From Rhizohabitans arisaemae (GTDB lineage: Bacteria; Actinomycetota; Actinomycetes; Streptosporangiales; Streptosporangiaceae), in assembly GCF_025996515.1 (NCBI RefSeq), contig NZ_BLRH01000021.1, positions 242,690 to 306,689 of the forward strand: DNA of 64,000 nucleotides. The letters are read 5' to 3'. Below, piece after piece: positions 1 through 64,000 of this stretch. Made by a program: the position numbers and the translations under genes. The first letter of the stretch is position 1, and every line of letters starts with the position of its first letter. A model generated the notes under the pieces. That model was given only the letters and a program-made list of their open reading frames with translations. It did no database searches and was not told where the DNA came from.

Positions 1-174
1 CTGGTCGACTACCGCGCCGAAGGCCGGCAGTCGTTCTACTCCCTGACCAGGCCCGAGCTGATCGATCTGCTGACCTCCGCCGAACACCTGCTGGCCGCCA
101 CCGGCCATGCCGTCACGCTGTGCCCCCGCCACGGCGCCGGGGCACCGGAACCCGGCAGGGAGCCGGTGTCGTGA
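1..174 (+). CDS. ArsR-family regulator, C-terminal part
   Basis: The frame is open from the window edge and gives 57 residues. They begin LVDYRAEGRQSFYSL, which matches the winged-helix beta hairpin and last strand of ArsR/SmtB metal-sensing repressors, so the recognition helix lies outside the window. The C-terminus has a lone Cys in LCPRHG that could be a metal ligand, as in CmtR-like sensors, but this cannot be decided from the fragment. The stop overlaps the GTG of the next gene in a GTGA junction. This repressor therefore very probably leads an operon with the downstream metal transporter and is released by the metal that transporter exports. Confidence 0.8.
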   Translation: MVDYRAEGRQSFYSLTRPELIDLLTSAEHLLAATGHAVTLCPRHGAGAPEPGREPVS

Positions 175-869
175 CAGTCCTGCCGAACCTTGGTCCGGCC
201 CCGGCCCGCCGCGCCCTGCTGCGCCGCCGGATCCGGCTGCTGACGGGGGCAACCATCGCCTACAACACGGTCGAGGCCGCGGTGGCCGTCACCGCCGGGG
301 CCGTCGCCTCATCCGCCGCCTTGATCGGGTTCGGCCTGGACTCGATCGTCGAGGTGACCTCGGCCGCCGCGGTGGCCTGGCAGTTCTCCCGGCCCGATCA
401 CGAGAAGCGGGAGCGGGCCACCCTGCGCGTCATCGCGATCTCGTTCTTCGCCCTCGCCGCCTACGTCACCGTCGACGCGGTGAGCGCCCTCGGCGGTGGC
501 GGCGAGGCCGAGCACTCCACGCCCGGTCTGGTGCTCGCCGGACTGTCCCTGCTCGTCATGCCGTTCCTGTCGGCCGCACAGCGCCGCGCGGGCCGCGAAC
601 TCGGCTCGGCTTCGGCCGTGGCCGACTCCAAGCAGACGCTGCTGTGCACCTACCTGTCGGCGGTGCTGCTCGCCGGGTTGGCGCTCAACAGCCTGTTCGG
701 CTGGTCGTGGGCCGATCCGATCGCCGCCTTGACGATCGCCGCGGTCGCGGTCAAGGAAGGCCGCGACGCCTGGCGCGGTAAGGCCTGCTGCGCCGTACCC
801 GCCGCGGCCTCCGAGGCCGGTACCTGCTCGGACGGCTGCTCCACATCCCCTCAGGAGGTCAATCGATGA
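171..869 (+). CDS. Cation diffusion facilitator family transporter
   Basis: This 232-residue membrane protein has about six hydrophobic segments. The motifs LIGFGLDSIVEV and, further on, DPIAAL carry the Asp residues that form the metal site in CDF transporters. These proteins export divalent metals by proton antiport across the plasma membrane. The tail is Cys-rich (ACCAVP, then CSDGC) and may bind metal before transport or act as a sensor. GTG at 171 was chosen because it overlaps the arsR stop and gives a normal N-terminus; GTG at 168 is the alternative. It overlaps the next gene by 4 bases. The substrate is unknown: Cd, Zn or Pb would suit an ArsR partner. Confidence 0.85.
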   Translation: MTVLPNLGPAPARRALLRRRIRLLTGATIAYNTVEAAVAVTAGAVASSAALIGFGLDSIVEVTSAAAVAWQFSRPDHEKRERATLRVIAISFFALAAYVTVDAVSALGGGGEAEHSTPGLVLAGLSLLVMPFLSAAQRRAGRELGSASAVADSKQTLLCTYLSAVLLAGLALNSLFGWSWADPIAALTIAAVAVKEGRDAWRGKACCAVPAAASEAGTCSDGCSTSPQEVNR

Positions 870-1216
870 TCGGTCGCCCGATGCCCGCCGCCGTGCGGGC
901 CGCCTACCGCGCCGAGATGGGCGCGGCCCGTACCGCCGCCGAGCCGGCCGCGCGGTGGCGGCACCTGGAACGGGCCCACATCCTGTCCCAGCCCTGGCCG
1001 TGGCCGCACACCCGCAACCACGTCGCCATGTTCGCCCTTGCCCTGCGGCAGCGCGATCGGCGCGAAGCGCTCGGCCAGGTGGTCCGCATCATCGTGGCCG
1101 CCCCGGGCTCGGCACTGGGCCGTTACCCCGAAGGCAACACCGGCCGGGCCGGCGTCGGACTCACCGTGCCCATGCCGGTGCCCGAAGACCTGGCCGCGGT
1201 GCTGGCGACGGCCTGA
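866..1216 (+). CDS. DUF3703 domain protein
   Basis: This 116-residue soluble protein has the pattern HLERAHILSQ followed by HVAMF that I associate with DUF3703. The family has no assigned function but often accompanies ArsR and metal-efflux genes. Several His residues (HLERAH, HTRNH) could bind metal, which is inference. The ATG overlaps the transporter stop as ATGA, so the two are translationally coupled. A good Shine-Dalgarno (AGGAGG) lies just upstream, within the end of the transporter gene. It is the last gene of the operon and is followed by the convergent hsp20 gene. Confidence 0.75.
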   Translation: MIGRPMPAAVRAAYRAEMGAARTAAEPAARWRHLERAHILSQPWPWPHTRNHVAMFALALRQRDRREALGQVVRIIVAAPGSALGRYPEGNTGRAGVGLTVPMPVPEDLAAVLATA

Positions 1217-1240
1217 GCCGGGCCGGTGCCGACCGGGACA

Positions 1241-1672
1241 TCAGCTTTCGGTCGTGGCCTGGGCCTGGATCGGAATGCGCTTCCCCTCCGGCTTGGGCTC
1301 GCCGAGTTTGACGCTGACCTCAAGAACGCCCTTGTCGTAGGTCGCCCGGACATCCTCCTCGTCCACCCCGGCCGGCAGGGTGAGCGAACGCTCGAAGGAT
1401 CCGTAGCGGAACTCGGTCCGGTGCGGGTCCTTGTGCTCGTCCCGCCGCTCGGCCCGGACGTTCAGCACACCGTTGGTCACGGTGATCTCGACGTCGCGTT
1501 CCGGGTCGATACCCGGCAACTCGGCTCGGAGCACGTACCGCCCGTCGTCCACGTAGTCCTCGAACTTGATGGGCTGCGTTTCGGCGGTCCGCATCGCGGC
1601 GAACGGAAATTCCAGCCAGTCGAACAGCTCGGGCATAAGTCCCCGCTGCTGACGAAGCATCGGCATACTCAT
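1241..1672 (-). CDS. Hsp20 / alpha-crystallin small heat-shock protein
   Basis: The 143-residue protein has a central alpha-crystallin domain (about residues 35-130), including YVLRAELPGIDPE, the GVLNVRAER strand and the near-terminal GVLEV signature. Small heat-shock proteins form ATP-independent oligomers that hold unfolding proteins for refolding by DnaK. The N-terminus (LRQQRGLMPELFDWLEFPF) matches actinobacterial Hsp18/Hsp20 proteins. The gene stands alone, convergent with the metal operon. I saw no clear HspR or CIRCE-type repeat in the 129 bases upstream, so its control is unknown. Confidence 0.93.
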   Translation of the reverse strand: MSMPMLRQQRGLMPELFDWLEFPFAAMRTAETQPIKFEDYVDDGRYVLRAELPGIDPERDVEITVTNGVLNVRAERRDEHKDPHRTEFRYGSFERSLTLPAGVDEEDVRATYDKGVLEVSVKLGEPKPEGKRIPIQAQATTES

Positions 1673-1801
1673 GGGAACCCCCCCTGTCTCCTCGTGGTAC
1701 TCCCACCTTCCATTACACCGCGCGACCCTCCTTGATCGCAGGGTCGGAGGTCCCGACCTCGGAGGACCTCCGACCGAGGGGCAAAGGGTGCCGCTCCCGA
1801 A

Positions 1802-2590
1802 TCAGTCGTCGCCCACGAAGTTGGCGCCGATGTCGAGGGCCATGGCGCCGTTGCCGGCCAGGAGGCCGCCGTCGACGGGCAGGTCGATCCCGGTGATCCA
1901 GGAGGCGCGCTCGCTCACCAGGAAGGACACCGCCTGGGCCACGTCGTCCACGGTGCCCACCCGGCCCATCGGGTACCAGGCGGCGGCGCGGTGCAGGGTG
2001 TCCGGATCGATCGAGAGACGTGCCCGCCAAACCGGGGTGGCGATCGTGCCGGGGGAGACGGAGTTGACGCGGACGCCGTACCGGCCGTACTGGACGGCGA
2101 GGCCGCGGGTGAGGTTGAGCAGCCCGGCCTTGGCCGCGCTGTAGGTGTCGTTGCCGACGTACCGGTGGCCGTTGACCGAGGCGATGTTGACGACGGCGCC
2201 GCGCCGGGCCTGGCGCATGCCGGGCATGACCGCCTGGCAGAGCCGGATCGCGCCGCCCAGGATGACGTCCACGTCCGCCTGCCAGTCCGGCTCGGGCGAC
2301 GACTCGAACTCCCCGTTGCTGCAGACGGCCGCGTTGTTGACCAGGACGTCCAGCGGACCGTGCCTGTGGATGATCGAGGTGATCGCGGCCCGCACCGACT
2401 CGGCGGAGCGGACGTCGAGCGCGACGGCCTCGGCGCCGTCGATCCCGGCGGCGACGGCGCGGGCCGCGTCCAGGTCGAGGTCGCTCACGAATGCCCGGTA
2501 CTCGGGAGCGAGCGTACGGGCGATGGCCGATCCGATTCCGCCTCCGGCACCGGTGATCAAAGCGAGACGGGGGGAACCCGAGGTGGACAT
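1802..2590 (-). CDS. SDR-family NAD(P)-dependent oxidoreductase (copy 1)
   Basis: This 262-residue Rossmann enzyme has the TGAGGGIG cofactor loop (residues 13-20), NNAA at 85-88, and the catalytic Ser138, Tyr150 and Lys154 (YSAAK). Length and motifs are those of classical SDRs such as sugar 1-dehydrogenases. The PVDGGLLAG motif near the end fits the FabG-like subclass. It is closely related to the next SDR at 2972-3760, clearly by tandem duplication. Lying beside a sugar importer and sugar-acid enzymes, it probably oxidises an aldose or a deoxy-sugar acid. The exact substrate is not visible. Confidence 0.9.
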   Translation of the reverse strand: MSTSGSPRLALITGAGGGIGSAIARTLAPEYRAFVSDLDLDAARAVAAGIDGAEAVALDVRSAESVRAAITSIIHRHGPLDVLVNNAAVCSNGEFESSPEPDWQADVDVILGGAIRLCQAVMPGMRQARRGAVVNIASVNGHRYVGNDTYSAAKAGLLNLTRGLAVQYGRYGVRVNSVSPGTIATPVWRARLSIDPDTLHRAAAWYPMGRVGTVDDVAQAVSFLVSERASWITGIDLPVDGGLLAGNGAMALDIGANFVGDD

Positions 2591-2608
2591 GGATCTCCTC
2601 TCCGCGGC

Positions 2609-2655
2609 TCAGCCTTGTGAGCGTGCCCGCGATCTGCCCCGTGGTGATCTTTCGA
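2609..2655 (-). pseudogene. Remnant of ABC permease 3' end upstream of SDR copy 1
   Basis: About 45 bases upstream of SDR copy 1 are nearly the same as the 3' end of the ABC permease gene at 3779-3825, including the sequence around its stop codon. The tandem duplication that made the two SDR genes therefore also copied the permease tail. The remnant encodes nothing by itself. Confidence 0.7.
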
Positions 2656-2756
2656 TGATCGCAGATTGCGGCGCTTCGTGTCCTCCACGGCGGTGTCCCG
2701 GTCCGCAGACCGTCCCGAGCGGCCCTCACCCACCAAGACCGAGAGCAGGGGAATCC

Positions 2757-2883
2757 CCGTAGAGCGCGGCCAGGTCACCGGAAACGCGTCGGACCGCCAC
2801 GCGGCGGCGGTGATGAGGTCCGGATGGAAGCCGTTCGCCGAGAAGCGCGCACGCATCGCCCGGTCCGTCAGATGCCCTTGGAC
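2757..2883 (-). pseudogene. Remnant of AAA ATPase C-terminus
   Basis: This stretch aligns base by base, with scattered substitutions, to 37191-37322, the 3' end of the ATPase gene at 37165-38682. The translated minus strand still reads FSANGFHPDLITAAAWRSD, against FSMNGFYPDLLTAAARRSD in the intact protein. The rest of the ATPase is absent, so this is a relic of a second copy. Confidence 0.75.
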
Positions 2884-2885
2884 CC

Positions 2886-2968
2886 TGGGCGAGGCGACGG
2901 GCTCCCTCCGGGCGGACGGTCAGGTCCGTCTCGGCGGAACCGCCCGGATGAGTGTGGCCGGCGAAGGC
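2886..2968 (+). pseudogene. Remnant of PfkB sugar kinase N-terminus
   Basis: The plus strand reads SLRADGQVRLGGTARMSVAGE, matching the start of the two PfkB kinases at 14008 and 36055, and then stops matching. It lies directly beside the ATPase relic and the 3' end of SDR copy 2. A third copy of the kinase locus was apparently present here and was lost by recombination. Confidence 0.75.
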
Positions 2969-2971
2969 GTC

Positions 2972-3760
2972 TCAGTCGAAGTCGACGACCGCGGTGCCGA
3001 TGTCCACGGCCATGGCGCGGCTGCCGGCCAGGAGGCCGCCGTCGACGGGCAGGTCGATCCCGGTGATCCAGGAGGCGCGGTCGCTCACCAGGAAGGCCAC
3101 GGCGTCGGCGACGTCCTGGACGGTCCCGACCCGGCCCAACGGGTACCAGGGCACGGCTCGGTCGAGGGTGCTCGGATCGGCCTCCAGGCGTTCCCGCCAG
3201 ACCGGGGTGGCGATCGTGCCGGGGGAGACGGAGTTGACGCGGACGCCGTACCGGCCGTACTGGACGGCGAGGCCGCGGGTGAGGTTGAGCAGCCCGGCCT
3301 TGGCGGCGCCGTAGGTGTCGTTGCCGAAGTACCGGTGGCCGTTGACCGAGGCGACGTTGACGACGGCGCCGCGCCGGGCCTGGCGCATGCCGGGCATGAC
3401 CGCCTGGCAGAGCCGGATCGCACCGCCCACGATGACGTCCACCTCGGCCTGCCAGAGCGGCTCGGGCTGGGATTCGAATTCCCTGTTGCTGAAAACGGCC
3501 GCGTTGTTGACCAGGACGTCCAGCGGACCGTACCGGGTGTGGACGGATTCGATCGCGGCCCGGACGGATTCGGTGGAGCGGACGTCGAGCAGGACGGCTT
3601 CGGCGCCGTCGATCCCGGCGGCGACGGCGCGGGCCGCGTCCAGGTCGACGTCGGCCACGAAGACCGTGTGGCCGGTGCGGAGCGTGCGGGCGACGGCCGA
3701 TCCGATCCCGCCTCCGGCACCGGTGACCAATGCGAGACGGGGGGAACCCGGGATGGACAT
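2972..3760 (-). CDS. SDR-family NAD(P)-dependent oxidoreductase (copy 2)
   Basis: The 262-residue SDR has the same length and motif positions as copy 1: TGAGGGIG at 13-20, NNAA at 85-88, Ser138, Tyr150 (YGAAK) and Lys154. The 18-base gap to the permease upstream puts it in one operon with the ABC importer genes (5582 down to 2972). This suggests it acts on the imported sugar, most likely as an aldose 1-dehydrogenase giving a lactone. Differences from copy 1 lie mainly in the substrate loop and the region after residue 175, so the copies may have different preferences. Substrate assignment is inference. Confidence 0.9.
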   Translation of the reverse strand: MSIPGSPRLALVTGAGGGIGSAVARTLRTGHTVFVADVDLDAARAVAAGIDGAEAVLLDVRSTESVRAAIESVHTRYGPLDVLVNNAAVFSNREFESQPEPLWQAEVDVIVGGAIRLCQAVMPGMRQARRGAVVNVASVNGHRYFGNDTYGAAKAGLLNLTRGLAVQYGRYGVRVNSVSPGTIATPVWRERLEADPSTLDRAVPWYPLGRVGTVQDVADAVAFLVSDRASWITGIDLPVDGGLLAGSRAMAVDIGTAVVDFD

Positions 3761-3778
3761 GGATCTCCTCTCTGCGGC

Positions 3779-4720
3779 TCAGCCCTTGAGCGCGCCCGCG
3801 GTCAGCCCCTTGGTGATCTGCTTCTGCAGGAGGGCGAAGCCCAAGAGTACGGGGGTCACCGTGATCATCATTCCCGCGAAGAGGGTGGACCAGTTGGTGC
3901 CGTAGTCGGCGGCCTGGCCCAGCTGGAAGAGCCCGAGCGGCAGCGGCATCCTCTCGGGTGAGTGGATCAGCAGCAGGGCGTAGAAGAACTCGTTCCAGTT
4001 CTGCAGGAAGCTGATGATGGCGACCGAGGCCAGCCCGGGCCCCATGAGAGGGAGGATCACCGAGACGAAGGTACGGGCGGGGCCGGCTCCGTCCATCGCC
4101 GCGGCCTCCTCCAGCTCGTACGGGAGGGTCTTCATGAAGCCGACCAGGACGAACACGTTGAACGGCAGGTTGTAGGTCGCGTAGACGAGGATGAGCCCGA
4201 GGCGGCTGTCGAGCAGCCCGAGATCCTGCATGATCAGGTAGAGCGGGGCGAAGGTGACCATCCACGGGATCATGAGCCCGAGCAGGAAGAGGCCGAGGAT
4301 CAGGCCGCTGAACCGGAAGGGGATCCGGGCCAGCGGATAGGCCGCGAACACGGCGAGCAGCACACCGATCACGGTCGAGGCGACGCTGACCACGACGCTG
4401 TTGCCGAAGAACAACCCGATGTTCGCGCGGTCCCAGGCGTCGGCGTAATTCTCCCACCGCCAGGACTCGGCGACCTGCCAGGGCGGGGTGGAGATGAATT
4501 CGGTGTCGGTCTTCATCGAGACGTTGAAGACCCAGGCGTAGGCGCTGATCGAGGAGAGCGCGACGGCGCCGAGCAGCAGGTAGAAGAAGAGATGGTACGG
4601 CCGGAACGGCGCGCGGGGTCGGGGTGGGTTCCCCTTCCGTCGCCGGCTGGGGGAAGGCGGAAGGGGCTTCGGGGAGACGGCGGGGCCAGGACCCTCGATC
4701 AGCTCAGTACTGGAGGTCAT
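3779..4720 (-). CDS. Carbohydrate ABC transporter permease (MalG type)
   Basis: The 313-residue membrane protein has about six transmembrane segments and the cytoplasmic EAA loop (EEAAAMDGAGPARTF, near residue 205) that docks the ATPase. The first 40 residues form a basic, proline-rich cytosolic tail. With the upstream MalF-type permease and solute-binding protein it forms a CUT1 sugar importer. No ATPase gene is present, which is normal in actinomycetes, where a shared MsiK-type ATPase serves many importers. It overlaps the previous gene by 17 bases. Confidence 0.93.
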   Translation of the reverse strand: MTSSTELIEGPGPAVSPKPLPPSPSRRRKGNPPRPRAPFRPYHLFFYLLLGAVALSSISAYAWVFNVSMKTDTEFISTPPWQVAESWRWENYADAWDRANIGLFFGNSVVVSVASTVIGVLLAVFAAYPLARIPFRFSGLILGLFLLGLMIPWMVTFAPLYLIMQDLGLLDSRLGLILVYATYNLPFNVFVLVGFMKTLPYELEEAAAMDGAGPARTFVSVILPLMGPGLASVAIISFLQNWNEFFYALLLIHSPERMPLPLGLFQLGQAADYGTNWSTLFAGMMITVTPVLLGFALLQKQITKGLTAGALKG

Positions 4721-5582
4721 CGCGCTTCATCACCTTGTTGAGGAGCCAGGCCACCGACAACATGACCACGACGAGCGCGACGCCGATCGCCGCCGCGTAG
4801 CCGAAGTCGGCGCGGTCGAAGGCGACCCGGTACATCAGCGTGCCCACGGTGTCGGTGGAGCCGAAGGGGCCGCCGCCGGTCAGGATGTAGACGAAGGCGA
4901 ACGTCTGCAGGCTCTGCACCGCCCACAGGATGGCGAGCATGCGCATCAGGTCGCGCAGCATCGGCAGCATGATGCTGCGGAACACCCGCCACTCGCCCGC
5001 CCCGTCGATCCGCGCGGCCTGCAGGACGTCGGTCGGCAGGCGTTCGAATCCCGCGCAGAGCAGGACGACCCAGATCCCGATGCCATGCCAGACGGAGACG
5101 AAGGTCACGGCGGCCAGCGCGGTGGCCGGGTCGCCGAGCCAGGTCTTGGCCAGGGCGCCCAGGCCCATGGACTCCAGGGCGGGATTGATCAGTCCGAGGG
5201 TGGGGTGGTAGAGGAACTTCCACATCAGCGAGACGACGGCGACCGACAGGACCACAGGGGCGAAGACCACGAACCTGAAGAAGCGTTCGCCGTGGATGCG
5301 CTGGGACAGGGCCCAGGCGATCGCCACCGCGGGTGGGAAGAGCATGCCGCTGCCGATGAGGGTGAGCAGGAACGTGTTCTTGAGGGAGTTGAAGAAGTCC
5401 GGGTCACCCGCCAGCAGACGGTACTGCTCGATCCCCGCGAACGTCGTCGCCCCGGTCCTGGAGAACTCGTGCAGCGACAGGTCCACCGTCTTGACCAGCG
5501 GGTAGAGAAAGAAGACGCCCAGCAGCGCGAGCGCGGGCAACAGGAACGGGACGATGATGCGTCGCTGGGCCGCCTTGTGCAT
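4704..5582 (-). CDS. Sugar ABC transporter permease (MalF type)
   Basis: The 292-residue integral membrane protein has a short basic N-terminus, about six hydrophobic helices and an EAA loop (LQAARIDGAGEWRVF, near residue 190). It would form the heterodimeric channel with the MalG-type partner downstream. It lies 75 bases after the binding-protein gene and overlaps the MalG gene by 17 bases, so the three are surely co-transcribed. It belongs to the CUT1 class, which usually imports oligosaccharides or glycosides rather than free pentoses. Confidence 0.93.
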   Translation of the reverse strand: MHKAAQRRIIVPFLLPALALLGVFFLYPLVKTVDLSLHEFSRTGATTFAGIEQYRLLAGDPDFFNSLKNTFLLTLIGSGMLFPPAVAIAWALSQRIHGERFFRFVVFAPVVLSVAVVSLMWKFLYHPTLGLINPALESMGLGALAKTWLGDPATALAAVTFVSVWHGIGIWVVLLCAGFERLPTDVLQAARIDGAGEWRVFRSIMLPMLRDLMRMLAILWAVQSLQTFAFVYILTGGGPFGSTDTVGTLMYRVAFDRADFGYAAAIGVALVVVMLSVAWLLNKVMKRDDLQY

Positions 5583-5657
5583 GTGGCCTCCGGGGTCGGC
5601 GCCACCCGCGGGCTCCGGTACGGGCGGAGCCCGCGGGGTGGGCGTGGTTGACGGGGT

Positions 5658-7010
5658 TCAGTTGCCGTGGACCCGGCGCAGCCCCTTGTCCAGGTTCTCC
5701 AGGGTCTGTTTGGCGTCCTGCTTGCCGAAGAGCAGCTTGGCGATCTCGGGGTAGACGACGTCCTTCGCCTTGGACTGCAGCAGGCCGTAGTAGGCGGCCT
5801 GGAGCCGGTCGGCCTTGCCCACCACGTCGGAGATGCCGGGCAGTCCGGGCGGGCTCGGCACGCCCTTCACCGCGGAGACCTCGCCGATCCGCTCGGCCCG
5901 GCGGCTCTGGGTCTCCACACTGGTGACCCGGCGGATCCACTCCAGCGAGAGCGGGATGTTGCCGCTCTTGGCCGAGATCGACATGAGCTGGGCGGCGGCG
6001 AGCATGGCGGATTGATCGCCGGTTCCGCCGGTAACGCCGGGGAAGGGGAGGACGCCGAGCTTGAAGTCCGCCGGGATGGCGTCGGCCATCTCACTCACCA
6101 GCCAGCTGCCCATGAGGATCATGCCGGCTTTGCCCTGGAAGAACTGGGCCTGCGCGGCGGTGAAGTCGGTGCCCTCGAAGCCCTTGAGGAAGCTCTTCCT
6201 GTCGCGCAGGTCCTGGAGCATCTGGAGGCCGGTGAGGAAGCCCGGATCGTCGGTGATCGCTCCTTCGCCCTTGGTGAGGACGCCGTAGGCCTTCTCGTAT
6301 CCGACGGTGCGCAGCCAGAGGTTGTCGCTCCACATACCCATGTAGGGCTCGAAGAGCCCGGTGACCGCGATCGGGTCGACCCCGGCGGCCTTGAGCGCGT
6401 CGGCCGCCTTGGTCAGCTCGTCCCAGGTGGCGGGCGGGGTGATGCCGTGCTTTTCGAAGAGTCCCGCGTTGTAGAAGAGCACCTGCAGGGAGAGTTCGGA
6501 GGGGACGCCGTAGATCTTCTTGGTCGCCGGGTGCTCCATGAACTGCAGGACCGCCGGGCTGAACTGCTCCAGCCAGGGCTTGCCGGTGGTCGAGTCGACC
6601 TGGTCCAGGTAGGGCTTGAGATCGAGCAGGGCACCGCTGTCGGCCCACTCCAGCAGGGCCGGGTTGGTGCCGTCGAACATCGTGTAGTCGACGTCGGGCG
6701 CGTCGCCGGCCCGCCACCTCTGCTCCAGGGCGGGGCGGGCCTTGGTGTTGGCGAAGGTCTGCTTGACGTCGGCTCCGGCGTGGTCCTTCTCCAGCCCGGC
6801 GGCGACCTCCTCCAGGAACTTCAGGGACGGGGTGCCGACGGCGGGGAGCACGCCGACCTCGATCGGCCCGCCTTTGATCTCCTGCTGCCAGGTCTTGGCG
6901 TCGGGGGCCTTCTCCGCGGCCGGAGCGGGTGCACCGCCTCCGCCGCACGCTGTCAGAGCCAGGCAGGGAACGACGATCAGACCGACCAGCAACTTGCGGG
7001 CAATTTCCAC
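5658..7010 (-). CDS. Extracellular solute-binding protein, lipoprotein
   Basis: This is a family 1 sugar-binding protein of about 450 residues. The N-terminus has two basic residues, a hydrophobic stretch and the lipobox LTAC with lipidated Cys22, so it is anchored outside the membrane. The start is one of two adjacent GTG codons (7013 or 7010); 7010 has the better spacing from the GGAGG site. Frame extension further upstream is non-coding in character. Aromatic-rich segments such as LPGISDVVGK and YYGLLQSK are typical of the CUT1 binding-protein C-lobe. It delivers sugar to the two permeases downstream. Confidence 0.92.
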   Translation of the reverse strand: MEIARKLLVGLIVVPCLALTACGGGGAPAPAAEKAPDAKTWQQEIKGGPIEVGVLPAVGTPSLKFLEEVAAGLEKDHAGADVKQTFANTKARPALEQRWRAGDAPDVDYTMFDGTNPALLEWADSGALLDLKPYLDQVDSTTGKPWLEQFSPAVLQFMEHPATKKIYGVPSELSLQVLFYNAGLFEKHGITPPATWDELTKAADALKAAGVDPIAVTGLFEPYMGMWSDNLWLRTVGYEKAYGVLTKGEGAITDDPGFLTGLQMLQDLRDRKSFLKGFEGTDFTAAQAQFFQGKAGMILMGSWLVSEMADAIPADFKLGVLPFPGVTGGTGDQSAMLAAAQLMSISAKSGNIPLSLEWIRRVTSVETQSRRAERIGEVSAVKGVPSPPGLPGISDVVGKADRLQAAYYGLLQSKAKDVVYPEIAKLLFGKQDAKQTLENLDKGLRRVHGN

Positions 7011-7095
7011 CACGGGACCTCCGTCCTTAGTGATATCGGGTTCTTTATCAGCATTTCTAGGGGTTTCTAGGGATCTGTCCTGTTGGTTGATCGTG

Positions 7096-8073
7096 TCAGG
7101 GCAGATCGGGCAAGAGGTCCGCGAACTCCGTGAGGAACACCTCGATGCGGCGGAGTTCCTCCGCGTCGAGCACATGGGCAGGCTTACGGCAGTAGGGGCT
7201 GGCGATGAGGCCCCGGCGGAACGAGATCTGCTTCTCCGCGGCGATGATGAGCTCGGTGTCGAGCATCCAGTACGAGATGTAGGGGAGCAGGCGCCGGTGC
7301 AGGTCCTCGCCGCCCGCCTCGTCGCCGGTGCTGAGCCGCCGCCAGATCTCGACGTAGATCTCGGTGAACGAGCAGCCCGGCTGGGTGCCGACCGCACCGC
7401 GCCGCCAGGCGTCGGGCAGCTGGACGCCGGCGTAGCCCTCCAGGGCGGTCACCGGCGGGTCGAGGGCGGCGAGTTCGGCGATGAGCCGTCCGGGCGGGCT
7501 GGACTCCACCTTGACGAGCCGCAGGTTGGGGTGGGCGGCGACCAGGCCCGCCACGGTGGCGGCGTCCAGGCTGCTCCCGGTCTCGGCGGGGGCGTACTGC
7601 AGGACCACGGGGGTGGGCGCCACGGCGGCCAGGACGGCGGTGATGTGCTCGATCTGGGACCGGCGCGAGGGGTTGAGGAAGTGCGGGGCGAGCAGATTGA
7701 TCAAGTCGGCTCCGGCGTCGACGACTTCACGGGCCCGGGCGACGGCCATCCGGGTGGTGTGGTCCTGAACCGCGACGATCGCGGCGAAGTCGTCCCGGCC
7801 GGCGGTACGGCTCAGCAGGATCCCGGTGAGCTCGCGGCGTTCATCCTCGGTGAGCTTGTAGTACTCGGAGGCGAACCCGGGGAACATCGCGCTGGTCACA
7901 CCGGTGCCGAGGACGTAGTCGACGACCCGGTGGAATCCCGCGACGTCGACGTCACCGGTGTCGGTGAAGGGGACCGCCAGAACGGGCGAGACCCCCCGGA
8001 CCAGGTCCGAGGCGTCACCGCGGCCACCGCCCAGAGGGGTCGTCGCGGGAGCTGCACTCGTCTGGATGTTCAT
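7096..8073 (-). CDS. Dihydrodipicolinate synthase family aldolase
   Basis: The 325-residue TIM-barrel protein is of the DapA/NAL family. Lys188 in LRLVKVESS aligns with the Schiff-base lysine and Tyr160 in VVLQYAP with the catalytic tyrosine. The ATG at 8073 follows an AGGAGG site; frame extension upstream is AT-rich and non-coding. In this context the likely role is aldol cleavage or dehydration of a 2-keto-3-deoxy sugar acid, a non-phosphorylated alternative to the KDPG aldolases, not lysine synthesis. It lies 85 bases before the binding-protein gene. Upstream is an ATATCGAAA-type motif. Confidence 0.88.
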   Translation of the reverse strand: MNIQTSAAPATTPLGGGRGDASDLVRGVSPVLAVPFTDTGDVDVAGFHRVVDYVLGTGVTSAMFPGFASEYYKLTEDERRELTGILLSRTAGRDDFAAIVAVQDHTTRMAVARAREVVDAGADLINLLAPHFLNPSRRSQIEHITAVLAAVAPTPVVLQYAPAETGSSLDAATVAGLVAAHPNLRLVKVESSPPGRLIAELAALDPPVTALEGYAGVQLPDAWRRGAVGTQPGCSFTEIYVEIWRRLSTGDEAGGEDLHRRLLPYISYWMLDTELIIAAEKQISFRRGLIASPYCRKPAHVLDAEELRRIEVFLTEFADLLPDLP

Positions 8074-8085
8074 TCGCCCTCCTAT

Positions 8086-8125
8086 CAAGATATCTACGAA
8101 ATATCGAAAATATTTTTCTAATAAT
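8086..8125 (-). promoter_or_regulatory. Putative IclR operator before the DapA-type gene
   Basis: An AT-rich block in GC-rich surroundings contains ATATCGAAAA at 8101-8110 and a partial inverted half (ATATCTACGAA) beside it. The same core recurs at 12.4, 13.35 and 30.2 kb. The site lies 10-50 bases upstream of the ribosome binding site of the DapA-type gene, where a repressor or activator of the IclR family would bind. The assignment rests on recurrence alone. Confidence 0.5.
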
Positions 8126-8194
8126 GAACGATATGTGCCCAGGTTCGGGGAAAACAAGGGTTCCGAGCGGACTTACCCAGGGTCGAGGCGGATG

Positions 8195-8926
8195 TCAGCC
8201 CAGCAGGCGCAGCAGGGTTCCGCCGAGCACCTCGCCCCGCGCGTGCTCGTCCAGCGGCCAGTCCTGTACGCGGCGCAGCTCGGCCGCCGGGACGGTGTAC
8301 GGCGCGTCGGTGGAGAAGACCAGCCGGGAGGGGCCGATCTCCGGGTCCCGGCCGAGCTCGTTCAGCACGGTGTCCCAGGGTGCGTAGCAGGTGTCGCCGT
8401 ACAGGTTGGGCGCGTACCGCAACGCCGGCGCCGCGTCGATCCAGAAGTCGGTGGCGCCGCTGCGGCCCATGATGAACGGGGTCTGCGGATAGCGCCGGGC
8501 CAGGCTCGCCAGTGGCATCGGCAGGGCGCTAGGCGGGGTGCCGGTGCGGACATAGACCGGCCAGCCCGCCTCGGCGGCGACCTCCAGCAGCGGGTCGATC
8601 AGCCCGTCCAGCAGGTCGAAGCCCTGGAGCACGCTGTCCACCGCGAGGGCCCGCGCCCCGCCGTCCCTGGCGCGTCTGAGCTCGTCCACGGCGTCGGGCC
8701 CGCGCCACGGATTGGCGACCGCGTACGGGATCAACCGGCCTCCGGAGGCGGCGGCGGCCCGGGAGACCAGCTCGTTGCCTTCGCGGTTGTCGTAGGCGAG
8801 GCAGCGTTCTCCCGGCGCCACCAGCGCCTTGTCGATGCCGAGCTCGTCCATGGTCCCGATCAGCCGCCAGGCGCTCAGTTCGACCTCGCGGCCCCAGCCC
8901 AGCCGCACGTGCGCGTCGACGATCAT
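8195..8926 (-). CDS. Amidohydrolase-related TIM-barrel protein with altered metal site
   Basis: The 243-residue protein is related to its two neighbours of the amidohydrolase 2 (COG2159) type. The usual ligands are altered: the HxH motif reads DAHVRL, the strand-5 His is replaced in VYVRTGTPP, and the strand-6 His is Arg in FIMGRSG. The late Asp (FSTDAPY) remains. It may therefore lack a zinc centre and be a non-metal lyase, a partner subunit or a dead paralogue. The start at 8926 gives MIVDAH and overlaps the upstream gene by 4 bases. It is the last gene of the operon running from 12399. Confidence 0.75.
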   Translation of the reverse strand: MIVDAHVRLGWGREVELSAWRLIGTMDELGIDKALVAPGERCLAYDNREGNELVSRAAAASGGRLIPYAVANPWRGPDAVDELRRARDGGARALAVDSVLQGFDLLDGLIDPLLEVAAEAGWPVYVRTGTPPSALPMPLASLARRYPQTPFIMGRSGATDFWIDAAPALRYAPNLYGDTCYAPWDTVLNELGRDPEIGPSRLVFSTDAPYTVPAAELRRVQDWPLDEHARGEVLGGTLLRLLG

Positions 8927-9804
8927 CGGGTTCTCCCGGCGGTCAGGCCGAGTGCGGAGAGCGCGTCGGCGTGGATGATCTGTTCGATGAGTTCGGACGG
9001 GACGCGCGGCAGCGCCGTACCCGCCAGGATGTCGTTGACCCGGCGAAGCCCGGCGATCGCCTCCCCGGTGTTCGCGATGGGAAAGTCCGAGCCGAGCAGG
9101 AGTTTGTGGGCGCACCCCCACTCGACCGCGGCCAGCAGGGACTCGTAGCACACCCAGGGCCGCAGGTAGATCGAGGAGACGTCGGCGTAGACGTGGGGAT
9201 GTTTGCGGATCGTCGCCACGGTCTCCTTGCCCCAGGGATGGCCCATGTGGGCCATCACGATGCGCAGTTCGGGGAAGCGGAGCGCCACCTCGTCGGTGAC
9301 CAGCGGATAGGTGTAGCGCAGCGGTGCCTCGCGGATGGGGGAGGCGCCTTGGTGGAACAGGATGGGCAGGGCGTTGCGCTCGCAGTAGGCGTAGAACTCC
9401 AGCGCGGGCTCGCCGAGCGGGTCGAAGTTCTGGTAGTTCGGGCCGAGTTTGACACCGGCCAGCCCCAGGTCGCGGCAGCGTTCGGCTTCGTCCAGGCAGC
9501 CGGGGGAGGTGGGGTCGACGGACATGAAGCCGATACGGCGTGCGGGGTCGTTCGCGACGAACTCGGCGGTGGCGTCGTTGGTCCGCGCCGGGTCGTGCGG
9601 GATGCCGGTCGTGGCGGCCGGGTCGGCCACCGCGATGTTGAACACGATCGCGATGTCGGCCGCCGCCATGGCCCGGTCGAAGTCGGCCCAGGTGTTGGTG
9701 ACGACCACGGGCCGGTCGGTGCGCCAGGAGGTGAAGACCCGCCGCTCGTCCTCCGGTACCGCGTCCCGGTGTGTGGGTGTGTGGGCGTGCACGTCGACGA
9801 TCAT
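8923..9804 (-). CDS. Amidohydrolase family protein
   Basis: The 293-residue TIM-barrel hydrolase has all expected metal ligands: HxH in MIVDVHAHTP, strand-5 His in ILFHQG, strand-6 His in VMAHMGHPW, and Asp in LLGSDFPI. COG2159 proteins act as hydrolases, hydratases or decarboxylases on small carboxylates and lactones. The start at 9804 overlaps the upstream enolase-superfamily gene by 4 bases and gives a canonical N-terminus. In this operon a lactonase or a sugar-acid hydrolase role is plausible, but the substrate cannot be read from the sequence. Confidence 0.85.
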   Translation of the reverse strand: MIVDVHAHTPTHRDAVPEDERRVFTSWRTDRPVVVTNTWADFDRAMAAADIAIVFNIAVADPAATTGIPHDPARTNDATAEFVANDPARRIGFMSVDPTSPGCLDEAERCRDLGLAGVKLGPNYQNFDPLGEPALEFYAYCERNALPILFHQGASPIREAPLRYTYPLVTDEVALRFPELRIVMAHMGHPWGKETVATIRKHPHVYADVSSIYLRPWVCYESLLAAVEWGCAHKLLLGSDFPIANTGEAIAGLRRVNDILAGTALPRVPSELIEQIIHADALSALGLTAGRTR

Positions 9805-10907
9805 CGAAATTCCTTCAGCAGGTCTTCTTGGGGCCGGACCCCGAGGCCGGGCGCGTCGCCGAGCCGGACGCGGCGGCCGTCGCTCTCCAGCGGTTCGGCG
9901 AGGACGTCCTCGCTGTAGTAGTGGGCGCCGATGATGTCGGAGGGGAAGTCCCGCGACAGCGCGGGCAGGGCGCAGGCCACGTGGAGCTGCGCCGCGGCGC
10001 CGATGCCCAGCTCGCCGTTGGAGCCGATCAGGGTGTCGACCCCGAAGGCGGCGGCCAGCCGGCCCATCTCGACCGCACGGCCGGGCCCGCCGCTCTTGCC
10101 CACGTAGAGGCTGACGCAGTCGGCGGCCTCCGCCCGTACCAGCGCGGTCAGGTCGGCCAGGTTGAAGACGGACTCGTCCGCGATCACCGGGAGGCCCAGC
10201 CCGCGGAGTCCCCGCAGGCCGTCGAGGTCGTCCGGGGCCAGGGGTTGCTCGACGAAGGCGACGCCGTGGCCGACCAGCCGGGGGACGGCCCGGGCCGCCT
10301 GACTGCGGGTCCAGCCGCCGTTGGCGTCGGCGCCGAGGAACGCCGCGGGCCCGGCGAGCTCCCGGGCGCGGGCGACCCGGGCGAGGTCGCCGTCGACGCC
10401 GAGCCCGACTTTGACCTTGAACGCGTGGAACCCGGCGGCGACGGCCGTGTGGAAGACCGAGTCGAGGGCGGGGCCGTCCCCGGAGAGGGAGAGCTTGATC
10501 GGGATCTCGTCGTGGTATGGGCCGCCGAGGGCGACGGCGAGCGGGACGCCGAGGCTCTGCGCGTAGGCGTCCCACAGGGCGGTCGAGACGCCGGCCTTGG
10601 TGAAGGGGTTGCCCGCCAGGAGCCGGTCCATCAGCCGTTCCAGGGCGCCGACCGGGGTGAGGGACCGGCCGATCAGGGCGGGGGCCAGGATGTTCCGGAT
10701 GAAGTGGTCCGCGCTGGCGCCGTCCTCACCGCTCCACAGCGGCGTCGCGCTGACCTCGCCGAAGCCTTCGAGCCCGGTGTCGGTCACCACCCGAACCAGC
10801 AGGAAGTCGGAGCGGTCGTGTGTGCCGCGGGCGCCGGCCACGACCAGCCCGGGATGGACCTCCAGGCTGAGCCGCGCGGTGTGGATCGCGGTGACGACCG
10901 GCCTCAT
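9801..10907 (-). CDS. Enolase-superfamily enzyme (mandelate racemase / muconate lactonizing type)
   Basis: The 368-residue protein has the two-domain enolase-superfamily layout. Catalytic lysines are in FKVKVG; metal ligands appear in LGADANGG (Asp), FVEQPL (Glu) and VIADES (Asp/Glu); a second general base is probably the Lys in VGKSGG. The KxK plus GKSGG pattern is of the muconate-lactonizing subgroup, which includes cycloisomerases, epimerases and some sugar-acid dehydratases. Neighbouring sugar genes favour dehydration of an aldonate to a 2-keto-3-deoxy acid. It overlaps both neighbours by 4 bases, so it is tightly coupled in the creatininase operon. Confidence 0.88.
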   Translation of the reverse strand: MRPVVTAIHTARLSLEVHPGLVVAGARGTHDRSDFLLVRVVTDTGLEGFGEVSATPLWSGEDGASADHFIRNILAPALIGRSLTPVGALERLMDRLLAGNPFTKAGVSTALWDAYAQSLGVPLAVALGGPYHDEIPIKLSLSGDGPALDSVFHTAVAAGFHAFKVKVGLGVDGDLARVARARELAGPAAFLGADANGGWTRSQAARAVPRLVGHGVAFVEQPLAPDDLDGLRGLRGLGLPVIADESVFNLADLTALVRAEAADCVSLYVGKSGGPGRAVEMGRLAAAFGVDTLIGSNGELGIGAAAQLHVACALPALSRDFPSDIIGAHYYSEDVLAEPLESDGRRVRLGDAPGLGVRPQEDLLKEFR

Positions 10908-11665
10908 CGGTCGGCCGCCAGCAGCGCCCGGGGGTTGTCGACCAGCATCGCCCGCCGCTGGGCGTCGGTGATCCCCCAGCCGTCGATCTCGGCGACCCGG
11001 GCCACCGCGTAGTCCTGGCTCTTGCGGTCGGACAGCCCGGCGTCGGTGCCGAACAGGACCTTGTGGCCTGGGGCGCGGGCGAGGATCTCGCGGGCGGCGT
11101 ACGGCGGGGTGCCGCAGATGCACAGGTAGAGGTTGTCGGTCTCGACGGTGAGGGCGAGGGATTCGCGCCAGGTGTCGTGCAGACCGCCGTGCCCGAGGAC
11201 GACGGGGAGGGTGGGATGGCGCCGGGCGAGGGCGGCGATCTGGCCTGCGGTGGAGTAGGGCGGGGTGCCGTCGTGGCTGAGCAGGATGCCGCCTCTGGCG
11301 GCGAGTGCCTCGCAGATCGGGTCGAGGGCCAGTTCGTGCATGCTGAAACCCTGGAGCCAGGGGTGGAGTTTGAGGCCGCGCAGGCCGAGCCGGCCGAGCA
11401 TCCGGTCCACCTCGTCGGCCGCGTCCGGTTTGCGGGGGTGGACGGTGCCGAATCCGGTGAGCCGGTCGGGGTGGCGGGCGACGAACGCGGCGAGGTCGTC
11501 GTTGGTCTCGGGGGTGGCGTCGAAGAGGCCGTCGTGGCTGAGGACCAGCGCGTGCTCGATGCCGGCGGAGTCCATGAAGGCGACGAACTCGTCGGCGCCG
11601 AACGGGACGCCGCCCAGCCAGCTCTTGGTCCGCCAGGAGGGGGTGTGGGTGTGGAAGTCGATCAC
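10904..11665 (-). CDS. Amidohydrolase family protein
   Basis: The 253-residue TIM-barrel hydrolase has its metal ligands intact: HxH in VIDFHTHTP, His in ILLSHDGTPP, His in VVLGHGGLHD and Asp in VLFGTDAGL. GTG at 11665 was chosen because it gives this canonical N-terminus and overlaps the creatininase-family stop in a GTGA junction. It is related to the proteins at 8195 and 8923. All three lie in one operon with the enolase-superfamily gene, so they probably act on successive or alternative intermediates of one pathway. Confidence 0.85.
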   Translation of the reverse strand: MIDFHTHTPSWRTKSWLGGVPFGADEFVAFMDSAGIEHALVLSHDGLFDATPETNDDLAAFVARHPDRLTGFGTVHPRKPDAADEVDRMLGRLGLRGLKLHPWLQGFSMHELALDPICEALAARGGILLSHDGTPPYSTAGQIAALARRHPTLPVVLGHGGLHDTWRESLALTVETDNLYLCICGTPPYAAREILARAPGHKVLFGTDAGLSDRKSQDYAVARVAEIDGWGITDAQRRAMLVDNPRALLAADR

Positions 11666-12399
11666 AGGGTGCTCGCAAGTTCGACCAGGCGGCCGGCCGC
11701 CTGGGTGATCAGCTGGTCGAGCCGGCGCTTGCCGTCGCCGGTCCGGGCCAGCTCGGGCCGGTCGGTGTAGCCGTCGATCCCCCGCCACACCGCCGCGGCG
11801 TGCAGGTCCACCCCGGGGACGGCGAGGGTCGCCGGAGCCCGTTCGCGGGGTGGGCGCGGACCGACCAGGTCGGGCCGGACGGCCAGGACGATCGAGGTCT
11901 CGTACTCCCCGGCGTGCCCGGGGACCGGTGCCTGCGCCTCGGGGGAGGCGAGCCGCCAGTAGTCCAGGTGGGCGACGGAGAGGCCGTGCCGGGTGGAGCC
12001 GGCGGCGGACGCGGCGTGGCAGACACCGGTGTTGCCGCCGTGGCCGTTGATCAGGACGACCCGCCGCCCGCCCTGAGCGGCGATCGAGCGGAGCAGGTCG
12101 TCCAGGACGGCGAGGAGGGTTCCGGGGGAGAGGGAGAGGGTCCCGCCGAACGCCAGATGGTGGTCGGAGGCGCCGAAGGCGAGGACGGGGGCGACGATCA
12201 GGGTACGGGCGCTGCGCCCGGCTGCGGCCTGTGCCGCGCCTTCGGCGACGGTCTCCGCGATCAGGGCGTCGGTCGAGGTGGGCAGGTGGGGACCGTGCTG
12301 TTCGGTGGCGCCGACGGGGATGAGGACGAGGGCCTCCGGGAGGTGCCGGTTCAGCCGGTCGCGGTCGGCCGCAGTCCAGTGGAGGGCGATCGACACCAT
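11662..12399 (-). CDS. Creatininase family protein
   Basis: The 245-residue protein has the family's metal-site motifs: VGATEQHGPHLP, TSTDA, NGHGGN and HAGEYETS. Members are metal-dependent amidohydrolases that open cyclic amides or lactams, including creatininase and the F420-pathway protein MftE. Here it is the first gene of a five-gene operon (creatininase, amidohydrolase, enolase type, amidohydrolase, amidohydrolase). It may hydrolyse a cyclic ester or amide of the sugar acid, which is inference. The promoter region just upstream carries two ATATCG-type half sites. Confidence 0.88.
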   Translation of the reverse strand: MVSIALHWTAADRDRLNRHLPEALVLIPVGATEQHGPHLPTSTDALIAETVAEGAAQAAAGRSARTLIVAPVLAFGASDHHLAFGGTLSLSPGTLLAVLDDLLRSIAAQGGRRVVLINGHGGNTGVCHAASAAGSTRHGLSVAHLDYWRLASPEAQAPVPGHAGEYETSIVLAVRPDLVGPRPPRERAPATLAVPGVDLHAAAVWRGIDGYTDRPELARTGDGKRRLDQLITQAAGRLVELASTL

Positions 12400-12404
12400 T
12401 CAAG

Positions 12405-12444
12405 ATCCTTCGATATATCGTATTTATTTCCGATGTATCGAATC
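12405..12444 (-). promoter_or_regulatory. Putative IclR operator before the creatininase operon
   Basis: The 45-base gap between the iclR stop and the creatininase ATG has TTCGATATATCG at 12409-12420 and CGATGTATCGAA at 12431-12442. Together they form an imperfect inverted repeat around an AT-rich centre. This is the clearest of five related sites in the window. Its position, directly between the regulator gene and the operon, suggests it is the main target of the IclR protein. Confidence 0.6.
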
Positions 12445-13266
12445 TTAGGGAGTGGCGGACTCGAAAGGCAATGATCTGATCCGGGATCCGAGCCGCCGCG
12501 AGATGAGCAGACCGAGCCGGACCAGGCCCGCGGCCGCGGCCTCACGTCGCTCTCCTACCAGGTCCCGGGCGAATCCGGTGACCCCGACGGATCCGGCGAC
12601 CCGGTCCTCCGCGTCGAAGAAGGGCGCGGCGGCGCACGAGATCTCCGCCTGGTCCTCTTCCTCCTCCAAGGCGTACCCGTCGGCCCGGACCCTCGCCAGT
12701 AGCTCCGTGAACGGCTCCGGGCCGGTCTCGCGGGCGCGCGGCCCCTGGCCCGGTGTGAGGCGCCGCAGCAGGGGTGCCAGCTCCTGCGGGGGCAGGTAGG
12801 CGGAGATCGCCCGGCCGAGCGCGGTCATGTCGAAGGGCGCGACCTTCCCCGGGTAGGTGTCGAACTGGATGAACCCCGGGGTTGCGGCCTTGGCCACGTA
12901 GACCACCGAGGCGCCGTCGAGCACCCCGATGTGCACGGGCATCCCGATCTCGTCGGCGAGCGCCCGCATCTCGGCGGTCGCGATCTGGGAGAGGTCGACC
13001 TTGCGGACCAGCTGGCTGGCGAGGCTGTAGAGCCGGAGCGTCGGGTGCCAGAAGTGGCTGCGCCCGACCACCCGCCGGGCGGCGTACCCGCGGTGTTCCA
13101 GGGTGTAGACGATACTCGCGCAGGTCGCCAGGGGGATCCGCGTCACCTTGGCCAGCGCCGTGAGGGTGAGCTCCTCCTCGGCCATGACCAGCTGCTCCAG
13201 GACGGTCAGGGTGCGGTCCACTCCGGGGGACGCCGGGCGATCCGACCCGCCATCGCTCTCAGGCAT
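12445..13266 (-). CDS. IclR-family transcriptional regulator
   Basis: The 273-residue protein has an N-terminal winged helix (residues 18-75, with LTLTALAKVTRIPLATCAS) and a C-terminal effector-binding GAF-like domain (GVLDGASVVYVAKA, then ALGRAISAYLP). IclR proteins are dimers that sense small carboxylates and often control catabolic operons for aromatic or sugar acids. The ATG at 13266 gives a usual length; upstream in-frame GTG codons would add 15-20 residues. It is divergent from the aldolase/kinase genes and sits upstream of the creatininase operon, so it is the obvious local regulator. Confidence 0.92.
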   Translation of the reverse strand: MPESDGGSDRPASPGVDRTLTVLEQLVMAEEELTLTALAKVTRIPLATCASIVYTLEHRGYAARRVVGRSHFWHPTLRLYSLASQLVRKVDLSQIATAEMRALADEIGMPVHIGVLDGASVVYVAKAATPGFIQFDTYPGKVAPFDMTALGRAISAYLPPQELAPLLRRLTPGQGPRARETGPEPFTELLARVRADGYALEEEEDQAEISCAAAPFFDAEDRVAGSVGVTGFARDLVGERREAAAAGLVRLGLLISRRLGSRIRSLPFESATP

Positions 13267-13330
13267 CGGCCTGTTCCACCTCTCGTTTCGTGTCTCCACC
13301 GTGTCGGCGACCCGCAATTGAATATTCTGG

Positions 13331-13362
13331 GATTCCGATAGTTTTTTCATCATATCGAAAAG
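13331..13362 (+). promoter_or_regulatory. Putative IclR operator between iclR and the aldolase gene
   Basis: TTCCGATAG at 13333-13341 and ATATCGAAAA at 13352-13361 form an imperfect inverted repeat in an AT-rich patch between the divergent iclR and aldolase genes. This suits autoregulation of iclR together with control of the aldolase/kinase pair. The identity of the binding protein is inferred from neighbourhood. Confidence 0.55.
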
Positions 13363-13406
13363 ATGGTGCTGTGGGCCCTGGATAGGAGACACCTCTGGCC
13401 GGTGTC

Positions 13407-14015
13407 GTGGCCATCGCCCGCCTCCGCGAAACCGAACCCGACGACGCCATTGTGACCGCCCTCCGGGACGGTGGTGTCCGGCTTGCGGAGATCACCCTGA
13501 CCAGTCCCGGAGCGCTCGCCGCGATTCGCCGGTGGAGCGCCCGCGACGACGTGGTCGCCGGAGCCGGAACCGTGCGCACCGCCGCCGACGCGCAGGCGGC
13601 GATCGAGGCCGGAGCCCGGTTCCTGGTCACCCCGGTCACCGTCCCGGACGTGCTCCAAGCGGCCCGGGACGCCGGGGTGCCGGTCGCGTGCGGCGCGCTC
13701 ACCCCCACCGAGATCGAGACGGCCTGGCGGCACGGCGCGGCCGTGGTCAAGGTGTTCCCCGTCTCCGCCCTCGGCGACGCCGCCTACCTGCGGGCCGTCC
13801 GCGAACCGCTTGACGACGTGCCGCTGCTGCCCACCGGCGGGGTGCGCTGGGAGGACGTCGCGGGCTACGCGCGGATCGGCTGCGCCGGGGTCGGCGTCGG
13901 CGGCGCACTCGTCTCCGAGGAACTGGTGGCCGACCGCCGCTGGGACACGATCACTCAGCGTGCGGCCGCGTTCACCGCCGCGTGGCGGGAAGGGCTGGTA
14001 CGGCACGATGCCTGA
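13407..14015 (+). CDS. eda: KDPG/KHG aldolase (copy 1)
   Basis: This TIM-barrel class I aldolase is of the 2-keto-3-deoxy-6-phosphogluconate type. It keeps Arg in IARLRE, Glu in RLAEITL, TPVTVPDV and the Schiff-base Lys in AVVKVFPVS. It cleaves KDPG-like substrates to pyruvate and an aldehyde phosphate. The GTG at 13407 trims strand 1. The frame is open back to 13386, so a CTG at 13395, six bases after GGAG, could give the missing AGVVAIA; copy 2 at 35421 has the full N-terminus. An indel relative to copy 2 changed this start region. It overlaps the kinase gene by 8 bases. Confidence 0.9.
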   Translation: MAIARLRETEPDDAIVTALRDGGVRLAEITLTSPGALAAIRRWSARDDVVAGAGTVRTAADAQAAIEAGARFLVTPVTVPDVLQAARDAGVPVACGALTPTEIETAWRHGAAVVKVFPVSALGDAAYLRAVREPLDDVPLLPTGGVRWEDVAGYARIGCAGVGVGGALVSEELVADRRWDTITQRAAAFTAAWREGLVRHDA

Positions 14016-14955
14016 CGTCCTCACCCTCGGCGAGACCATGGCCTGCCTGCGGGCCGGCGGGCAGATCCGGCTCGGCGGAACCGCCCAGGTGAGCGTGGCC
14101 GGAGCCGAGGCCAACGTCGCGATCGGCCTGGCCCGGCTCGGGCATGACGTCGCCTACACCGGTGCCGTCGGCCCCGACCAGTTCGGCGAGCTCGTCCGGC
14201 GGACCCTGCGCGCCGAAGGCGTGGACATCCGCGCGATCCGGACCGACCCGGCGCCGACCGGCATCGTGGTGTTCGAACAGCGCCTGGCCGGGGTGGTCCG
14301 GGTCGACTACCACCGGCTCGGCTCCGCCGGGAGCCGACTCGGCGTCCCCGACGTGGAGAAGGCCTTCGCCGGATCCACCTGCCCGCCGCGGATTCTGCAC
14401 GTCACCGGGGTGACCCTCGCCCTCGGTGCGGGACCGGCGGAAGCGGTGCGCACCGCCATCGGCCTGGCCCAGGCCGCCGGAACCCTGGTCTGCCTGGACG
14501 TCAACCACCGCAGCCGCCTCTGGCCCGAGGACCTGGCCCGCCGGACGCTCACCGAGGTGGCCGCCCAGGCCGACCTGGTCATCGCCTCCGAGGACGAGCT
14601 CGCCCTCGCCGCGCCGGGCCACGACGAGCCGAGCCGGGTGGCCTCCCTGCTCGCCGGGCGGGCCGGTCAGGTCGTGGTCAAACGAGGATCCGACGGCGCG
14701 ACCGTCTACACCCCGGAGGAGAGGATCGACCTCCCCGCCAGGCCGGTCGTCGCCGTCGACCCGATCGGCGCGGGCGACGCCTTCGTCGCCGGGTACCTGT
14801 CCGGGCTGCTGGACGGACTGCCACCGCGCGGCCGGCTGGACCGCGCCGTCACCTGCGGAGCCTTCGCCGTCGCCGCCTCCGGGGACTGGGAGGGCCTGCC
14901 CACCCGCGCCGAGCTGCCCCTGCTCGGTCTCCCCGGCGGAACGGCACTCCGTTGA
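14008..14955 (+). CDS. PfkB-family sugar kinase, probable 2-keto-3-deoxygluconate kinase (copy 1)
   Basis: The 315-residue ribokinase-fold enzyme has the N-terminal GGTAQVSVAGAEANVAIG sugar-binding signature and the ATP/anion-hole motif DPIGAGDAFVAGY with the catalytic Asp near residue 257. It starts inside the end of the aldolase gene, so the pair is translationally coupled. Its likely job is phosphorylating the 2-keto-3-deoxy acid that the aldolase then cleaves. Copy 2 at 36055-37002 has the same length and very high similarity. Other PfkB substrates cannot be excluded from sequence alone. Confidence 0.9.
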   Translation: MPDVLTLGETMACLRAGGQIRLGGTAQVSVAGAEANVAIGLARLGHDVAYTGAVGPDQFGELVRRTLRAEGVDIRAIRTDPAPTGIVVFEQRLAGVVRVDYHRLGSAGSRLGVPDVEKAFAGSTCPPRILHVTGVTLALGAGPAEAVRTAIGLAQAAGTLVCLDVNHRSRLWPEDLARRTLTEVAAQADLVIASEDELALAAPGHDEPSRVASLLAGRAGQVVVKRGSDGATVYTPEERIDLPARPVVAVDPIGAGDAFVAGYLSGLLDGLPPRGRLDRAVTCGAFAVAASGDWEGLPTRAELPLLGLPGGTALR

Positions 14956-15303
14956 CGGTACGCCGGGCCCGTCGGTTCCCTGGATCGCGGGACTCCGGAG
15001 AGGTGGCCGTATCTTGGGCCCCGCCCAGGTCTTCGCCCGCGTGGAACCGTACCCGGACGCTGTCCTGGAGGCCGGGTGACGTACGGCGACCGGAGCGTGC
15101 CTCGGGCGCGGCGCGCGACGTCGTCTTCGGCCGAGGGGGGCGTCGCCGGTCTCACCGGGGACGGCGAACGGCCGGTCGGCTGCGGCCCGTCGGCATTCCC
15201 GGTGGGAGGGCGCTCCGATGACCGGTACGGCGTACGTCGCGGCCGCTGCCGAGGAAGGGCGGGATAGGGCGATCTGGGTGCCTTCCGCTGTCAGAATGGT
15301 CCG
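14956..15303. other. Intergenic region between kinase and lactonase
   Basis: These 348 bases hold no convincing gene. The last 60 bases, up to the lactonase start, resemble the sequence just after kinase copy 2 (37060-37110): a shared GGTGCCTTCCGCT block and a GTGCGGCACAC-like block. The duplication that produced the two aldolase/kinase pairs therefore extended this far. A CAGAAT hexamer at 15291-15296, seven bases before the ATG at 15304, could be a -10 box for a leaderless transcript. Confidence 0.4.
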
Positions 15304-16299
15304 ATGAATGTGCGGCACACGATGTACGTCGCGGCTGCGGCGGGCGAGGCGAGGGACGGCGCGATCCATGTGCTCTCCCTGGCGGACGGGCGGATGACAC
15401 CGGAGGGCGTGACCCCGGTGCCGGGACAGAACCCGACCTATCTCGCCGCGAGCCCGGACGGCCGGGTGCTGTACTCCGTCGACGAGAGCGGGTACGGGCG
15501 GGTCGCCGCGTGGGCCGTACGGCAGGGCGGGCTCACCGCGCTCGGCGAGCCGCGATCCACCGGGGGAGCCGGGCCGTGCCATCTCGCCGTCGACCCCACC
15601 GGGCGGTTCGTGCTGGTGGCGAACTACGGCGGCGGTTCGGTTGCCGTGCTGCCGATCCTCCCCGAAGGCGGGCTGGGCGACCCGGTGGAGACCGTCGTGC
15701 TCGGCGAGACCCGGCCGGGGGCGTCCCGGGCGCACATGGTGGCCTTCGACCGTGATCGTGATCAGGTCCTGGTGACCGATCTCGGCACCGATCTGGTGTA
15801 CCGGTTCCGGCTCACCGGCACGGGCCGGCTCCACGGGCTGGGGGAGATCGCGATGCCCGCGGGTTCGGGGCCGCGGCACCTGGAGATCACCGGGCGGTAC
15901 GCCTATGTCGCCGGTGAGCTGGACGCCACCCTCTCCGTGGTCGACCTGGACGCCGGAACTGTCCTCGTCGCTGTCCCGTCCACTGAGTCGGACTCAGGCG
16001 AGAGGTGCTACCCGTCGGCGATCCGGTTGAGCGACGACGGCAGGCTGTGCATCGTCGCCAACCGGGGACCGGAGACCGTGGCGGTGTTCCGGGTCCGCGG
16101 TCCCCAGGTGCAGCGGTTCGCCGAGTTCGGCTGCACCGGCCGTCATCCGCGGGACCTGACCCTGGGACCCGGCGGGCTGTACGCGGCCAACCTCGGCTCG
16201 GGAGAAGTTGCCGCCCTCGGGTGGCCGGCCTGCGGTGGTACGGCGACGATTCGCCAGGTTCTGCCGCTGCCGGGCGCGAGCTCGATCCTCTTCGCCTGA
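15304..16299 (+). CDS. Lactonase family protein (6-phosphogluconolactonase-like beta-propeller)
   Basis: The 331-residue protein is of the seven-bladed YbhE/Pgl type. Repeated blade motifs include NPTYLAASPDGRVLYSV, GPCHLAVDPTGRFVLVANY and GPRHLEITGRYAYVAGE. Family members hydrolyse sugar lactones or bind cofactors. In this cluster it would open the aldonolactone made by the SDR enzymes, feeding the dehydratase. Spacing to the putative -10 box suggests a leaderless mRNA. No signal peptide is visible, so it is cytosolic. The substrate is inferred. Confidence 0.88.
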   Translation: MNVRHTMYVAAAAGEARDGAIHVLSLADGRMTPEGVTPVPGQNPTYLAASPDGRVLYSVDESGYGRVAAWAVRQGGLTALGEPRSTGGAGPCHLAVDPTGRFVLVANYGGGSVAVLPILPEGGLGDPVETVVLGETRPGASRAHMVAFDRDRDQVLVTDLGTDLVYRFRLTGTGRLHGLGEIAMPAGSGPRHLEITGRYAYVAGELDATLSVVDLDAGTVLVAVPSTESDSGERCYPSAIRLSDDGRLCIVANRGPETVAVFRVRGPQVQRFAEFGCTGRHPRDLTLGPGGLYAANLGSGEVAALGWPACGGTATIRQVLPLPGASSILFA

Positions 16300-16527
16300 C
16301 ACGTCCGCGCGTTCCCGGGTCCGGGCGCCGGAGGCCGTACCGCGACATCGCCCAGGAGCCGGCCCTGCTGACGGCCGTCGAAGTGGGCATTCCCTGGCCG
16401 CCCTCCCGACGTCGCCGCCCGTCGGCGGAGGTGCGCATCCTGCACGGGCAAACACGGGTTTGCCTGAAGCGCCGCAAGTGGTGCTGCTAGCGTGACGGCA
16501 TTCCCACCCGCCACAGTTGGGATCACC
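16300..16527. other. Intergenic region upstream of MazG-like gene
   Basis: No gene is seen in these 228 bases. TAGCGT at 16489-16494, about 35 bases before the MazG-like ATG, is a plausible -10 box. A short sequence near 16330 (CGCCGGAGGCCGTACCGCG) also occurs near 29965, upstream of the second carbohydrate locus. Confidence 0.35.
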
Positions 16528-16851
16528 ATGCAGCCTCTTCCCAGCACACACTCTCCGTCTCTGGAGACCCTCCAGCGTTATGTCGCGGAGATGGAGAAGG
16601 AACGCGGCTTCTCCGATAGCACCATTATCGAGCAGTGTCTGAAGCTCAGCGAGGAGACCGGGGAGGTGTGCAAGGCCGTACGCAAGCACACCTCCTTGTC
16701 GATCGATCCCACCAGTTCGACGGGGACCGTCGGCGCCGAGCTCGCCGATGTCCTCATCTACGTCGCGGCCATCGCCAACCGTGCGGGAGTCGACTTGTCC
16801 GAAGCTCTGCGGGCCAAGGAGCAGGTGAACGAGACTCGTGTTTGGACATGA
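16528..16851 (+). CDS. MazG-like nucleotide pyrophosphohydrolase
   Basis: The 107-residue all-helical protein carries the MazG signature: KLSEETGEVCKA (EExxE) and, 30 residues later, ELADVLIYVAAIANR (ExxD), which bind magnesium. These enzymes hydrolyse NTPs to NMP and pyrophosphate and act in house-cleaning or stress control. The ATG at 16528 follows a GGGA site; the frame extends to a GTG at 16492, which would add 12 unsupported residues. It marks the left edge of the accessory island and has no operon partner. Confidence 0.85.
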   Translation: MQPLPSTHSPSLETLQRYVAEMEKERGFSDSTIIEQCLKLSEETGEVCKAVRKHTSLSIDPTSSTGTVGAELADVLIYVAAIANRAGVDLSEALRAKEQVNETRVWT

Positions 16852-16867
16852 CAATGGGGCGTTGTCG

Positions 16868-17330
16868 CTATGAAAGCCTGAAGAAGGCAGTGGGCTGACC
16901 TGCCCGAGCAGGCGCTTCGAAGAAGTCCTGAAGCATCGAGGTGACCGCAGGGTCGTTCCTGGTCAGTTCGTAGCCGCCGAACCGGTCCACCTCATACCCC
17001 TTGAGCCGCAGCGCCCGGTCTTCGGCGGCCATCTTGGAGCACAGGTGAGGTATGGCGGCCGCGCCTGCCTCCATGCCGTCCACTTAGTGTTGCTGGCCGT
17101 CGACTTCCAGGACGACACGGGCACTTTGCGGCAGGAGCAGCAGGAAGTCCATGCGCTCGCGTCCCAGCATGCTGTCCTTGCCGCCTGCGGGTCTGCGGGT
17201 CGTAGTGCAGGCACACCTGCGGGATGAGGGCAAGGCAGCGGATGGTGTCCTCTCGCAGGAGGGGGCCCGGGCGTAGGCGGGGAAGAGGACCTGCTCGGGT
17301 TTGCTCGCCAGGGACCTCTACAACTGAGAG
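16868..17330 (-). pseudogene. Broken PD-(D/E)XK-like (DUF559-type) protein
   Basis: Three minus-strand pieces in different frames fit one protein: LALIPQVCLHYDPQTRR, then MLGRERMDFLLLLPQSARV and VLEVDGQQH, an in-frame stop, then SKMAAEDRALRLKGYEV and RFGGYEL. The order Asp (MDFLL) and ExD (EVDG) resembles the catalytic core of DUF559/Vsr-like nucleases, seen in some abortive-infection proteins. One frameshift and at least one stop show that the gene is dead. It may be the decayed edge of the defence-like island. Confidence 0.6.
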
Positions 17331-17590
17331 CACAGACGCCCCAGGACAGCACGCAGAGCCCTCAACGCGACGGCGATCTCGTCAATGTCCAGCCGGAGGT
17401 TCTTCCGCTCCGTGCCGTATTCCAGCAGCTCGTCCCAGGTCAGACGGGTCAGCACTGACGCGGCGTCCACGTCGGCGAGGTCGCCCAACGGCCCCTTGCG
17501 CAGCTGCTCCACCCGCGCGGAATCGAAGATCGTCCCGTTCGGCGTCTGGCTGAAACCCTTCAGAAAGGGGATACCGGGGCATCGCCTCAT
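17318..17590 (-). CDS. Hypothetical protein, possibly a gene fragment
   Basis: The open frame of 90 residues includes TWDELLEYGTERKNLRLDIDEIAVALRALRAVLG, whose regular amphipathic pattern looks like real protein. I do not recognise the family. It ends where the broken nuclease-like gene begins and may be the former N-terminal part of that gene. GC skew and codon use are mixed. It should be treated as a possible remnant. Confidence 0.35.
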   Translation of the reverse strand: MRRCPGIPFLKGFSQTPNGTIFDSARVEQLRKGPLGDLADVDAASVLTRLTWDELLEYGTERKNLRLDIDEIAVALRALRAVLGRLCSQL

Positions 17591-17739
17591 AATCCGCTGG
17601 CCGCTCTGATCTCGGGTGGAGGATTGCTGAACTGCGCTATTTGAGCACCTGAACCTGGACGCAGGTCCCTCCAGGGCGACTCCGCTAACTCGGCCACTCC
17701 TGCCTTACCCACCTAGGCGAAGACGGCTGGTCAGCCGCC

Positions 17740-18005
17740 ATACTCATGGCTGAGCTGGGCGAAGATGCCCTGGTCGCGCCATGCGGCGTAGTAGGAGTAG
17801 ACGGTGCCGTGGGGCGGGAAGCCATGCGGCAGGTAGGCCTAGGCGATGCCGGTACGGTTCACACAGAGGATCGCGTTGAAGATGTCCCGCAGATCGGTGG
17901 GAGCGGGCGCGCCGGTCGGCGGCGGTCGAGCCGGGCCTGCCGCCAGGCGGTGAGGGTCGGTTCGATCAAGGCCCAGGGGGCGTCGGAGATGTCGGAGGGG
18001 TAGCT
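17740..18005 (-). pseudogene. IS5-family transposase N-terminal fragment
   Basis: Read on the minus strand, the segment contains YPSDISDAPWALIEPTLTAW, RQARLDRR, a frameshift, then DLRDIFNAILCVNRTGIA and HGTVYSYYAAW. This is the N-terminal domain of IS5-type transposases. The catalytic half is missing and there are internal frameshifts. A related N-terminal fragment lies at 29305-29555 in the opposite orientation. Confidence 0.8.
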
Positions 18006-18324
18006 GCGTCGAGGGTGCACACCCGACGTTTACGCTGTCCCTTCCAGGCCGCCGCGCAGCCTCGGGAACCATGACATCCCTACGCCAAACGGAATCCGGG
18101 ACCGATTGTAGCGCGAGACGGACATCAGCCCGCCGGGAAGCCGACGTCCATGCCAGGAGATACCTCGCGAAGCTCACGTATCACCCAACTGTCAACGCGA
18201 CTCATGCCCACACGCCATCCCCGAACACCCTCTCAGAGGATATCTGGAGAAAGGGGCTACGAAAACAATTTACCAGACCAAAAAGCATTGGCTGACTGCC
18301 AGGCCTTCTACTAGCGTGACACGC
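18006..18324. other. Intergenic region upstream of the HEPN-type gene
   Basis: These 319 bases are AT-richer than the flanks and contain no gene I can support. TAGCGT at 18313-18318, seven bases before the ATG at 18325, is a good -10 box for a leaderless transcript. Confidence 0.35.
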
Positions 18325-18444
18325 ATGACCGAAGAATCACTAAACGATCTCCGACCTCTAGATGGGCAGCTTGCTACCAGCCCTGCGGTCGATGAAAAAA
18401 GAGCGTTTCGCGGCCCCCATGTCTGGCTTAACTGGCAGGCTTAG
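18325..18444 (+). other. Leader ORF in frame with the HEPN-type gene, ended by an amber codon
   Basis: An ATG seven bases after a TAGCGT box opens a 39-codon frame that ends in TAG at 18442-18444. The frame is the same as that of the following gene and is open again from 18445, reading PLWQEFGLYSDTHIVGNLAV, which looks like coding sequence. So this may be the true N-terminus of the next gene, separated by one stop mutation, or a short leader peptide. Sequencing error is also possible. Confidence 0.4.
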
Positions 18445-18540
18445 CGTTTTGGGCAGCCAGCGCGCACAAGCTCCCGCACTCAAACGACACTCGTTCAACC
18501 GCTTTGGCAAGAGTTCGGCCTCTATTCAGATACCCATATA

Positions 18541-19569
18541 GTGGGAAATCTTGCTGTTGGTCCATATCGGGTAATGCATGCGTTCCCGGAAGGACTGCCC
18601 GCCCCTGGTAGATCGCGCATGGTGCTTGTGCTACGGGCACACGATCATCTCCTAGATCCGAAGCCTGGGCTGGGAGACCCTGAAGAGCAGGAGATCGATG
18701 CCTACGCTGGGGGTGACCTTGGTCAGCAGATGGCTTCGTTGTTGGCTTTAGCAATCGCCCAGCGCATCCGTTCTGGAGGCGTTATTCGCCATGCTTTCGA
18801 GGATGACCCACTGGGCTCACCTCTTGCTCTAGACCACTATCCGCCAACGCTAAGTATGCCTCGCAGCCGGCAGCTACTTCCCCGGGTCGCTAACGATGCG
18901 AATCTGCATGATAGCGAGCATTATCTGAACGTGTTCGCTCGCTTCCCTGCGCATGATGCAGTTGCGGTCATGCGCGCGGCTCATCAATACGCGGATGCGC
19001 TTTGGTGGGCCGACCTTGATCCTCGCATGTCTTGGATCAAGCTGTTTGGTGCACTAGAGGCTGCGGCCGATAATTGGGATTCTAGCGTCCGGCCGGACCC
19101 TGTCGCGCAGCTTAAGCGTCGGCATAAAGGTTTGCATGACAAGCTGGAAAGAAAGCACCCCGAAGCCCTCCAAATTGTGGCGAAGTCTCTGTCACGAATC
19201 TTGGGGGCCGAGAGCAAGATGATCGATTTTATTCTCAATTATGCACCAGACCCACCAGCGCAGCGTCCTGAGTTTGGCCAAATAGACTGGACGCAACTAG
19301 AGCCTGCCCTACATGTGCTTTACGATCATCGCTCCCGCGATCTTCATGGGGGTATCCCTTTCCCTGAGCCACTGTGTAGCCCACCGTTTTTTGATATCAA
19401 TGGTGTGCCCACCGAAGCGTTCCCGGGCCACAGTGCCTCAAGTGGTGGTGCCATCTGGCCAGCACATCGACTCCCGATGTATCTGCACACCTTTGCGTAT
19501 ATCGCTGGCGAAGCCCTGCGGCGCTGGTGGCTCAGTCTAGACAAAGATAAGGCACCTCGGATGCAGTAA
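18541..19569 (+). CDS. Apea-like HEPN domain protein
   Basis: From GTG 18541 the protein has 342 residues, but coding character begins about 30 codons earlier. The C-terminal half is helical and contains WIKLFGALEAAADNW and then LYDHRSRDLHGG. The RxxxxH pattern (about R264 and H269) with following GG is the signature of Apea-like HEPN domains, which are RNases or RNA-binding modules in phage defence. The N-terminal half is unrecognised. Base composition is lower in GC than the core genes, so recent acquisition is likely. If the upstream amber codon is real, the full-length protein is not made. Confidence 0.6.
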   Translation: MGNLAVGPYRVMHAFPEGLPAPGRSRMVLVLRAHDHLLDPKPGLGDPEEQEIDAYAGGDLGQQMASLLALAIAQRIRSGGVIRHAFEDDPLGSPLALDHYPPTLSMPRSRQLLPRVANDANLHDSEHYLNVFARFPAHDAVAVMRAAHQYADALWWADLDPRMSWIKLFGALEAAADNWDSSVRPDPVAQLKRRHKGLHDKLERKHPEALQIVAKSLSRILGAESKMIDFILNYAPDPPAQRPEFGQIDWTQLEPALHVLYDHRSRDLHGGIPFPEPLCSPPFFDINGVPTEAFPGHSASSGGAIWPAHRLPMYLHTFAYIAGEALRRWWLSLDKDKAPRMQ

Positions 19570-19963
19570 CCGAGAGTGCGCTTCGCCCCATACATACCCC
19601 AAAGAAGCTCGTATCATTCACCCATTTTTGGCGGCGGCAAGGAGCGCTTTCAGCCTCACATAATGATTGACCTCCCAACGGGTAGGAACGGAGACGGCGG
19701 AGTGCTTTAGGTGCAGCCAGAAAGCTATACGCGGTGGGTAGGCGGTGCGGCGGGCGGCCCGTGTTCCCGCTGTCGACCGGGACCGGCTTCCAGGCCGCAT
19801 GACGCGCGTGCCGCACTCCTCGGCGAGCACTCCGACTTGCTGACCTTTCGCTTGATCATGAGTGCCCGGGTACCAGTGAATTTCACATGTAACACCGGGC
19901 CCGCTACCTACGCGGTCAGCGGAGATCCCGGAAATGTCGTACCCCCGCTGTAGTGTCACGGCC
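19570..19963. other. Intergenic region before the HEPN-PIN pair
   Basis: No supported gene lies in these 394 bases. A minus-strand open frame (19618-19959) ends in SVPTRWEVNHYVRLKALLAA, which could be a decayed fragment, but its N-terminal part lacks protein-like composition. TAGTGT at 19951-19956 is a probable -10 box for the next gene. Confidence 0.35.
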
Positions 19964-20728
19964 GTGAACGATGCTCTCGCGCATGAGCGCCTGGTCGGTG
20001 TACTTCAACTCATCGACCGTTGGGGCGGGCTGTACGAACGGCGGTGGGGTAAGCAGGCGCCTTACCAGGAACAACCCGAGCTTGCTTCACAAGTGGATGC
20101 GCTCATTGATGAGGTCCGAACAAGGACGAAGCTGGCCCACGATGTGATCACAGTGATGGGCGAGAAGGAGCTGGCGGCGAAGGTCGTTGAACACGAGGAG
20201 GGCCTTTACGGAGGCCATCCATTCACGCAAGCGCGCGTCGCGATAGTCGAGGCGGTTGCCATCCTGGCTCAACGGGAGGAATTGGCCGAGATAGTGGGGC
20301 CTATCGGGCCTCGGCTCGTGGCCTCTGAATTACATCCGAACATCTGGAGCGCGGCTGCGAAGCTGTGGGACGATGGTTATGTCCGCCCAGCGGTCCAGAC
20401 CGCCGCAACGGCACTCGAAGGGCTCTTGCAGCGCATAGCTGGGCCTGGCTTGTCGGGTGAGAATCTCGCCATCCTATTCTCGATCAACGATCCTACAATA
20501 GGATCACCTCGTCTTCGGCTTCGCGATGTCGACCCTACCTCGAAGACGTGGAAGTCAGCGCATGAAGGTGCTGCTGCGCTGGTTCGTGGTGCGTTCATGG
20601 GCGTGCGCAACCTCGTATCTCATCCCGGCTGGCCCGACCCGAGTCCTCGCGAGGCCATCGAGATGTTGGCCGTACTGAGCTATGTGGCGCACCTTATTGA
20701 CCGATCGGATGTTGTGAACTCTTCGTGA
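19964..20728 (+). CDS. TIGR02391/Ymh-like protein with HEPN motif
   Basis: This helical protein of 254 residues resembles the TIGR02391 (Ymh) family: LHPNIWSAAAKLWDDGYVRPAVQTAATALEG (positions about 125-155) is the family core. It then has AALVRGAFMGVRNLVSHPGW, in which RNLVSH (about R215-H220) is the RNxxxH motif of HEPN ribonucleases. The GTG lies eight bases after a -10 box, so the mRNA is probably leaderless. The stop overlaps the next GTG as GTGA. The pairing with a PIN-like gene suggests a toxin/antitoxin or abortive-infection unit. Confidence 0.75.
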   Translation: MNDALAHERLVGVLQLIDRWGGLYERRWGKQAPYQEQPELASQVDALIDEVRTRTKLAHDVITVMGEKELAAKVVEHEEGLYGGHPFTQARVAIVEAVAILAQREELAEIVGPIGPRLVASELHPNIWSAAAKLWDDGYVRPAVQTAATALEGLLQRIAGPGLSGENLAILFSINDPTIGSPRLRLRDVDPTSKTWKSAHEGAAALVRGAFMGVRNLVSHPGWPDPSPREAIEMLAVLSYVAHLIDRSDVVNSS

Positions 20729-21906
20729 CTACCTCGATCTGGGCGGGTATCTCGGCGATGCAGCTTGAGGACGACGGAACCATCTCGATCGTCCTCGTGG
20801 ATGGACAATGCATACGTTCATCGTTGGGGCGCACCCCGTTTGAACTCACCAGTGCGGTTGCCTCCATGATCTTCCTTCCGCAGTCATATCAACTGAAACT
20901 CCGCACCACACGTGGACATGACATCGTTGTTGACCTCCCGCAGCCCACGGACCTCGCGCCCTTGCGCGGACGACCGGCGATCTACCTAGATCAGAACCAC
21001 TGGAGCACCCTCACCAATACGATCCACCAGCCAGATCGTGTCCAGAATGAGCACGAGCGCAGCGCAGCGACACAGCTCATCGAATTCGCGAAGGCTCGCG
21101 AAGTACTTCTACCCATGTCCGCGGCGCATATGGCTGAAACGGCCAAGCAGGTCAACCATGAACAGCGCTACCAGCGAGCGCTCACAATTGCCCAGCTTTC
21201 AGGCGGCTGGCAACTACGCGATCCACTCGACTTGCGCCGATTTGAACTGCGGCAAGCATTGACGATCCGCTATCGCCGACGCTGCCTCATTCCACCTGCG
21301 GCCATCACTCTCGAACCGAACGCCGTTTACTTGGGTCGAGACAGCACGCTCCCCAGTGTTGGCCCCGACCTGCCTCCACCAGTTCAATGGGTCCTTCATG
21401 CCATCCGCTGCATCGGCGGAACCATCGATACGCTCCTCGACGCAGAACATGTCCCAACGACTCCTTCCTCTGGGTGGGCAGTCGGCCTTCAGCAGTTCGC
21501 GACGTTCTTGCGGAACAACCCGACTGGCAAGGAGGTGAAGCGGAAGCGGACGCATGCACGATTCATCGCTGACCTCGGACTAGAGTTTCCTGAGGAGGCA
21601 CACCGAGCTGACGTCACACCTGCGGAAATGTCCGACTGGGTGCTCAACCACAGCGAGAAAGACCTACCTACCATGCCAACGTTGGGCCTTTTCCGGGAGG
21701 TTCTCCATGAGAAGCTCTCCGACGGCAAGCTGCACTGGGCAGACAATGACCTCATCGACATGACATACCTGACCGCCGCGGCCGGCTACTGCGACTACGT
21801 TGTGGGTGAGCGCTCACATGCTGCCCACATTGGAAACGCAGCACGACGCCTAGGCAGAGCGAATAAAATTCACCGCAGCATCCAGTCACTTATGAAACAG
21901 TTCTGA
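20725..21906 (+). CDS. PIN-like domain protein
   Basis: The 393-residue protein begins with an 80-residue beta-rich region, then AIYLDQNHWSTL (Asp89), the first acidic motif of PIN-like nucleases. A helical middle follows, and near the end comes HWADNDLIDMTYLTAAAGYCDYVVGE, giving further conserved acids and the final strand. PIN domains are metal-dependent RNases. It starts with GTG overlapping the HEPN gene stop, so the two are made together. The large insert between the motifs is unusual for small VapC toxins; this is a larger, poorly described PIN-like group. Function is inferred. Confidence 0.65.
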   Translation: MTTSIWAGISAMQLEDDGTISIVLVDGQCIRSSLGRTPFELTSAVASMIFLPQSYQLKLRTTRGHDIVVDLPQPTDLAPLRGRPAIYLDQNHWSTLTNTIHQPDRVQNEHERSAATQLIEFAKAREVLLPMSAAHMAETAKQVNHEQRYQRALTIAQLSGGWQLRDPLDLRRFELRQALTIRYRRRCLIPPAAITLEPNAVYLGRDSTLPSVGPDLPPPVQWVLHAIRCIGGTIDTLLDAEHVPTTPSSGWAVGLQQFATFLRNNPTGKEVKRKRTHARFIADLGLEFPEEAHRADVTPAEMSDWVLNHSEKDLPTMPTLGLFREVLHEKLSDGKLHWADNDLIDMTYLTAAAGYCDYVVGERSHAAHIGNAARRLGRANKIHRSIQSLMKQF

Positions 21907-22322
21907 GAGGGCACCGCATTAGGAGAGCGGTGGCTGTACAGCCACCTTATGAGCTTTGAGCTGCGTAAACGGTTCGTATAGCCTGTGCCACCTACGAAGT
22001 CTCCCGCGCATGACCCGCATCCGTTCAGTGGGGTCGTTAGCAGGATGACCATCCGCATTTTAGGCGGAGCAATCACCCTGCTTGGCTGATCGAAACCATG
22101 GTCAGGCGCGTGTGGACGGTGACGCGGATGCCTCGACGTGTGGGGGCGTTGTTGTCAGCACTGCTATTACCTCAGCCATAGTCATCCGATGGCAAGCCGA
22201 CCCGGAGCGCAGGGCCGCCAGGCCCGAGCACCGGACGCGGCGTGGCAGCCTCTTGCGATCTCACGGCGGCCGATATCTGAATTGCTGTGCCTTGTCACGC
22301 TCTGTGGGAGGACAATACGAGG
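21907..22322. other. Intergenic region between PIN-like gene and membrane protein gene
   Basis: These 416 bases hold no gene I can support. A 33-base block at 22161-22193 (CCTCAGCCAT, then CATCCGATGGCAAG) recurs with few changes at 27637-27670, in the same orientation, on the other side of the STAND locus. It may mark a recombination or duplication boundary. Confidence 0.35.
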
Positions 22323-22679
22323 ATGACGGCTCGACGGTGGGTTCTGGTGGGAACGGCTGTGCTGGTGGCCGGTGTAGCCGTGATGCTGGTCTGGCTGCGC
22401 TGGGAGAGCGCAAACAAGGTCGCGACGGCGGTGTCGGCGCTGGCGGGGCTGGCGGCGGTCGGGGTGGCGGTATGGGTGGGCTGGACGGCGGTCTCGGCCG
22501 GTGGCGGCCGGGTGCGTGTCAGGAAGACGGGGGCGGCGACGGCTTCGGGGGCAGGGGATGCGAACACCGGTGTGGTGGGCAAGTCCGTAGCTGTGCCTGG
22601 AGATTTGGTGGTGGACGGGAGCGGGGATGCCAGGGCGTCGGGTGAGGGCGATGCCAACTCCGGTATCCGGTTGAGCTGA
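22323..22679 (+). CDS. Small two-helix membrane protein with repeated G-D-A-N motif
   Basis: The 118-residue protein has two hydrophobic helices (about 5-25 and 32-55), then a hydrophilic Gly/Ala-rich tail. The tail holds two similar segments, TASGAGDANTGVVGK and RASGEGDANSGIRLS. The next protein begins with a third version, SAESGGYANTGIHIGDV. Similar short ANTGI-type stretches occur at the start of actinobacterial STAND proteins. The ATG at 22323 follows GGAGG. It sits 25 bases before the STAND gene, so they form an operon, and the tail may be the point of contact between the membrane protein and the NTPase (inference). Confidence 0.7.
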   Translation: MTARRWVLVGTAVLVAGVAVMLVWLRWESANKVATAVSALAGLAAVGVAVWVGWTAVSAGGGRVRVRKTGAATASGAGDANTGVVGKSVAVPGDLVVDGSGDARASGEGDANSGIRLS

Positions 22680-22704
22680 CGCCGTTCGAAGGGCGGGCGC
22701 GGGT

Positions 22705-25700
22705 ATGGACGGCGGGCGCTGGAAGGGCGGTGTCCGAGAGAGCGGGGCGGCGTCGGCCGAGTCCGGCGGGTATGCCAACACAGGTATCCATATCGGGGAT
22801 GTCTATCGGGAGCCGGTGGCGCGGTCGGCGTACCTGGAACAGGTTGAGCAGATCTTCCCGTGGACGTTGGAGGGCCGCTCTGCGGAGCTGGCCGAGCTGG
22901 CGGCGTTCTGCTCGGGTGAGGGCGGGCCGGGTTATGTGTGGTGGCAGGGGCCTGCCTGGGCGGGTAAGTCGGCGTTGATGGCGACGCTGGTGTTGCATCC
23001 TCCGGCGGGGGTGCGGGTGGTGTCGTTCTTCATCACGGCACGGTATGCGGGGCAGAGTGATCGTCAGGCGTTCTTGGATGTGGTGTTGCCGCAGTTGGCG
23101 GAGCTGCTGGGGCAATCGCTGCCGCCGTTGCTGGGGGCGTCGACGCAGCAGGGATGGTTCAACCGGTTGTTGAAGGAGGCCGCTCGCGCGTGTGCGGGGG
23201 CGGGTGAGCGGCTGGTGTTGGTGGTGGATGGGCTGGATGAGGACCGGGGGGTGACGGTCGGGCCGGGGGCGCACAGCATTGCAGCGTTGCTGCCGCCGGT
23301 GGTGGCGGAGGGGTTGCGGGTGGTGGTGGCCGGGCGGCCCAATCCCCCGGTGCCCTCAGATGTGCCGGTGGGACATCCGTTACGGGACGCGCGGATCGTG
23401 CGGGCGTTGACGCCGTCGGCTGCGGCGCAGGTTATCCGTGATGACGCTGAGCGTGAGCTGGAGCATGTGCTGCATGGGGATACTGCCGGTCGTGACCTGT
23501 TGGGCTTGTTGGTGGCCGCCGGTGGTGGTTTGAGCATCGGAGATCTGGCGGAGCTGACCGGGGCGCCGGTGGGTGGGGTGCGCAAGTGGTTGCACGCGGT
23601 GTCGGGGCGGACGTTTACTGGTCTGGAGAGCCAGTGGCGGCCGGGTACAGGGGCGCGGGTGTTCGTGCTGGCGCATGAGGAGCTTCACACCGCCGCAGTG
23701 GAGTCGCTGGGGGCGCAGATGCTGTCGGGATGTCATGACCGCATCCATGCGTGGGCGCAGGGCTATCGGGATCGGGGGTGGCCGGCCGAGACGCCGGAAT
23801 ATCTGTTGCGGGGTTATCACCGGTTGCTGGGTTCGGTGGGTGATCTGGATCGGATGGTGGCGTGCGCGACTGATAGGGCGCGGCTGGATCGGATGCTGGA
23901 CATCAGTGGGGGCGACGTCGCTGCCTTGGCCGAGATCACCACCGTCCAGCAGTTCATCTGCCACCAGGACCACCCGGACCTGACCGCCATGCTGAAAGTG
24001 GCTGTCACCCGCGATCGCCTCATCAGACGCAATAGCAACATTCCGCCCCATCTACCCGCTGCCTGGGCCTATTTAGGGAATCCCAATCGCGCTGAAGCAC
24101 TCGCTCGCTCCATTGCTGATCCATCTGAGCAAGTAAAGGCGCTGAGTTATCTAGTGGAAGCCTTTGCTAATACCGGAGATCTGAGTCGGATCCGTCATAT
24201 TGCTGCAACTGCTGAAACCAGCGCACTTTCTATTTCACACCCAACTGAGCGGGCAAAGGCGTTGGGATTGTTGGTGGAGGCCCTAGTCGACGCTAAAGAT
24301 TTGGACCAGGCAATGCGCATCGCCCACTCCATCACCGACCACTCTGCACAGGCAGGCGTGTTGGGCTTGTTGGTGGCGGCTCTGGTCGACGCTGAAGATT
24401 TGGACCAGGCCATGAGCATCGCTCGCTCCGTCACTGAGCGCTCTGGGCAGGTACTGGTATTGAGTTACTTGGCAGGGGCTTTGGCTAAGGTCGGGGATCT
24501 GGATCGAGCCCGTGAGACTGCCGCCACCGCTGAAACCATTGCCTACTCCATAACCTCCTCCACAACCTCCTCCGCCGCGCAACCATGGGCGTTGATCCAG
24601 GTAGCGAGGGCTTGGGTATGGATAGAGGATCTGGACCGTGCTCGTGAGATCGCGTCGGCGGTGGAAGACATCACCAACTCCGTCGAACCCCCTTACTGGC
24701 AGGTACGCACACTGTGTCAGCTGCTGAACCTTGTGGTCCAACTCGGGGAACAGGAGGGGGTCCGTCGAATTGCCGCCACCGCCCAGAACATCACGCGCTC
24801 CATGTTGGATCTATCAAACAGGATAGAGGAACCGCATTCTTTCCAGACTGAGACGCTGAGCATTCTCGTGGGCTCCCTCGCTCATGCAAGGGACCTAGAC
24901 AAGGCTGAAACTATCGCCCGGTCAATCACCGACCCCACTTCCCAGGCAGAGGTGTTGAGCATCCTCGTGGGCTCCCTCGCTCATGCAAGGGACCTAGACA
25001 AGGCTGAAACTATCGCCCGGTCAATCACCGACCCCACCTCCCAAGCCAAGGCGCTGAGCCACCTGGTTGGAGCTTTGATTCAGGCCGGGGATCTGAACCG
25101 AGCTCGTCAGATTGCAGCGACTGCTGAAACTATCGCCCGGTCAATCACCGACCCCACCTCCCAAGCCAAGGCGCTGAGCCACCTGGTTGGAGCTTTGATT
25201 CAGGCCGGGGATCTGAACCGAGCTCGTCAGATTGCAGCGACTGCTGAAACTATCGCCCGGTCAATCACCGACCCCACCTCCCAAGCCAAGGCGCTGAGCC
25301 ACCTGGTCAAGGCTCTCGCAGAAGTTGGAGACTTGAATAGGGCAGAGACCATCGCACACTCCATCACCGATCCCTCTTCGCAGGCTGCAGCGCTGAGCTA
25401 CCTGGTAGCAGCCTTGACTCAGGCTGGGGAATTGGACGAGGCGGAGACCATCGCACGCTCCATCACCGATCCCAACTGTCAAGCACAGGCATTGAGCCGA
25501 TTTGTAATGACCTTGATTCAGATCGGTGATATAGATCGAGTCCGTCAGGTTGCAGACGCCGCTGAAGCTGCTGCGCACTCAATCTCTGATCCCGCCGGAC
25601 GGGTTTGGGCGTTGAATAGTCTGACGGAAGTCCTAGCCCAGCTCGGGGATTTAAACCTAATCCGCCAGATTGCGGTTGCCACTGAAGCCGCCGCCCGCTC

Positions 25701-26187
25701 TATCGACTTTCCTTACGGAGTGGCCTGGGTATGGAGTAGCGTGGTGAGGGCAGCTGCTCAAGCGGGAGACTTCGACTGGGCTGAATCCACTGCTCGTTCC
25801 ATCTTCAGTCCCCGCGCGCAGGCAAAAGCGTTGGGCCACTTGGTGGAAGCCCTCACTCGAACTGGGAATACAGACAGGGCTGAAGAAATCACTCGTTCCC
25901 TTGCGATTGTTCCCTCTATCCAGGCAAAGGCGTTGAGCCACTTGGTGGAAGCTTTTGTTCAGTCCGAGGACCTAGACCAAGCTGAAGCCGTTGTCCGTTC
26001 CATCTCAGAACCTTCCATCCAGGCAGAAGCGTTAACGATTATTTTTGGGAGATCAGATCTCGATAACTCTCGGCGGATCCTTGCGGCAGTTCTGGCTAAT
26101 ACACAGCCAATCGCGCTACTAAAAGCGGTAGCCATGGTGGCGCCAGAAGCAGTTATCTACAACGCAGACTATGTCTCCCAGCCATAA
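22705..26187 (+). CDS. STAND-type NTPase with long TPR-like repeat array
   Basis: This is a 1160-residue protein. Residues 1-40 are a Gly-rich lead with the motif ANTGIHIGDV. The NTPase follows, with Walker A GPAWAGKS (82-89), Walker B LVLVVDGLDED (170-180) and the AGRPNPP sensor near 215. After a winged-helix-like linker, residues about 445-1120 are helical repeats of 33-40 residues with consensus LSxLVxALxxAGDLxxAxxIAxSITDPxxQ. STAND proteins are signal-sensing switches; in bacteria many are phage sensors (Avs type). No effector domain is obvious at either end. The repeat region is AT-richer than the NTPase part and partly identical between units. Confidence 0.85.
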   Translation: MDGGRWKGGVRESGAASAESGGYANTGIHIGDVYREPVARSAYLEQVEQIFPWTLEGRSAELAELAAFCSGEGGPGYVWWQGPAWAGKSALMATLVLHPPAGVRVVSFFITARYAGQSDRQAFLDVVLPQLAELLGQSLPPLLGASTQQGWFNRLLKEAARACAGAGERLVLVVDGLDEDRGVTVGPGAHSIAALLPPVVAEGLRVVVAGRPNPPVPSDVPVGHPLRDARIVRALTPSAAAQVIRDDAERELEHVLHGDTAGRDLLGLLVAAGGGLSIGDLAELTGAPVGGVRKWLHAVSGRTFTGLESQWRPGTGARVFVLAHEELHTAAVESLGAQMLSGCHDRIHAWAQGYRDRGWPAETPEYLLRGYHRLLGSVGDLDRMVACATDRARLDRMLDISGGDVAALAEITTVQQFICHQDHPDLTAMLKVAVTRDRLIRRNSNIPPHLPAAWAYLGNPNRAEALARSIADPSEQVKALSYLVEAFANTGDLSRIRHIAATAETSALSISHPTERAKALGLLVEALVDAKDLDQAMRIAHSITDHSAQAGVLGLLVAALVDAEDLDQAMSIARSVTERSGQVLVLSYLAGALAKVGDLDRARETAATAETIAYSITSSTTSSAAQPWALIQVARAWVWIEDLDRAREIASAVEDITNSVEPPYWQVRTLCQLLNLVVQLGEQEGVRRIAATAQNITRSMLDLSNRIEEPHSFQTETLSILVGSLAHARDLDKAETIARSITDPTSQAEVLSILVGSLAHARDLDKAETIARSITDPTSQAKALSHLVGALIQAGDLNRARQIAATAETIARSITDPTSQAKALSHLVGALIQAGDLNRARQIAATAETIARSITDPTSQAKALSHLVKALAEVGDLNRAETIAHSITDPSSQAAALSYLVAALTQAGELDEAETIARSITDPNCQAQALSRFVMTLIQIGDIDRVRQVADAAEAAAHSISDPAGRVWALNSLTEVLAQLGDLNLIRQIAVATEAAARSIDFPYGVAWVWSSVVRAAAQAGDFDWAESTARSIFSPRAQAKALGHLVEALTRTGNTDRAEEITRSLAIVPSIQAKALSHLVEAFVQSEDLDQAEAVVRSISEPSIQAEALTIIFGRSDLDNSRRILAAVLANTQPIALLKAVAMVAPEAVIYNADYVSQP
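24862..25059 (+). repeat. 99-base tandem repeat inside the STAND gene
   Basis: Two copies at 24862-24960 and 24961-25059 are nearly identical and keep the reading frame (33 codons). Each encodes one helical repeat, ILVGSLAHARDLDKAETIARS followed by ITDPTSQA. The few differences are mostly silent. This points to a recent unequal crossover within the gene. Confidence 0.8.
25003..25307 (+). repeat. 120-base perfect tandem repeat inside the STAND gene
   Basis: Bases 25021-25140 and 25141-25260 are identical, and the identity continues into a partial third copy (to 25307) and back to 25003. Each unit encodes a 40-residue repeat, 33 residues plus an ATAETIA insert. The lack of even silent changes means the duplication is very recent or is kept uniform by recombination. 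Confidence 0.9.
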
Positions 26188-26232
26188 GTTTTTGCTTTTG
26201 CCAGTTGGGTGGTGCAGGATCGCCCAAAGAGC

Positions 26233-26694
26233 TCACTCCACCGGACCGGATCCCCACCGAAGGCACACACTGGCCAGTACCGGCGATGGCAGGCACAAAT
26301 TGCCGGTCCGTAGTCTGTTGCGTCCCTTGATCGTCTGCCTGTTTGCCTGGTCGTCATGGGTGCGTGGGCGGCGCTGGTCGGCCAGCACGATAGAGAACTC
26401 CTGCCGGGCCTCGCCGTCGCTGATGTAGAGGATCACGTGCTTAGGGTCGGTATACGTCCCGGTGAGGCCGGTGATCTCACACCTGACTCCGGTCTCCTCC
26501 AACGTCTCGCGAATCGCCGCCTCGGGCAGGGGCTCACCGAGGTCGATCGCACTGCCGGGAATGGCCCAGTTGCCGTTGCGGCGGATCATTAGGATCTCGC
26601 CCGCCTCGTTGGTGACCACGACGTTCACCGAGGGAACCAGGCTGTTGGGCCTGGGCGCGACAGGGTCGTCGTAGAAGTCGATCCGGCGGCCCAT
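26233..26694 (-). CDS. NUDIX hydrolase, probably degenerate
   Basis: The N-terminal 110 residues (MGRRIDFYDDPVAPRPNSL, then VNVVVTNEAGEILMIRR) are typical of a NUDIX hydrolase. The NUDIX box reads GSAIDLGEPLPEAAIRETLEETG: the first Gly of the box is Ser, and two or three residues before it (normally near RTDNGNW) are deleted. After EFSIVLAD the sequence loses family similarity and becomes Arg-rich, suggesting a frameshift that replaced the last 45 residues. Active members cleave nucleoside diphosphate derivatives. This one is probably inactive. The ATG at 26694 gives the family's usual start. Confidence 0.6.
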   Translation of the reverse strand: MGRRIDFYDDPVAPRPNSLVPSVNVVVTNEAGEILMIRRNGNWAIPGSAIDLGEPLPEAAIRETLEETGVRCEITGLTGTYTDPKHVILYISDGEARQEFSIVLADQRRPRTHDDQANRQTIKGRNRLRTGNLCLPSPVLASVCLRWGSGPVE

Positions 26695-26765
26695 GCTTAA
26701 GACTCTACCGGCATGACGCTGCGGACCATTGTGACGCCTGCCTGTAGTTATTCCAACAAATTCGG

Positions 26766-27113
26766 TCAAAATAGAGAGTCCGGGTTGTGCACCGTATGAA
26801 TGTAGCGCTTGGCCTTGGAGCCGCGGCTGCGAGTGCGTTTTTGGCGAGCGCGGACCGATTCGCGACTGCGCTCCGCAGCTAGAACGATGCTCTGACCCCT
26901 CTCGATGCGGTCTTGCACCAGAGAGTGCAATTCCTCGGCGGTGGTGCCGACCGTGCCGGCCAGCCCGTGCTTGACCAGCTCGATGAATTGCGTGTTGATC
27001 AGATAGCGCTCTACCTGTTCGTAACCGAGGAGCCGTGCTTGGCTTCCAGCTTGGACGCCGCGCGTGCAGTCGTCCTTCAAGAGTAGCCGAACGTAAGAGA
27101 CGGGTAGGTACAT
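26766..27113 (-). CDS. Hypothetical protein
   Basis: This 115-residue protein reads YVRLLLKDDCTRG, then ARLLGYEQVERYLINTQFIEL, and ends in a basic, Arg-rich tail (SRESVRARQKRTRSRGSK). I do not recognise it. The middle is helical and the tail could bind nucleic acid. ATG at 27113 is preferred over an upstream TTG. It lies between the degenerate NUDIX gene and a fragment related to the STAND gene, a decaying neighbourhood, so it could be a remnant. Confidence 0.45.
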   Translation of the reverse strand: MYLPVSYVRLLLKDDCTRGVQAGSQARLLGYEQVERYLINTQFIELVKHGLAGTVGTTAEELHSLVQDRIERGQSIVLAAERSRESVRARQKRTRSRGSKAKRYIHTVHNPDSLF

Positions 27114-27150
27114 GCCGGGGACCAAGCAGAGAGCATAGCTCGCTCGATTA

Positions 27151-27471
27151 ATGAATAGCGCTGAAGAGGTGGTCCTTTTTATAGATCACGCATATCGACA
27201 AGGAGTGGCACTCGGTAGATTGTCGGAAGCTACCGCAGAGTCGGGAGATCTCGCTCGCACTGAATGTATTGCCCGCTCGAGATCCGGGGGAAAATATTAT
27301 ACATTAGCTATGCTATCGGCAAGGATTTGGCAATCTGGCCAGGCCACCAAAGCCAAGAGAATGCTTGTTGAAGCATTAGCTCAAACAGGCCCACTCAGGA
27401 CTCTCCCTGCAATCGCCATACTCCATCCTCCGGTTGTGGACTTCACGGCGATGCACTTTTCAAGAGGTTAG
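27151..27471 (+). pseudogene. C-terminal fragment of a second STAND repeat protein
   Basis: The 106-residue frame has one repeat unit, ALGRLSEATAESGDLARTECIA, and then KRMLVEALAQTGPLRTLPAIA. This aligns with the C-terminus of the 1160-residue protein (RRILAAVLANTQPIALLKAVA). NTPase and most repeats are missing. It is therefore the tail of a lost paralogue, or a piece displaced from the neighbouring gene by recombination. AT-rich codon use matches the repeat region of the intact gene. Confidence 0.65.
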
Positions 27472-27752
27472 GGCAAGTTACTGGATATCCCGGCTCACCC
27501 GAGCCGCTGGCATGGCACGATCTTCGAGGTTCCAGAGCGCGATAGTCCCCTCATCCCACTTCAGGGCCCGCCGGGCCAGCACCTGCACCGACCAACCATG
27601 CCCATACTGTGGGCGTCAACTCCCGCGCCACCTCAGCCATCGCCATCCGATGGCAAGGCCCGACGAAGGAGGGCTGCGGCAGCGATCGCCCGAGCCCCTA
27701 AGGTGAGCACCGAAGTCGGCGATCGTCACGACCTCAGCCCTAAGCGACCTTA
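27472..27752. other. Region before the IS element
   Basis: Nothing intact lies here. On the minus strand 27480-27600 reads VQVLARRALKWDEGTIALWNL, which looks like a short piece of a coding gene, and 27637-27670 repeats the block found at 22161-22193. The stretch is best seen as debris between the STAND fragment and the IS. Confidence 0.35.
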
Positions 27753-28644
27753 GAGGTCCTAACAGAAAGATCAGCGAACGAGGCGTCGCCAGCAGATGAT
27801 CGCCGCGGCCAACTTCATGAACGCTTCGTGGATGTCGTCGCGGACCTCCCAGCGGATGCGCAGGCGGCGGAACCAGTGCAGGAGCGCGATCGTCCGCTCC
27901 ACCACCCATCGGTGGACGCCCAGGCCGGAGCCGTGCGGGATGCCGCGTGGGGCGATGACGGGCTTGATGCCGGTGCGCCGGACCAGGCGGCGGTACTTGT
28001 CGTGGTCATAGCCGCGGTCGGCATACAGGCGGTCCGGTCGCCTGCGCGGTCGGCCGACGCGGCCGCGTATGGGCGGGATGGCCTTGATCAGGGGCATGAG
28101 CTGGGTGACGTCGTTGCGATTGCCGCCGGTCAAGGAGACGGCGAGGGGGATGCCGCCTCCCTCGGTGACGACGTGGTGCTTCGAGCCCGGCTTGGCACGG
28201 TCGACCGGGCTCGGACCGGTTTTGGGCCGCCCTTGAGCGCCCGGACGTGCGAGCTGTCGATCACCGCCTTGGACCAGTCGAGCCGGCCGGCGGCGTGCAA
28301 CTCGGCGAGCAGCAACCGGTGCAACCGGTCCCAGACACCGGCCGCGTGCCAGTCCCGCAGCCGCCGCCGGTAGGTCATCCCCGAGCCGAAGCCCAGCTCC
28401 TGGGGCAGGAACTCCCACGGGATCGCGGTGTAGAGCACGAACAGGACGCCCTGCAACGCCAGCCGGTCGTCCAGCCGTTTCCGGCCCGGATGGCGTCGGC
28501 GCCGCTCCACCTTCGGCAGCAGCGGCTCGATCCGCTCCCACAGGCTGTCCGCACGATCCACGGCAGTTGCTCGCCCTTCTTCACGCGAAGATCAACGACC
28601 AGCCGCGCCATGGGCACGGCTCTAGATCATTTTGTTGGGACCTC
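27753..28644 (-). mobile_element. IS5-family insertion sequence, complete
   Basis: An 892-base element is bounded by imperfect inverted repeats: GAGGTCCTAACAGAAAGATCA at 27753-27773 and, on the other strand, GAGGTCCCAACAAAATGATCT from 28644 to 28624. It holds one transposase in two overlapping frames. I see no clear target-site duplication in the flanks, so it may be old or rearranged. A deleted relative is present at 63729-63900. Confidence 0.85.
27771..28561 (-). CDS. IS5-family transposase, two frames joined by -1 frameshift
   Basis: Frame A (28561 to about 28200) encodes the DNA-binding half: SLWERIEPLLPKV, RLALQGVLFVLYTAIPWEFL and WSKAVIDSSHVRALKGGPK. Frame B continues with DRAKPGSKHHVVTEGGGIPL, then LYADRGYDHDKYRRLVR and HRWVVERTIALLHWFRRLRIRW to the stop at 27771. 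The DDE residues are Asp in VIDSS, Asp in YADRGYD and Glu in VVERT. The frames meet at an AAAA run in GGCCCAAAACC, the kind of slippery site many IS5 (IS427 group) members use for programmed -1 frameshifting. It is probably still functional. Confidence 0.85.
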
Positions 28645-28783
28645 GTATTCGTAGCCAGTTCGAGATTGTCCACCGCTGACCGAAACACCTGCTCAGGGAC
28701 ACTCTCCTGGTGATCATCTTCTAGGGATGTCCATCGACGTCCAGGGATGTTACTGGAGGGCGTTTAATTTATAGCTGTTCGTC

Positions 28784-29303
28784 CTAGTGCGTCCCGCGCC
28801 AGGTTGGTGTGGTTTCGTCGGTAATGCGTTTGCTCGTGTTGTCGATTATCGCGATGTAGATCATGGCTTCGGAGCTGGCCAGCGCGCTCTCGTAGTCGCG
28901 GGCGAGACAGCGGTGGGGCATGAGCCAGCCGAGGGTGTGCTCGATCACCCCGCGTCGCCGGAGGATGTGGAAGCCGCAGGTGTCGGGATCGCGATGGACG
29001 ACTCGGACATGGATGCCCAAGGTGACGGTGTGGTTGGCGAACTGTTGCTTGAAGCCGGTGTCGACCCAGGTCAGGGTGATGGTAGGGTGACCGGTCCCGG
29101 CTTGGTTGAGAACGCGGATGTCGGCTTGGTTCTCCGAGACCGAGGCGGCGCAGACGGTCACGATCAGTAGGCCGAGTGTGTCGGTGACGATGCCACGCTT
29201 GCGTCCGACGATCTTCTTTGCGGCGTCCGTACCCTGGGTGGCGAGGGGCGGGTTGGTGGAGGTCTTGATCGCCTGGGTGTGGATGATCGAGCCCGTGGGT
29301 ACA
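28784..29303 (-). pseudogene. IS5-family transposase C-terminal fragment
   Basis: The minus strand encodes HTQAIKTSTNPPLATQGTDA, then KKIVGRKRGIVTDTLGLLIV, WVDTGFKQQF and the Glu motif RRRGVIEHTLGWLMPHRCLARDY. This is the catalytic half of an IS5-type transposase different from the element at 27753-28644. The N-terminal domain is missing. At 29303 it abuts an N-terminal fragment of the same transposase family on the opposite strand, so an inversion or double deletion joined them. Confidence 0.8.
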
Positions 29304-29304
29304 C

Positions 29305-29555
29305 CCTGACCGCCTGGCGGCAAGCTCGCCTCGACCGGCGCCCCACCGGGACACCCGCTCCCACCGACATGCGCGACATCTTCAACGCGATCTTGTATCT
29401 AAACCGGACCGAGATCGCCTGGTCTACCTCCCGCACGACTTCCCGCCCCACGGCACCGTCTGCACCTACTACGCCACCTGGCGCGACGGAGGCGTGTTCG
29501 CCCAGCTCAACTACGATCTGACCGGCCTGGCCCATGCCAAAGACGGCCGCGATCC
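29305..29555 (+). pseudogene. IS5-family transposase N-terminal fragment
   Basis: The plus strand reads LTAWRQARLDRRPTGTP, then PTDMRDIFNAILYLNRTEIAW, a frameshift, and LPHDFPPHGTVCTYYATWRDGG with FAQLNYDLTGLAHA. It matches the fragment at 17740-18005 but points the opposite way. The catalytic part is missing; after AHAKDGR the sequence becomes unrelated. Together the two fragments bracket the accessory island. Confidence 0.8.
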
Positions 29556-29689
29556 CGCCAGCTCCATATTTCAGCACGAGTCTTCGTATGAGCAGGCGCT
29601 GATCATCGCAACCGGTCTCATCGACGCTGACTTGGTTGCCCATTTCGACCTGCCCGACCACGAGCAGACCCTGCTCTGACCGAGGCAGC

Positions 29690-30150
29690 TGCTACGCCCC
29701 TGGCGAAGACCACACCCCGCGACCACCCAGAAGATCCACCCACTCGCGTGTTACTTGTGACAGCTTCTTAACGACAAGCCGTGACTCGATATCACCGCAG
29801 GTCAGCTACAGATTCGTGGGGTTCTCTGTGATTGCTGCAGGCACCCTTGGAAATCCCGGAGTTCACGCGAACTGAAGGCTCTCAGGATGAACCCAGGGAA
29901 CTTCAGTCTCCATGGAACGGCTCTGGCCCTTGGATTCCGGGGAACCGGCGTCCGAGCCGCCGGAGGCCGTACCGCGTCATCGGGTTTCCGGCTTCTTCGC
30001 GGTGGCCGCCGGATGGCCGTACGGGACTCTCCGCATCTGACTCCGTCGAGTGTGCGTTCGCCACTGTTCGCCTGACAAATCCCCTTTCGTGGGAAATGTC
30101 GCCTCTAGCAATCATGAACTCTTGTCTTTCCCGGGTGCCGATGCCACAGT
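29690..30150. other. Gene-free stretch before the second carbohydrate locus
   Basis: No gene is supported here. It includes one 19-base block (CGCCGGAGGCCGTACCGCG near 29965) shared with 16330. The end runs into the regulatory site upstream of the exported enzyme gene. Confidence 0.35.
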
Positions 30151-30154
30151 GTCT

Positions 30155-30198
30155 TCATTATCGATACTTCGTATATGTCTTCGAAATATCGAAACTTC
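30155..30198 (+). promoter_or_regulatory. Putative IclR operator before the exported enzyme gene
   Basis: The AT-rich block holds TATCGATACTTCG at 30159-30171 and ATATCGAAAC at 30186-30195, close to the sites at 8.1, 12.4 and 13.35 kb. It lies about 70 bases upstream of the start of the Tat-exported enzyme gene. This is the main reason to suspect common control of the two carbohydrate loci. Confidence 0.5.
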
Positions 30199-30264
30199 TA
30201 CTCGACCCCCTTGTCGTCACGACCGGTGTGAGCGCTGCGCTCCCGCCGTTCGAGGAGGCTGTTC

Positions 30265-32730
30265 ATGAGTGACACGTCCAGGCGCCGCCTGCTGCTGATG
30301 GCCGGCGGTGCCGTCGCCACCGGGGCGGCGCTGGCCGCGACATCCCCGCTGACCGGGCTGGAGAGCGCCCACGCCGACACCTTTGTGCCGACGCCGCTCG
30401 CCGCGACCGACCCCGAACCCAATATCGAGATTTCCAAGCACTGGTGGCCGGCGCAGCGCAACGTGTGGACGCCGATCGGGTGGAAAGGCCACCTGTTCCG
30501 CTTCAACGTCGTCTACAACGGGGCGCTCATCTGCGACCCCAGCTGGGTTATGGCTGCCAAGCCCAACACCCAGCCGTGGCACGGGAAGAACTTCCAGACC
30601 ACCGTCGTCATGCCGATGCGCGGCGGCGGTTTCCGCGACTTTCCCACCGTGATGCGCGAGGTCTGGGACGACGACCTCGGTCAGGGCAAGCAGGGCTGGG
30701 AGGAGGACAGCGACGCCCCCGTGCTGTGGACCGAGCACCGGCGCCAGGAAGGCCTGGTCATCAAGCAGTCGGTGTTCGCGCACGTCCCGGGTGAGCAGCC
30801 CGTGCAGTCGGCCACCGAGCCGATCTACGCCTGGACGCGCTTCGAGGTCGTGCACGTCGACCCGGTCAACGCGGTGAAGGACTTCGTGTTCCAGCTGTGG
30901 CTCAGCGGGTCGTACATGAAGCCCGCAGGGCCGTACCAGGACGAGAACGGCGTACCGCTCACGATCTTCCCGAACACCGCGCCGATCGCGGGCGGCCTGA
31001 CCATGCAGCGGGTGTGGAACCCGAGCGGCAAGCCCATCACGGTGCCGATCACCGACTCCGAGGGCAACGTCAAGGTCATGGTGACCACCGCCGACAAGGG
31101 CTCGATCGCCATGACCGAGAACCCCAAGGTCAAGGGGGTGTACGACCTGCGGCTGGGCCTGCCCGCGACCGTGGGAGCACACGTCGACGTGCTCATCCCG
31201 ATGATCCCGCAGCCGCTCGCCGACGCGAAGGCCGAAGCCGCGATCGGCCGCGACGCGGCACTCGCCAAATGCCAGGCGTTCTGGACGGAGGACGCGGCGA
31301 CCCTCGCCGTGATCGACACCACGGAGAACCACGTCAACCAGGTCATGCGCCGCTCCCCGCAGCTGGCCCAGGTGGTCGCGGAGAAGAGCCCCGACACCGG
31401 GCTGTTCACCTTCCTCTCCGGCTCCTACGCCTACGACGTGCTGTGGAGCACCCCGACCTCCATGGTCAGCCACATGTTCCTCGACCGGCTCGGCTACCAC
31501 GACGTCGTGGAAAAGCACATCGAGATCTACAAGGTCACCCAGGGGACGCGCACCCCACCCGGATCGGCGTTCGCGGGCGGCTCCTACCCGGGCTACCTGT
31601 CCACTCCCAAGACGCTGCAGGCCGTCGACTGGATCAGTGACCACGGCGCGATCCTGGAGATCCTGTCGGTACACGCGCTGCTCACCAACCGGCCGGCGTT
31701 CATCGCCAAGTGGACCGACGTCATCGTCAAAGCCTGCGAGTACATCGTGCAGGCCTGCGCGCTCACCGGCCACACCGGTGTCAAAGGCATCATGCCGCCC
31801 GGCCACTCCACCGACGAGGGCGTCGAAACCCAGGGCTTCATCAGCCAGTGCTTCACCTACAAGGGGCTCGCCTCGGCGGTGGAGTTCCTGCGGCGGATCA
31901 AGCATCCCCGGGCCGAGGAGTTCGGGGAGTTCGCCGACACTTTCCGCACCACCTTCGTGCAGGCCGTCCGCGACCTGGCCGAACGTTCGCAGAAGTGGAC
32001 CGACGCCGAAGGCAGGCAGTGGCCGGTGTTCCGGCCGCAGTTCGCGGGGGAAGGCGTCTGGGACGCGTTCACCATGCTCGACACCGGTGCGCTCATGTCG
32101 GTGTGGGCCGGGCTGATGCCCGCCTCCGACCCAATGATGAAGTCCTTCGTGGAGTTCTTCCGGGTCGGGCCCAACACCAAGCTGTTCGACCCGGTGCACC
32201 ACAACGCGCTGTATCGCGCCGTTCTGGACCACGAGCAGTCCTCGGCCGAGCCCTGCTACAGCTGGAACATGTTCCACACCTGGCAGCTGGGGGACCGGGC
32301 CCCCTTCATCGAGGGACTGTACGGCCTGCTCACCGGCGGCCTCTCCCAGGACACCTACATCTCCAGCGAGCACCGGAACGCCATCTACGGCAACCTCTTC
32401 TCCCACCCCATCATCACCTGGTGCCTGATCCACGCCGTCATCGACGACAGCCTCGTCCCCGACCAGGTGCAGCTGCTGCGGCTCTGCCCGCTGGAGTGGC
32501 TGTCGGCCGAGAAGCAGACCCGTTTCGAGAAGGTGCCGACCAAGTACGGCCCGGTGACGCTGCGGATGAAGCTGGAAGGCCGCCGCAAGGACACCCTCAA
32601 GGTGGAGTTCCGCGGCGACTGGCACCACAAGCCCAAGCGGGTGGTGGTCGAGACACCGCCGCATCCGGACCTGAAATGGGTCGTCGTCAACGGGAACAGG
32701 TACCGCGCCGGACGAAGGATTGTGCTCTGA
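30265..32730 (+). CDS. Tat-exported carbohydrate-active enzyme candidate of unrecognised family
   Basis: The 821-residue protein starts with a twin-arginine signal (SRRRLLLMAGG, then AAATSPLTG and ADT), so it is exported folded. The ATG at 30265 has GAGGAGG six bases ahead. The first 300 residues are beta-rich; residues about 340-730 are helical with conserved aromatic and acidic patches (GSYAYDVLWSTP, then YPGYLSTPKTLQAVDWISDHG, and FDPVHHNALYRAVLDHEQSS). This resembles a beta-sandwich plus (alpha/alpha)6-barrel, as in several glycoside hydrolase and lyase families. I cannot place it in a family. It overlaps the next gene by 1 base, and sugar-acid genes follow. Confidence 0.7.
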   Translation: MSDTSRRRLLLMAGGAVATGAALAATSPLTGLESAHADTFVPTPLAATDPEPNIEISKHWWPAQRNVWTPIGWKGHLFRFNVVYNGALICDPSWVMAAKPNTQPWHGKNFQTTVVMPMRGGGFRDFPTVMREVWDDDLGQGKQGWEEDSDAPVLWTEHRRQEGLVIKQSVFAHVPGEQPVQSATEPIYAWTRFEVVHVDPVNAVKDFVFQLWLSGSYMKPAGPYQDENGVPLTIFPNTAPIAGGLTMQRVWNPSGKPITVPITDSEGNVKVMVTTADKGSIAMTENPKVKGVYDLRLGLPATVGAHVDVLIPMIPQPLADAKAEAAIGRDAALAKCQAFWTEDAATLAVIDTTENHVNQVMRRSPQLAQVVAEKSPDTGLFTFLSGSYAYDVLWSTPTSMVSHMFLDRLGYHDVVEKHIEIYKVTQGTRTPPGSAFAGGSYPGYLSTPKTLQAVDWISDHGAILEILSVHALLTNRPAFIAKWTDVIVKACEYIVQACALTGHTGVKGIMPPGHSTDEGVETQGFISQCFTYKGLASAVEFLRRIKHPRAEEFGEFADTFRTTFVQAVRDLAERSQKWTDAEGRQWPVFRPQFAGEGVWDAFTMLDTGALMSVWAGLMPASDPMMKSFVEFFRVGPNTKLFDPVHHNALYRAVLDHEQSSAEPCYSWNMFHTWQLGDRAPFIEGLYGLLTGGLSQDTYISSEHRNAIYGNLFSHPIITWCLIHAVIDDSLVPDQVQLLRLCPLEWLSAEKQTRFEKVPTKYGPVTLRMKLEGRRKDTLKVEFRGDWHHKPKRVVVETPPHPDLKWVVVNGNRYRAGRRIVL

Positions 32731-34613
32731 TGACGGCGTCGATACGGGCGACCGCGGTCGCCGCGGCCCTCGCCCTCGCGGTCCTCACCGTCGCCCCGGC
32801 CGTGCAGGCGGCGCCCGGGGACGACCGCAGGCGGCTTAGCCCCGGCCCCACCCCGATCTACCACACCGGCAAATCTGGCAAACCCAGCAAGCCCGGCAAA
32901 TCCAAGTCCAAGGCCTGGGATATCAGCCGCATCCGCGCCAAGGCTCCGGCCGTGGCCCCCGAGGCGACCGCCCGGTCCGGCTCGTCCCGCGCCGCGACGG
33001 CGCCGGTGGCGAACGACGTCACCGGGGACGGCCGGGCCGACCTGGTCGCCCAGCTCTCCAGCCCCGACGCCGGAGCCCTGCGCGTCTACGCCGGCAACGG
33101 GTCCACCACGTCCAACCCGTGGGAATCGACCTTCACGACAACCCCGCCGCAGTGGGAGTTCGCCGACACCCTGCTCGTCGCCGACGTCACCGGCGACAAC
33201 CGCGCCGATGTGGTCGTGCGTGACCCGAGCGTGAGCAACGGCACGCTGTACATCTACCCCAACGACGGCTCCGGCTCGGCGAACCCGTGGCCAAGCCGGT
33301 TCAGCGCGGGCGCCGGGTGGAACATCGTCGACCGGATCCTCGTCGGCGACGTCACCGGGGACGGCAAACCCGACCTGCTGGCGCGCAACCCGAGTGAGGG
33401 CGACGGCACCCTCTACGTCTACCCGAACAACGGCTCGGTCACCTCGAACCCGTGGACCCAGTCGCCGATCTGGTCGGGCAACGGGTGGAACCTCGCCCAG
33501 ATGATGATGCTCGACGACGTCACCGGAGACGGCAAACCCGAGATCGTGGCCCGTGACCGCGTCGGGGCACTCCTGGTCTACCCGCACAACGGGTCGACCA
33601 CGTCCAACTTCTGGACCTCCATCGTGTACGGGAGCACCGGCGGCTGGAGCGGTACCGACCGGTTGACCATGGACGACGTCACCGGTGACGGGCGCCCGGA
33701 CGTGATCGCGCGGGACACCTCCGGCGCCCTGTGGATCCACCCTTGGCAGAGCGCCACGGCGGGCTCGATGTGGTCGCCGACGACCCGCTTCGCCGCGGGC
33801 ACCGGCTTCGCGTACGCGCTCGACGTCGTGACCGGCGACGTCAACGGCGACGGCAAGCCCGACCTTATCGCCCACGTCGCGCGCAGCGGCGACCTGTGGC
33901 TTCTGCCCAACACCAAGGCGGCCACCGGCAACCCCTGGCCAAACCGGGTCGGAGCCGGCACCGACTGGGGGTTCGCCTCCCAGGTCCTGCTCGCCGACAT
34001 CAACGGCGACCGGCTCCAGGACCTGCTCGCCGTCGACAAGCGCAGCGCCAACGGCACCTTGTGGATCTACCTCAACAACGGGTCCACGACCGGCCTGCGC
34101 TGGACGAACCGCTACTTCGGCGGAACCGGCTGGAACATCTTCAACCATCTGATGGCCGGGGACGTCACCGGGGACGGCCGCGCCGACCTGGTCGGACGGG
34201 ACGGCGGCGGCGACCTGTTCGCCTACCCGGGCAACGGCTCCAGCACGGCCTTTCCCTGGGATCCGCGCGCCTGGGTCGGCAGCAACTGGCAGACCGCCTC
34301 CCGGCTCACCCTCGGCGACGTGGACCGCGACGGCATCGCCGACCTGATCGACCTGGAGAACGACGGCTCGCTCTGGGTCTTCCCGACCGGCGCGTCCACC
34401 GACCCGATCCCGGTGCCCGGCGGCTGGGCGGGGACCAGATCGATCGGCCTGGGGTACGTCACCGGGGCCGCGGGCCCCGACCTGGTCGTCGGCAACGCCT
34501 CCGGCGCGGTGTCGATCTACCCCCACACCGGCTCCACCTCGGGCAATCCGTGGTCGGGAACGGCCAGGCCCGGCGGCACCGGCTTCCAGAACGCGGTCTC
34601 CCTGGTGCTCTGA
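32730..34613 (+). CDS. Secreted FG-GAP / VCBS repeat protein
   Basis: The 627-residue protein has a Sec signal peptide (TAVAAALALAVLTVAPAVQA), a basic Lys/Ser-rich linker (residues 45-65), and then about ten repeats with the calcium-binding core DVTGDGRADLVA (variants DVTGDGKPDLLA, DINGDRLQDLLA). Such repeats fold into an integrin-like beta-propeller and bind calcium and often carbohydrate or protein. The ATG shares a base with the stop of the previous gene, so it is co-translated with the Tat enzyme. It may help that enzyme hold a polymer, which is inference. A hairpin follows at 34677. Confidence 0.9.
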   Translation: MTASIRATAVAAALALAVLTVAPAVQAAPGDDRRRLSPGPTPIYHTGKSGKPSKPGKSKSKAWDISRIRAKAPAVAPEATARSGSSRAATAPVANDVTGDGRADLVAQLSSPDAGALRVYAGNGSTTSNPWESTFTTTPPQWEFADTLLVADVTGDNRADVVVRDPSVSNGTLYIYPNDGSGSANPWPSRFSAGAGWNIVDRILVGDVTGDGKPDLLARNPSEGDGTLYVYPNNGSVTSNPWTQSPIWSGNGWNLAQMMMLDDVTGDGKPEIVARDRVGALLVYPHNGSTTSNFWTSIVYGSTGGWSGTDRLTMDDVTGDGRPDVIARDTSGALWIHPWQSATAGSMWSPTTRFAAGTGFAYALDVVTGDVNGDGKPDLIAHVARSGDLWLLPNTKAATGNPWPNRVGAGTDWGFASQVLLADINGDRLQDLLAVDKRSANGTLWIYLNNGSTTGLRWTNRYFGGTGWNIFNHLMAGDVTGDGRADLVGRDGGGDLFAYPGNGSSTAFPWDPRAWVGSNWQTASRLTLGDVDRDGIADLIDLENDGSLWVFPTGASTDPIPVPGGWAGTRSIGLGYVTGAAGPDLVVGNASGAVSIYPHTGSTSGNPWSGTARPGGTGFQNAVSLVL

Positions 34614-34676
34614 CCCCATGTTGTGGCGTCCGCGCGGGAACGTCCCGGCTGCGCGGACGCCGTACCCCTGCCGAAC

Positions 34677-34702
34677 GGGAACCCGGATCGGCGCGGGTTC
34701 CC
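34677..34702 (+). terminator. Hairpin after the FG-GAP gene
   Basis: GGGAACCCG at 34677-34685 pairs with CGGGTTCCC at 34694-34702 across a short loop. No U-run follows, as is common in actinomycetes. It lies 64 bases after the stop and probably ends the two-gene transcript. Confidence 0.55.
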
Positions 34703-34768
34703 GCCGTATCGCGGGCCGGCCGTGCATACCGGCCCCGGACATTCCACCTCATCAATAAGGATTCGGAA

Positions 34769-35173
34769 ATGACGCGACCCACCAAGGTTGGCATCAGCAC
34801 CGACCAGGCCCCGCCGCCGCGCGGTGCGTACTCCCAGGCCGTCGTGGTCGGAGACCTGGTCTACACGGCGGGTTTCGGGCCGGTCGACCCGGTGACCCGG
34901 CAGATCGTCGGCGACGACGTCGCCGAGCAGACCCGCCGGACGCTGCGCAACGTCGCCGCCGCGCTGAAGACCGCCGGAGCCGATCTACAGGATGTGGTGA
35001 AGGTGACCGCGCATCTGGCCGACATCGACAACGACTGGGATGGCTTCGACACCGCCTACCGCGAGTTCTTCGACGAACCCCGTCCCGCCCGCACCACCGC
35101 CGGATCCAATCTGGGCGGCATCCTCGTGGAGATCGATGTGGTGGCCGTCAGAGGCTGCGGCCTCCGTCCCTAG
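34769..35173 (+). CDS. RidA / YjgF family protein
   Basis: The 134-residue protein has the Rid-family pattern: PPRGAYSQAVVVGDLVYTAG at the N-terminus, GADLQDVVKVTAHLADID in the middle and ARTTAGSNLGGILVEIDVVA at the end. The usual catalytic Arg of RidA (in the motif PxRx(T/S)) is present in PARTT. Family members hydrolyse reactive enamine/imine intermediates. Here it may clear 2-keto or imine by-products of the neighbouring catabolic enzymes. The ATG at 34769 follows a weak AAGGA site. It is separate from both neighbours. Confidence 0.9.
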   Translation: MTRPTKVGISTDQAPPPRGAYSQAVVVGDLVYTAGFGPVDPVTRQIVGDDVAEQTRRTLRNVAAALKTAGADLQDVVKVTAHLADIDNDWDGFDTAYREFFDEPRPARTTAGSNLGGILVEIDVVAVRGCGLRP

Positions 35174-35420
35174 CCGTTCGGCGGCGGCTGATGATCCGCT
35201 TCCGCAGCGGGGCGAGGTCCCACAGTACGGGCGACAGTGATCAAGCAGTTAGACTCGGGCGCGCGCCGCCGGTGGGGAGGTCGACGATGACGTCGATCTC
35301 GGCCGGGATCCCCGCTTCCTGCCCGGCGGCCAGGAGCATGTCGCAGGAGGACGCGTGTATGACTCCGCTTGTGCACCCGTATGAGTCGAGTTTTACGCCA
35401 CCGATCGAAAAGATGATGCC
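35174..35420. promoter_or_regulatory. Upstream region of aldolase copy 2 with degenerate operator
   Basis: These 247 bases hold no gene. CCGATCGAAAAGATG at 35401-35415 parallels ATATCGAAAAGATGG at the same place before aldolase copy 1 (13352). The palindrome partner is weaker here. The similarity of the leaders shows the duplicated unit included its promoter; whether the site still binds the regulator is open. Confidence 0.45.
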
Positions 35421-36062
35421 GTGAGCGTTCAACAGCAGGGCCCGCTGACCGGTGTGGTGGCCATCGTCCGCCTTCGTGAGACCGAACCCGACGACGCCGT
35501 GGTGGCCGCACTGAGTACCGGCGGGGTACGGCTTGCGGAGATCACTCTGACCAGTCCGGGGGCACTCGCGGCGATCCGGCGGTGGAGTGCCCGGGAGGAT
35601 GTGGCGGCCGGGGCCGGGACGGTTCGCACCGTCGCCGACGCCCGGGCGGCGATCGAGGCCGGAGCCCGGTTCCTGGTCACCCCGGTCACCGTGCCGGACG
35701 TTCTCGCCCTGGCCCGGGACGCCGGGGTGCCGGTCGCGTGCGGCGCGCTCACCCCCACCGAGATCGAGACGGCCTGGCGGCACGGCGCGGCCGTGGTCAA
35801 GGTGTTCCCCGTCTCCGCCGTAGGCGGCGCCGCGTATCTACGGGCCGTCCGTGAACCGCTTGACGACGTTCCGCTGCTGCCCACCGGCGGGGTGCGATGG
35901 GAGGACGTCGCGGGCTACGCGCGCATCGGCTGCGCCGGGGTCGGGGTCGGCGCCTCGCTCGTGTCGGAGGACCTGGTGGCGGCCGGCCGCTGGGAGACGA
36001 TCACCGAGCGGGCGAAGGCGTTCACCGCGGCCTGGCGGGACGGGCGGGGGCTCGATGCCTGA
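35421..36062 (+). CDS. eda: KDPG/KHG aldolase (copy 2)
   Basis: The 213-residue class I aldolase has Arg17 (VAIVRLRE), Glu40 (RLAEITL), TPVTVPDV and Schiff-base Lys127 (AVVKVFPVS). It starts with GTG 35421 and has a complete N-terminus, unlike copy 1. Similarity to copy 1 is very high at both DNA and protein level. The stop lies inside the start of the kinase gene (8-base overlap), as in copy 1. It probably cleaves the phosphorylated 2-keto-3-deoxy acid to pyruvate and a three-carbon phosphate. Confidence 0.92.
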   Translation: MSVQQQGPLTGVVAIVRLRETEPDDAVVAALSTGGVRLAEITLTSPGALAAIRRWSAREDVAAGAGTVRTVADARAAIEAGARFLVTPVTVPDVLALARDAGVPVACGALTPTEIETAWRHGAAVVKVFPVSAVGGAAYLRAVREPLDDVPLLPTGGVRWEDVAGYARIGCAGVGVGASLVSEDLVAAGRWETITERAKAFTAAWRDGRGLDA

Positions 36063-37002
36063 CGTCTGGACCCTCGGCGAGGCGCTGGCCGCCCTCCGGG
36101 CGGACGGTCAGGTCCGGCTCGGCGGGACCGCCCGGGTGAGCGTGGCCGGGGCCGAGGCCAACGTCGCGATCGGCCTGGCCCGGCTCGGGCACGACGTCGC
36201 CTACACCGGTGCCGTCGGCCCCGACCAGCTGGGCGAACTCGTGCGGCGCACCCTCCAGGCCGAAGGCGTCGGCATCGGCACCGTCAGGATCGATCGGGCG
36301 CCGACCGGCATCATCGTGTTCGAGCAGCGCCTGGCGGGGGTCGTCCGGGTCGACTACCACCGGCTCGGCTCCGCCGGGAGCCGGCTCGGTGTCGCCGAGG
36401 TGGAGAACGCCTTCGCCGCCTTCCCGTCCCAGCCGCGGATCCTGCACGTCACCGGGGTGACCCTCGCCCTCGGCGCGGGCCCGGCGCAGGCGGTGCGCGC
36501 CGCGATCGGGCTGGCCCGGACCGCGGGAACCCTGGTCTGCCTGGACGTCAACCACCGCAGCCGCCTCTGGGACGAGGACCTGGCCCGCCGCACCCTCACC
36601 GAGGTGGCCGCCGAGGCCGACCTGGTGGTCGCCTCCGAGGACGAGCTGCCCCTCGCCGCGCCGGGGACGGATGAGCCCGGCCGGGTACGGTCGCTGCTCG
36701 ACGGGCGTGCCGGGCAGGTCGTGGTCAAACGCGGGTCCGCCGGTGCGACCGTCTACACCGAGGGGGAGCGGATCGATCTGCCCGCCAAGCCGGTCGTCGC
36801 GGTCGATTCGATCGGCGCGGGTGACGCCTTCGTCGCCGGTTACCTGTCCGGGCAGCTGGACGGGCTGCCGCCCCGCGACCGGCTGGACCGCGCGGTCACC
36901 TGCGGGGCCTTCGTCGTCGCGGTCTCCGGCGACTGGGAGGGCCTTCCCACCCGGGCCGAGCTGCCCCTTCTGGGACTCCCCGACGGGACGGCGGTCCGAT
37001 GA
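36055..37002 (+). CDS. PfkB-family sugar kinase, probable 2-keto-3-deoxygluconate kinase (copy 2)
   Basis: The 315-residue ribokinase-fold enzyme has GGTARVSVAGAEANVAIG at the N-terminus and DSIGAGDAFVAGY with catalytic Asp near 257. It is near identical in length and layout to copy 1, with clusters of synonymous and a few amino-acid changes (for example VENAFAAFPSQP in place of VEKAFAGSTCPP). Overlap with the aldolase gene is kept. The duplicate pair may serve the substrate released by the exported enzyme at 30265. Confidence 0.9.
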   Translation: MPDVWTLGEALAALRADGQVRLGGTARVSVAGAEANVAIGLARLGHDVAYTGAVGPDQLGELVRRTLQAEGVGIGTVRIDRAPTGIIVFEQRLAGVVRVDYHRLGSAGSRLGVAEVENAFAAFPSQPRILHVTGVTLALGAGPAQAVRAAIGLARTAGTLVCLDVNHRSRLWDEDLARRTLTEVAAEADLVVASEDELPLAAPGTDEPGRVRSLLDGRAGQVVVKRGSAGATVYTEGERIDLPAKPVVAVDSIGAGDAFVAGYLSGQLDGLPPRDRLDRAVTCGAFVVAVSGDWEGLPTRAELPLLGLPDGTAVR

Positions 37003-37164
37003 ACCTGCTGTCCAAGACGGACATCTCGGTCGGCGGCGTTCCAGACAGGTGATGCGGGTGCCTTCCGCTATCAAAACAGTCCGACGAGTGTTCGGCACAC
37101 GTCGGATGCGTGGCCCTGCGAACCACGGCAACTGCCTGAGCGACGCCTTACGGTCTGGCGATGC

Positions 37165-38682
37165 TCATCCGCCGAGGCCGAGGGCCTGGGTGTCGCCGTA
37201 GAGCGCGGCCAGGTCCACCAAAAGCACGTCGGACCGCCGGGCGGCGGCGGTCAGGAGGTCCGGGTAGAAGCCGTTCATCGAGAAGAGCGCGAGGACCGCC
37301 CGGTCCGTCCGATGTCCTTGGCCCGCCAGCACCGTGCGCAGGTGTTCCAGGCGGGCGAGGTCGGCGCCGCCGCGGCGGTCCAACGTGGCTTTGGCCTCGC
37401 CGATGACGGCGATCTCGGCCCGGGGATGCTGCGGGTTCTGGCCGAGGGCGAGCGCCAATACGTCGATCTCATGTTTGGCGCGGGCGTTCTGATCGGTGAA
37501 CTCGCAGGTGCCGACGGTGCCGGGGAGTCCGTCCGGAAGTATCTCGTGGGCGAATCTGCGGGTCCAGTCACGGGAGAGCGACTCGAAGTGCGGGCCCAGA
37601 ATCTTGGAGTTGAACGTGGGGGTCGCGCTCTTCCACGCCTCGGCGGAGAAGCCCTGGTCGATGACCGACGCCTGGGGCATCGTGACAAGCTGGTTGAAAC
37701 GGATCACCGGGTCGGTGAGGGTGATGTGCGGGCTGCGGGTTCTGAGCAGATCCTGCTCCCGCGTTACGTATCCGGTCTTCTCCAGCACCTCAAGGGGATA
37801 GGTGACCGCGCCGCGTTCCCTGCCGAGTGCGGCGCCGATCTTGCTGGGGGTGCCCGCCCCCTGGGCGATGGCCGAAAGCATGTCGTAGTAGAGCGTGTGC
37901 TGGGTGATGCGCGGGTCCTCACGGAGGAGGAACTCCGTCTCGGACCTGGAGAACACCGCACGGCCTGGGTTGAGGACGGTCTGGGTCACCCACGCGTCGA
38001 AATCGGCCGCCCGGGTGACGGCCGGGCGGCCCGCCAGCGGAAGGTAGCCGGGCGCGCCGCCCAGGACGGCGTGGACCCGCAGTGCGGCCTCCGGGGACTC
38101 GATTCCCCAATGTGCGCGCATCGTCCGAAAGTCGAACGCTTGCAGCCTCAAGTCGATCACGGCTCTACCGCGGAGCGGCTTGGTGCCGGAGAGCAGTTCA
38201 TGCATGATGCTCATCGCCGAACCACACAGGATGAGACGGATCGGCGGATGCTCACTCAGCTGGGTTTCGTCGTACAAGGCCTGCAAGATGCCGGGCACCT
38301 CGGGTGAGTGCTGCATCAAGTAGGGAAGCTCGTCGATGATCAGCAGAGGACGCCTGAGGGCGTCCCTTGTGGTGACGACCTGCAGGGCGTTGCGCAGCAG
38401 AGCCCACCAATCCTCGAAGCGCACGCTTTCCGGCTGAAGCCCGGCATAGGCTGCGATCTCCGCGGAGAGCCTGCGCAGCGCCGGGCCGCGGCCTTCCTCA
38501 CGCACCGCGGTGAGATAGAGCCCGCCCGCCGCCTCCGCAAGGGCGTGCAGGAGGAAGGACTTGCCGTGGCGGCGGCGCCCGGAGACGACGCCGATGCGCA
38601 TGGCGGGCGCCGGATCGGCGAGAAAGTCGCAGAGCAGTGCCCACTCGCGGTCCCTGGCCAGAAGTCGGGCCGGTTTGTCCAT
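37165..38682 (-). CDS. AAA ATPase with C-terminal nuclease-like domain
   Basis: The 505-residue protein is of the archaeal-ATPase/DUF234 type. Walker A is GRRRHGKS (35-42) and Walker B LLIIDELPYL (113-122). A winged-helix segment (GAALGRERGAVTYPLEVLEKT) follows, and the C-terminus has KHEIDVLAL then AVIGEAKAT, a D-ExK arrangement like PD-(D/E)XK nucleases. These ATPases are common in archaea and actinobacteria and of uncertain role; many may act on DNA or in defence. It stands alone. A second copy once existed, since part of its 3' end lies at 2757-2883. Confidence 0.85.
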   Translation of the reverse strand: MDKPARLLARDREWALLCDFLADPAPAMRIGVVSGRRRHGKSFLLHALAEAAGGLYLTAVREEGRGPALRRLSAEIAAYAGLQPESVRFEDWWALLRNALQVVTTRDALRRPLLIIDELPYLMQHSPEVPGILQALYDETQLSEHPPIRLILCGSAMSIMHELLSGTKPLRGRAVIDLRLQAFDFRTMRAHWGIESPEAALRVHAVLGGAPGYLPLAGRPAVTRAADFDAWVTQTVLNPGRAVFSRSETEFLLREDPRITQHTLYYDMLSAIAQGAGTPSKIGAALGRERGAVTYPLEVLEKTGYVTREQDLLRTRSPHITLTDPVIRFNQLVTMPQASVIDQGFSAEAWKSATPTFNSKILGPHFESLSRDWTRRFAHEILPDGLPGTVGTCEFTDQNARAKHEIDVLALALGQNPQHPRAEIAVIGEAKATLDRRGGADLARLEHLRTVLAGQGHRTDRAVLALFSMNGFYPDLLTAAARRSDVLLVDLAALYGDTQALGLGG

Positions 38683-39175
38683 CCAGAGTCACCTCCATTC
38701 GGAGTAAGTCGAGTTAACAAATTCTGTATAAGTTTATTTATACCTGAACACCTTCCTGGAAACGAGCACGATGACGCCGGGACATGCGGAATCACCTTGG
38801 CCGGCTTCGGACCTCGCGCCGCGATCCGGCCGTGAAGTGCGCCCGTACCGGGGAGCACTCGTGAGTTCCTCCGACCGGTTCGACGAGCCTCCGGTCGGCC
38901 TGCTCATGGGTCGCCGCGTGGCTGTACGGGCTGCTCCGGGTCCGATTGTTCGCCTGGGCGGGCCGGGTCGGCCAGGGTGGTCTCGGCTCCCGGCTGCGCC
39001 CGCGGGCCGTACCGGCCCTGGATGGTCTGAACCGTGATGGGAGTAGTCCCCGCTTCGGGGGCCTGAACGATGAAGCGGGACGGCTGCTTTGCGGGGACTG
39101 CGATTTCTTTCGATTCCCTGAATCGACGGTTCGCCGCCCCCGACAATCAGCGCAAGATCTATATAGTGACCGATT
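38683..39175. other. Intergenic region between ATPase and kinase genes
   Basis: These 493 bases contain the divergent promoters. TATAGT at 39162-39167, nine bases before GTG 39176, is a good -10 box for the kinase. A minus-strand open frame at 38904-39146 (80 codons, FIVQAPEAGTTPITVQTIQGR) might be a small protein but lacks a good ribosome binding site; I do not call it. Confidence 0.4.
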
Positions 39176-40771
39176 GTGCGTATGTCGCCGTTTGAGCCAT
39201 TGCGTGAGTTCGACCCGCAGGTTGTCGGGGGCTATCGGCTGCGGGCTCGGCTGGGTGCGGGTGGGATGGGGCAGGTGTTCCTGTCCTTCACGCCGGGCGG
39301 GCGGGCCGTCGCGGTCAAGGTGCTGCGGCAGGAGTTCGCCGACGACCCCGAGTTCCGGGCCAGGTTCGCCCAGGAGGTGCGGTCGGCTCAGCAGGTGAAC
39401 GGGGTGCACATCGCCCAATTGCTGGACGCCGGGACCGGGGACGACCAGCCGTGGATGGCCACCGCCTATGTCCCGGGGCCGTCGCTGGGTGAGGCGGTGC
39501 GGCTGGCCGGCCCGCTGCCCGTCCCTCAGGTGCAGGCGCTCACCGTTGTGATCGCCCGGGCTCTGCAGGCGATCCACGAGGCGGGGATCATCCACCGGGA
39601 TCTCAAGCCGGGCAACGTGGTGCTCTGCTCCGACGTGGCTCGGGTGATCGACTTCGGGGTGGCCCGCGCCGCCGACGCCACGGCGCTCACGGTGAGCGGG
39701 ATGCGCGTCGGCACCCCGCAGTACACCGCCCCCGAGCAGATCCAGGGCCGTTCCGCCACCCCCGCGGCCGACGTGTTCGCCCTCGGCGCTGTGGCCTACT
39801 ACGCGGCGACCGGGAAGCACGCCTTCGGGGAGGGCCCGGAGTTCTCCGTCGTCCACCGGGTCGTTTACGAGGAGCCGTCGCTGGAGGGCTGCCCGCCCTC
39901 GCTCCTTGCGCTCGTCCGGTCCTGCCTGAGCAAGGATCCCGAGGCGCGGCCCGCCCTGCAGGACGTGATCGACGTCGGCGGGTCCGCGGAGAACAGCGGA
40001 TTTCCCCCTCCGGTTGTCAGGCTCATCGAGGAACGGCAGGAGGCCGTCGACTCCCTGTCCGCCACGACGGCACCGTCCGAGCGGGCTCCGGCGGCACAAA
40101 CCGGGGCGCGTCCGGAACCTCGGCGGGAGCCCGGGAACTCCGGCCCAGCACGCCGCGCCGGATGGCTTCCGGTGGTGGTGACCGCCGTCGTGGTATCCCT
40201 GATCACGGCGTTGACCGTCACTCAGCTCGGCGGAGGCGACCCCGAGAGGGACCCGCAGGCGGTACAGACCGGGCAAACGGTGTCGACCACCTCCGCCCCG
40301 ACCACGGCACCGCCGCCTTCGACGACACCGCCGGTGAACGGAGAGCCATCCGTTCCGCCCACCCCCACGCCGTCCCCGTCGCCGGGTGACGTGACGCAAT
40401 GGACGGGGCGGGTGAAATTCGACTTCGACGGCATCGACCTCGATTCGGTCCCGCCGAGCCGGCAAGAGGAATCGTTCGGAGCCTTCGACATCGAGGTCGC
40501 CCTGGCCTGTGGCGGCAGTTGCGCGCTGTCCGATGAAACCGGGAGGCAAGGTCTCGCGCGCTGGCCGACCTTGGAACCTCCGACGCGGGCCAAGTGTGCC
40601 GAACTCGTCTCGACCCAAGGAGACAGCCAGCTCGGGGGGATCAAGCGGGGCGATCTCCTCTGCCTGCGGACGTCCATGAACCGGATCGCGCTGGTCGCGA
40701 TCAACTCCTTCGTCGACGAAAACGTCGACGCCACGGTCATAGTCTGGGCGGCTACCGACGAGAGCGGGTGA
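39176..40771 (+). CDS. Membrane serine/threonine protein kinase
   Basis: The 531-residue PknB-like kinase has a Gly loop (LGAGGMGQVF), Lys48, HRDLKPGNVVL and DFGVARA. The activation segment leads into GTPQYTAPEQIQG. A Pro/Ala-rich linker is followed by one membrane helix (about 327-347, WLPVVVTAVVVSLITALTV) and a 180-residue outer domain with two Cys pairs that could sense a ligand. The GTG at 39176 is close to a TATAGT box; ATG 39182 is the alternative. The gene converges with, and overlaps by 20 bases, the second kinase gene, so the two transcripts could interfere. Confidence 0.92.
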   Translation: MRMSPFEPLREFDPQVVGGYRLRARLGAGGMGQVFLSFTPGGRAVAVKVLRQEFADDPEFRARFAQEVRSAQQVNGVHIAQLLDAGTGDDQPWMATAYVPGPSLGEAVRLAGPLPVPQVQALTVVIARALQAIHEAGIIHRDLKPGNVVLCSDVARVIDFGVARAADATALTVSGMRVGTPQYTAPEQIQGRSATPAADVFALGAVAYYAATGKHAFGEGPEFSVVHRVVYEEPSLEGCPPSLLALVRSCLSKDPEARPALQDVIDVGGSAENSGFPPPVVRLIEERQEAVDSLSATTAPSERAPAAQTGARPEPRREPGNSGPARRAGWLPVVVTAVVVSLITALTVTQLGGGDPERDPQAVQTGQTVSTTSAPTTAPPPSTTPPVNGEPSVPPTPTPSPSPGDVTQWTGRVKFDFDGIDLDSVPPSRQEESFGAFDIEVALACGGSCALSDETGRQGLARWPTLEPPTRAKCAELVSTQGDSQLGGIKRGDLLCLRTSMNRIALVAINSFVDENVDATVIVWAATDESG

Positions 40772-41930
40772 CCTCGCCGAACCGTTCGATCGCCTGGGTC
40801 AGGGGATGCGTCGGTCCCAAAGTCTGACGGGCCTGCTCGACGAGCCGGACCCAGCGGATGGCCGCCTCCGCCTCACGGCCCAGGGCATGTCCGGCGCGTA
40901 CCCGGCCGAACTCCGCGGTGAGGTACTCCGGTGTCCGCTCGGCTTGCCGCTCGCGCGCGGCGCCGAAGGCCGCATACGCCTCCGCGGTACGGCCGGAGGT
41001 CAGCAACCGTTCCGCGGCGTCGATCCCGCTTGCCGGCGGTGGCGGCGGCGGGGCGACGGTCGGCGGACCGGGGATCTCAGGACGCTCCCGATCGCCCGGC
41101 TGGACGATCTCCCCCAGTTCCCGCAACACCTCGGCGGCGGTCGGACGCTCGTCCACGGATTTGGCGAGCATGGCGTGGACCAGCGCCGAAAGCCGCCGCG
41201 GGACCTCCGGCCGGAAGGTCTCCACCGGCTCGGGCGGTCTGCCGAGGATGCGCACCAGGTAGTCCGCCCCGTCCTGGAACGGCGGTCCGCCGGTGAGCAG
41301 GGCGTACAGCACCGCCCCGAAGGAGTAGACGTCCGAGGGCGGGCCGGCCTCCTCGCCTTGGAACTGTTCGGGTGACATGTACACCGGTGTGCCGATGACC
41401 GCGCCGACCCTGGTGTACCGCTCCAGGTTCGAGCCTGGCGCGATCGCGATCCCGAAGTCGCAGATCTTCACCGTCCCGTCCTGGTTGAGGAGGAGGTTGG
41501 ACGGTTTGAGGTCGCGGTGCACGATCGGGATCGGCAGGCCGTGCAGAAAGGTCAGCCCGGCGGCCACCTGAGCGCCGTAGGTGATGACCTCGGCGACCCC
41601 GAGGAAACCGTGCTGGGAGAGCAGGTCGCCCAGGTCGGGTCCGCGGAGGAACTCCATGACCACGAAGAGGGTGCCCCCGTGGTCGCCGCGGTCGTACACG
41701 GTCACGATGTTCGGGTGCTGCGTCATGGCGAGCACCCGGATCTCGCGGTTGAGGCGGGCCGTCGCGGCGCCGTCCATCGCGGCGATGTCCGGGGGCACCA
41801 GTTTGACGGCGACGTCGCGTTCGAGGATGTGATCCCGGCCGCGGAACACCATTCCCATCCCGCCTTGGCCGATCAGCTCGTCGAGGCGGAACCGGCCTGC
41901 CAGCACCACGCCGACGTCAATCCCGGCCAT
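40752..41930 (-). CDS. Cytosolic serine/threonine protein kinase
   Basis: The 392-residue kinase has GQGGMGMVF, Lys43, HRDLKPSN with Asp140, DFG at 158-160 and the APE-like SPEQ. After residue 280 comes a Pro-rich linker and a helical C-terminal region (AAERLLTSGRTAEAYAAF, then RVRAGHALGREAEAAIRWVRLV) that looks like two TPR-type repeats. There is no membrane helix. It starts 14 bases before the end of the FHA gene, so it is translated with it. The FHA protein is thus the obvious partner or substrate. Confidence 0.92.
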   Translation of the reverse strand: MAGIDVGVVLAGRFRLDELIGQGGMGMVFRGRDHILERDVAVKLVPPDIAAMDGAATARLNREIRVLAMTQHPNIVTVYDRGDHGGTLFVVMEFLRGPDLGDLLSQHGFLGVAEVITYGAQVAAGLTFLHGLPIPIVHRDLKPSNLLLNQDGTVKICDFGIAIAPGSNLERYTRVGAVIGTPVYMSPEQFQGEEAGPPSDVYSFGAVLYALLTGGPPFQDGADYLVRILGRPPEPVETFRPEVPRRLSALVHAMLAKSVDERPTAAEVLRELGEIVQPGDRERPEIPGPPTVAPPPPPPASGIDAAERLLTSGRTAEAYAAFGAARERQAERTPEYLTAEFGRVRAGHALGREAEAAIRWVRLVEQARQTLGPTHPLTQAIERFGEVTRSRR

Positions 41931-43047
41931 CGAACACCCTGGTCTGCTCCGACGCCTGGCGGCGCAGGACGTTCGTCGGGACATGCGGATCGTCCGGCTC
42001 GTCGATGACGTACTCCCGTCCGCTGACCACCAGTTCCACCCGGTCGTTCAGGATGACGCTCTCGTGGGTGCGCAGCCGGCGGGTGCCGCCCGGCGGCAGC
42101 CGGAAGGGCGGGCCGGTGGGCGGGCGGATCATGGTGCCGTTGCTGCTGGTGTCGGTCACGGTGAGGCTCCGGCCGTCCCAGCGCAGGATGACGTGACGCC
42201 TGCTGATGCTCTCGTTCCCCTTGGTCGGCAGGGCGATCCCCGGTGGCTCCGGCGCGCGCCCGACCCGCACCTGGTGACCGGCGTCGATCACGAAGCGCCG
42301 GTACACGGCGTCGCCGACCCTGATCTTCACCTGCACCCGGCGGAGCTGGTGCCCGAGGTCGTCGAGGGGGCGGCGATGGGTGGGGCAGCTTACGGTCCCC
42401 GATCGGTTGTCGGGCAGCGCCCGGCCACCCGCCCGGGCCGGGCCGAACAGCGGGCAGTCGTCCTCGGGGCAGCGCCATCGCCGGCTGAGCAGATCCCGCC
42501 GCGGTCCGCGGGCGTCCCTGCGGTCGTACATGCCCCACTGCAGGAGCAGGCTCTCCTCCTCCTTCTTCGACATCTGGGACTCCGACGGCGTCGGCATGAT
42601 CCGCGGCACCACGGTGACCGTCCCGCCGCGTCCGGCCACATGGCGGAGGAACCGGTCGCGGTTTCCGGACAGCCAGGGGTAGACGCGATGGTAGTCCGCG
42701 AAGGAGTCCCTGCTGACGATCTTCATGTCGGTGCCGTCGGCGATCTCCAGCAACCGGTCGTCGGCCTTCTCCAATACCTCGATCAGGCCCTGCCGGTACC
42801 AGCGGTGCAGGACGGCGCGCTCCCGGTCGGCGAGGAGGTGGGTGTTGCGGAGCAGCGACTCGTCGGCGACCCCGTAGACCATGACCGATTCGTCGTTCGA
42901 GAAGACGGCAAGCCCGTCCACGAGCTTGGTGAACCTGCTCAGCTCCGCCGCACGTGTCCCGCCGAGGTCCCGCTCCCGGATCACGTTCGACATGTCCACG
43001 GCGAAGTCGGCCAGCTCGTCGGTCCAGAGGTGCTCCTCAACCCCCAT
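41917..43047 (-). CDS. NYN-like nuclease, zinc ribbon and FHA domain protein
   Basis: The 376-residue protein has three parts. Residues 12-140 look like a NYN/PIN-type ribonuclease: VDMSNVI (Asp18), EKADDRLLEIA (Asp96/97) and IVSRDSFADYH (Asp114). Residues 190-225 have Cys193, Cys198, Cys221 and His224, a likely zinc ribbon. Residues 255-350 are an FHA domain with RVGR (261-264), SRRH (282-285) and SSNGT (301-305), which binds phosphothreonine. The NYN assignment is from motif spacing only. It is the first gene of a two-gene operon with a Ser/Thr kinase, suggesting control of RNA cleavage by phosphorylation. Confidence 0.75.
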   Translation of the reverse strand: MGVEEHLWTDELADFAVDMSNVIRERDLGGTRAAELSRFTKLVDGLAVFSNDESVMVYGVADESLLRNTHLLADRERAVLHRWYRQGLIEVLEKADDRLLEIADGTDMKIVSRDSFADYHRVYPWLSGNRDRFLRHVAGRGGTVTVVPRIMPTPSESQMSKKEEESLLLQWGMYDRRDARGPRRDLLSRRWRCPEDDCPLFGPARAGGRALPDNRSGTVSCPTHRRPLDDLGHQLRRVQVKIRVGDAVYRRFVIDAGHQVRVGRAPEPPGIALPTKGNESISRRHVILRWDGRSLTVTDTSSNGTMIRPPTGPPFRLPPGGTRRLRTHESVILNDRVELVVSGREYVIDEPDDPHVPTNVLRRQASEQTRVFDGRD

Positions 43048-43270
43048 AACGCAGGAAGTTAGCAGGATCTAGTACAGCGTCAACCGCGCGTGCGGCGAAA
43101 TCCTCGCTCAGGGGCAGACCGCGGAAGACGGCCCGGATCCAGACGGCGCCGGCGAGGAGGTCCACGAGCAGCATGGGGTCGGCGGCCGGGGTCGGTTCGC
43201 CGCGTTCGGCGGCCCTTGCGAAGATCGATTGTTCCGGGCGAAACGGTCTGCGAAGAAGCCCCGGATGCTG
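43037..43270 (-). pseudogene. TetR-family regulator C-terminal fragment
   Basis: The minus strand reads FFADRFARNN in one frame and IFARAAERGEPTPAADPMLL in the next, then VDLLAGAVWIRAVF and LPLSEDFAARAVDAVL. This matches the C-terminal ligand domain of TetR/AcrR regulators such as TetR_C proteins with an AxERGE motif. The DNA-binding domain is missing and a frameshift separates the pieces. It overlaps the start of the FHA gene by 11 bases. Confidence 0.7.
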
Positions 43271-43325
43271 CCGGCCGGCTCCGGGCCGCCCACGGCCGCC
43301 CTGCGGGTGGAGCGGACCTCGGAGA

Positions 43326-44339
43326 TCACGGAGGCGGGGCTCCCCCGCTGGACTGGCGGACGATGAGCTCGGGCTGGAAGACGATCTGCTTGTGCCTGTG
43401 CTCGGGTTCCCGGGCGGAGTGGGCGAGCAGGAGCTGCCCGGCCCGGTAGCCGAGCTCGTAGGTGGGCTGACGGACCGAGGTGAGCGGGACGATCCAGTCG
43501 GCCGCGAACTCGATGTCGTCGTACCCGACCAGCGCGATGTCCTCGGGGACCCGGATGCCGCGCCGGGTGAGCCCCCGGTAGACGCCGAAGGCGAGCATGT
43601 CGTTGGCGCAGAACACGGCGGTGGGGCGGGCGCCTTCGTCCAGGAGCCGTTCGATCGCCGCGGCACCGGCCTTGATGTTCATCCCCTCGTTGTGGCTGAC
43701 GGTCAGCGCGTCGGCGGGGGAGAGCCCGTGCCGCTGGAGGGCTTGGCGGGCGCCCTTGAGCCGGTCGGCGTGCTGGCGGATGCTGGGCGGACCGCTCACA
43801 AAGGCGATCATGCGGTGGCCGAGGCCGGCCAGGTGGTCCAGGGCGAGGTCGCCGCCGGTGACGTCGTCCACGGAGACCGAGCATTCGCCCGGGCCGCCCT
43901 TACGGTCCAGGTAGACCAGCGGAATGCCGTGCGCGGTGAGGATCTGGTGGGCCCGCCGGGTGCCGCGGGCCGGGGTGAGCAGCACGCCGCGCACCCGGTG
44001 CCCGGCGAGGAGCCGCAGGTGGTGCTCCTCCTGGACGGTGGAGTCGTCGGAGTTGCACAGGATGACGACGTGCTCGGCTTCCCGGGCCGCGGCCTCCACA
44101 CCGCGGGCGGCTTCGGTGAAGAACGGGTTGGACGCGTCCAGCACGACGAGCCCGATGACCCTGCTGCCGGCCCCGCCGAGCTGCCGGGCCTGCTGGTTGG
44201 CGACGAAGCCGAGTTCGGCGATGGCGGCGTGCACCCGGGCCCGGGTCTTGGGGGAGACGATCTCGGGCCGGTTCAGGGTGTTGGAGACGGTGCCCAGGGA
44301 GACCCCGGCGCGCTGCGCCACCTCTTGGATACTCACCAC
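43326..44339 (-). CDS. LacI-family transcriptional regulator
   Basis: The 337-residue repressor has an N-terminal helix-turn-helix (SIQEVAQRAGVSLGTVSNTL) with the hinge, and a periplasmic-binding-like effector domain with NPFFTEAARGVEAAA, CNSDDSTVQEE and AVFCANDMLAFGVYRGL. It begins within the last 7 bases of the esterase gene, so they form an operon. A typical LacI palindrome is found at 50752-50765 between the ABC importer and the secreted-enzyme gene, which makes it the likely sugar sensor for this cluster. Confidence 0.93.
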   Translation of the reverse strand: MVSIQEVAQRAGVSLGTVSNTLNRPEIVSPKTRARVHAAIAELGFVANQQARQLGGAGSRVIGLVVLDASNPFFTEAARGVEAAAREAEHVVILCNSDDSTVQEEHHLRLLAGHRVRGVLLTPARGTRRAHQILTAHGIPLVYLDRKGGPGECSVSVDDVTGGDLALDHLAGLGHRMIAFVSGPPSIRQHADRLKGARQALQRHGLSPADALTVSHNEGMNIKAGAAAIERLLDEGARPTAVFCANDMLAFGVYRGLTRRGIRVPEDIALVGYDDIEFAADWIVPLTSVRQPTYELGYRAGQLLLAHSAREPEHRHKQIVFQPELIVRQSSGGAPPP

Positions 44340-45496
44340 GGAACCGCTTCACCTCCACGTGACACACCACTGGTCGCCGTCAATCCCCGGGAGTCCACCG
44401 CGGACAGGAACGCCGCCGTCGCGTTCTCCGGCAGGTGCGCGGACACGGTCCGGTCGTCACGGTGAGCGGGCACGACCTGCCAGTCACGACTTTCCCGGCC
44501 TGTCGTGTGATGCAGCGCACAGGACTCTATCGTGATCTCTCCCCGCAGCCGGGCGGAAATCACACCCTGGTGAATCAGTGCTCCGTCAAGTGCCGGAAGG
44601 GACGGTCGGCCGCGCAGGACCGCGTCGAGGAAGGCGGGCGTCTCCGCGATACCCCAGCCCGCCGGGTGGCTGTGCTCCAGGCCGGGGACGATCCGGATGT
44701 CCGGCGCAGACGGCAGGAGGTCCAGCGTGGACGCGAACGCCTCCAACGGGAAGCACGGGTCCTCGGTCCCGGTGACCCAGAGGGTCGGTACGGCGATGCG
44801 GCCCGCATGCCGGGTCAGATCCAGCTCGCGCTCCCAGACGGCGGCGTCGCCGGGGGGCATGGCGCGCAGCCGGGGTACCCAGTGGCCGTGCTCACGCAGC
44901 AGGCCCGCCGCGTAGACGACGGCCGCGCAGCGCACCCGTGGGTCGGCCGAGGCGTGCAGCGCGGCCAGGTAGCCACCCCAGGAGATCCCGGCGACGCCGA
45001 TCCTGCCGGGATCCACGCCGTCCAGGCCGGTCAGCAGGGTGACGGCGTCGACGCAGGCCCGGACGGCGCGGGGCAGCCAGGTGCCCGCCACCCCGCCCGC
45101 GACCGCGTCGAAGATGTTCTCGTCGGTGAGCCGGACCCCGAACGCGCCGCCGCCTCCGGCCTGTGGCTCACCGCTCAGGTCGAGCGCGAGGGCGGCATAC
45201 CCGCGATCGGCCCACGTCCGGGCCCATTCCGGGAACGACCGGCCGCCGCCCCCGTGCAGCAGCAGGACCGCGGGCAGCGGCCCGTCACCCGTCCCGGTTG
45301 TTTCCGGCGTGGCGAGCAGAGCCGGTACGGTGCCCGGCCCGCTGGTGTAGGACAGCACCTGCAGGCCGGGCTCCTCCCCGTGCCAGGTGAGGAGGGGCGC
45401 TTCGTACGGCGGCCGGGGCACCCAGTCAGGGATCACCTGTCGGCTCAGGCCTGCGCCGGCAGGCGGCGGGGCTTGCTGTGGGGTGGGCGGTGGCAT
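44333..45496 (-). CDS. Alpha/beta hydrolase, dienelactone hydrolase / acetyl-esterase type
   Basis: The 387-residue protein has the canonical alpha/beta hydrolase triad: nucleophile Ser in GISWGGY, Asp in GTEDPCF and His in EHSHPAGW. The oxyanion motif is LLHGGGGRSFPEW. The last 90 residues add a beta-rich tail unlike simple dienelactone hydrolases. No signal peptide is present, so it acts in the cytosol. Beside a rhamnose-type importer it may remove acyl groups from imported oligosaccharides. The substrate is inferred. Confidence 0.85.
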   Translation of the reverse strand: MPPPTPQQAPPPAGAGLSRQVIPDWVPRPPYEAPLLTWHGEEPGLQVLSYTSGPGTVPALLATPETTGTGDGPLPAVLLLHGGGGRSFPEWARTWADRGYAALALDLSGEPQAGGGGAFGVRLTDENIFDAVAGGVAGTWLPRAVRACVDAVTLLTGLDGVDPGRIGVAGISWGGYLAALHASADPRVRCAAVVYAAGLLREHGHWVPRLRAMPPGDAAVWERELDLTRHAGRIAVPTLWVTGTEDPCFPLEAFASTLDLLPSAPDIRIVPGLEHSHPAGWGIAETPAFLDAVLRGRPSLPALDGALIHQGVISARLRGEITIESCALHHTTGRESRDWQVVPAHRDDRTVSAHLPENATAAFLSAVDSRGLTATSGVSRGGEAVPW

Positions 45497-45829
45497 ACGG
45501 GGTCCTGCTCTACGGGTTCAGGTGGAGGGAGGATCGAGTCGTACCAGCGGGCCGGAGGCAGGCGGCGGCCGCCTCGGACGAGCACGGAGAGTGGCCGGCC
45601 TGCACCCGTACGGAATCCCGCTTACGGCTCCGGACCTGGGCGCGGGTCGGGGCGCAAAGGGGCCACGCCGGATGACGGGCTCTTTCATCCCTCCTCCGTT
45701 GTACGGGTGACCGGGGGTCATGGCCGGGCTGCATCCGGATGGAATCCTGCTCGCGAATCGTGCCGTTCGACGGTCGGATGCGGGATCGGCGAGAGGCAGG
45801 GCTGCGCCCTGTACCGGCCGCCAAGACGA
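45497..45829. other. Intergenic region with an imperfect direct repeat
   Basis: No gene is supported in these 333 bases. A 32-base block at 45591-45622 recurs at 45720-45751 with 26 matching positions. Both lie between the two minus-strand units (rhaB-importer operon ending at 45830 and esterase-lacI operon starting at 45496), so the repeat could be a regulatory pair or a remnant of a repetitive element. Confidence 0.4.
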
Positions 45830-47284
45830 TCACGAGGCCACCTGGGTGCGCTTGGTCAGGTGCAGGAAGCGGGTGCGGGCCTCCTCCAGGCCGGGGTGCG
45901 ACCCCGGCTCGTAGGTGATGGGCTCGTCGGATCGGGCGACGAGCTCGCGGATCTCGGCGAGGGTACCCGGCCCGGACCGGCCGCGCGCCTGGATCACCAG
46001 GTTGCCGAGTGCCGTCGCCTCGGCGGGGCCGGCGACGACCGGGAGGCCGGTGGCGTCGGCGGTGAGCCGGCAGAGCAGCTCGTTGCGGGAACCGCCGCCG
46101 ACCAGGTGCACGACGCCGACGGGACGCCCGGAGAGCTCCACGGCCTGCCGCAGGGTGTCGGCGAAGGCGAGCGCGAGACTGTCCACGATGCAGCGCACCA
46201 AGCCCGGTTCGTCGCGTGGGACCGGCTGACTGGTCGCGGCGCAGTGGTCGCGGATCCGGCGCGGCATGTCGCCGGGCGGCCCGAACGCCGGGTCGAACGG
46301 GTCGACGACGCTGCGGAACCCGGGTTTCCCGGCCGCCGCGTCGAGGAGTCCGGGCAGGTCGGCGGCCGACCGGCCCCACGTGCGCAAGGACTCGGAGAGC
46401 AGCCACATCCCGGGGACGTTCTTCAGGAATCGGATGGTCCGGTCCACCCCGGGCTCGTTGGTGAACCCGGCGAGGCGGCTCTCCTCGGTGAGCACCGGCG
46501 CGGGGAGTTCCAGCCCGACCAGCGCCCAGGTGCCGCAGGAGATGTAGGCGAAGTCGGGCCGCCGCGCCGGGACCGCGACCACCGCCGAGGCCGTGTCGTG
46601 CGAGGCCACCGCCCGTACCCGCAGGTCAGGACTGAGGCCGCGGTCCCGGTGCAGGTACGGCAGCAGCGGCCCGATCGGCTCGCCGGGGTCGTGCGGCTCG
46701 GGCAGGAGCCCGGCGGGCGGCCGCAGCCCGTCGGGGAGGTCGCCGGCCCAGCCGCCGTGCGGGGCCAGCAGCTGGGAGGTACCGGCCAGGGTGCGTTCGG
46801 CGCCTTCCCTGCCGGTGAGCAGGTAGCCGACGAGATCGGCGATGAGCAGGAGCCGGCGGGCCCGGTCCAGCCCGCCGGTACGCCGTTCGGCGCGGAGCTG
46901 GACCAGGGTGTTGATCTCCAGGGTGGCGACGCCGGTGGCCCGGTAGAGCGCGGCGGCGTCCAGGTCGGCGGTGAGCCCGGCGGTACGCCGGTCCCGGTAG
47001 TGGTAGGGCAGGCCGAGGAGCCGGCCGTCCTCGCCGACCAGGCCGTAGTCGACGCCCCAGGAGTCGACGCCGACGCTCGCGGTGCCGTCGGGGAGGGCGG
47101 CCAGCCCGTCCAGGATCTGCTCGTACAGCCAGGGCAGGTTCCAGTGCAGGCCGTCGGGCCAGGCCAGCGGGGGGTTGGTGAAGCGGTGCACCGTCGTGGT
47201 CCGGATACCGGTCGCGTCGATCTCACCGTGGATCACCCGCCCCCCGCTTGCGCCGAGGTCGACGGCGGCGTAGGCCTCGCGCAC
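45830..47284 (-). CDS. rhaB: Rhamnulokinase
   Basis: The 484-residue FGGY-family kinase begins AYAAVDLGASGGRVI and has the signature GVDSWGVDYGLVGEDG, which marks the rhamnulokinase branch. The FGGY C-terminal ATP-binding motif is VHLVGGGSRNELLCRL. It phosphorylates L-rhamnulose to rhamnulose-1-phosphate in L-rhamnose use. GTG 47284 shares a base with the stop of the binding-protein gene. No rhamnose isomerase or aldolase gene lies in this window; they may be outside it. Confidence 0.88.
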   Translation of the reverse strand: MREAYAAVDLGASGGRVIHGEIDATGIRTTTVHRFTNPPLAWPDGLHWNLPWLYEQILDGLAALPDGTASVGVDSWGVDYGLVGEDGRLLGLPYHYRDRRTAGLTADLDAAALYRATGVATLEINTLVQLRAERRTGGLDRARRLLLIADLVGYLLTGREGAERTLAGTSQLLAPHGGWAGDLPDGLRPPAGLLPEPHDPGEPIGPLLPYLHRDRGLSPDLRVRAVASHDTASAVVAVPARRPDFAYISCGTWALVGLELPAPVLTEESRLAGFTNEPGVDRTIRFLKNVPGMWLLSESLRTWGRSAADLPGLLDAAAGKPGFRSVVDPFDPAFGPPGDMPRRIRDHCAATSQPVPRDEPGLVRCIVDSLALAFADTLRQAVELSGRPVGVVHLVGGGSRNELLCRLTADATGLPVVAGPAEATALGNLVIQARGRSGPGTLAEIRELVARSDEPITYEPGSHPGLEEARTRFLHLTKRTQVAS

Positions 47285-48765
47285 TACTTGGCCCAGCTCT
47301 CGTCGGCGTAGGCCGGGTGGTTGCGCAGGTCCTCGGCGACCCGCTCGTCGTACAGCTTCTGCAGGGACTTGGTCTGCTCCGCCAGGGACTTGGTGCCGAG
47401 CAGGTAGCCGCCGAAGGCGTTGCTGTTGGTCGTGGTGGAGGGCATCTGCAGGATGCCGTAGCTGATCCGCATCGGCTTGGCCCAGTCGCCCTCGAAGAAG
47501 CCCTTGACGGTTGGGCTGAGCGGGATGTCCTTGACCGCGGGGATGCCGCCGGAGGCCTCCAGCCACGGCTGGATGTGCTTGGGCGCGCTGACGAACTGGA
47601 GGAACTTGATCGCGTACTCGAGGTTCTTGCCGGAGGTCTTGGCCGGGATCATGTAGCTGGTGCCGCCGAGGCCGGTGCCGAAGCGGTTCGGCTCCCCGCT
47701 GGCCACCGGGGTCGACTCCTTGGTGATGGTCGGGAACGGCATGCTGCCGACGGTGAAACCGGTGTCGCCGAGCACCGAGTAGCCGAAGTTCACCCCCCAG
47801 GCCATGGCCGCCTTGCCGGAGGCGAACTCCCGCAGGCCGACGACCGAGCCGGAGGTGCCGGCGATGCCCGACCAGTCCTTGGCGACACAGTTGTCGAAGA
47901 GCTGCTTCATCAGCTTCAGCGACTCCTGCACCTCGGGCAGGGAGGCGTTGAACGCGCCGGTGGCCAGGGCCCGGGTGAGGCTTTTGGCGGCCAGCGGGTC
48001 GGCCTTGCCCGGCTTGCCCGCGGCGTCGTACACGTTCCAGGCGTCGGCGTGGTTGGCGACCAGCCCGGCCGAGATGGACGCGGTGGCCCAGCCGAGGCCG
48101 AGCGCCGAGTTGTCCATGGCCATCGGGGTGTATCCGGCGGCCTTGAGTTTGCCGCAGGCGTCCATCAGCTCGGCGAAGGTCTTGGGGGCGCCCGCCACGC
48201 CCGCCTTGGTGAAGGCGTCCTGGTTGAAGAAGAGGGCGACGCCGACGAGGTTGAAGGGGATGAAGTCGATGTCACCCTTGTCGTTGGCGACCTTGTCGCG
48301 GTTGAAGTACTCGGGCAGGAACGCGTCCAGCCACTTGGTGTTGCCCTCGATGTAGGGGTTCGGCTTGTTCAGCGCGTCGGTGAGCGGGTGGACCATGTGC
48401 GGGTCCCGGGTCACGGCGGCCATCACCAGATCGGGGGCGCTGCCTGCGGCGAGCTGGGTGGAGATGGTCTGGTAGAAGCTGTCCAGCGGCAGCACGGTGG
48501 TCTCCAGCTTGACGCACGGCTCGGCCTGCTGGAACCGGTTGACCAGGTCCTCCCAGGCGGGTCCGAAGCTGCTGCCGGAGTCGGTCCACTGGTTGGGCCC
48601 GGCGAGCCGGATCGTGGTGACCTCCCCGGGGCAGCCGGGGCCGGCGCTGCCGCCGGCGGACTGCTGCGGCGCGGTGCTCGTGGTGGAGCAGGCGGCGGTG
48701 AGCAGCAGCGCTCCCGCGGCGAGCCCGGTGGTGAGGCGTCGGGCGATGGCGGAGTGGGGGGACAT
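47284..48765 (-). CDS. Extracellular sugar-binding lipoprotein
   Basis: The 493-residue family 1 solute-binding protein has a signal peptide ending in the lipobox LLTAAC, with lipidated Cys near residue 26. Domain motifs PDLVMAAVTRDPHMVHP, FNLVGVALFFNQDAF and GKAAMAWGVNFGY fit a sugar-binding protein. It is 30 bases after the MalG-type permease gene and overlaps rhaB by 1 base. Co-location with rhaB suggests a rhamnose-containing substrate. Confidence 0.92.
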   Translation of the reverse strand: MSPHSAIARRLTTGLAAGALLLTAACSTTSTAPQQSAGGSAGPGCPGEVTTIRLAGPNQWTDSGSSFGPAWEDLVNRFQQAEPCVKLETTVLPLDSFYQTISTQLAAGSAPDLVMAAVTRDPHMVHPLTDALNKPNPYIEGNTKWLDAFLPEYFNRDKVANDKGDIDFIPFNLVGVALFFNQDAFTKAGVAGAPKTFAELMDACGKLKAAGYTPMAMDNSALGLGWATASISAGLVANHADAWNVYDAAGKPGKADPLAAKSLTRALATGAFNASLPEVQESLKLMKQLFDNCVAKDWSGIAGTSGSVVGLREFASGKAAMAWGVNFGYSVLGDTGFTVGSMPFPTITKESTPVASGEPNRFGTGLGGTSYMIPAKTSGKNLEYAIKFLQFVSAPKHIQPWLEASGGIPAVKDIPLSPTVKGFFEGDWAKPMRISYGILQMPSTTTNSNAFGGYLLGTKSLAEQTKSLQKLYDERVAEDLRNHPAYADESWAK

Positions 48766-48795
48766 CGGGGATTCTCCTTGGGGTGGTGCCTACGG

Positions 48796-49620
48796 TCAGC
48801 GGTCGACGGACAGGCCGCCGCGCATCCCGGCGAGGAACTGCTTGGACAGGAAGGTGAAGAGGAGGAGCATCGGCAGGCTGGCGATGAAGAAGCCGGCGAA
48901 CTGGGCTCCCCAGTCGGTGGAGGTCTGGCCTTTGAAGAACTGCAGGCCGACCGGGATGGTCCGCAGGGAGTTGTCGCTGATGATGAGCGACGGCCAGAAA
49001 TACTCGTTCCAGACGTTGATCACGCTGATCAGCGCGACGGTGCCGATGGCGGGCCGGATGACCGGCAGGACGATGGAGAAGTACATCCGGATTCCGCCGG
49101 CCCCGTCGAGCATGGCCGCCTCGTACATCTCCCGGGGGATCTGCTTGATGTAGTTGTGCAGGACGATCACGGCGAAGACCACGCCGGCCACGGTCATCGG
49201 GATGATCAGGCCGATCACCGAGTCGAGGAGCCCGAGGTCCCGCATGAGGACGAAGAGCGGGATGATGCTCGCGATGGAGGGGACCATCATCAGGGCGCTG
49301 ATCAGGCCGAGGATCACCTTGTGCCCGGGGGGCCGGTGCCGGGCCAGGACGGTGGCGGCGACGCTGCCGAGCAGGATGGTCGCGGCGATGGTGCCGGCCG
49401 CGACGATCAGGGTGACCGTCATGTAGGGCTGGATCTGCTCCCAGGCCCGCGCGTAGTTGTCCAGGTGCAGGGGGAACGCGGGCAGCCAGTAGTTCTCGTA
49501 GAACTGCTCGGTGGACTTGAACGAGGTGATGACCATGAACAGGTAGGGGAAGAGCCCGAGGAACGCGATCACGGTCAGGGCGATCGAGATCAGCAGGTCG
49601 TTGCGGCGGGTCCTAGACAC
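48796..49620 (-). CDS. Carbohydrate ABC transporter permease (MalG type)
   Basis: The 274-residue membrane protein has six predicted helices and the EAA loop MYEAAMLDGAGGIRMYFSIV. It pairs with the MalF-type permease directly upstream, which it overlaps by 8 bases. The importer lacks its own ATPase gene, as the other cluster does, and would use a shared MsiK-type ATPase. Confidence 0.93.
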   Translation of the reverse strand: MSRTRRNDLLISIALTVIAFLGLFPYLFMVITSFKSTEQFYENYWLPAFPLHLDNYARAWEQIQPYMTVTLIVAAGTIAATILLGSVAATVLARHRPPGHKVILGLISALMMVPSIASIIPLFVLMRDLGLLDSVIGLIIPMTVAGVVFAVIVLHNYIKQIPREMYEAAMLDGAGGIRMYFSIVLPVIRPAIGTVALISVINVWNEYFWPSLIISDNSLRTIPVGLQFFKGQTSTDWGAQFAGFFIASLPMLLLFTFLSKQFLAGMRGGLSVDR

Positions 49621-50617
49621 GGTTCCTCCGGCGCTGGGTGGCGAGCACGAACAGGCCGAACACGAGGGTCACCGCGAACAGGGTGGTGGACAGGGTCGCC
49701 GCGTACCCCCAGTCCCGCCCGGAGAAGGCGGCGGCCAGCATACGCAGGATGGGGAACTGGGTGGCGTTGTCCGGTCCGCCGCCGGTGAGGACGAAGGCCG
49801 CCATGCCGTACTGGAGGGTGGAGATGACGGCGAGGAAGAGCAGCAGGGTGAACTGGCTCGCCATCAGCGGGATGTCGATGGAGAAGATCCGGCGGATCCG
49901 CCCGGCTCCGTCCAGCGCCGCCGCCTCGAAGATCTCCTGAGGGATGTTCTGCAGCGCGGTGAGGAAGATCAGGAAGGGGAGCCCGGCCACCCAGGGGAAG
50001 CCGATGACCAGGAGCGAGAGCAGGGCGAGGCCCGGGTCGCCCAGCCAGTTCTGCCGGAGTCCGTCCAGACCGATCCCCGACAGCAGGCTGTTGAGCACCC
50101 CGTCCTGCGGGTGGTACATGAACGACCAGATCAGCAGCGTGACGATCTGCGGGAAGGCGATCGGCAGGATAAGCACGGTCCTGAAGACGAACTGCGCCCG
50201 GCGGCGGGAGAGGGAGATGACGAGCTGGGCCGCGATGAACGGGACGATCCAGGTGAAGATTCCGAACACGAAGACGTAGCCGAGGTTGGCGACCGAGGAC
50301 CACCAGAGCTCGTCGGTGAGCATGCGCTCGTAGTTCGCCAGGCCGGTGAAGGTGGAGGTGAAGCCGGGGCGCCAGGTGAAGAACGAGTGGATGATCCCGT
50401 TGATCGCGGGTTCGTAGGCGAACAGGCCGATGAGGGCGACGGTCGGCAGGAGAGCCAGGTAGGCGGCCCAGTAGCGGTGTCTTCGCCGAGGCGGCTCCGC
50501 GGCGGCGGGCGGTGTCTCGCTCCGGTCGGCTGCTCTGGGGAGCACGTCTTGCCGCACGGCGCTCACCTCCTCTGATTCGGGTGGTTGGGGTGGGGGTGCC
50601 ACATTCTGGGTCGTCAT
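49613..50617 (-). CDS. Sugar ABC transporter permease (MalF type)
   Basis: The 334-residue protein begins with a hydrophilic cytosolic region (about 50 residues, Arg-rich PRRRHRYW), then six membrane helices. The EAA loop is IFEAAALDGAGRIRRIFSID. It is the first gene of the importer-rhaB operon (permease, permease, binding protein, kinase). The promoter lies in the 50618-50786 gap with a LacI-type operator. Confidence 0.92.
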   Translation of the reverse strand: MTTQNVAPPPQPPESEEVSAVRQDVLPRAADRSETPPAAAEPPRRRHRYWAAYLALLPTVALIGLFAYEPAINGIIHSFFTWRPGFTSTFTGLANYERMLTDELWWSSVANLGYVFVFGIFTWIVPFIAAQLVISLSRRRAQFVFRTVLILPIAFPQIVTLLIWSFMYHPQDGVLNSLLSGIGLDGLRQNWLGDPGLALLSLLVIGFPWVAGLPFLIFLTALQNIPQEIFEAAALDGAGRIRRIFSIDIPLMASQFTLLLFLAVISTLQYGMAAFVLTGGGPDNATQFPILRMLAAAFSGRDWGYAATLSTTLFAVTLVFGLFVLATQRRRNRV

Positions 50618-50751
50618 TCTTCGCAGGGGTCAACAAATTGGCCGATGGTGGACACCTTCTCGGCGGGTCGCCGGGTCATGTCCAAACCTGGACATCTCTA
50701 GATCGGGACTGTTGATGTCCGGCGATGCCTGCTCTAACGTGTGGTCGCAGA

Positions 50752-50765
50752 TTGAAGCGTTTCAA
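50752..50765. promoter_or_regulatory. LacI-type operator
   Basis: TTGAAGCGTTTCAA is an almost perfect palindrome with a central CG, the hallmark of LacI-family operators. It sits 134 bases before the importer operon and 21 bases before the small HTH gene, and so may control both. The regulator is most likely the LacI protein at 43326-44339. Confidence 0.7.
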
Positions 50766-50786
50766 AAATGACCTGGAGGGGGCGAG

Positions 50787-51074
50787 ATGTCAACTGCTCA
50801 GGTTGCCGGGATACACCGTCCGGTCCATTCGCCAGTGGGGCGGAGATCCCGGCGCGCATCCTCTGACCTGCGGATCGCGCCCCCGCCGATCTCGCGGGAG
50901 GACATCAGGCTGCTCGGCATCCTGGCTACCGGCCTGCCGATCCCGATGGTCGCCCGGCACCTGTCGGTCAGCGACCGCACGGTCCGGCGCAGGATCCGGT
51001 CCATCTGCGACGAGCTGGAGGTCACCACCGCGATCGAGGCCGTCGTCTGGGCCGCCCGGCGTCGGCTGATCTAG
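50787..51074 (+). CDS. Small LuxR-type helix-turn-helix protein
   Basis: The 95-residue protein has a 35-residue basic N-terminus and a LuxR-like DNA-binding domain (ISREDIRLLGILATGLPIPM, then VARHLSVSDRTVRRRIRSIC, and DELEVTTAIEAVVWAAR). There is no sensor domain. The ATG follows GGAGGGGG. It lies directly before the large secreted enzyme, in the same direction, so it may be a local activator of that gene. A stand-alone HTH of this sort is unusual. Confidence 0.75.
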   Translation: MSTAQVAGIHRPVHSPVGRRSRRASSDLRIAPPPISREDIRLLGILATGLPIPMVARHLSVSDRTVRRRIRSICDELEVTTAIEAVVWAARRRLI

Positions 51075-51112
51075 AAACACCCGGTTCCGCTACGGGGTGC
51101 GGGACCTGTCGA

Positions 51113-54100
51113 ATGAGGATGAACATGCTGAAAGTCCCCCGGCTCGCCGCGGTGTTCGCCACGCTGTGCGTGGCCGCGCTGCTGCCGCTGATCACCACAC
51201 CCCCCGCCGCCGCCGAGCCCCCCGAATGTCCCACCGGGATCAGCAAGGTCGCCGTCGGGAAGAGAAAAATCGAGTTCTCCGGGACCGCCACCTCCGGATG
51301 TACGGTCGTCCCCGGCCGCAAGGTCGAGATCTACGCGAAGGGGTCGGACACCCCGCTCACCACGGTGACCCCCGGTGCCGACGGCGCATTCCGCGCTTCG
51401 GTCAAGCGATACTCCGGAAAGGCCGACCGGCTCAACGCGACCTTCACCGCCGTCGGAGTGGACGGCGCAGCCCGTACCGCGCTCGGCGGACCGCGGCACG
51501 TCGACACCTGGAAGGCCCGGGCCGCCAACTCCGCGCCGCGGCCGACGCCGACCACCCAGAAGGGGTTGTCGGTCAGCATGACCAGCGACGCCGAAGAGCT
51601 CGGAATCGGGCACGCGGCGATCTCCGTCGGGGTGAACTACCTGATACGGCAGGGTCCCGGCGACCCGGCGGACACCATCGAGTTCCAGTCGGGCGGCCGC
51701 ACCTTCTACTTCGACAAGTCCTACGCCGAGTGGCTGGACCACTCGATCAAGCCGCTCTCCGACAACGACACCCTCGTCTACCTGGTGCTGGTGATCGTCT
51801 ACGACGACAAGCCCAACTCCGGCTTCCCCGTCCTGGTCCACCCGGACGCGCCCACCGGGCCGCCGCCGTCCTTCATGACCTACGCCTTCAACACCGTCAC
51901 CCCGGACGGCATCGCGCACTACACGGCGCTGATGGAGTTCATCGCCCAGCGCTACTCGCGGGACGACGAGAAGTACGGCAAGGCGATCGACTACATCGTC
52001 GGCAACGAGATCAACTCGGCCGGGGTCTGGCAGCGGATGGGCGACAAGACCCTCCCGCAGTTCCTGGACAACTACGTGCCCGCGCTGCGCATCGGCCACA
52101 ACGCCGCACGTAAGTACCACAGCGACGGCCGGGTCTACATCTCGCTCGACCACTTCTGGAACTCCGCGGCCCTGCCCTCGGAGCCGCTCAAGTTCTACAA
52201 GGGCAAGGAGGTGCTGGACGGGCTCGCGGCGAAGATCAAGGCCGAAGGGGACTTCCCCTGGCACGTCGCCCACCACCCCTACCCCTCCGACATGATGGAC
52301 CCGCGGACCTGGAACGACCCGGTCACCGAGGACCCGAGCACCTCGAAGATCACCTTCAAGAACATCGCCACACTGTCGCGTTACCTGGAGCGGCCCGAGC
52401 TGCGCCACAACGGCGAGCCCCGGCGGATCATCCTCTCCGAGCAGGGCTGCCAGAGCCCGACCAACGGCGCGGCCGACCAGGAGCTGCAGGCCGCCTGCTT
52501 CGCCTACTCCTACTACAAGATCCGCGCCGCGGGCGGGATCGACGCCTACATCTGGGACCCGCAGGTGGACAACCGGGAGGCGGCCGGGCTGCGGATCGGC
52601 CTGTACACCTGGGACGACAAGCGGCAGGACTTCGCGGCACCGCCCGGTGAGAAGAAGCGGATCTACAACCTCTTCCGCGACATCGACACCGCGGACTCCC
52701 TGGCGCTGACCGAGTTCGCCAAGCCGATCATCGGGATCGGCGACTGGACCGAGGCGATCCCGAACTTCACCCCCGCGATGATCGACCGCAGGCGGACCGC
52801 GACCCAGGTTCCCGCCTACGACTACGCGGCACTCGGCGGATCCCAGCAGATCTCCGGCTTCGAGAGCGGCGTGAACGGCTGGCGCACCTCCGACCACACC
52901 CATGCGATCGAGTCGGTCGCCGACCCGCAGGCACCCCAGGGCACCAAGGTCCTGCGCACCCACTTCACCGACAAAGAGATCGTCTTCAGCAACGGCACCA
53001 ACTCCAAGGCCTGGCGCGGCGTCGACCTCCCGCTCACCACACCGCTGAACGCCACCGCCAAGCCGAACCTGGCGGTCAAGCTCCGCGTCCCCGGCACCGG
53101 GACGTTCTCCCCGGTCAACAAGTTCTCCGCCCAGATCCGGGCGTACGGCGCCGACGGCACCGTCGCCTACGGCACGGCCGCGATCAAGGCCGGCACCGAC
53201 TGGAACTCGGTCGGGATCGATCTGTCCGGCTGGGCCGGCCGCAGCCAGATCAACCGGATCAAGGTGTGGGTCAAGGGCAGCAGCGGCGACGACTGGAAGG
53301 GCACCTTCGACCTGGACGCGGTGACCCTGGCGGCCACCGCCGACGCCACGGGTCGTCCCGCCAACCTCGACCTGCGCGCCCGCGCCGACGACCGCAAGGG
53401 TGCCGGGAGCACGGTCCGCGTGGACGTGGTCAACAACGGCGGTCCCGCGCTCGCCGCCGATTTGGCCGTACAGGACTGCGACGGCGTCACCCTCAACGGA
53501 CCCGTGGCAGTCACCGGGCTGGTCGGTTCGGGTGGACGCAAGACCGTGACCGGCACCTTCGCCTCCTACACCCCCGCCGATCCCGACCACCCCAAGCTGT
53601 GCCTCACGCTCGGCGGTCACGTCTACACGGTCACCGTCGAGGTGCCGCCGCCCCCGCCGACCCTGCTGTACGACTTCGAGAACGGCACCCAGGGCTGGAA
53701 GGCCGGGGAGAACGTCAACACGGTGGCCCGGGTCTCCTCGTTCCCCAACGGGCCGCAGCGTCCGCACGGCGGTGAGGGCGCACTGGACGCGGTGCTCACC
53801 GACGGCGACGCCTCCAGGCCCAAGACCGTGTCGGTACGGCCTGCGGGCCCGCTCCGGCTCGGCGGGGTCTCCGAGGTGTACGCCTGGGTCAACGCCTACG
53901 GCGGCATCCCCGACGCCACCGGGTACGAGGCGAAGCTCACGCTGCGCAGCGGATCGGAGTCGATCTCCACGGTGCTGCCGACCTTCGTGCCGGACAAGTG
54001 GAACCGGCTGGCGATCGACGTCTCGGCCTGGCCGCACCGGAACAACGTCACCGGCATCGACGTGACCTACCGGGCGCTCGGCACCACCTTCAACTGGGTG

Positions 54101-55768
54101 GGCGGCCCGCACCTGCAGGTCGACGACGTCGGCGTGGTCGGAAACTACGACCAGACCGCCACCTGGCGTGCCGCCTGGGGTGCCTCCATCGGCGGCCACT
54201 TCGGCGGGGACAGCCCGGCCGACACCACCTACCGGCAGTCCCTGCGGCTCAGCACCGGCGGAGACGCGGTCCGGGTGCGCCTGGTCAACCCGTTCTCCTC
54301 CGCCCCGCTCGTCTTCGACCACGCCACCGTCGGCGTCCGGGAGTCCGGCGCGGCGGTACGGGGCACCCCGACCCCGCTCACCGTGGACGGCAAGGCGAAG
54401 ATCACAGTGCCGCCCGGCGAGATCGTCTACACCGACCCGGTCACCCTGGCCGTCGGGGCCGGCGACAACCTGCTGGTCAGCACGCACGCGCTGAGCTCGC
54501 TCCCGCTGCTCAGCCATGACTGGGCGAACAAGACCCAGTACCGGACTGCCGCGGGAGCCGGTGACCGCACCGGCGACCAGGGCGGTACGTCGTTCACCGC
54601 CACCGGGACCAGCACCTACTGGATCGACGCCGTGGACGTGCTCGGCAGCCAGGTGCCCGGCACGGTGGTGGTGCTCGGCGACTCCATCACCGACGGCGCC
54701 GGCGCCACCCGGGACGGCGACGACCGCTGGACCGACGTGCTCAGCGGCCGGCTGAACGCCCTGCCCGCCGCCGACCCGCGCCGCCGTGCCGTGGTCAACG
54801 CGGGGATCGGCGGGAACACCCTCAACTCCATCGGCAACCCGCAGGTCGGGGTGAACGGGCTGACCCGGCTCGACCGGGACGTGCTCAAGCAGACCGGGGT
54901 CACCGACGTCGTCGTCTTCATGGGCACCAACGACATCTACACCGGCTCCACGTCAAGCCAGGTGATCTCGGCGCTGACCACGGCCGCCGAGCGGATCCAC
55001 GCCGCGGACCTGCGGGCGATCGTGGCCACGGCCATCCCCCGGGGCAACGGCACCGGCTGGACCGCGGCCCATGAAACCCAGCGGCAGGCCCTCAACGCCT
55101 GGATCAGGTCCAACCGGGTCTTCGACGCGGTCATCGACTTCGACCCGCTGGTGGCCGACCCGGCCGACCCAACCAAGATCCGCGCGGCCTACGACGCCGA
55201 CGGCACCCACCCCAACGCCGCCGGATACGGGGTGATGGGCAACGGGGTGAACCTGGACGTCTTCACCGCGCCCCGGAGGCAGCCGGTCGTGGTCACCGGT
55301 TTCGAGGACGGCGCACCGGGCTGGACCGCCGGGACGAACGTGGCGGGTGTCTCCACCGTCTCGTCCTTCCCGAACGGGCCGCATGTGCCGTACCGGGGGC
55401 AGTTCGCCCTGCAGGCGGTGATGACGGACGGCGACGCCTCCCGGCCCAAGTCGGTCGTCTACACCCCGCAGACCCCGATCGACATGTCCGGCGCCGCGGA
55501 GGTCTCGGTTTGGTTCGACGGCTACGGCGGCATCCCCGACGCCACCGGTTACGAGGTCGAACTCACCGTCTGGAGTGACCAGGACAAGGTCTCCGGCACG
55601 ATCCGCGGCACACTGCACGATCAGTGGAGCAAGGTCGCCACCGACATCTCCCAGTGGTCGGGCCGCAACCGGGTAACCAAGATCGAGGTCACCTACCGGA
55701 TCCTCGGCACCACCTGGAACTGGTGCTGCGGCGCCCTCTTCCAGCTCGACGAACTCCAATACTCCTAA
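51113..55768 (+). CDS. Secreted multi-domain glycoside hydrolase/SGNH esterase
   Basis: The 1551-residue protein begins with a signal peptide (about 1-35). A Gly/Ser beta domain leads to a TIM-barrel of the DUF5722/GH-A type (about 150-530) with GNEINSAG (Glu near 299) after strand 4 and ILSEQGC (Glu near 442) after strand 7, likely the acid/base and nucleophile. A carbohydrate-binding-like beta module follows (about 565-740). At about 1180-1390 is an SGNH hydrolase, with GDSITDG, GxND in MGTNDIY and DGTHPN. Two copies of a beta module (about 855-1005 and 1396-1551, sharing SSFPNGP and DASRPK) frame the esterase. It probably deacylates and cuts a plant polysaccharide outside the cell. Confidence 0.85.
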   Translation: MRMNMLKVPRLAAVFATLCVAALLPLITTPPAAAEPPECPTGISKVAVGKRKIEFSGTATSGCTVVPGRKVEIYAKGSDTPLTTVTPGADGAFRASVKRYSGKADRLNATFTAVGVDGAARTALGGPRHVDTWKARAANSAPRPTPTTQKGLSVSMTSDAEELGIGHAAISVGVNYLIRQGPGDPADTIEFQSGGRTFYFDKSYAEWLDHSIKPLSDNDTLVYLVLVIVYDDKPNSGFPVLVHPDAPTGPPPSFMTYAFNTVTPDGIAHYTALMEFIAQRYSRDDEKYGKAIDYIVGNEINSAGVWQRMGDKTLPQFLDNYVPALRIGHNAARKYHSDGRVYISLDHFWNSAALPSEPLKFYKGKEVLDGLAAKIKAEGDFPWHVAHHPYPSDMMDPRTWNDPVTEDPSTSKITFKNIATLSRYLERPELRHNGEPRRIILSEQGCQSPTNGAADQELQAACFAYSYYKIRAAGGIDAYIWDPQVDNREAAGLRIGLYTWDDKRQDFAAPPGEKKRIYNLFRDIDTADSLALTEFAKPIIGIGDWTEAIPNFTPAMIDRRRTATQVPAYDYAALGGSQQISGFESGVNGWRTSDHTHAIESVADPQAPQGTKVLRTHFTDKEIVFSNGTNSKAWRGVDLPLTTPLNATAKPNLAVKLRVPGTGTFSPVNKFSAQIRAYGADGTVAYGTAAIKAGTDWNSVGIDLSGWAGRSQINRIKVWVKGSSGDDWKGTFDLDAVTLAATADATGRPANLDLRARADDRKGAGSTVRVDVVNNGGPALAADLAVQDCDGVTLNGPVAVTGLVGSGGRKTVTGTFASYTPADPDHPKLCLTLGGHVYTVTVEVPPPPPTLLYDFENGTQGWKAGENVNTVARVSSFPNGPQRPHGGEGALDAVLTDGDASRPKTVSVRPAGPLRLGGVSEVYAWVNAYGGIPDATGYEAKLTLRSGSESISTVLPTFVPDKWNRLAIDVSAWPHRNNVTGIDVTYRALGTTFNWVGGPHLQVDDVGVVGNYDQTATWRAAWGASIGGHFGGDSPADTTYRQSLRLSTGGDAVRVRLVNPFSSAPLVFDHATVGVRESGAAVRGTPTPLTVDGKAKITVPPGEIVYTDPVTLAVGAGDNLLVSTHALSSLPLLSHDWANKTQYRTAAGAGDRTGDQGGTSFTATGTSTYWIDAVDVLGSQVPGTVVVLGDSITDGAGATRDGDDRWTDVLSGRLNALPAADPRRRAVVNAGIGGNTLNSIGNPQVGVNGLTRLDRDVLKQTGVTDVVVFMGTNDIYTGSTSSQVISALTTAAERIHAADLRAIVATAIPRGNGTGWTAAHETQRQALNAWIRSNRVFDAVIDFDPLVADPADPTKIRAAYDADGTHPNAAGYGVMGNGVNLDVFTAPRRQPVVVTGFEDGAPGWTAGTNVAGVSTVSSFPNGPHVPYRGQFALQAVMTDGDASRPKSVVYTPQTPIDMSGAAEVSVWFDGYGGIPDATGYEVELTVWSDQDKVSGTIRGTLHDQWSKVATDISQWSGRNRVTKIEVTYRILGTTWNWCCGALFQLDELQYS

Positions 55769-55782
55769 CCGAACAAAACGGG

Positions 55783-55814
55783 GCCGGGTCGCACATCGTG
55801 TGCGGCCCGGCTTC
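55783..55814 (+). terminator. Strong hairpin terminator after the secreted enzyme gene
   Basis: GCCGGGTCGCACA at 55783-55795 pairs with TGTGCGGCCCGGC at 55799-55811 across a 3-base loop (one mismatch). CTTC follows, without a long U-run. It is 15 bases past the stop. Confidence 0.75.
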
Positions 55815-55881
55815 GCCGTTGCACGGAAACGGCTTGGGCGGGCTTGACCTCGAGTTAAGTAGAGGTGCCATTGTGGTCCAC

Positions 55882-56304
55882 ATGACTACGACAGGTTTTG
55901 ACGAGCAGACCCGTGAGACCGAGATCGAGGCCATCAAGAAGGTGGTCGCGGAGGTCCGGCACTACCAGCAGAACGAGCTTCCCGACGACTTCGCCGCGCT
56001 CTTCAGGGAGGATGCGATCTGGACGACGGGCCACGGCAAGCGGCTCTTCGGGCGGGATGAGATCGCGGCTTTCACCCACAAGGTGCTGCCCGGTGCGATG
56101 AAGGATTTGACGGCCAACTACGAGGTCGTCCATGTGCTGTTCATCCGGCCCGACGTGGCCGCGGTGAAGGTGCGCCAGTGGTACACGCGGGACGGCCTGC
56201 CGATCGAAGGCGAGCAGGAGGGCACCCCGATGTACGTCATGGCCAAGGAAGACGGGCGGTGGACCCTGGTCGCCTGCCAGAACACCACGGTCCTCGACTC
56301 CTGA
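55882..56304 (+). CDS. SgcJ/EcaC-type SnoaL-like protein
   Basis: The 140-residue protein is of the SnoaL/NTF2 fold: FAALFREDAIWTTGHGKRLF forms the first strand and turn, and EDGRWTLVACQNT the last strands. SgcJ/EcaC-type proteins occur in polyketide clusters and as orphans; their reactions are mostly unknown. ATG 55882 was chosen after an AAGTAGAG box. The gene stands alone, and opposite to it, downstream, lies an orphan riboswitch on the other strand. Confidence 0.85.
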   Translation: MTTTGFDEQTRETEIEAIKKVVAEVRHYQQNELPDDFAALFREDAIWTTGHGKRLFGRDEIAAFTHKVLPGAMKDLTANYEVVHVLFIRPDVAAVKVRQWYTRDGLPIEGEQEGTPMYVMAKEDGRWTLVACQNTTVLDS

Positions 56305-56347
56305 CGGCGCGGGCGCCCCTACGATCGGTGACATCGGAAAAGGATCA

Positions 56348-56380
56348 GACCTCCTGGTGACTGCGACCAGGGGGTCTTTC
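56348..56380. terminator. Hairpin: terminator or riboswitch expression platform
   Basis: GACCTCCTGGT at 56348-56358 pairs with ACCAGGGGGTC at 56366-56376 and a short T-run follows on the plus strand, so it can end the SnoaL-like transcript. On the minus strand the same hairpin buries AGGAGG, a Shine-Dalgarno, below the TPP aptamer, as expected for translation-controlling riboswitches in actinobacteria. Confidence 0.6.
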
Positions 56381-56444
56381 CTGCCGTCACGCCTGGTACA
56401 AGGCGATGTGGGCGCCGCCAAGGCACACACGAGACCTGTGGGGC

Positions 56445-56544
56445 GCTCTCCCTTCGCCGGCATTGTCCGGATCAGGTGGCTAGGGGTCACCGTTCACCTT
56501 GCGGTGCTCCGGCCTCTCAGCCCTACGGCCGCTCCCCCGTCGGA
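56445..56544 (-). promoter_or_regulatory. TPP (thiamin pyrophosphate) riboswitch, orphan
   Basis: Read 5' to 3' on the minus strand the segment has the conserved THI-box order: ACGGGGGAGC, then GGGCTGAGAGG, then CACCTGATCCGGACAATGCC and GGCGAAGGGAG. These are the core of pyrimidine-sensor and pyrophosphate-sensor helices of TPP riboswitches. No thiamin gene follows on the minus strand: the next 140 bases contain only the hairpin at 56348-56376 and then the SnoaL-like gene reading the other way. The aptamer seems intact, so either the target gene was lost or an unannotated one remains. Confidence 0.88.
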
Positions 56545-56642
56545 CGCTGCTCCTTCAGAGGTTCGGCTTGGGCTCCCTCGCTCGTCCCACAGGCCTGTCA
56601 CCAGTATATCGCGTGCGTTGAGCAGGGCCGCTAAGACGCCGT

Positions 56643-57359
56643 TCAGCAGGCACGCTGGTCGATGAGGGCGGCCAAGCCGTCCAGGATGCGCTGTAGGCCG
56701 AATTCCCACGCCTGGTTCTGTCCGCCGGATCGGGCGGTGGAGATGAGGGCCGAGGTGAGCGCGGGGAAGCGATCGCCGTGTTCCCGCATCAGGTCGCCGA
56801 GGACGGCGCCCAGCTCGGTCTCGGGGTCGCCCGTGGGGCCTGCCGCACGGGCCTGCTGGGTGATTTCGCGTACGTGACCAACCAGCAGGACGGCCGCGTC
56901 CATGCGTTCGGCGCCGCTCAGCCCTGTGCCGTCCAGCGTGGAAACGGCGTACTCCAACCAAGACAGCTCCCCGGGTCCCATGATCCGGGGCCCGACGGTG
57001 GCGTCCAGCATCCACGGGTGCCGTTGAAATCCGGCGAGCAGCTGCCGACCCCACTCCTCCAAATGCTCCCGCCAGCCGTTGCGCGGCTTCCCGGCCGCCC
57101 GGTACGGGCCGATGGCGGCGTCCACCATCAGCGCGACCAGCTCGGCCTTGCCCGGCACGTACCGGTACAAGGCCATCTTGGTGACGCCGAGTCGTGCGGC
57201 GACCCGCTGCATGGACAAGGCGGCCAAGCCGTCGGAGTCGGCGATCTCGATGCCCGCCCGCGCGATGCGGTCCAGGTCGAGCGTCGGCCGAGGGCCCCGT
57301 GCCGGTCTGGGGTGCGGGCCCCACAGCAGCCGCGCCATCTCGGCGTGCGTGCCACCCAT
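56643..57359 (-). CDS. TetR-family transcriptional regulator
   Basis: The 238-residue repressor has an N-terminal TetR HTH (LDLDRIARAGIEIADSDGLA, then ALSMQRVAARLGVTKMALYRYV) and a helical C-terminal domain of the TetR_C tetracycline/actinorhodin-like type. The ATG at 57359 gives a normal length. It is divergent from the FAD monooxygenase gene, with a perfect 15-base palindrome at 57428-57442 in between, a classic arrangement for a TetR repressor and its target oxygenase. Confidence 0.92.
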   Translation of the reverse strand: MGGTHAEMARLLWGPHPRPARGPRPTLDLDRIARAGIEIADSDGLAALSMQRVAARLGVTKMALYRYVPGKAELVALMVDAAIGPYRAAGKPRNGWREHLEEWGRQLLAGFQRHPWMLDATVGPRIMGPGELSWLEYAVSTLDGTGLSGAERMDAAVLLVGHVREITQQARAAGPTGDPETELGAVLGDLMREHGDRFPALTSALISTARSGGQNQAWEFGLQRILDGLAALIDQRAC

Positions 57360-57427
57360 GTCTGCCGCCCCCAGCCCTGGCCTTGCCGAACCCACATAAC
57401 TGCGTCTACAGTACACGGTAATTATTA

Positions 57428-57442
57428 GTGTCCATTGGACAC
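57428..57442. promoter_or_regulatory. TetR-type operator palindrome
   Basis: GTGTCCATTGGACAC is a perfect inverted repeat with one central base. It sits between the divergent TetR and monooxygenase genes, overlapping the expected -10 region of the latter. Confidence 0.75.
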
Positions 57443-57464
57443 AGTTTCTTGTCTGGGGGAGTCC

Positions 57465-58652
57465 GTGAACAGGAAAGTCCTCATCTCCGGCGCAAGCGTC
57501 GCCGGGCCGGCGCTGGCCTACTGGCTGGGGCGCCACGGCTTCAAGCCGACCGTCGTCGAACTGGCCCCGGCCCTGCGCGAGGGCGGCCAGGCCGTCGACT
57601 TCCGCGGGGAGACACATCTGACCGTGCTCGAACGCATGGGCCTGCTCCCCGAACTGCACCGCATCCAGACCGGGGGCAGCCCGATGCACTTCGTCGACGA
57701 AGGCGGCAGGACCTTGCTGCACCTCCCGGCCGAGTTCGCCGGCGGCGGGCTGGAGGTGCTCCGCGGAGACCTGGCCCGGGTGCTGTACGAGCACAGCCTC
57801 CCCTACGCGGAGTACGTCTTCGGCGACTCGATCACCCACCTCGCCGAGACCTCCTCAGGCGTGCGAGTCGATTTCCGCAGCGGCGCCTCGGATGAATTCG
57901 ACCTGGTGATCGGCGCGGACGGGCTGCATTCCAACGTCCGCCGCCTCGCCTTCGGTCCGGAGAAGGACTACGTCAAGCACCTCGGCTACTACGCGGCCAC
58001 CTGGCGGCTGCCCAACTACCTGGGACTCGTCAAGGGCTCGGTCTGCCACAACGCGCCGGGACGGCTCGCCTCCGTGGGCGCCGACCATCGGGACGCGGCG
58101 CGAGCGGGCGCGTTCTTCGTCTTCGCGGCGCCGGAGCTGCCGTACGACCGCCACAACCCCGAACAGGCGAAGCGCCTGATCGTCGACGCCTTCTCCGGGC
58201 TCGGCTGGGAGGTGCCGCGGCTGCTCGACTCGCTCCACCCGGCCTCCGACCTCTACTTCGACTCGATCAGCCGGGCGGATGTGGACGCCTGGTCCACCGG
58301 ACGGGTGTGCCTCGTCGGGGACGCCGCGTGCGGAGCCACCATCGGCGGCATGGGCACGGGGACCGCGATGGTCGCCGCCTACGTCCTGGCGAGCGAACTC
58401 GCCCGGGACCCAGGAGCCCCCCGGACGGCGTTCATCCGGTATGAGAGCAGGCTCCGCGACTACGCCAAGAGCTGCCAGGCGGGCGGCGACCGCACCGGGA
58501 GGTTCCTGGCACCCAAGACCGCCATGGGCGCACGTCTCCGCAACACCCTGCTGTCCCGCCCCTCCCTCCTGAACTGGATGCTCAAGCAGGGCGAGAAGAT
58601 CACCAGCGCCATCGACCTGCCCGACCACCCCGTGCCCCGTCCACACCCGTAG
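57465..58652 (+). CDS. FAD-dependent monooxygenase
   Basis: The 395-residue flavoprotein resembles aromatic hydroxylases of the PHBH/TetX fold. Motifs are ISGASVAGPALAYWLGRHG (dinucleotide fold), DLVIGADGLHSNVR (DG motif) and GRVCLVGDAACG (GD motif). It uses NAD(P)H and O2 to hydroxylate aromatic or polyketide substrates; TetX-like members also inactivate tetracyclines. GTG 57465 follows GGGGGA and yields the canonical start. Divergent TetR control suggests induction by its substrate or by a drug. Confidence 0.9.
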   Translation: MNRKVLISGASVAGPALAYWLGRHGFKPTVVELAPALREGGQAVDFRGETHLTVLERMGLLPELHRIQTGGSPMHFVDEGGRTLLHLPAEFAGGGLEVLRGDLARVLYEHSLPYAEYVFGDSITHLAETSSGVRVDFRSGASDEFDLVIGADGLHSNVRRLAFGPEKDYVKHLGYYAATWRLPNYLGLVKGSVCHNAPGRLASVGADHRDAARAGAFFVFAAPELPYDRHNPEQAKRLIVDAFSGLGWEVPRLLDSLHPASDLYFDSISRADVDAWSTGRVCLVGDAACGATIGGMGTGTAMVAAYVLASELARDPGAPRTAFIRYESRLRDYAKSCQAGGDRTGRFLAPKTAMGARLRNTLLSRPSLLNWMLKQGEKITSAIDLPDHPVPRPHP

Positions 58653-58710
58653 GCGACCGCCACGGTCCTCGTCCTGGTCCCCCGGGGAGGTGGACCAGGT
58701 TGGCTGCCGG

Positions 58711-59026
58711 TCAGCCGGTGAAGGACCAAGCGCCGAAGCGGCCCCAGACAATGAACGCCGCAAGCGCCAGACAGATCAGGTTCAGCATCGCGAACCGGAA
58801 CTCACCGCGGCGGGCGTGGGTGGTCATCGCGCCGATCATCAGCAAGACCCAGCAGAGGGCGGTCATCGGCACGGGAACCGGTGCGACATCGACCACGGCG
58901 GGCAGGATCAAGCCCACCGCGGCCAGGATTTCCAGGACGCCGATGGCCTTGACGGCTGCCGAGCATCTGGTAGGCGATGGCGAAGGCCCGTGGCCGCAGT
59001 TCGCCGTACAGCTCTGAGGTGCACAT
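58711..59026 (-). pseudogene. Fused remnants of SigJ N-terminus and DoxX
   Basis: The minus strand 59026-58980 reads MCTSELYGELRPRAFAIAYQ, the start of a SigJ-type sigma factor. At about 58975 the frame shifts into a DoxX-like protein (AVKAIGVLEILAAVGLILPA, then ITHARRGEFRFAMLNLICLA in slightly altered form) ending at 58711. Neither part is complete. A related intact sigJ and DoxX pair lies directly to the right on the plus strand. Confidence 0.7.
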
Positions 59027-59332
59027 ATCCCGTCAGCTCAATCCGTCGGTGAAGCCGGTGCGCCGGCTCGGCCAGCGCGGCATCCGGCCCAGTTCGGGGT
59101 TGGTCTTGACGGTGGAGATCCCGCTGAACGGCAGTGACCCACATCACACGCCATGCTCTCCGGGTGGCTCACCGCTCATCAACCGCATTCACCGGACGAC
59201 GGTCCGATAGATGCCTGCGGCGTTGCTGCGATCAGCACCGTCACGCAGCATGATCCAGGATGAAAGGCGCGTCGTCACTGGGACCAAGGCGCCTCACATG
59301 GGTACGGTCGCTGGTTGATGGAGGAATGCGAC

Positions 59333-60214
59333 GTGGGCGAACATCATTGGCTGGCAGAGCGGTTCGCCGAGCATCGCTCGCATCTCCGCGCGGTGGCTTT
59401 CCGGATGCTCGGATCGCTGAGTGAGGCCGACGACGCGCTTCAGGACGCCTGGCTGCGTGCCGGCCGCGCCGATGTCGGCCAGGTGCAGAACATTGCCGGA
59501 TGGCTGACCACGGTGGTGGCTCGGGTGTGTCTGAACATGCTGCGCTCGCGCGATAGCCGCCGCGAGGAACCGCTGGACACGGAGGTGGCTGATGCGTTGC
59601 TGGGGCCTGCCTCCACGGGGAATCCCGAGCAGGAGGTGGTGATGGCCGACTCGGTGGGGGTGGCGCTGCTGGTGGTGCTCGACACCCTGGGTCCGGCCGA
59701 GCGGCTCGCCTTCGTGTTGCACGATCTGTTCGCCATGCCTTTCGAGGAGATCGCCCCCATGCTGGAGCGATCACCGGAGGCGACCCGGCAACTGGCCAGC
59801 CGTGCGCGCCGCCGCGTCAAAGGGGCGGCACCCGCGCCGCACGTCGATCTGACCCACCAGCGGGAGATCGTCGAAGCCTTCCTGTCCGCCACTCGCGGCC
59901 AGGATCTCCAAGCTCTGATCACGCTGCTCCACCCCGATGTCACGCTCCGGGCGGACAAGGCCGTCATGCTGACCGCCGAGCCCGTCATGGTCCACCAAGC
60001 CGAGCCCGTCGCCAAGGGCGCGATGGCCGCCATGCAGCGGGCCCGGTTCACCGGACCCGCCCTCATCGACGGCGCCGTCGGCCTCGTGATGGCTCCCCGC
60101 AGCCACCTGCGTGTGGCACTCACGTTCACGATCGTCGACGGCCTCATCACCGCCATCGACGTCATCGCAGAACCCGATCGTCTCGATCGACTCAATCTGG
60201 TGGTCCTCGACTGA
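59333..60214 (+). CDS. sigJ: ECF sigma factor, SigJ type
   Basis: The 293-residue protein has sigma region 2 (FAEHRSHLRAVAFRMLGSLS, then EADDALQDAWLR), region 4 (LDTLGPAERLAFVLHDLFAM, then PFEEIAPMLERSPEATRQLA) and a C-terminal SnoaL-like domain (residues 185-290). ECF41-type SigJ factors use this domain in place of an anti-sigma protein. GTG 59333 lies eight bases after GGAGG and gives MGEHHWLAERF, the usual start. The DoxX gene 182 bases downstream is a typical target. Confidence 0.92.
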   Translation: MGEHHWLAERFAEHRSHLRAVAFRMLGSLSEADDALQDAWLRAGRADVGQVQNIAGWLTTVVARVCLNMLRSRDSRREEPLDTEVADALLGPASTGNPEQEVVMADSVGVALLVVLDTLGPAERLAFVLHDLFAMPFEEIAPMLERSPEATRQLASRARRRVKGAAPAPHVDLTHQREIVEAFLSATRGQDLQALITLLHPDVTLRADKAVMLTAEPVMVHQAEPVAKGAMAAMQRARFTGPALIDGAVGLVMAPRSHLRVALTFTIVDGLITAIDVIAEPDRLDRLNLVVLD

Positions 60215-60395
60215 CAGGGGCTGGGAGGTGAATCGCTGGGATTCACCTCCCAACCGCGGGCTCCTCGCCTGTGACGCACGTCATATTCGCCGGCGGTCAC
60301 ATCGCCGTACGACGCCGGGTCAAGGCAGTGACGGGATTCACCGATCGCGCCGCTGCGGCCCCGGCCCAGCGTCACCGAAACAAGGAGCGCCCCAC

Positions 60396-60737
60396 ATGGC
60401 TCACGTCATCGTCACCGTTCTCACCGCCGCCTGGGTGGCCTTCTCCGCCTACGCCGTCCTCACTCGCGCCGCGTGGGTCGTCGAGCCGCTGGCCGCGTAC
60501 GGTGTCCCGAGCTCATGGTGGCCCTGGCTCGGTGCCGCCAAGGCTGCGGGGGCAGCGGGCCTGCTGGTCGGCCTGTTCGTACCCGTGATCGGCATCCTGG
60601 CCGGAATCGGCCTGGTTCTGTACTTCGTCGGGGCCGTCATCACTGTGCTCCGCGCACGCTCCTACGCGACTGTCGCCTACCCGCTGCTGTACCTCGTGCC
60701 GGTTGTCGCCGCCCTCGTGCTGGGAGCCGCAGCCTGA
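60396..60737 (+). CDS. DoxX-family membrane protein
   Basis: The 113-residue membrane protein has four predicted helices and a DoxX-like layout (VTVLTAAWVAFSAYAVLTR at the start, GAAKAAGAAGLLVGLF and YATVAYPLLYLVP later). DoxX proteins are thought to take part in redox balance at the membrane. Genes for DoxX or carboxymuconolactone decarboxylase proteins commonly follow ECF41 sigma genes and are their targets. ATG 60396 follows AAGGAG. Confidence 0.8.
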   Translation: MAHVIVTVLTAAWVAFSAYAVLTRAAWVVEPLAAYGVPSSWWPWLGAAKAAGAAGLLVGLFVPVIGILAGIGLVLYFVGAVITVLRARSYATVAYPLLYLVPVVAALVLGAAA

Positions 60738-60739
60738 CC

Positions 60740-60930
60740 GCAGGGGTACGGCCGACGATCTCGGACACCTCGGCGAAGGGGTAGCGGAAGACGTCGTGCA
60801 GGATGAACGCGACGCGCTCGGCCGGGGTCATCGCTTCGAGCACGACGAGGAAGGCCATGGTGACCGACTCGTCGAGGGTGACCCGGTCGGCCGGGTCTGC
60901 GGCGATGCCGTCCGGTCTCCCGCCCCCGGA
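60740..60930 (-). pseudogene. SigJ-type sigma factor internal fragment
   Basis: The minus strand reads GIAADPADRVTLDESVTMAF, then LVVLEAMTPAERVAFILHDV and FRYPFAEVSEIVGRTPA, the linker and region 4 of a SigJ-like factor close to but distinct from the intact one. It is cut off at both ends. Together with the remnant at 58980-59026 it indicates that a second sigJ gene was broken up around the intact copy. Confidence 0.75.
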
Positions 60931-61022
60931 GCAGGCTCCCGCACGCCGGGGTTGAGGGTGGCGACGCCGCTTCGGCGGCCGACGAGGGGGAGCCGGTCGA
61001 GCACCGTGGAACGATTACCCGG

Positions 61023-62021
61023 ATGACGGGCATGAAGAACATCAAGGCGATCACGCTCGACGAGGCGGACAAGCGATACGGGCTGTGCGCACGCTTCGGT
61101 CTGGACGACGCGTGCGACGACGATGAGGTGGTTCTCGTCGAAGGTCCGGCCGAGTTGCATCACCTCCCGCTCGACTTCCGCACCCTCGACTCCTGGACGG
61201 GCCTGCCGAAGCGGAGTCCGGGCGCCTTCCTGGGCGTCGTGGTGGACGGGGACCTGAGCGTCACCGACCGAGTGGTCAACAAAGAGTGGGACTTCGGGCC
61301 CTTTCTCTTGGTGCGGGGTGACGTACGGGCCAAGAACTTCGCCACCGCCGGCAGCGAGGTTCTGATTGAGGGAGGTCTGGCAGCGGATCAGACCATCTTG
61401 GGCACGTACAACCACGGCCGTACAGTCGTCCGGGGTCAGGCCCGCGCGGAGGTGGTCTTCTCCGAACAGCACCTGATCGAGTTCCACGGCTCTCTGACCG
61501 CCGAGCTTGTCGTCTCGTGCTGGGTGCACGTTGCGGACCCCGAGAAGGTCCGGGTGAACGGCTGGGTGGGAAATGTCCGCAACCTCAGTGATGAGATCAT
61601 TCCCCAGCTCGGCGCGGAGTCGACACGGGCACTCCGCGCCCTCGACCCCGGTCTCTGGCACAACCCGGACAGTAGGGAGATCCTGAAGGCCGTCGAGGCC
61701 GGCCGCTCGCTTCTGCGCACGCCCGAGTCTCGGCAGCCGGGGCAGCCAAGGAGCTGTGCCGAAAGGATCCGAGAGATCCTTCAGCAGGCCGGCTGCCGCG
61801 AGGCGGATCCTTGGGATGACGGCTTCTGGATCCGTGACCGCGGCGACGCACATCACCTCGAAGTCTCCTTCTGCATGGCCGACGAACCGGATACGTCAGC
61901 CGATGCCGAACCGCTGGATGAGGCCGCGGAGGTGCGCCGATACGCGGAGGTTCTGGCGGCCGCCGGTGTCCGGGTAACCGTCGACCCTCATGACGAGGAC
62001 ATCCTGCACGTTCGACCCTGA
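61023..62021 (+). CDS. Beta-helix (polymer-forming-like) protein of unknown function
   Basis: The 332-residue protein's first 200 residues have short regular beta strands (GDLSVTDRVVNKEWDFGPFL, then VRGDVRAKNFATAGSEVLIE and GQARAEVVFSEQHLIEF), a right-handed beta-helix like bactofilin and polymer-forming cytoskeletal proteins. The last 130 residues are helical and acidic. No signal peptide or membrane helix is seen. Its role is unknown. The ATG at 61023 is followed by another ATG at 61032. Confidence 0.65.
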   Translation: MTGMKNIKAITLDEADKRYGLCARFGLDDACDDDEVVLVEGPAELHHLPLDFRTLDSWTGLPKRSPGAFLGVVVDGDLSVTDRVVNKEWDFGPFLLVRGDVRAKNFATAGSEVLIEGGLAADQTILGTYNHGRTVVRGQARAEVVFSEQHLIEFHGSLTAELVVSCWVHVADPEKVRVNGWVGNVRNLSDEIIPQLGAESTRALRALDPGLWHNPDSREILKAVEAGRSLLRTPESRQPGQPRSCAERIREILQQAGCREADPWDDGFWIRDRGDAHHLEVSFCMADEPDTSADAEPLDEAAEVRRYAEVLAAAGVRVTVDPHDEDILHVRP

Positions 62022-62727
62022 GCTGCGGGAAGCCATCAGCGTCCCGACCCGGGCAGGTCCCGCCTGACGGGGTGCAAAGCGAGTACCAGAGCTTGCTCCT
62101 CCCGAGAAACTCGTCGGTGAGATCGGGAACTCGCGGTCGCCCAGCCCCCGACTGTGTGGACGCCCTCCGCTTGCCCCTCCCGCTCCACCTGGCCGAGCTG
62201 ACCGATGAGTACGTCCTGCCTACGGAGAGGGCCCACGACGACCGCGATGCCGAATGAGCTAACCCAGACGCCCTGCCGTACCAGCCTCGGCACTACCGTT
62301 TGCCCGGGTTGCCGACCCTCCCATATGGCTCAGCTACACCCCGCAGGCGGGGCACTCGTACGAACGCCGGGTCCACCGCGCCGGGTTCGCCCGTAGCGGA
62401 CCAGCATCCGGCGACAGCGGCCGCAGTCGTCGCCGAGTTCTCCGCTACCGGGGGCTCCAACGGCGCGGCGGCGCTGTGCCCGGCGAGCCGCGTCGGCGAA
62501 AGCCTGATGCTGCCGCCGTCGGCGTTGCCCGTACGGCATGCCTCGGATCGGCGGCGCTGCAACGCAAGCCGTCCGGGCCTGCTTCACCTTGCGGCCTGCG
62601 GCCGCCGTGGTGCCGGTGAGCGCCCCGACGGCCTACGGGCTCATCACGTCGCACATGCCGCATACGGCTCCGCGTGGTGGTCGGGCCTGACGGCCCGGAT
62701 GGTGATGGGTCGGCCGGTCGGTTGCCG
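62022..62727. other. Gene-free stretch
   Basis: In these 706 bases I find no coding region with protein-like composition, no RNA gene and no clear repeat. Open frames on both strands are short and rich in Arg and Pro, as expected for shadow frames in high-GC DNA. It may be decayed coding sequence. Confidence 0.4.
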
Positions 62728-63078
62728 CTACGGGGTCTTCTGGTCGGTGGACTGGTCCATGACGATGATGGTCGCGCCGCCCGGGTCCTTGTAGGTGGCC
62801 TGGAAGCCGCCGGGGATCTGCGCGGGCGCTTCGACGACGGTGAGCGTCTCCGGGCGGGTGACGTGGAAGTCGTCGACGCTGTCGATGACGAACACGGGCG
62901 AGACCGGGGCGTCGGGGTCGTGGGTGTCGAGCATGATCTGCACGTCGGTGCCGGGTAGGGCCAGCGCGACGGTCTCGTCGCCCTCACGCCAGCTCTCGGT
63001 GAAGCCGAGTCCGTCGCGGTAGAGGGCGAGCGAGGCCTTCAGGTCGGAGGTGGGGACGAACAGGAACTCAAGCTTCAT
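62728..63078 (-). CDS. VOC-family (glyoxalase-like) protein
   Basis: The 116-residue protein has one VOC module pair, with LEFLFVPTSDLKASLALYRDGLG at the start and GGFQATYKDPGGATIIVMDQ at the end. Members are glyoxalases, dioxygenases or antibiotic-binding proteins. The Glu/His metal ligands are not all evident, so it could be a binding protein. Divergent from the TetR gene 57 bases away, it is the likely target of that regulator. Confidence 0.85.
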   Translation of the reverse strand: MKLEFLFVPTSDLKASLALYRDGLGFTESWREGDETVALALPGTDVQIMLDTHDPDAPVSPVFVIDSVDDFHVTRPETLTVVEAPAQIPGGFQATYKDPGGATIIVMDQSTDQKTP

Positions 63079-63135
63079 GGTGCTTCCCTCTGATCGTAAC
63101 TAGATTTGCGGACAGCGTAACGGCATTATGTACGG

Positions 63136-63666
63136 ATGCGCGAATGGATTCCAGTTTCGACATCCCCCAGGGGCAGGCTCGTGCTCGCCGCGGTCAAGGA
63201 GTTCGGGGCACGCCCGTTCGAAGAGGTCACGGTCACCGAACTGGCGTCCGCGGCGAAGGTCACCACGGGCGCGCTCTACCACCACTTCGGCAGCAAGCTC
63301 GGGCTCTACGCCTTCGTCAGGCACGACATCGAACGGCGCCTGCTGGATCGCATGGAGGGCGCGATGGCGGCCGCGGGAACGGCGCCGGATCCTTCGGCGG
63401 CCGTCACCTCCGCCATGCTGGTCGGGCTGGACTTCGCCGTCCGCGAGAACTTTCCGCGGATCCTGGCGGACCCTCCACCGGACGCGGGAGACGACCCGCT
63501 GGCCGAACTGCTCAGCCATGGCACCGCCGCGCCGGCACCGCTACTCGGCCGCGTGCTCGCCGCAGCCTGGCGTGCGGCACTGGCGGCGATCGCCGAAGGC
63601 GCCCCGCCGGAGCAGGCCCGCGCCGCCCTCGCGGTTCTCAGCCTGCGCACCCCCGACCACCGATGA
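63136..63666 (+). CDS. TetR/AcrR-family transcriptional regulator
   Basis: The 176-residue repressor has a TetR HTH (VTVTELASAAKVTTGALYHH, then FGSKLGLYAFV). ATG 63136 is preferred; other starts would extend the N-terminus into the promoter. The C-terminal domain is short. The divergent VOC gene is its presumed target; the 57-base intergenic region is AT-richer but shows no perfect palindrome. Confidence 0.88.
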   Translation: MREWIPVSTSPRGRLVLAAVKEFGARPFEEVTVTELASAAKVTTGALYHHFGSKLGLYAFVRHDIERRLLDRMEGAMAAAGTAPDPSAAVTSAMLVGLDFAVRENFPRILADPPPDAGDDPLAELLSHGTAAPAPLLGRVLAAAWRAALAAIAEGAPPEQARAALAVLSLRTPDHR

Positions 63667-63728
63667 AGCCCCGCATGTCACCTTCCGCCATTCCGAGCTC
63701 CAGGCGGTGTACGGGTCCGATTGAACGG

Positions 63729-63900
63729 CCGCCGGCCACCTGGACTGGTCCACGGTGGTGATCGACAGCTCGCACGTCCGGGCGCTCGAGGGCGGCCCGA
63801 AACCGGTCCGAGCCCGGTCGACCGTGTCAGGCCGGGCTCGAAGCACCACGTCGTCAGCGAGGGGGGAGGAATCCCCTGCTGATCTTCCTGTTGGGACCCC
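63729..63900 (+). mobile_element. Deletion derivative of the IS5-family element
   Basis: The plus strand encodes a transposase fragment (LDWSTVVIDSSHVRALEGGP, then GSKHHVVSEGGGIP) close to the middle of the element at 27753-28644. It then joins directly, with the last 110 codons deleted, to an end like that element's stop-side inverted repeat (GATCTTCCTGTTGGGACCCC at 63881-63900). The start-side end is missing too. It shows the family was active more than once in this genome. Confidence 0.8.
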
Positions 63901-64000
63901 TTAGGCCATCAGAGGCCGGGCCGTTTCACCGGGATCAGCAGACGATGAAGATGCTTTTCCAACCGACAGGCGTCCGCTGCTCGGCGTTGCGGTTGGAGCG

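Follow-up and report, generated by a model that had tools for sequence, protein, structure and literature searches.

Gene organization of the locus

The window (the whole 64,000-nt stretch of Rhizohabitans arisaemae DNA analyzed here) contains a minus-strand gene at 41917..43047 that encodes a 376-aa protein with a predicted NYN/PIN nuclease domain, a zinc ribbon, and an FHA domain. The preliminary description, which lacked the strand, had the coordinates exactly right. The predicted nuclease domain (residues 9-150; 42598..43023) contains D18, N21, D62, D96, and D114, and the three motifs from which it had been proposed, VDMSNVI, EKADDRLLEIA, and IVSRDSF, were all found in the protein. It is followed by the zinc ribbon (residues 189-226; 42370..42483), in which the expected Cys/His ligands (C193, C198, C221, and H224) are in place and conserved, and by the FHA domain (residues 234-346; 42010..42348). 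The protein ends in a disordered tail (residues 351-376; 41920..41997; pLDDT < 50) carrying a candidate phosphosite, T369 (nt 41941-41943). Because relatives matching over most of the length of this ORF occur in many genomes, the fusion of a predicted RNA-cutting domain to a zinc ribbon and an FHA domain is a real observation, beyond chance.

The FHA domain was detected with PF00498 (residues 260-308, E 2.8e-7, 31.3 bits against a cut-off of 20.7), and the residues of its G-R, S-R-x-H, and N-G-T motifs (R264, S282, H285, N303, and G304) are all present. Comparison of the FHA model with solved FHA domains gave Z scores of up to 14.4, the FHA domain of APLF being the best match.

The stop codon of this gene overlaps by 14 nt the ATG of the next gene (40752..41930, minus strand), as previously noted; an alternative in-frame ATG at 41984 would lengthen the overlap. 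The product of the second gene is a 392-aa Ser/Thr protein kinase (PF00069, E 9.7e-52) with intact AVK, HRDLKPSN, and DFG motifs, and no membrane-spanning stretch was evident in it (highest 19-residue hydropathy, 1.33). The TPR-like tail attributed to this kinase was not borne out, since the match (E 0.01, 16.7 bits) lay well below the cut-off of 32.7. A second Ser/Thr kinase of 531 aa (39176..40771, plus strand; PF00069, E 3e-41) is convergent with the first, and the gene ends overlap by 20 nt; its tie to the pair is uncertain.

Several other features of the window were recorded. The C-terminal part of a TetR repressor (43037-43339, minus strand; TetR_C_11, E 2.8e-14), with no N-terminal half in that ORF region, is wedged between a lacI-type gene and the start of the NYN-FHA gene, which it overlaps; it looks like a recombination scar. 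A NACHT-like NTPase with TPR-like repeats (22705-26187, plus strand) lies in a stretch of lower third-position G+C at about 18-27 kb, possibly an acquired island. A single ORF at 51113-55768 (plus strand) joins DUF5722 to a GDSL lipase domain.

Predicted fold and active site of the N-terminal domain

Direct scans of the 376-aa protein returned the FHA domain alone (Pfam) or no match (NCBIfam and PADLOC), so recognition of the nuclease domain required profile searches and structure prediction. PF11977 (RNase_Zc3h12a) gave no match in the protein at E <=1, in the whole genome at E <=10, or in five NYN-FHA relatives scanned with Pfam, and it reached 20.4 bits against a cut-off of 23 in a paralogue (L038:5319-6347). 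On these profile scores the domain is filed as a divergent NYN family rather than as a member of PF11977.

An AlphaFold2 model of the whole protein, built from 12 sequences, was confident (pLDDT 86.7). Its best 50 Foldseek matches were FHA domains alone, and the N-terminus was therefore modeled separately. The model of residues 1-233 had a pLDDT of 92.3, with about 95 in the NYN/PIN part. In a second comparison, among the best 1000 Foldseek chains, the closest structure to residues 1-233 was PRORP2 (Z 12.9, rmsd 3.3, 135 residues), and the best 19 matches (Z 8.6-12.9, identity 13-20%) were all PRORP, human mitochondrial RNase P, ZC3H12A/B/C, or KHNYN. Two further MRPP3 matches at Z 7.1-7.2 tie with FEN-type nucleases at 6.9. 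Structure prediction thus placed the N-terminus in the PIN/NYN fold, not outside it.

In a 23-row, 178-column NYN alignment (41% mean identity), which leaves out the degenerate protein of locus L042 and one near-copy, the only invariant columns were D18, N21, R38, D62, D96, L100, and D114. A 23-row profile reached 25 other genomes of the phylum with E values of 2e-10 to 4e-16, and two of the proteins found (L086 and L091) exceed the PF11977 cut-off, as do two HSP70-NYN proteins. In the latter, an HSP70 domain is fused to a C-terminal Zc3h12a-type NYN domain; one (L077:1453-3399) is encoded in genome G137, whose name is inferred as Microbispora amethystogenes, and the other (L073:1465-3405) in another actinomycete. 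Against PDB sequences the NYN profile gave 16 matches at E <=10, none of them significant alone; 12 were KHNYN, PRORP2, or ZC3H12A/B/C (best E 0.035), and the remainder were one VapC6 and three Ada. In the PDB alignment, D96 corresponds to the second Asp of the DD pair and D114 to the late Asp.

The window protein resembles ZC3H12A/Regnase-1, KHNYN, and PRORP in its predicted NYN/PIN fold, D-x-S-N start motif, acid pair, and late Asp. To judge from the titles of 3v33 and 7ndj, ZC3H12 proteins also have a zinc finger beside the nuclease; the window protein differs from all three groups in its four-ligand Cys/His zinc ribbon and terminal FHA domain.

The acidic residues were also conserved in homologues. 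Among 37 rows that include the window protein and paralogues, D18 was retained in 37, N21, D62, and D96 each in 34, and D114 in 35, and all five are present in the window protein. This count omits L111, whose NYN domain is missing from the trimmed row, and L113, a close relative of L112. Three of the 37 proteins (L042, L110, and L112) have lost catalytic residues and yet retain the zinc ribbon and the FHA phosphate ligands, which would suit a nuclease domain that acts as a scaffold or an RNA-binding pseudo-enzyme, with FHA as the working part. For the family this reading is improbable, however, because the acids rank with the most conserved residues of the domain (34 or more of the 37 proteins, the window protein among them). 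The profile and structural results together support the assignment of residues 9-150 as a predicted NYN/PIN nuclease of the Zc3h12a/PRORP type.

Zinc ribbon, FHA ligands, and C-terminal tail across the family

The zinc ligands C193, C198, and C221 were found in all 37 rows, and position 224 was His in 24 and Cys in 13. The FHA ligands R264 and H285 were likewise invariant (37/37) and S282 was kept in 36/37. N303 was kept in only 22/37 rows and replaced in 15; therefore, one clade may bind phosphopeptides differently.

Of 33 complete tails, 32 have a Thr among their last 16 residues; the corresponding figure for other genes of these loci was 87 of 152. In the exception, L031, Thr lies 18 residues from the C-end. 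At the fourth residue from the C-end, Thr occurred in 14 of 33 tails compared with 9 of 152 other genes. The binomial P for the tail Thr (3e-7) ignores near-copies (L036/L040, L108/L109, and L103-L105), and because these are included, the locus counts are not independent events. Against shuffled tails, with the contig-end-truncated L114 gene included, Thr in the last 16 residues (33/34 versus a mean of 27.5, P 0.0035) and Thr followed by a hydrophobic residue within two positions (25/34 versus a mean of 18.9, P 0.0095) were both enriched, these patterns having been picked after the tails had been inspected. An acidic residue before the tail Thr was not clearly commoner than in shuffles (P 0.07-0.80), and the tail context is not conserved. 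The idea that the tail motif is copied from the kinase activation loop was discarded: TRV in both was a single case, the window, and the other loops listed show no such rule. The tail Thr (T369 in the window) is a possible kinase site.

Association with kinase genes

The neighborhood was surveyed with kinase profiles run against the six-frame translation of each locus. A kinase domain lay 3-1089 nt away in 14 of 23 clade-A loci and 4.7-5.5 kb away, in a conserved cluster, in five more; in the remaining four (L031, L037, L042, and L109) none was found in the fetched stretch. One of these kinase-less loci, L031, encodes one of the three nearest relatives in the tree. Among nine clade-B loci, the kinase was adjacent in one and at 4.8-4.9 kb in three, and none was found in five, two of which are short stretches. 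The outlier L111 has a kinase 54 nt away. No kinase was found within 6 kb in the degenerate loci L112 and L113 or on the 5.5-kb contig of L110. In the sister pair L041/L042, the member with the broken active site, L042, is also the one without a kinase, in this one case only.

The arrangement of the two genes varies. In the 14 adjacent clade-A loci, the kinase is downstream in eight (the window, L032, L033, L058, L104, L105, L106, and L108), upstream in four (L039, L041, L051, and L052), and divergent in two (L103 and L107). With the starts chosen here, the genes overlap by 4 nt in L032, L041, and L106. With 55 kinase matches in the 8.33 Mb of the window genome, an estimated 2-3% of genes would be expected to have a kinase this near. 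Repeated rearrangement with closeness kept argues for a functional tie between the NYN-FHA protein and the kinase.

Distribution and conserved clusters

Within the same taxonomic family, a protein search at E <=1e-6 of 341 genomes from 68 genera identified relatives in 22 genomes from 12 genera; the 22 count the window genome itself and one genome (G249) with a partial match. The protein family is thus patchily distributed. Three further named loci belong to Streptomyces and Kitasatospora. An alignment-based search of contigs identified eight loci, and a contig search with a single sequence found none. A search of 100 genomes at E <=1e-3 gave matches in seven; four of these, confined to the FHA part, were excluded.

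At class level, a profile built on the N-terminus and zinc ribbon matched 15 of 394 genomes; at phylum level it matched 27 of 396. The latter comprise the window's own genome, one with a degenerate NYN-FHA protein (L071), and 25 others. By eye, the proteins of these 25 (L078-L102, one match per genome) are NYN proteins that have no FHA domain but an S1-like part and Lys/Ala-rich tails; in two of them scanned with Pfam, S1 scored 18.7 bits against a cut-off of 22 in one and was absent from the other.

In five clusters (L034, L035, L036, L038/L114, and L040) the NYN-FHA gene is divergent to a gene run that in every case includes a second NYN-zinc ribbon-FHA protein and a kinase. In L114, the cluster read most fully, the order is a protein with a hydrophobic C-end (by eye), a PP2C phosphatase (PDB match E 8e-9 with a profile of three homologues), a vWA protein (35.2 bits; cut-off, 27), the second NYN-zinc ribbon-FHA protein, the kinase (37.9 bits against 31.7), and a 1254-aa protein. 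The last (L114:7408-11172) had no Pfam, PADLOC, PDB-sequence, or NCBIfam match and is 46-71% identical to proteins in two further genomes. Clade-B locus L120 encodes a weakly ligase-like protein, a Cys-rich protein, and, with scores above their cut-offs, a vWA protein (32.5 versus 23.8 bits) and a kinase (45.7 versus 31.7 bits). A carboxylate-amine ligase assignment for L120:3400-4956 was rejected, since the likeness is weak (TIGR02050, E 1e-5, far below the cut-off).

Relationship to known systems

According to passages of PMC7159879, PIN domains are joined to FHA in the vWA components of ternary (vWA-MoxR) conflict systems, PIN domains with a C-terminal zinc-binding domain occur, and genes for a kinase, a PP2C, and a vWA protein occur together in the GAP1-N2 systems of actinobacteria. 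Since PIN-FHA fusions and kinase/vWA/PP2C modules are thus already in print, the earlier proposal of a new type of signal-to-RNA-decay switch was too strong. In the literature covered (titles, and passages of PMC8195603, PMC7159879, and PMC3482391, with subscription literature mostly outside this scope), we found no NYN-FHA protein paired with a kinase.

As described in those passages, the PIN-FHA effectors of vWA-MoxR systems share with the window protein an RNase PIN domain and an FHA domain in one polypeptide. They were seen in vWA components of systems that have a MoxR ATPase; in contrast, the window family has no vWA domain in the polypeptide and its usual partner is a kinase. No vWA or MoxR match was found among five scanned window proteins around the gene (the kinases, a LacI regulator, and an ATPase among them), and no AAA match in the scanned cluster genes. 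The ATPase (37165-38682, minus strand) came nearest to ATPase_2, at 32.8 bits against a cut-off of 33.2.

The cluster variant also resembles the TerY-P triads and TerY-P-like modules of PMC11090510, which the passages seen describe as vWA, PP2C, and Ser/Thr kinase; L114 has all three. Of this triad, the five scanned window proteins include kinases only, with no vWA or PP2C, and the NYN-FHA proteins are additional to the triad as described there. Neither the window kinase nor a cluster kinase (L038:6344-7372, 342 aa) gave a match to the zinc ribbon or OB fold that is fused to the kinase in a TerY-P triad, although small zinc ribbons can escape detection.

The archaeal FHA protein ArnA carries a zinc finger and, unlike the window protein, is not known to have a nuclease domain. 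In abstract-level descriptions (PMC6509490, PMC12852372, and PMC7472852), ArnA (FHA) and ArnB (vWA) are described as working with a kinase and a phosphatase; the likeness to the family lies in this combination of an FHA protein with a vWA protein, a kinase, and a phosphatase.

Defense or normal regulation

The family may serve in defense or in normal regulation, and both are compatible with the proposed phospho-gated RNase. In defense, the nuclease would be an effector triggered by the kinase (with vWA and PP2C where present) on sensing an invader, as in TerY-P-associated systems. The patchy presence of the family and the occurrence of vWA, PP2C, and kinase in one cluster are consistent with such a role, and kinase-PP2C-vWA modules are tied to defense in passages of PMC11090510. 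In Actinomadura formosensis, the type I-E CRISPR-Cas genes cas3, cas8e, and cas11e (L040:10321-15504) adjoin the kinase/vWA/NYN-FHA cluster and start 1.3 kb from the NYN-FHA gene, and a DNA methyltransferase is encoded about 6 kb away from the cluster of Microbispora locus L117. In the window, the ATPase adjoining the second kinase matches the PADLOC candidate PDC-S27 (64.3 bits, E 2.3e-18). The CRISPR-Cas and methyltransferase neighbors, however, come from proteins picked by eye in two loci, without control loci, and the PADLOC kinase matches (PD-T4-6 and mad6) reflect generic kinase similarity. Searches of plasmids, phages, and viral contigs gave no relative within the limits applied, and upstream of the gene the window has a carbohydrate kinase and a LacI-type regulator. 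On balance, we consider a defense role rather unlikely.

These sugar-use genes, of which the window neighbors include several, fit instead with normal regulation, in which a stress or developmental switch like GarA/OdhI would let the kinase adjust how fast a few RNAs are turned over, independently of invaders. Kinases with FHA partners are standard in actinobacterial physiology, and the same genome encodes an FHA protein with an N-terminal ETTS motif (L122), which we take to resemble that of GarA. The sparse distribution is, however, unlike that of a core regulator, and this role is put forward only tentatively.

A proposed phosphorylation-gated endoribonuclease

Our analysis established the gene structure, the predicted fold, the conserved acids, zinc ligands, and FHA phosphate residues, the kinase motifs and neighborhood, and the tail Thr. 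From these features we infer, with a probability of roughly 0.7, that the NYN-FHA/kinase pair is a phosphorylation-gated endoribonuclease, in which both the RNase activity and the phosphorylation are predicted. The N-terminal NYN domain would cut RNA in a metal-dependent manner, like ZC3H12A and PRORP, and the zinc ribbon would help to hold the RNA. The ligand of the FHA domain would be phosphothreonine, carried either by the partner kinase or by the C-terminal tail of the same protein, a tail that the neighboring kinase may phosphorylate; kinase activity would thereby set both the site of action of the nuclease and its assembly state. The first suggestion, that the RNase is driven by a kinase of its own, is plausible.

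The switch could operate in either direction, by activation through protomer pairing or by auto-inhibition as in GarA/OdhI. The latter are FHA proteins with a kinase-targeted Thr in a flexible end, a feature shared with the reading proposed here; they differ from the window protein in having their Thr motif at the N-terminus and no known enzyme domain. One speculative version, to which we would give somewhat longer odds than evens, is a self-contained switch: once phosphorylated by the neighboring kinase, the C-terminal Thr would be captured by the FHA domain of its own protomer or of another one, and the NYN domains would thereby be paired or released to cleave specific RNA, with the vWA and PP2C clusters as a resettable version containing two such nucleases.

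Although the predicted nuclease is of the same kind as animal Regnase-1 and KHNYN, Pfam does not detect it in the window genome, and the family is therefore easily overlooked. The two-gene unit of the window, a kinase with a predicted nuclease, is open to test-tube study. If the proposed reading is true, eukaryote-like protein phosphorylation would be directly linked to RNA cleavage in bacteria.
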